A DNA stretch of 11,083 nt from Prevotellaceae bacterium. GTDB taxonomy: Bacteria; Bacteroidota; Bacteroidia; Bacteroidales; Bacteroidaceae. Position 1 is the first letter of the stretch. Every line of letters begins with the position of its first letter. Made by a program: the position numbers and the translations under genes. Shown piece after piece: positions 1 through 11,083 of the stretch. The DNA lies in NCBI GenBank assembly GCA_030523505.1, contig JAUNIK010000050.1:1-11083 (forward strand), read 5' to 3'. The notes below the pieces were generated by a model. The model worked only from the letters and a program-made list of their open reading frames with translations. It made no database searches and was not told where the DNA came from.

Positions 1-79
1 GGGCCATATTTTCCAGTGCAGCCATGTAACGACAGTTACTGTTATGCAGATTGGGGTTGGTAGATAAGAGCTTGCTCAT
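1..79 (-). CDS. Possible N-terminal fragment of a minus-strand gene
   Basis: On the minus strand an ATG at 79-77 opens a frame that stays open to the window edge (26 codons, starting MSKLLSTNPN and ending MAALENMA). The frame is also open for about 30 codons upstream of this ATG, so the true start is uncertain. Codon choice and the amphipathic look of the end are compatible with coding, but 26 residues are too few to assign a family. If it is real, 80-384 is a divergent intergenic region. A minus-strand box TAAATTTG (229-222) fits the Bacteroidota -7 consensus TAnnTTTG but has no convincing -33 partner. I do not recognise the product. Confidence 0.28.
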   Translation of the reverse strand, partial: MSKLLSTNPNLHNSNCRYMAALENMA

Positions 80-384
80 TAGATACCAAGAACAAGATGA
101 ATAACGGAAAAGCAACGCTTTGGCTGTACATTTTTCATTAAATAATAAATAAATCACACAGAGTTTTTACGGGTGAGCTGTAAAAAAACACATGAATAGA
201 CATTTTTTTAGAAATCAAGCACAAATTTACCCGACCTCACTCCCTTCTTTTGCTACCTTTGCAGCGCTCAATTTTCATAAGGCGCACGTCTGCGATTATG
301 TTTGTTGTGCACATGGTGAAAAATCTTTCAAACCAAATTGTATTACACTCATTATTAATTTATTATTAAAACCTAAAAAACAAA
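80..384. other. Intergenic region, promoter and leader of the ELWxxDGT gene
   Basis: This stretch of about 305 bases is AT-rich and holds no credible gene. A short plus-strand frame starting at 192 runs across the strong gene's start in another frame and has no protein-like features. What can be supported is a -7 promoter box at 254-261 and the A-rich start region of the next gene just before 385. I see no tRNA, no riboswitch I recognise and no strong hairpin followed by a T-run. Confidence 0.6.
254..261 (+). promoter_or_regulatory. Bacteroidota -7 box for the gene at 385
   Basis: TACCTTTG matches the Bacteroidota sigma-ABfr -7 consensus TAnnTTTG exactly. No clean TTTG -33 element lies 19-21 bases upstream, so the assignment rests on the -7 box. 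Transcription would start near 268, giving a leader of roughly 115 nt before the ATG at 385. Confidence 0.55.
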
Positions 385-2202
385 ATGAAAATCTCTACTT
401 TCAAAAAATGTTTTGTATTGGCAGTAGGCTTGTTCTTTGCTCAGGGCATCTCTGCACAGGTTGTTGACCTTCTTCCAGCAAACGTGAAGGCAAACGTTTC
501 TTCAGAACGTAAGAAGGACAAAATTAAGAATATCGTTGTCGCAGGTTCTCCAGAGAAAGGCTACAAGGCTTTCTTTGCTGCTTCTGACGATGCTAACGGT
601 GAGGAACTCTGGGTTACAGATGGTACACCAGAAGGTACACACATGGTAAAGGACATCAATCCTGGTCCTGGTTCTGGTAATCCTTGCTATCTCGGTCGTT
701 TGAATGACAAGGTTCTCTTCTCTGCTTTCACAGAAGATGAGGGTCAGGAACTTTGGGTTTCTGATGGTACAGAGGAAGGTACAAAGATGCTTATGGACTG
801 CTACACATTCGGTGATGGTAATCCTAAGGCATTCACACAGATGAACGAGACTCAGGCTATCTTCGTTGCTATCGACGACGAGTCGGCTGAGTATGATCCT
901 GCTCTCGGCGCACAGTATTGGTTGTGGGTAACCGACGGTACAGAGGAAGGCACTCACCGTGTTGTTGCTGATGCTGACAGTGAGCATCAGGCAAACTGTA
1001 TCTTCCCTGGCAAGGACAACACTACTCTTCACACAGCTTACTGCCGTGTTGGTCGCCGCGTTTTCTTCAAGGCTGACACAACTGACGGTATGATCGGTGA
1101 GGAGGTCTGGGTAACCGACGGTACAGAGAATGGTACATACCTCGTAATGGATATCAACTGGGAGCCTAACCAGTCAACAGGCGGTACTTGTGCTGCTGGT
1201 ATCGACTGCTTCGCTAACTACAAGAACGAAAAGCTCTTCTTCCAGGCATGGACACCTTCATTCGGTAGTGAGCCTTGGTGCACTGATGGTACTCCTGGCG
1301 TAGCAAATACTCAGGACCGTGAGGTTAACTCAGGCTACACAGAGTCAGGTGACGAGCACACCTATCTGATCAAGGACACACACGAAGGTCGCGACCCTAA
1401 CAATGGTATCGGTTTCGGTGCAGGTTGCTTCGGTCAGGGCTTCGAGGTCTTCAAGGATCGTATCTGGTACCGCGGATGGCATCCAGAGTATGGCTACGAG
1501 ATCGGTGGTACAACCACTGAGAAGGGCAACTACGTATGTTTCGATGTATGGGAAGAGGAGCCTTCTGTAGACCATAACTCATACTCTGACCCTGGATGTA
1601 TCTTCGACGGTGTGTATATGTTCTGTGCTGCTCATGGTTTCGATGCTGCTCGCGATGACAACTGGGGCGGTGAGATGTGGTACACCGATGGCGAGGGCGT
1701 TTATCCACAGCATGGCAACTGGATTCCTGGTACTGGAAGTAACTGGATTAAGGAGCAGACTGTAGCTGGCGGTTCTATGTATTGGTTCAACGAGACTAAC
1801 GGTGGTTGGGCTGATGGTTATGGAAACGGTCTTTACTATCTCGATTCAAAGGACGATGCTCCTGTAGTGGCAGAACTTGTTGCTCCTGATGCTTCTTCAA
1901 CAGGTGACATGGTTCATACTCTCCGCAATCTCGGTGGTACAATCATCTACGCTGCAGGTGTAAATGACCGTGTATACTGCTACAAGCACACTAAGGCTGG
2001 TTGGGACGGTAAGTCTGACATGGGCGAACTTGAGCCTGACTTCCTCACAGAGGAGGAGAAGACTGCCATCCAGACTATTCAGAACGAAGAGAATACACTG
2101 GAAGGTGTATACACTCTTGGTGGCGTAAAGGTTGCTGACTCTGTCAAGGGTCTCCAGAAGGGTGTTTACGTTGCAAACGGCCGCAAGGTGGTTATCAAGT
2201 AA
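385..2202 (+). CDS. Secreted ELWxxDGT-repeat protein (probable beta-propeller) with sorting-tail-like C-terminus
   Basis: This 605-residue protein has a signal peptide (basic KK at 7-8, hydrophobic core about 10-22, likely cleavage after ISA-Q near 24-25) and is exported. The mature part carries repeats of the ELWxxDGTxxGT type: good copies at about 74-85, 122-133, 180-190 and 240-251, and degenerate ones near 296-303, 372-381 and 430-438. Each good copy follows a short hydrophobic strand (for example KAFFAA, KVLFSA), the usual pattern of this repeat family, so a beta-propeller is likely; this is inferred, not seen. The last 33 residues (TLEGVYTLGGVKVADSVKGL, then a GVY strand and a basic end KVVIK) resemble short T9SS type A sorting tails of Bacteroidota, which suggests surface display or secretion. 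No catalytic motif is visible and the molecular role is unknown. The start at 385 is chosen because it gives the signal peptide and follows an A-rich stretch. All 14 arginines use CGT or CGC and glycine is mostly GGT, a bias seen in highly expressed genes. The gene has its own promoter box and terminator and is probably monocistronic. Confidence 0.85.
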   Translation: MKISTFKKCFVLAVGLFFAQGISAQVVDLLPANVKANVSSERKKDKIKNIVVAGSPEKGYKAFFAASDDANGEELWVTDGTPEGTHMVKDINPGPGSGNPCYLGRLNDKVLFSAFTEDEGQELWVSDGTEEGTKMLMDCYTFGDGNPKAFTQMNETQAIFVAIDDESAEYDPALGAQYWLWVTDGTEEGTHRVVADADSEHQANCIFPGKDNTTLHTAYCRVGRRVFFKADTTDGMIGEEVWVTDGTENGTYLVMDINWEPNQSTGGTCAAGIDCFANYKNEKLFFQAWTPSFGSEPWCTDGTPGVANTQDREVNSGYTESGDEHTYLIKDTHEGRDPNNGIGFGAGCFGQGFEVFKDRIWYRGWHPEYGYEIGGTTTEKGNYVCFDVWEEEPSVDHNSYSDPGCIFDGVYMFCAAHGFDAARDDNWGGEMWYTDGEGVYPQHGNWIPGTGSNWIKEQTVAGGSMYWFNETNGGWADGYGNGLYYLDSKDDAPVVAELVAPDASSTGDMVHTLRNLGGTIIYAAGVNDRVYCYKHTKAGWDGKSDMGELEPDFLTEEEKTAIQTIQNEENTLEGVYTLGGVKVADSVKGLQKGVYVANGRKVVIK

Positions 2203-2218
2203 TCTGACTATATATTCT

Positions 2219-2254
2219 GGGAGTTAGAGGACTTTTTCTTCTAACTCCCTTTTT
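2219..2254 (+). terminator. Strong intrinsic terminator after the ELWxxDGT gene
   Basis: GGGAGTTAGA (2219-2228) pairs perfectly with TCTAACTCCC (2240-2249). The stem can be extended inward by a G-T wobble and two further pairs, and a run of five T follows at 2250-2254. It lies 17 bases after the stop codon, so it should end the upstream transcript before the repeat element and the susC gene. Confidence 0.87.
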
Positions 2255-2266
2255 CACCTTATTATA

Positions 2267-2479
2267 TTAACAGACTGAAGTTTCGGAAGTTAAAAGGAGT
2301 TATCGCTTCGCTTGGGAAGTTAAGGGGAGTTATGGGACGAATGTCTCTACTTAACATGCCCATTACCGCGAGGATAACTATTGTCCTTTAACTTCCCTAG
2401 CGAGTGAAGCGAGCGATAACTTCCCATAACTCCCTTTAACTCCTAGGTTTCGGAACTTCCGAAACTTAAATTAACAGAC
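2267..2479. repeat. MITE-like fold-back element with terminal inverted repeats and flanking direct repeat
   Basis: A 14-bp perfect inverted repeat, AAGTTTCGGAAGTT at 2278-2291 and its complement at 2454-2467, bounds a segment of about 190 bp. A 9-bp perfect direct repeat, TTAACAGAC, sits just outside at 2267-2275 and 2471-2479, two and three bases from the arms, like a target-site duplication. Inside are further complementary blocks: 2299-2307 with 2412-2420 (GTTATCGCT), 2314-2323 with 2388-2397 (GGGAAGTTAA), and alternatively 2325-2337 with 2422-2434 (GGGAGTTATGGGA). The right end also holds an almost self-complementary 19-mer (2447-2465). No reading frame of note lies inside, so it would be non-autonomous. 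The mobile origin is inferred; a structured RNA or a chromosomal palindromic repeat remains possible. Confidence 0.65.
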
Positions 2480-2512
2480 AATATTCTCCGTACGGGGGAA
2501 AACTCAGCTATT

Positions 2513-5500
2513 ATGCGAAAATTTGAGATTTCAAGATTTGCGATGCTCGCAGTGTTCCTCCTTCTGTCAGTCTCTGCATTTGCACAGAAGGTAAAGGTCA
2601 CGGGTATCGTCATTGACGACCAGTATCAGGAACCGCTTACTGGCGTTACAGTAAAAGAGAAGGGATCCACGAATGGTGTTATCACTGATGTTGACGGTAA
2701 CTTCACGATAGAAGTACCAGCAAAGGGTACCCTCGTGTTCACTTATATGGGCTTCGCAGAACAAGAAGTCGCATTGAACAACCGAAAAGAACTCACTATC
2801 ATCATGCACACAGAGTCGAAACAGCTAGAAGAACTGGTTGTCATCGGCTATGGTGTACAGCGCAAGAGTGATGTCACTGGTTCTATAGCCAGCATCTCGG
2901 GCAAGGATATTAACAACCAGCCTGTATCTGGAACCTTGCAGGCTTTGCAAGGCCGTGCTGCCGGCGTCACCATCATCCAGAACACCGGTGCTCCTGGTTC
3001 GAACACCACTATCAAGGTACGTGGTACCGGTACTGTCAACGATTCCGACCCTCTCTACGTTGTCGATGGTTTTGTTGTTGACAACATCGACTACCTCAAT
3101 CCTAACGACATTGAGAATGTGGAGATTCTCAAGGATGCCGCGTCGAGTGCCGTTTACGGTTCACGTGCAGCCAACGGTGTTGTTGCCATAACAACCAAGA
3201 GCGGTAAGGAGGGTAAAACCAAGATTACCTATGATGGTTATTTCGGCATTGCTAATCCATGGAAAACGATAGAAGTGATGGGACTTGAGGACTATGCACT
3301 CCTCAAAGACTACATCAACAATGAACCCCGCTACTCTGTAGACGGCAAACTCTACCAATCCTATGCTAACGGTGTAGATGCCTCGGGTGGTTATATTTAC
3401 GATGATCATAAAGCCTACCTGCTTGATACCATACGTAACAACGGATGCTCAAACTGGTGGGACGCTATAACACAAACCGGTACAAAGCAGCAACATGCTG
3501 TGAGCATATCAGGTGGTACAAACAAAATGCAGTATCTTGCCAGTGCAAGCTACTATGATGAAAGAGGTATCGTTCAGACTTCAAACTACCAGCGTTTCAA
3601 CGGCCGCGCAAATATCAAGGCCGAACTGGCTAAATGGCTGAACCTCACTACCAACATTACATACACTAACGAGAATCGCTCAGGCGTACCTGAAGGTTCG
3701 GCTTCCATCCTGAAACATGCTCTCTACGAGAGCCCGATGACTCTTCTCAAGGATAACAAGGGGTATTGGTACTCAAGCAATCCTATAGCCGTCCTCGATC
3801 GCAATCACGACAAGATGAACCGCGACCGTCTTGAGATGAACCTCTCGTTGGATGCGAAACTATGCAAACTGCTCAACTATCAGTTCAAGGTGTCGTATTA
3901 CACAACACCTCAGCAGAACAGTTCATTCACTGAGGTTGCAAAACTTGATGAAGATTTCACTTCAAGCGACCGATCTACCGTATACGTACAGAACTCACGC
4001 GTAAACAAATGGGAGATTAACAACCTCTTGACCTTCCTATGGAATAATGATGTGCACAGCATCACCATTCTCGCAGGTCAAACAGCCGAAGGCTACAAGC
4101 GTTCATTCCAGCAGTCGTACCGTTCGGGTACACCTTCCAACGCTGAGAATTTCCAGTATCTTTCTTCGGCTTATATTGCTGACAAGACCTATGGATACCC
4201 AACAGAGTGGACAGCTCTTGGCTTCATCGGCCGTATCAACTATTCGCACCTTGACCGCTACCTTCTCCAGATGAATATCCGCGCCGATGGCTCTTCTAAA
4301 TTCGCAAGCAATAACCGCTGGGGTGTATTCCCATCAGTTTCCCTTGGTTGGAAATTCTCTAACGAACCTTTCATGAAGAATGCCACATGGTTATCAAGCG
4401 GTAAGCTGCGTGTGGGTTGGGGTAAGCTCGGTAACAACCGTATCGATGAGCTCTCACGCTACACATATCTCACCTCTGGCTTCAATTATTCCTATGGCAC
4501 AGGAAACTCAAGCACATACCAAGGTGTCACAGCCACTGTTATCGGTAACGACGGTATCGTATGGGAGAAGAGTGAGAACCTCAACGCTGGTATTGACCTC
4601 AGTTTCCTCGATTCACGCTTGCAAGTTACCTTCGAGTACTTCAACCGCAAGACCACAGATATGCTGCTCCGCGTGCCAACCGTTTCTTCAGCAGGCCTTG
4701 ACTCTTCACCAATGACAAATGCTGGTTCAGTAAAGAACTATGGATGGGAGTCGGAAGTAAAGTGGCGCGACCATATCGGCAAGGACTGGCGCTATGAACT
4801 TGGATTCAATGTGTCATGGACACGCAACAAGGTAACATCGCTCGGTACTGGCAACGAACCTATCTACGGAGCCTACATCAGTGATCTCTCAATGGCAGGC
4901 TACGTAACAAAGACAGCTGTAGGTATGCCTATCGGAGCCTACTACGGATATGTAACCGATGGTATCTTCAATAACTGGGACGAGGTGGAGTCAAGCGTGC
5001 AGTACGAGCCTGGCAAGAACCGCAACGAACAGACAACACGTCCTGGAGACTTCCGCTTCAAGGATCTCAACGGCGACGGTCTTATCACTGCAGAGGACCG
5101 CACCTACCTCGGTTCGTCACTTCCAAACTTCGTATTCGGTATTCCTCTCTCTGTTGGTTTCAAGAACTGGGATCTCAACTTATTCTTCCAGGGACAGACC
5201 GGCAACAAGATTTTCAATGTGATGGACTACTATCTTTGCAATGCCGCCAACGGCAACGTATATGCCGACATCAGAGAGAAGCATTGGTCGGACGGTGGTG
5301 AGGATGTGCAGGGACATTCATTCTGGCCTGCTAACTACAACGCCACAGTGCCTGACCTCAGCAGTAACGATGCTGCCAACAACTTCCGCGCAAGCGATTT
5401 CTTCATTAAGGATGGTTCTTATCTCCGTCTGAAGCAGTTGGCCCTCACCTACAACTTCCCTCAGAGCATCCTCAACAAGTTGCACATCAGCAACCTCGCC

Positions 5501-5668
5501 GTTTCGCTTACAGGCTATAACCTCCTGACCTTCACTGGTTATGATGGTATGGACCCTGAGGTAGGTAAGGTGGTAGGAACCGAAACCAACAACCTCTCAA
5601 TGGGTGTTGACTATGGTAACTATCCACAGGCTCGTTCGTTTACATTTGGTGTTAAACTCGGTATCTAA
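2513..5668 (+). CDS. susC: SusC/RagA-family TonB-dependent outer membrane transporter
   Basis: This 1051-residue outer membrane protein imports oligosaccharides, or less often peptides, captured by its SusD partner, powered by TonB-ExbBD. A signal peptide ends near SAFA-Q (24-25). Residues about 28-98 form the carboxypeptidase-D regulatory-like domain typical of SusC proteins. A TonB-box-like stretch and plug start follow (EELVVIGYGVQRKSDVTGSI, 106-125), and the plug domain runs to about 228 with the family motifs GAPGSNTTIKVRGTGT, LYVVDG and DAASSAVYGSRAANGVV. The remainder is the 22-strand barrel type, including a conserved DLNGDGLITAEDR segment at about 851-863, and it ends in an outer-membrane-type strand (SFTFGVKLGI). 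No STN domain precedes the plug, so it is not an anti-sigma-coupled transducer type. Length is normal for the family and no frameshift is seen. The start at 2513 gives the best signal peptide; Met11 is an alternative. The SusD gene follows 18 bases downstream. The substrate cannot be read from this protein. Confidence 0.97.
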   Translation: MRKFEISRFAMLAVFLLLSVSAFAQKVKVTGIVIDDQYQEPLTGVTVKEKGSTNGVITDVDGNFTIEVPAKGTLVFTYMGFAEQEVALNNRKELTIIMHTESKQLEELVVIGYGVQRKSDVTGSIASISGKDINNQPVSGTLQALQGRAAGVTIIQNTGAPGSNTTIKVRGTGTVNDSDPLYVVDGFVVDNIDYLNPNDIENVEILKDAASSAVYGSRAANGVVAITTKSGKEGKTKITYDGYFGIANPWKTIEVMGLEDYALLKDYINNEPRYSVDGKLYQSYANGVDASGGYIYDDHKAYLLDTIRNNGCSNWWDAITQTGTKQQHAVSISGGTNKMQYLASASYYDERGIVQTSNYQRFNGRANIKAELAKWLNLTTNITYTNENRSGVPEGSASILKHALYESPMTLLKDNKGYWYSSNPIAVLDRNHDKMNRDRLEMNLSLDAKLCKLLNYQFKVSYYTTPQQNSSFTEVAKLDEDFTSSDRSTVYVQNSRVNKWEINNLLTFLWNNDVHSITILAGQTAEGYKRSFQQSYRSGTPSNAENFQYLSSAYIADKTYGYPTEWTALGFIGRINYSHLDRYLLQMNIRADGSSKFASNNRWGVFPSVSLGWKFSNEPFMKNATWLSSGKLRVGWGKLGNNRIDELSRYTYLTSGFNYSYGTGNSSTYQGVTATVIGNDGIVWEKSENLNAGIDLSFLDSRLQVTFEYFNRKTTDMLLRVPTVSSAGLDSSPMTNAGSVKNYGWESEVKWRDHIGKDWRYELGFNVSWTRNKVTSLGTGNEPIYGAYISDLSMAGYVTKTAVGMPIGAYYGYVTDGIFNNWDEVESSVQYEPGKNRNEQTTRPGDFRFKDLNGDGLITAEDRTYLGSSLPNFVFGIPLSVGFKNWDLNLFFQGQTGNKIFNVMDYYLCNAANGNVYADIREKHWSDGGEDVQGHSFWPANYNATVPDLSSNDAANNFRASDFFIKDGSYLRLKQLALTYNFPQSILNKLHISNLAVSLTGYNLLTFTGYDGMDPEVGKVVGTETNNLSMGVDYGNYPQARSFTFGVKLGI

Positions 5669-5686
5669 AAGAAAGGAGACACAGAT

Positions 5687-7384
5687 ATGAAAAAGATATT
5701 ATCATTAGTTTCACTTATTGTGGCCGCTCTTACTTTGAGCTCTTGTTCCGACTTCCTCGACAAGGAAATCCAGGGCTATGCCACAGACGAGAACTATTAC
5801 GACACACAATATAAAATGCAAACCGCTCTGAATGCCGCATACGACATTCTCCAGTCTGACGAATACTGGGATCAGGAGTGGCGATTCGGTGAAGGTATGG
5901 GCGACAATGTACGTAATGTCGACGAAGGCCTTGCATCACAGATGGGACAGCTGGTACTGTTCCGATTCACCACTTCCAACACATGGATTCTTCAGCGCTG
6001 GCAGGTGAACTACAAGGGTATACATCGCGCAAACCAGGTCATTGCCAACATCAACCGTGTGAAGCTGTCTACCACACAGTATGACGCATATACACAAATA
6101 CGCTATATACTCGCACAGGCTAAGTTCCTACGTGCCCTCTACTATTTCAACCTCGTGAAGTCGTTTGGTGGCGTGCCAATCCGACCTGAGACTGAGACCG
6201 TGGAGAATCTCGTCATCCCTCGTTCAACAAAAGAGGAGGTTTACGCATATATCGAAAAAGACCTGCGTGAGGCTGCTATCATGCTTCCTACCGGTTATGT
6301 CAACACTACCGACTTCGGTAAGGTTACCAAAGGTGCTGTCGTTGGTCTGCTTATGAAGGTACTCCTTTATGAAGCAAAGCCAGGCGTTCCTTCTGAGAAA
6401 TGGCAGGAGTTGAAACGCATTGGTGACTATATGGTTGGCGGTAAAGCCATGACCAATGCAGAAATGCTTCAGTGGGATGGAGAAGAAGATTGGGAAGCAC
6501 TTCGTCAGCGTCTATGGTTCAAGCCAAAGAACCTCAACACTGTGAACGATCCATACGAGACATCCGATGCCATACTCGACCCATTGAGTGAGACTTATAC
6601 TCTCGAATACAAGGACATGTACGGTGCAGCTCTGCATGGAGGCGACAAATGGGCTTATGTATATCAGTTCTATGGCGATGGCGAATTCTGCAAGGGTTCT
6701 GTCTTCGAGGTAGTATTCAAAGAGAGTGCCGACGGCACCAGCGGCGATACCAATGAGGGAGCCGGAATTGAACTTTTCAACACTGGCAATGTTGCAATGT
6801 ACGGCACAGCAGCCATCATCAACGATATCTTCGGTACCGATCCTCGAAAGATATACACCATACATCATCAGGAGAACACACCTGACGGAGAATCATGGCA
6901 AGGTGGCGAGGGACGTTACGTTTCGCTGAAATGGTATACTCCTAAGAAGGATAAGCCTCTCTATGCTGGTGACAACGGTAAGAATTTCCGACTGATTAGA
7001 TGGGCTGACATAAAACTTATCTATGCAGAGGCACTCAACGAATGTGGTGACCGTGAGAATTCCCTGAAGCACCTTAACGACTGCAAGGCACAGGCAAATA
7101 CTATCAACTCGTCAACCAACCTCTATTCCGCAGGTGGCTATGGTTACATACGCGACCAGATTTATCTTGAACGACGCATAGAACTCTGTTTTGAGTTCGA
7201 CCGCTACTTCGACCTTGTACGTCAGGGCCGCGCAGCAGAGGTAATGCACAACTATGGCAACACTATCGGACAGGCCAACAGACGTGGTGCTTATTTCCGT
7301 GAAGGTGTGAATGAACTGCTTCCTATACCACAGACAGAGATAGACGTGTCAAATGGTGTCGTAGAGCAGAACTATGGTTACTAA
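5687..7384 (+). CDS. susD: SusD/RagB-family glycan-binding outer membrane lipoprotein
   Basis: This 565-residue lipoprotein is the lid and binding partner of the preceding SusC. Its signal ends in LTLSSC with lipidation expected at Cys20. The following SDFLDKE is typical of SusD proteins and fits surface export. Family landmarks appear in order: the N-terminal helical region with AQAKFLRALYYFNLVKSFGG (143-162) followed by VPI, the EVYAYIEKDLREA helix (184-196), RWADIKLIYAEALNE (438-452), an LERRIELCFEFDRYFDLVRQ block (494-513), and the closing LLPIPQTEID (544-553). This is the SusD-like N-terminal plus RagB/SusD C-terminal pairing with TPR-like helices. The region of about 260-430 between them is the variable part that usually shapes the ligand site, and its aromatic residues (W263, W269, W277, W322, Y325, W404, W416) are candidates for sugar stacking. 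The third lipoprotein begins 21 bases downstream, so co-transcription is likely. Confidence 0.96.
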   Translation: MKKILSLVSLIVAALTLSSCSDFLDKEIQGYATDENYYDTQYKMQTALNAAYDILQSDEYWDQEWRFGEGMGDNVRNVDEGLASQMGQLVLFRFTTSNTWILQRWQVNYKGIHRANQVIANINRVKLSTTQYDAYTQIRYILAQAKFLRALYYFNLVKSFGGVPIRPETETVENLVIPRSTKEEVYAYIEKDLREAAIMLPTGYVNTTDFGKVTKGAVVGLLMKVLLYEAKPGVPSEKWQELKRIGDYMVGGKAMTNAEMLQWDGEEDWEALRQRLWFKPKNLNTVNDPYETSDAILDPLSETYTLEYKDMYGAALHGGDKWAYVYQFYGDGEFCKGSVFEVVFKESADGTSGDTNEGAGIELFNTGNVAMYGTAAIINDIFGTDPRKIYTIHHQENTPDGESWQGGEGRYVSLKWYTPKKDKPLYAGDNGKNFRLIRWADIKLIYAEALNECGDRENSLKHLNDCKAQANTINSSTNLYSAGGYGYIRDQIYLERRIELCFEFDRYFDLVRQGRAAEVMHNYGNTIGQANRRGAYFREGVNELLPIPQTEIDVSNGVVEQNYGY

Positions 7385-7405
7385 TCTTTATTAAAGGGAA
7401 AAGCA

Positions 7406-8380
7406 ATGAAAAGATCTATATATACAATAATGTTTGTGTGCGTAGCAATGCTGCTTGCTTCATGCAGCAGCGAGGACGAACAAGCACGCACACCTGTAGC
7501 CACAATCGATATTGACAAGACAACACTCGTCACCAATGAGTCAATGGAACTGCACTTCACCGGCGTTGCCGACCAGGTGGTTGTATTCACCGGCGATGAG
7601 GGGCATGTCTACCAAGAGTTCGGCCACGGTGATATAAAGGAGAACACAGGTATCGTTGTCAACAAAGGACTCTTCACCTATTCATACGCTGTGCCGGGAG
7701 TGTTCCATGTGGTTGTTGTGGCAAGCACATACAACACATATTCCGGCAATGGGCAGAAACAGGCAAAGTATGAGTTTGACATAACAGTGAAGGATGATGT
7801 AAACACAATAGACAACATTTCCTTCCAGTCACAGGCTCACAACGTATTCTATGCTCAGCAAGCAAATGATCATGATTGGGTGTTCTGCATTCCTACCATG
7901 GAAGTCTATGGCAACAAGAATGTGAAAACAAACGTAACAAAGCGCCCTCTTATATTCGACATTGCATCTGACTCAGCAAAAGTGTTCATTGACGATGTTG
8001 AATACTCATCGCGCTCTAACTACAATCTGGAGGACAAACATGCCATAAAGGTAATCTCCCATGAAGGAAATGTCCGTGAGTATACGCTATGGTCGTTGCG
8101 TTATCCTGAGTTTAGCTCTATCTCAGTCGGTGGTGCAAACGGAGAACTCATACGCGATGCCTTCAACCAGGATATTATCACATATAAGTTCACTGGTGTA
8201 GCTGGCACCGACACGATGGCTGAGAGTCACGAAGACAATGTTCAGTTCTTGGTCAATGGTGCAGTGCCTACCTCACCTATCGACTATGCTGACACTGACA
8301 ATGTATACACTCTGGTACGAACAAGCGTGGAGAACGAGAATATCAAGGCCGTGACTCGCATAAAATTCGTATTTGAATGA
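7406..8380 (+). CDS. Surface lipoprotein in the SusE/SGBP position, probable glycan-binding protein
   Basis: This 324-residue lipoprotein has a signal ending in LLASC, lipidation at Cys20 and the acidic stretch SSEDE directly after it, which matches the Bacteroidota lipoprotein export signal for surface exposure. The mature protein looks all-beta. An Ig/PKD-like N-terminal domain (about 31-130) contains FTGVADQVVVFTGDEGHVYQ (51-70), reminiscent of DUF5017-type domains. A second module spans about 135-232 (NISFQSQAHN, then YTLWSLRYPE at 226-235), and a third spans about 235-324. No catalytic motif is visible. Proteins directly after susCD that lack enzymatic motifs are often surface glycan-binding proteins, and that is the most likely role; sequence in this class diverges quickly, so the name rests mainly on position, lipidation and beta content. 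It is probably the last gene of the susCD operon, since a weak terminator and a new promoter follow. Confidence 0.8.
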   Translation: MKRSIYTIMFVCVAMLLASCSSEDEQARTPVATIDIDKTTLVTNESMELHFTGVADQVVVFTGDEGHVYQEFGHGDIKENTGIVVNKGLFTYSYAVPGVFHVVVVASTYNTYSGNGQKQAKYEFDITVKDDVNTIDNISFQSQAHNVFYAQQANDHDWVFCIPTMEVYGNKNVKTNVTKRPLIFDIASDSAKVFIDDVEYSSRSNYNLEDKHAIKVISHEGNVREYTLWSLRYPEFSSISVGGANGELIRDAFNQDIITYKFTGVAGTDTMAESHEDNVQFLVNGAVPTSPIDYADTDNVYTLVRTSVENENIKAVTRIKFVFE

Positions 8381-8406
8381 TTCTGCAGGAAGATTATTTC
8401 TTCATA

Positions 8407-8427
8407 AAAAAGGATAAATTCCTTTTT
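8407..8427 (+). terminator. Weak intrinsic terminator after the third lipoprotein gene
   Basis: AAAAAGGA (8407-8414) pairs with TCCTTTTT (8420-8427) around a 5-base loop, with the T-run built into the 3' arm. The stem is AT-rich and weak but symmetrical. It sits between the stop at 8380 and the next promoter at 8441, where a transcript end is expected. Confidence 0.5.
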
Positions 8428-8440
8428 CTACCGAATTAAT

Positions 8441-8471
8441 TTTGATTTTACCGCAAATTTAGCTAACTTTG
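8441..8471 (+). promoter_or_regulatory. Promoter of the GH93-like gene (TTTG-N19-TAACTTTG)
   Basis: TTTG at 8441-8444 and TAACTTTG at 8464-8471 are separated by exactly 19 bases, a full match to the Bacteroidota vegetative promoter consensus. Transcription should begin near 8478, giving a leader of about 85 nt. The spacer and the first three bases of the -7 box lie within the left arm of the inverted repeat at 8447-8519, so the promoter looks controllable through that repeat. Confidence 0.75.
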
Positions 8472-8519
8472 TATGCCTTATCGTTTAAGACCTATTGTTT
8501 TAGCTAATTTGCGGTAAAA
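8447..8519. repeat. Large inverted repeat across the promoter and leader of the GH93-like gene
   Basis: The left arm 8447-8466 (TTTTACCGCAAATTTAGCTA through the next A) is complementary to the right arm 8500-8519 (TTAGCTAATTTGCGGTAAAA) at all 20 positions apart from one extra T in the left arm. The arms enclose 33 bases, 8467-8499. The left arm lies upstream of the predicted transcription start, so the pairing cannot form in the transcript made from this promoter. It would form only in DNA or in read-through RNA from the susCD operon. This favours a pair of protein-binding sites in opposite orientation, or recombination sites, over an RNA hairpin. Confidence 0.8.
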
Positions 8520-8563
8520 ATATAAGAACCTATTTGCTATTTTCTTAAATTCAATAAAAGCTC

Positions 8564-10582
8564 ATGTTCAGAACATCACTGATATCGTATAACACATCAC
8601 TGTTCGCCACTGGATGCAAAAGACTGCTTATACTTGCGGTTATTATGATTGGCGGAATGTTTGAGGTGCATGCAGAAGGTGCAAAGTCACCTGCACCATT
8701 GCAGTCTAACGCCGAAAGTGTGGCTCCATATAAAGGCTCACGCATTTTCTGGGACACCACAACCCGTCAGACTGTATTCAACAATGGAGGGTATTCACGT
8801 ATCATCCAGCTACAGGACGGACGACTGATGGCTGTATGTGAACATACAGGTATCAATATAGCCTTCAGTTCCAATATGGGCAAATCATGGACAAGCCCTA
8901 TTAAAATTGTCAACAATCCAAGTAGAATTAATGAATGTGTGCCCGATCTCATCCAATTGTCTGATGGGACTATCATCGTAGCATACAATCCTCGCCCACA
9001 AGAACCATATTCTGAGGACCGCAAGTTTGGCATACGTTGCAAGTATTCCACCGATAATGGTGCAACATGGAGTGAGGAAATTTTCGTGCATGATGCCTAT
9101 CACACCTTTGCTGACGGTTGCTGGGAACCATCAATGCTGGAATTGCCTTCTGGAGAACTGCAACTTTATTTTGCCGATGAAGGGCCATATACAAACAGTA
9201 ACGAGCAACAGATATCTCTCACCCGTTCGTTCGATAAGGGCAAGACATGGTCAACTCCTCAAAAGGTAAGTTTCCGTGCGGGATATCGTGATGGAATGCC
9301 AGCACCGATACTTTTGAAAGACCAGTCTGAAATTGTATATGCGTTTGAAGACAACGGCTGGGGATATGGAGACTTTTTCCCTACTACCGCTCGATGCTCC
9401 CTGGAAAAGAACTGGAATAACTATTGGGTAAACAGTAGCAGTTCAAACCGACAGAAGACACTCGACCCAGCCTATTGCCCAGCAGCCACCGGTGGTGCTC
9501 CATACCTGTGCCAGTTGCCTAATGGCGAGACTGTAATATCATGGCAGTCTACCTATAACAGCAGCACAGGCAAACTGACAATGATTACTGCCGTGGGCGA
9601 CGAGAGAGCACAGAACTTCAAGTCATTATCACATCCGTTCATCATCTCAGGTACAACATCAGTACTATGGAATTCGGTCGCTGTGATCGACACTGGTGTC
9701 GTTGTAGCTGTCGGCAGTGTTGACAATCATGTTGAAATAATAAAGGGATATCCAAAAACCATGTTTGAATGTGCATACGGCTCTCCTGTGGTTGATGGAA
9801 AGATGACAAAGAACGAGGGCTACTACAATGCCAACTGCTCACAAGTAAGAATGGGTACTGAAACAGGCACCATCACACTTTGCGACTATGCCTACGACCG
9901 CGATTCACTGTATTTCGTGGCACGTGTGTCCGACCATACTCCTATGGAATCTGGAGCCTATGCTGACGGCATACGCCTGTTCATTGAAACAGAAGGAAAA
10001 AGTGACAACCGCCCACAGACCACCACATATCAGTACTACGTGAAGCTCAATGGTACATGTACACGCCTTGTAGGCACAGGTGCTTCCTATAAAACAACAA
10101 AGTCCGACCTCGCCCATGTCTGTGTCAATGCGACTTCGTCGTATTACATCATCGAATTGGCAATCCCTTGGGAGGACATGGGACTAAGCGGTGTACCTAC
10201 CGAAAAGAATCTACGTACCAATATCGAGATTCGAAATGGCGACACCTCCGGTCTTGTCACAGAGACCATTCCTGATGCCAAAGCCAATTATCCTTGGACA
10301 TGGATGGTGCTCCACATGGCAGACATCCCGGAAGAAGATGCTGTGAAGAATATAGAAACAGATGATTCACATATTGTCATCACAGCTGATGGTAATGAAT
10401 TCAACATTCGAAGTTCCGAACCAATAGAGAATCTTACAATCTACAGCATCGACGGCCGAAAGGTGGGTTATTACAGTGGTATAGAGAATGCTTTTCGTGC
10501 ATCCTCTCCTATCCACGGCATGGCTGTAATGCAACTTGAACTGCAGAACGGTCGCACAGTAAACCGCAAGATTGTACTCTAA
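8564..10582 (+). CDS. Secreted sialidase-fold glycoside hydrolase (GH93-like) with CBM9-like domain and T9SS-type tail
   Basis: This 672-residue secreted protein has three parts. The signal peptide is unusual in having a 20-residue N-region before its hydrophobic core (21-31) and cleavage near VHA-E (37-38); Met1 is the only in-frame start that keeps it. Residues about 58-400 form a six-bladed sialidase-type propeller. Asp-boxes lie at 102-109 (SSNMGKSW, degenerate), 162-169 (STDNGATW) and 222-229 (SFDKGKTW), with an early SRI motif (R79). CWEPSMLELPSGELQLYFAD (186-205) and YRDGMPAPI (241-249) recall GH93 exo-arabinanases more than GH33 sialidases. Glu188 and Glu262 are candidate catalytic acids; this is from memory of the family, not from an alignment. 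Residues about 404-575 resemble a CBM9/DOMON-like sugar-binding domain (VVDGKMTKNE, then DRDSLYFVARVSDHTP, then ADGIRLFIET). Residues about 596-672 resemble a T9SS type A sorting tail (ENLTIYSIDGRKVG, ending RTVNRKIVL). The gene has its own promoter. Likely role: extracellular attack on the glycan imported by the SusCD pair; the substrate is unproven. Confidence 0.85.
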   Translation: MFRTSLISYNTSLFATGCKRLLILAVIMIGGMFEVHAEGAKSPAPLQSNAESVAPYKGSRIFWDTTTRQTVFNNGGYSRIIQLQDGRLMAVCEHTGINIAFSSNMGKSWTSPIKIVNNPSRINECVPDLIQLSDGTIIVAYNPRPQEPYSEDRKFGIRCKYSTDNGATWSEEIFVHDAYHTFADGCWEPSMLELPSGELQLYFADEGPYTNSNEQQISLTRSFDKGKTWSTPQKVSFRAGYRDGMPAPILLKDQSEIVYAFEDNGWGYGDFFPTTARCSLEKNWNNYWVNSSSSNRQKTLDPAYCPAATGGAPYLCQLPNGETVISWQSTYNSSTGKLTMITAVGDERAQNFKSLSHPFIISGTTSVLWNSVAVIDTGVVVAVGSVDNHVEIIKGYPKTMFECAYGSPVVDGKMTKNEGYYNANCSQVRMGTETGTITLCDYAYDRDSLYFVARVSDHTPMESGAYADGIRLFIETEGKSDNRPQTTTYQYYVKLNGTCTRLVGTGASYKTTKSDLAHVCVNATSSYYIIELAIPWEDMGLSGVPTEKNLRTNIEIRNGDTSGLVTETIPDAKANYPWTWMVLHMADIPEEDAVKNIETDDSHIVITADGNEFNIRSSEPIENLTIYSIDGRKVGYYSGIENAFRASSPIHGMAVMQLELQNGRTVNRKIVL

Positions 10583-10651
10583 GAATAAACAAGGCAGTTC
10601 TGCCTACTACATAGATTGATTGCCACTATATTGCTCACAAACCACCTGTCA

Positions 10652-11083
10652 ATGCATATGCGCCAGTTTCTTTTATCGTTCTTTCTGATTTTCACGCAAT
10701 TGGCATATCCTGCCGATTATATCTATCGTCACCTCACAAGCGACAATGGATTACCCCACCACCAGGTGCAATCGTTAATCCAGGATAAGGATGGCAATAT
10801 ATGGATTGGTACACGCAATGGATTGGCACGCTATGATGGTTACGACATAAAATGCTATTATCACAACGACAAGGATTCGACCAGCCTTAACCATAACTTC
10901 ATCCACAACCTGTTTCTCGATAGCAAGGGACAAATATGGATAGTTTCCAACGGTGGAATATGCCGTTATCAGCCAGAAACTGACAACTTCCATAGATACA
11001 AGTACATGAGCATCACCTCAATGGCTGAGACGAGCAAAGGGAAACTGGTTTGTGGTGGTTATAATTTCTGGGCATACGATGAA
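10652..11083 (+). CDS. N-terminal part of a propeller-sensor regulator, probably a hybrid two-component system (partial)
   Basis: The frame opens at ATG 10652, or at the second in-frame ATG 10658, which gives the cleaner signal peptide MRQFLLSFFLIFTQLAYPAD. It stays open for 144 codons to the window end. After the signal come two-component-regulator propeller repeats: HLTSDNGLPHHQVQSLIQDK followed by DGNIWIGTRNGLARYDGY (positions about 25-62 from the second Met), and a second unit NHNFIHNLFLDSKGQIWIVS with GGICRYQPETDNFHRY (about 78-114). This opening is that of the periplasmic sensor of Bacteroidota hybrid two-component systems, which bind an oligosaccharide released by the locus and activate susCD through a fused receiver and AraC-type domain. 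Those C-terminal parts lie outside the window, so a plain histidine kinase with the same sensor is also possible. It lies 69 bases after the GH93-like gene without a clear promoter or terminator between, so read-through is likely. Confidence 0.9.
   Translation, partial: MHMRQFLLSFFLIFTQLAYPADYIYRHLTSDNGLPHHQVQSLIQDKDGNIWIGTRNGLARYDGYDIKCYYHNDKDSTSLNHNFIHNLFLDSKGQIWIVSNGGICRYQPETDNFHRYKYMSITSMAETSKGKLVCGGYNFWAYDE

Follow-up and report, generated by a model that had tools for sequence, protein, structure and literature searches.

Bacteroidota promoters follow a consensus of a -33 and a -7 box, named in passages of PMC4747536 and PMC8748976, and part of the latter also describes the invertible promoters of Bacteroidales, in which inverted repeats lie around a TTTG/TAnnTTTG promoter. 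Palindromic DNA adjoins or overlaps promoters in another setting as well: sections of PMC4596501 and PMC10969869 present BrickBuilt of Porphyromonas gingivalis and the Correia elements of Neisseria as MITE-like intergenic palindromes that can carry promoters. Additionally, quasi-palindromes made by template switching during replication have near-identical arms that lie a short distance apart and differ by one indel (portions of PMC8604942 and PMC7202029). The locus described here, in a window of 11,083 nt (the whole stretch of DNA that was analysed), resembles each of these: a consensus promoter is associated with an intergenic inverted repeat whose arms are close together, nearly identical and different by one indel. 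Unlike the invertible promoters, the window has no invertase among the proteins scanned, its arms are unequal and their centre measures 33-46 bp, and whereas BrickBuilt and Correia elements are multi-copy, the exact palindrome of the window is single-copy in its genome. We favour, with moderate confidence, an ordinary stand-alone promoter lying under a lineage-specific quasi-palindrome that could have arisen as a dispersed element, since diverged, or by template switching. The features of the window that bear on this are as follows.

385-2202: protein with ELWxxDGT repeats
2513-5668: SusC
5687-7384: SusD
7406-8380, plus strand: open reading frame for a lipoprotein-like protein of 324 aa with a lipobox by eye, which closes the SusC/SusD run
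8407-8427, plus strand: hairpin of an A-run and a T-run with a stem of 8 bp and a loop of 5 nt, which probably terminates the upstream operon
8441-8444, plus strand: -33 box TTTG, consensus match, just outside the left arm
8445-8463: spacer of 19 nt
8446-8466, plus strand: left arm, TTTTACCGCAAATTTAGCTAA, 21 nt with one extra T
8464-8471, plus strand: -7 box TAACTTTG, consensus match, its first three bases inside the left arm
8467-8499: 33-nt centre that separates the arms, with weak self-complementarity of its own (the minus-strand fold has six pairs here)
8500-8519, minus strand: right arm, reverse complement TTTTACCGCAAATTAGCTAA, 20 nt, in the predicted 5' leader
8564-10582, plus strand: 672-aa BNR_2/sialidase-fold protein with a CBM9-like stretch (Pfam), the gene that the promoter would serve
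from 10616: start of a Reg_prop sensor, cut by the end of the window

The genes on either side of the promoter appear to belong to different transcription units. The product of 7406-8380 has DUF5017 as its only Pfam match, below the cut-off (19.8 against 28.8 bits), and the hairpin that follows it (-7.1 kcal/mol, z -3.2, equalled by none of 200 shuffles) probably marks the end of the upstream operon; it is absent from a consensus terminator scan, which asks for G-C pairs. The downstream protein matches BNR_2 well above the threshold (78.7 against 31.4 bits) and CBM9_1 exactly at it (23.4 against 23.4), its best solved relative is the sialidase 8t26 at a weak E of 0.00075, and no relative of it was found in viral contigs. 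Between the two lies an exact match to the Bacteroidota consensus, TTTG-N19-TAACTTTG at 8441-8471, with the -33 TTTG and the -7 TAnnTTTG at the 19-nt spacing of that consensus, as the preliminary description had proposed. It is the sole occurrence of TTTG-N18-20-TAnnTTTG in the window, where 0.05 would be expected and 10 of 200 shuffles held at least one, and in the genome of the window (3.32 Mb in 662 contigs, 80% complete) the N19 pattern has 91 matches compared with 6 in the reversed control. The stretch is presumably active as a promoter, with a transcription start predicted near 8478 from the position of the boxes (starts 5-10 nt past the -7 box are typical of the consensus), and the sialidase-like gene would then form a transcription unit of its own, read from an ordinary Bacteroidota promoter behind the terminator.

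The two arms pair over 14 bp exactly, then over 6 bp (AGCTAA) after the one extra T of the left arm, so that the label of a near-perfect 20-bp repeat given earlier is fair once the indel is added. The rest of the anatomy in the preliminary description was likewise borne out: the left arm runs over the spacer into the -7 box and lies outside the predicted transcript, and when the centre is inverted in silico, no TTTG-N17-21-TAnnTTTG remains on either strand of 8400-8560, which agrees with the predicted loss of the -7 box. The self-complementarity is beyond that of shuffled DNA, since the top score of 18 in 8381-8563 was reached by none of 500 dinucleotide shuffles (maximum 16). Folded as RNA, 8441-8525 gives -26.5 kcal/mol (z -6.2, equalled by 0 of 200 shuffles); the leader from 8478 by itself is no better than its shuffles (z 0.4). 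The centres of the arms are 53.5 bp apart, or about 5.1 helical turns, and a 12-nt direct repeat, TTTAGCTAAYTT, is also common to the arms, at 8458 and 8499.

Further exact copies of the arms, which might have been expected at other promoters under a common regulator, were not seen. In the genome of the window each arm occurs just once in exact form; the left-arm 14-mer with up to 2 mismatches has 10 matches, equal to the 10 of the reversed control, and the right-arm 16-mer with up to 3 mismatches has 12 matches against 7 reversed, all but the window itself with 3 mismatches. A BLAST search of the 95-bp stretch in its own genome gave E 0.147 as the next best match, and for 299 genomes of the genus, with an E-limit of 10 and no more than 3 candidates scored in each genome, the matches listed were, the window aside, all short (best E 1.6e-4). 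A 43-nt match in one of these genomes (G142, locus L045) was not counted, as it reads by eye as coding DNA on the other strand. With 330 bp as query, 3 of 60 relatives matched, namely the window itself and two over 8377-8426 only. The plasmids searched held no match, no Rfam family matched in the window, and no target-site duplication around the palindrome was evident by eye.

Orthologous loci were approached in two overlapping sets, in both of which enzyme identity was at most 63%. A scan of one genome per species yielded 21 loci, mostly from genomes named Prevotella or Prevotellaceae, many of them ruminant by isolate name, with Hoylesella oralis and Leyella lascolaii also included. Additionally, 398 genomes of the genus of the window were searched, of which 20 had a match, the window's own included, and the 31 matches led to 29 loci examined besides the window (one match was without a locus). 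A repeat over a TAnnTTTG box was found neither among the best three repeats of each of the 21 loci nor among the best two of each of the 29. Inverted repeats of at least 10 are present in 8 of the 29 loci, none over a box, and a TAnnTTTG match stands in the gap of 6, again with no repeat across it. The enzyme match starts at most 107 nt past the upstream open reading frame in 13 of the 29, none of which has a TAnnTTTG box, and the gene there is therefore probably read together with the upstream genes; the equivalent distance in the window is about 320 nt. These results indicate that promoter and palindrome together are a local arrangement and that the other promoters seen for this gene family lack a palindrome. 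The arms are thus not conserved upstream of the orthologous genes in these 21 and 29 loci, the nearest relative being 63% identical in the enzyme, an outcome that the preliminary description had itself counted as evidence against its proposals.

Two of these gaps contain inverted sequences of other kinds. One (L136) has AATTCG-type inverted stretches, seen by eye, without a TAnnTTTG box. Another (L202, ~1300-1490) carries a different palindrome, TTAGTAATTATGATT, with 15-bp arms 46 nt apart and no promoter box, and since it differs from that of the window, the gap before the enzyme gene seems to collect palindromes.

The frequency with which promoters and palindromes meet by chance was estimated in 68 contigs (the window included) of 681,491 bases, 73,876 of them noncoding by an open reading frame rule of 120 aa, with a palindromic place defined by exact arms of at least 12 and a gap of 20-100. 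There are 32 such places, 29 of them noncoding, and 62 promoter matches, 41 of them noncoding. Palindromes touch four of the 41 noncoding promoters, in one case (L357) by just three bases. Random relocation of the palindromes within noncoding DNA gave a mean of 1.67 overlaps, with four or more in 8.7% of 2000 runs (P 0.087). The overlap of palindrome and promoter is compatible with chance, although four against 1.67 leans towards enrichment; the 68 contigs were chosen for carrying promoters or repeats, and their palindrome density is for that reason no unbiased average. With intergenic palindromes this common, about two good-looking promoter repeats are to be expected among the intergenic promoters sampled. 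The repeat of the window is nevertheless the strongest (18) of the 91 promoter-downstream repeats in the genome, which have a mean of 7.4 and a standard deviation of 2.3; the next are 17, for a nearly pure A/T repeat in contig C204, and then 12.

If a protein reads the arms, a regulator bound to the two opposed sites would block RNA polymerase either directly at the left arm or through a small loop. Such an operator pair would suit the position of the left arm, across the spacer and into the -7 box, the near-integral number of helical turns between the arms and the rank of the repeat among the 91 promoters, and the gene belongs to a carbohydrate locus and adjoins a Reg_prop sensor. Against it are the want of a second exact arm copy, near-copies at 10 and 12 beside controls of 10 and 7, and the related loci examined, which have no repeat over the box. 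Moreover, in Bacteroides direct repeats are the predicted sites of hybrid two-component regulators (a portion of PMC3878776), and this would apply to the adjoining Reg_prop sensor if it is one of them, a point on which its truncated sequence is silent. The arms do have the direct repeat TTTAGCTAAYTT in common, but it sits over the -7 box, not upstream of it. The operator proposal of the preliminary description gained no support from copies, relatives or the overlap statistics, and we regard it as rather unlikely, though the most probable after the incidental overlap. A role of the palindrome in RNA appears less probable still, and is in our view improbable: read-through transcripts from the upstream operon would form the 20-bp hairpin, which would end, protect or process the message, and transcripts from the gene's own promoter would carry the right arm only. 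The folding energy of 8441-8525, set beside the unremarkable leader, is in its favour. It requires read-through past the terminator-like hairpin just upstream, the stem is not followed by a T-run, and neither an Rfam match in the window nor conservation in the related loci accompanies it.

The preliminary description had also proposed a phase switch, in which a recombinase acting on the arms would flip the centre, the present orientation being ON. An inverted repeat is indeed present, neither strand carries such a promoter once the centre is inverted, and the arms fall within the 10-40 nt given for inverton repeats (a passage of PMC11892184). None of the six proteins of the window, compared with Pfam up to the end of the contig at 11,083, is a recombinase, and according to part of one survey all of its invertible resistance-gene promoters lie just downstream of an invertase gene (PMC8748976). 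The arms are unequal owing to the indel and no other copy of an arm was found. A centre of 33-46 bp is very short for a protein-made loop. Viral contigs contained neither the forward nor the inverted form of the promoter, and that search is therefore uninformative on flipping. The switch gained nothing from these results, and we consider it very improbable. A flip without a recombinase, in which template switching between the arms at the replication fork would invert the 33-bp centre, remove the -7 box and turn the enzyme gene off and on at a raised mutation rate, is given the same very small chance; the one-base indel by which the arms differ would then have been left by such flips. The repeat is missing in the relatives examined and such repeats are common between genes, so a chance overlap is likelier than a genetic switch. 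Since an operator lacks recurrence and conservation, a switch lacks a recombinase and the RNA reading needs read-through, the promoter is best taken as ordinary and the palindrome as most likely incidental, with no dedicated regulator presumed to read it. Belief in an operator or a switch calls for recurrence, conservation or binding data. Were the arms to regulate after all, they would represent a control layer for a single gene, gained in one lineage as the enzyme gene left the operon.

On the preferred explanation, that of an ordinary promoter incidentally overlapped by a lineage-specific quasi-palindrome of 74 bp, the palindrome may be either a much diverged member of the scattered intergenic palindromes or an inverted duplication of local DNA; its origin can be suggested from the following comparisons. 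Many palindromes of the genome are members of dispersed families whose arms are periodic, AATTACGCGAATTACAC and AGAATTAGAGAATTAGAG being examples. The right arm of the window has at its end GCGGTAAAAATAT, a sequence that recurs exactly in the genome only at the ends of four dispersed elements of one family. Compared with this family, 8416-8565 beats 396, 400 and 400 of 400 shuffles in three scorings, mostly through its right half, and a gapped alignment of 8428-8565 with one copy spans most of the element. The family was found through the shared stretch, so that this test is not an independent one, and the left half alone does not stand out, its score being reached in 23, 43 and 58 of 400 shuffles. 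Of 117 AT-rich stretches of the genome, family members and the window excepted, one that is unrelated (L002) outscores the window under one of the three scorings (218 against 214); of 296 stretches of the genus, three from a single locus (L064) do so under another. The match to this family (AATTCGCG) is weak both by profile (E 0.42) and by BLAST (E 0.288). Descent of the palindrome from the GCGGTAAAAATAT-ended family is possible on these alignments, and so is its formation by template switching that copied local DNA in inverted form.

Palindromes of the form ACCRCRAATT-N46-76-AATTYGYGGT occur in 26 of 299 genomes of the genus, with 0 in the reversed control, and nearly all of them are 9-nt-periodic by eye. 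The window is like the ACCRCGAATT...AATTCGYGGT palindromes in having ACCGC-AATT outer ends that face each other at a 66-nt span, and in the GCGGTAAAAATAT end; unlike them, its arms are without 9-nt-periodic AATTCG units and are not clearly members of this group. Four strings of the periodic palindromes had no match in the literature searched. The palindromes themselves, collected from these 26 genomes (L140-L165), are 66-97 nt long with 9-nt-periodic arms (AATTNNNCG), and their arms vary between copies and are mostly still complementary, as if they had been corrected against each other.

Other repeats were observed in the same genome. Upstream of susC, at ~2273-2474 of the window, lies a palindromic dispersed element with nested inverted arms of the AGTTAAGGGGAGTTATGGGA type and the ends AAGTTTCGGAAGTT and AACTTCCGAAACTT; it has 39 matches in the genome including itself, three of them 90-91% identical over ~190-200 bp. 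Composite elements (L166-L195) with the ends GGWARYGATATAC...GGCACA and inner palindromes CGCGAATTACAC or AGAATTAGAGAATT look like a MITE family and have 46 matches in the genome. A second promoter inside a long inverted repeat, of like layout and nearly pure A/T, is found in contig C204 (L101 1501-1586; G000:C204:13518-13603), where one 17-bp arm extends from the -33 box across the spacer and the other lies just before a start codon.
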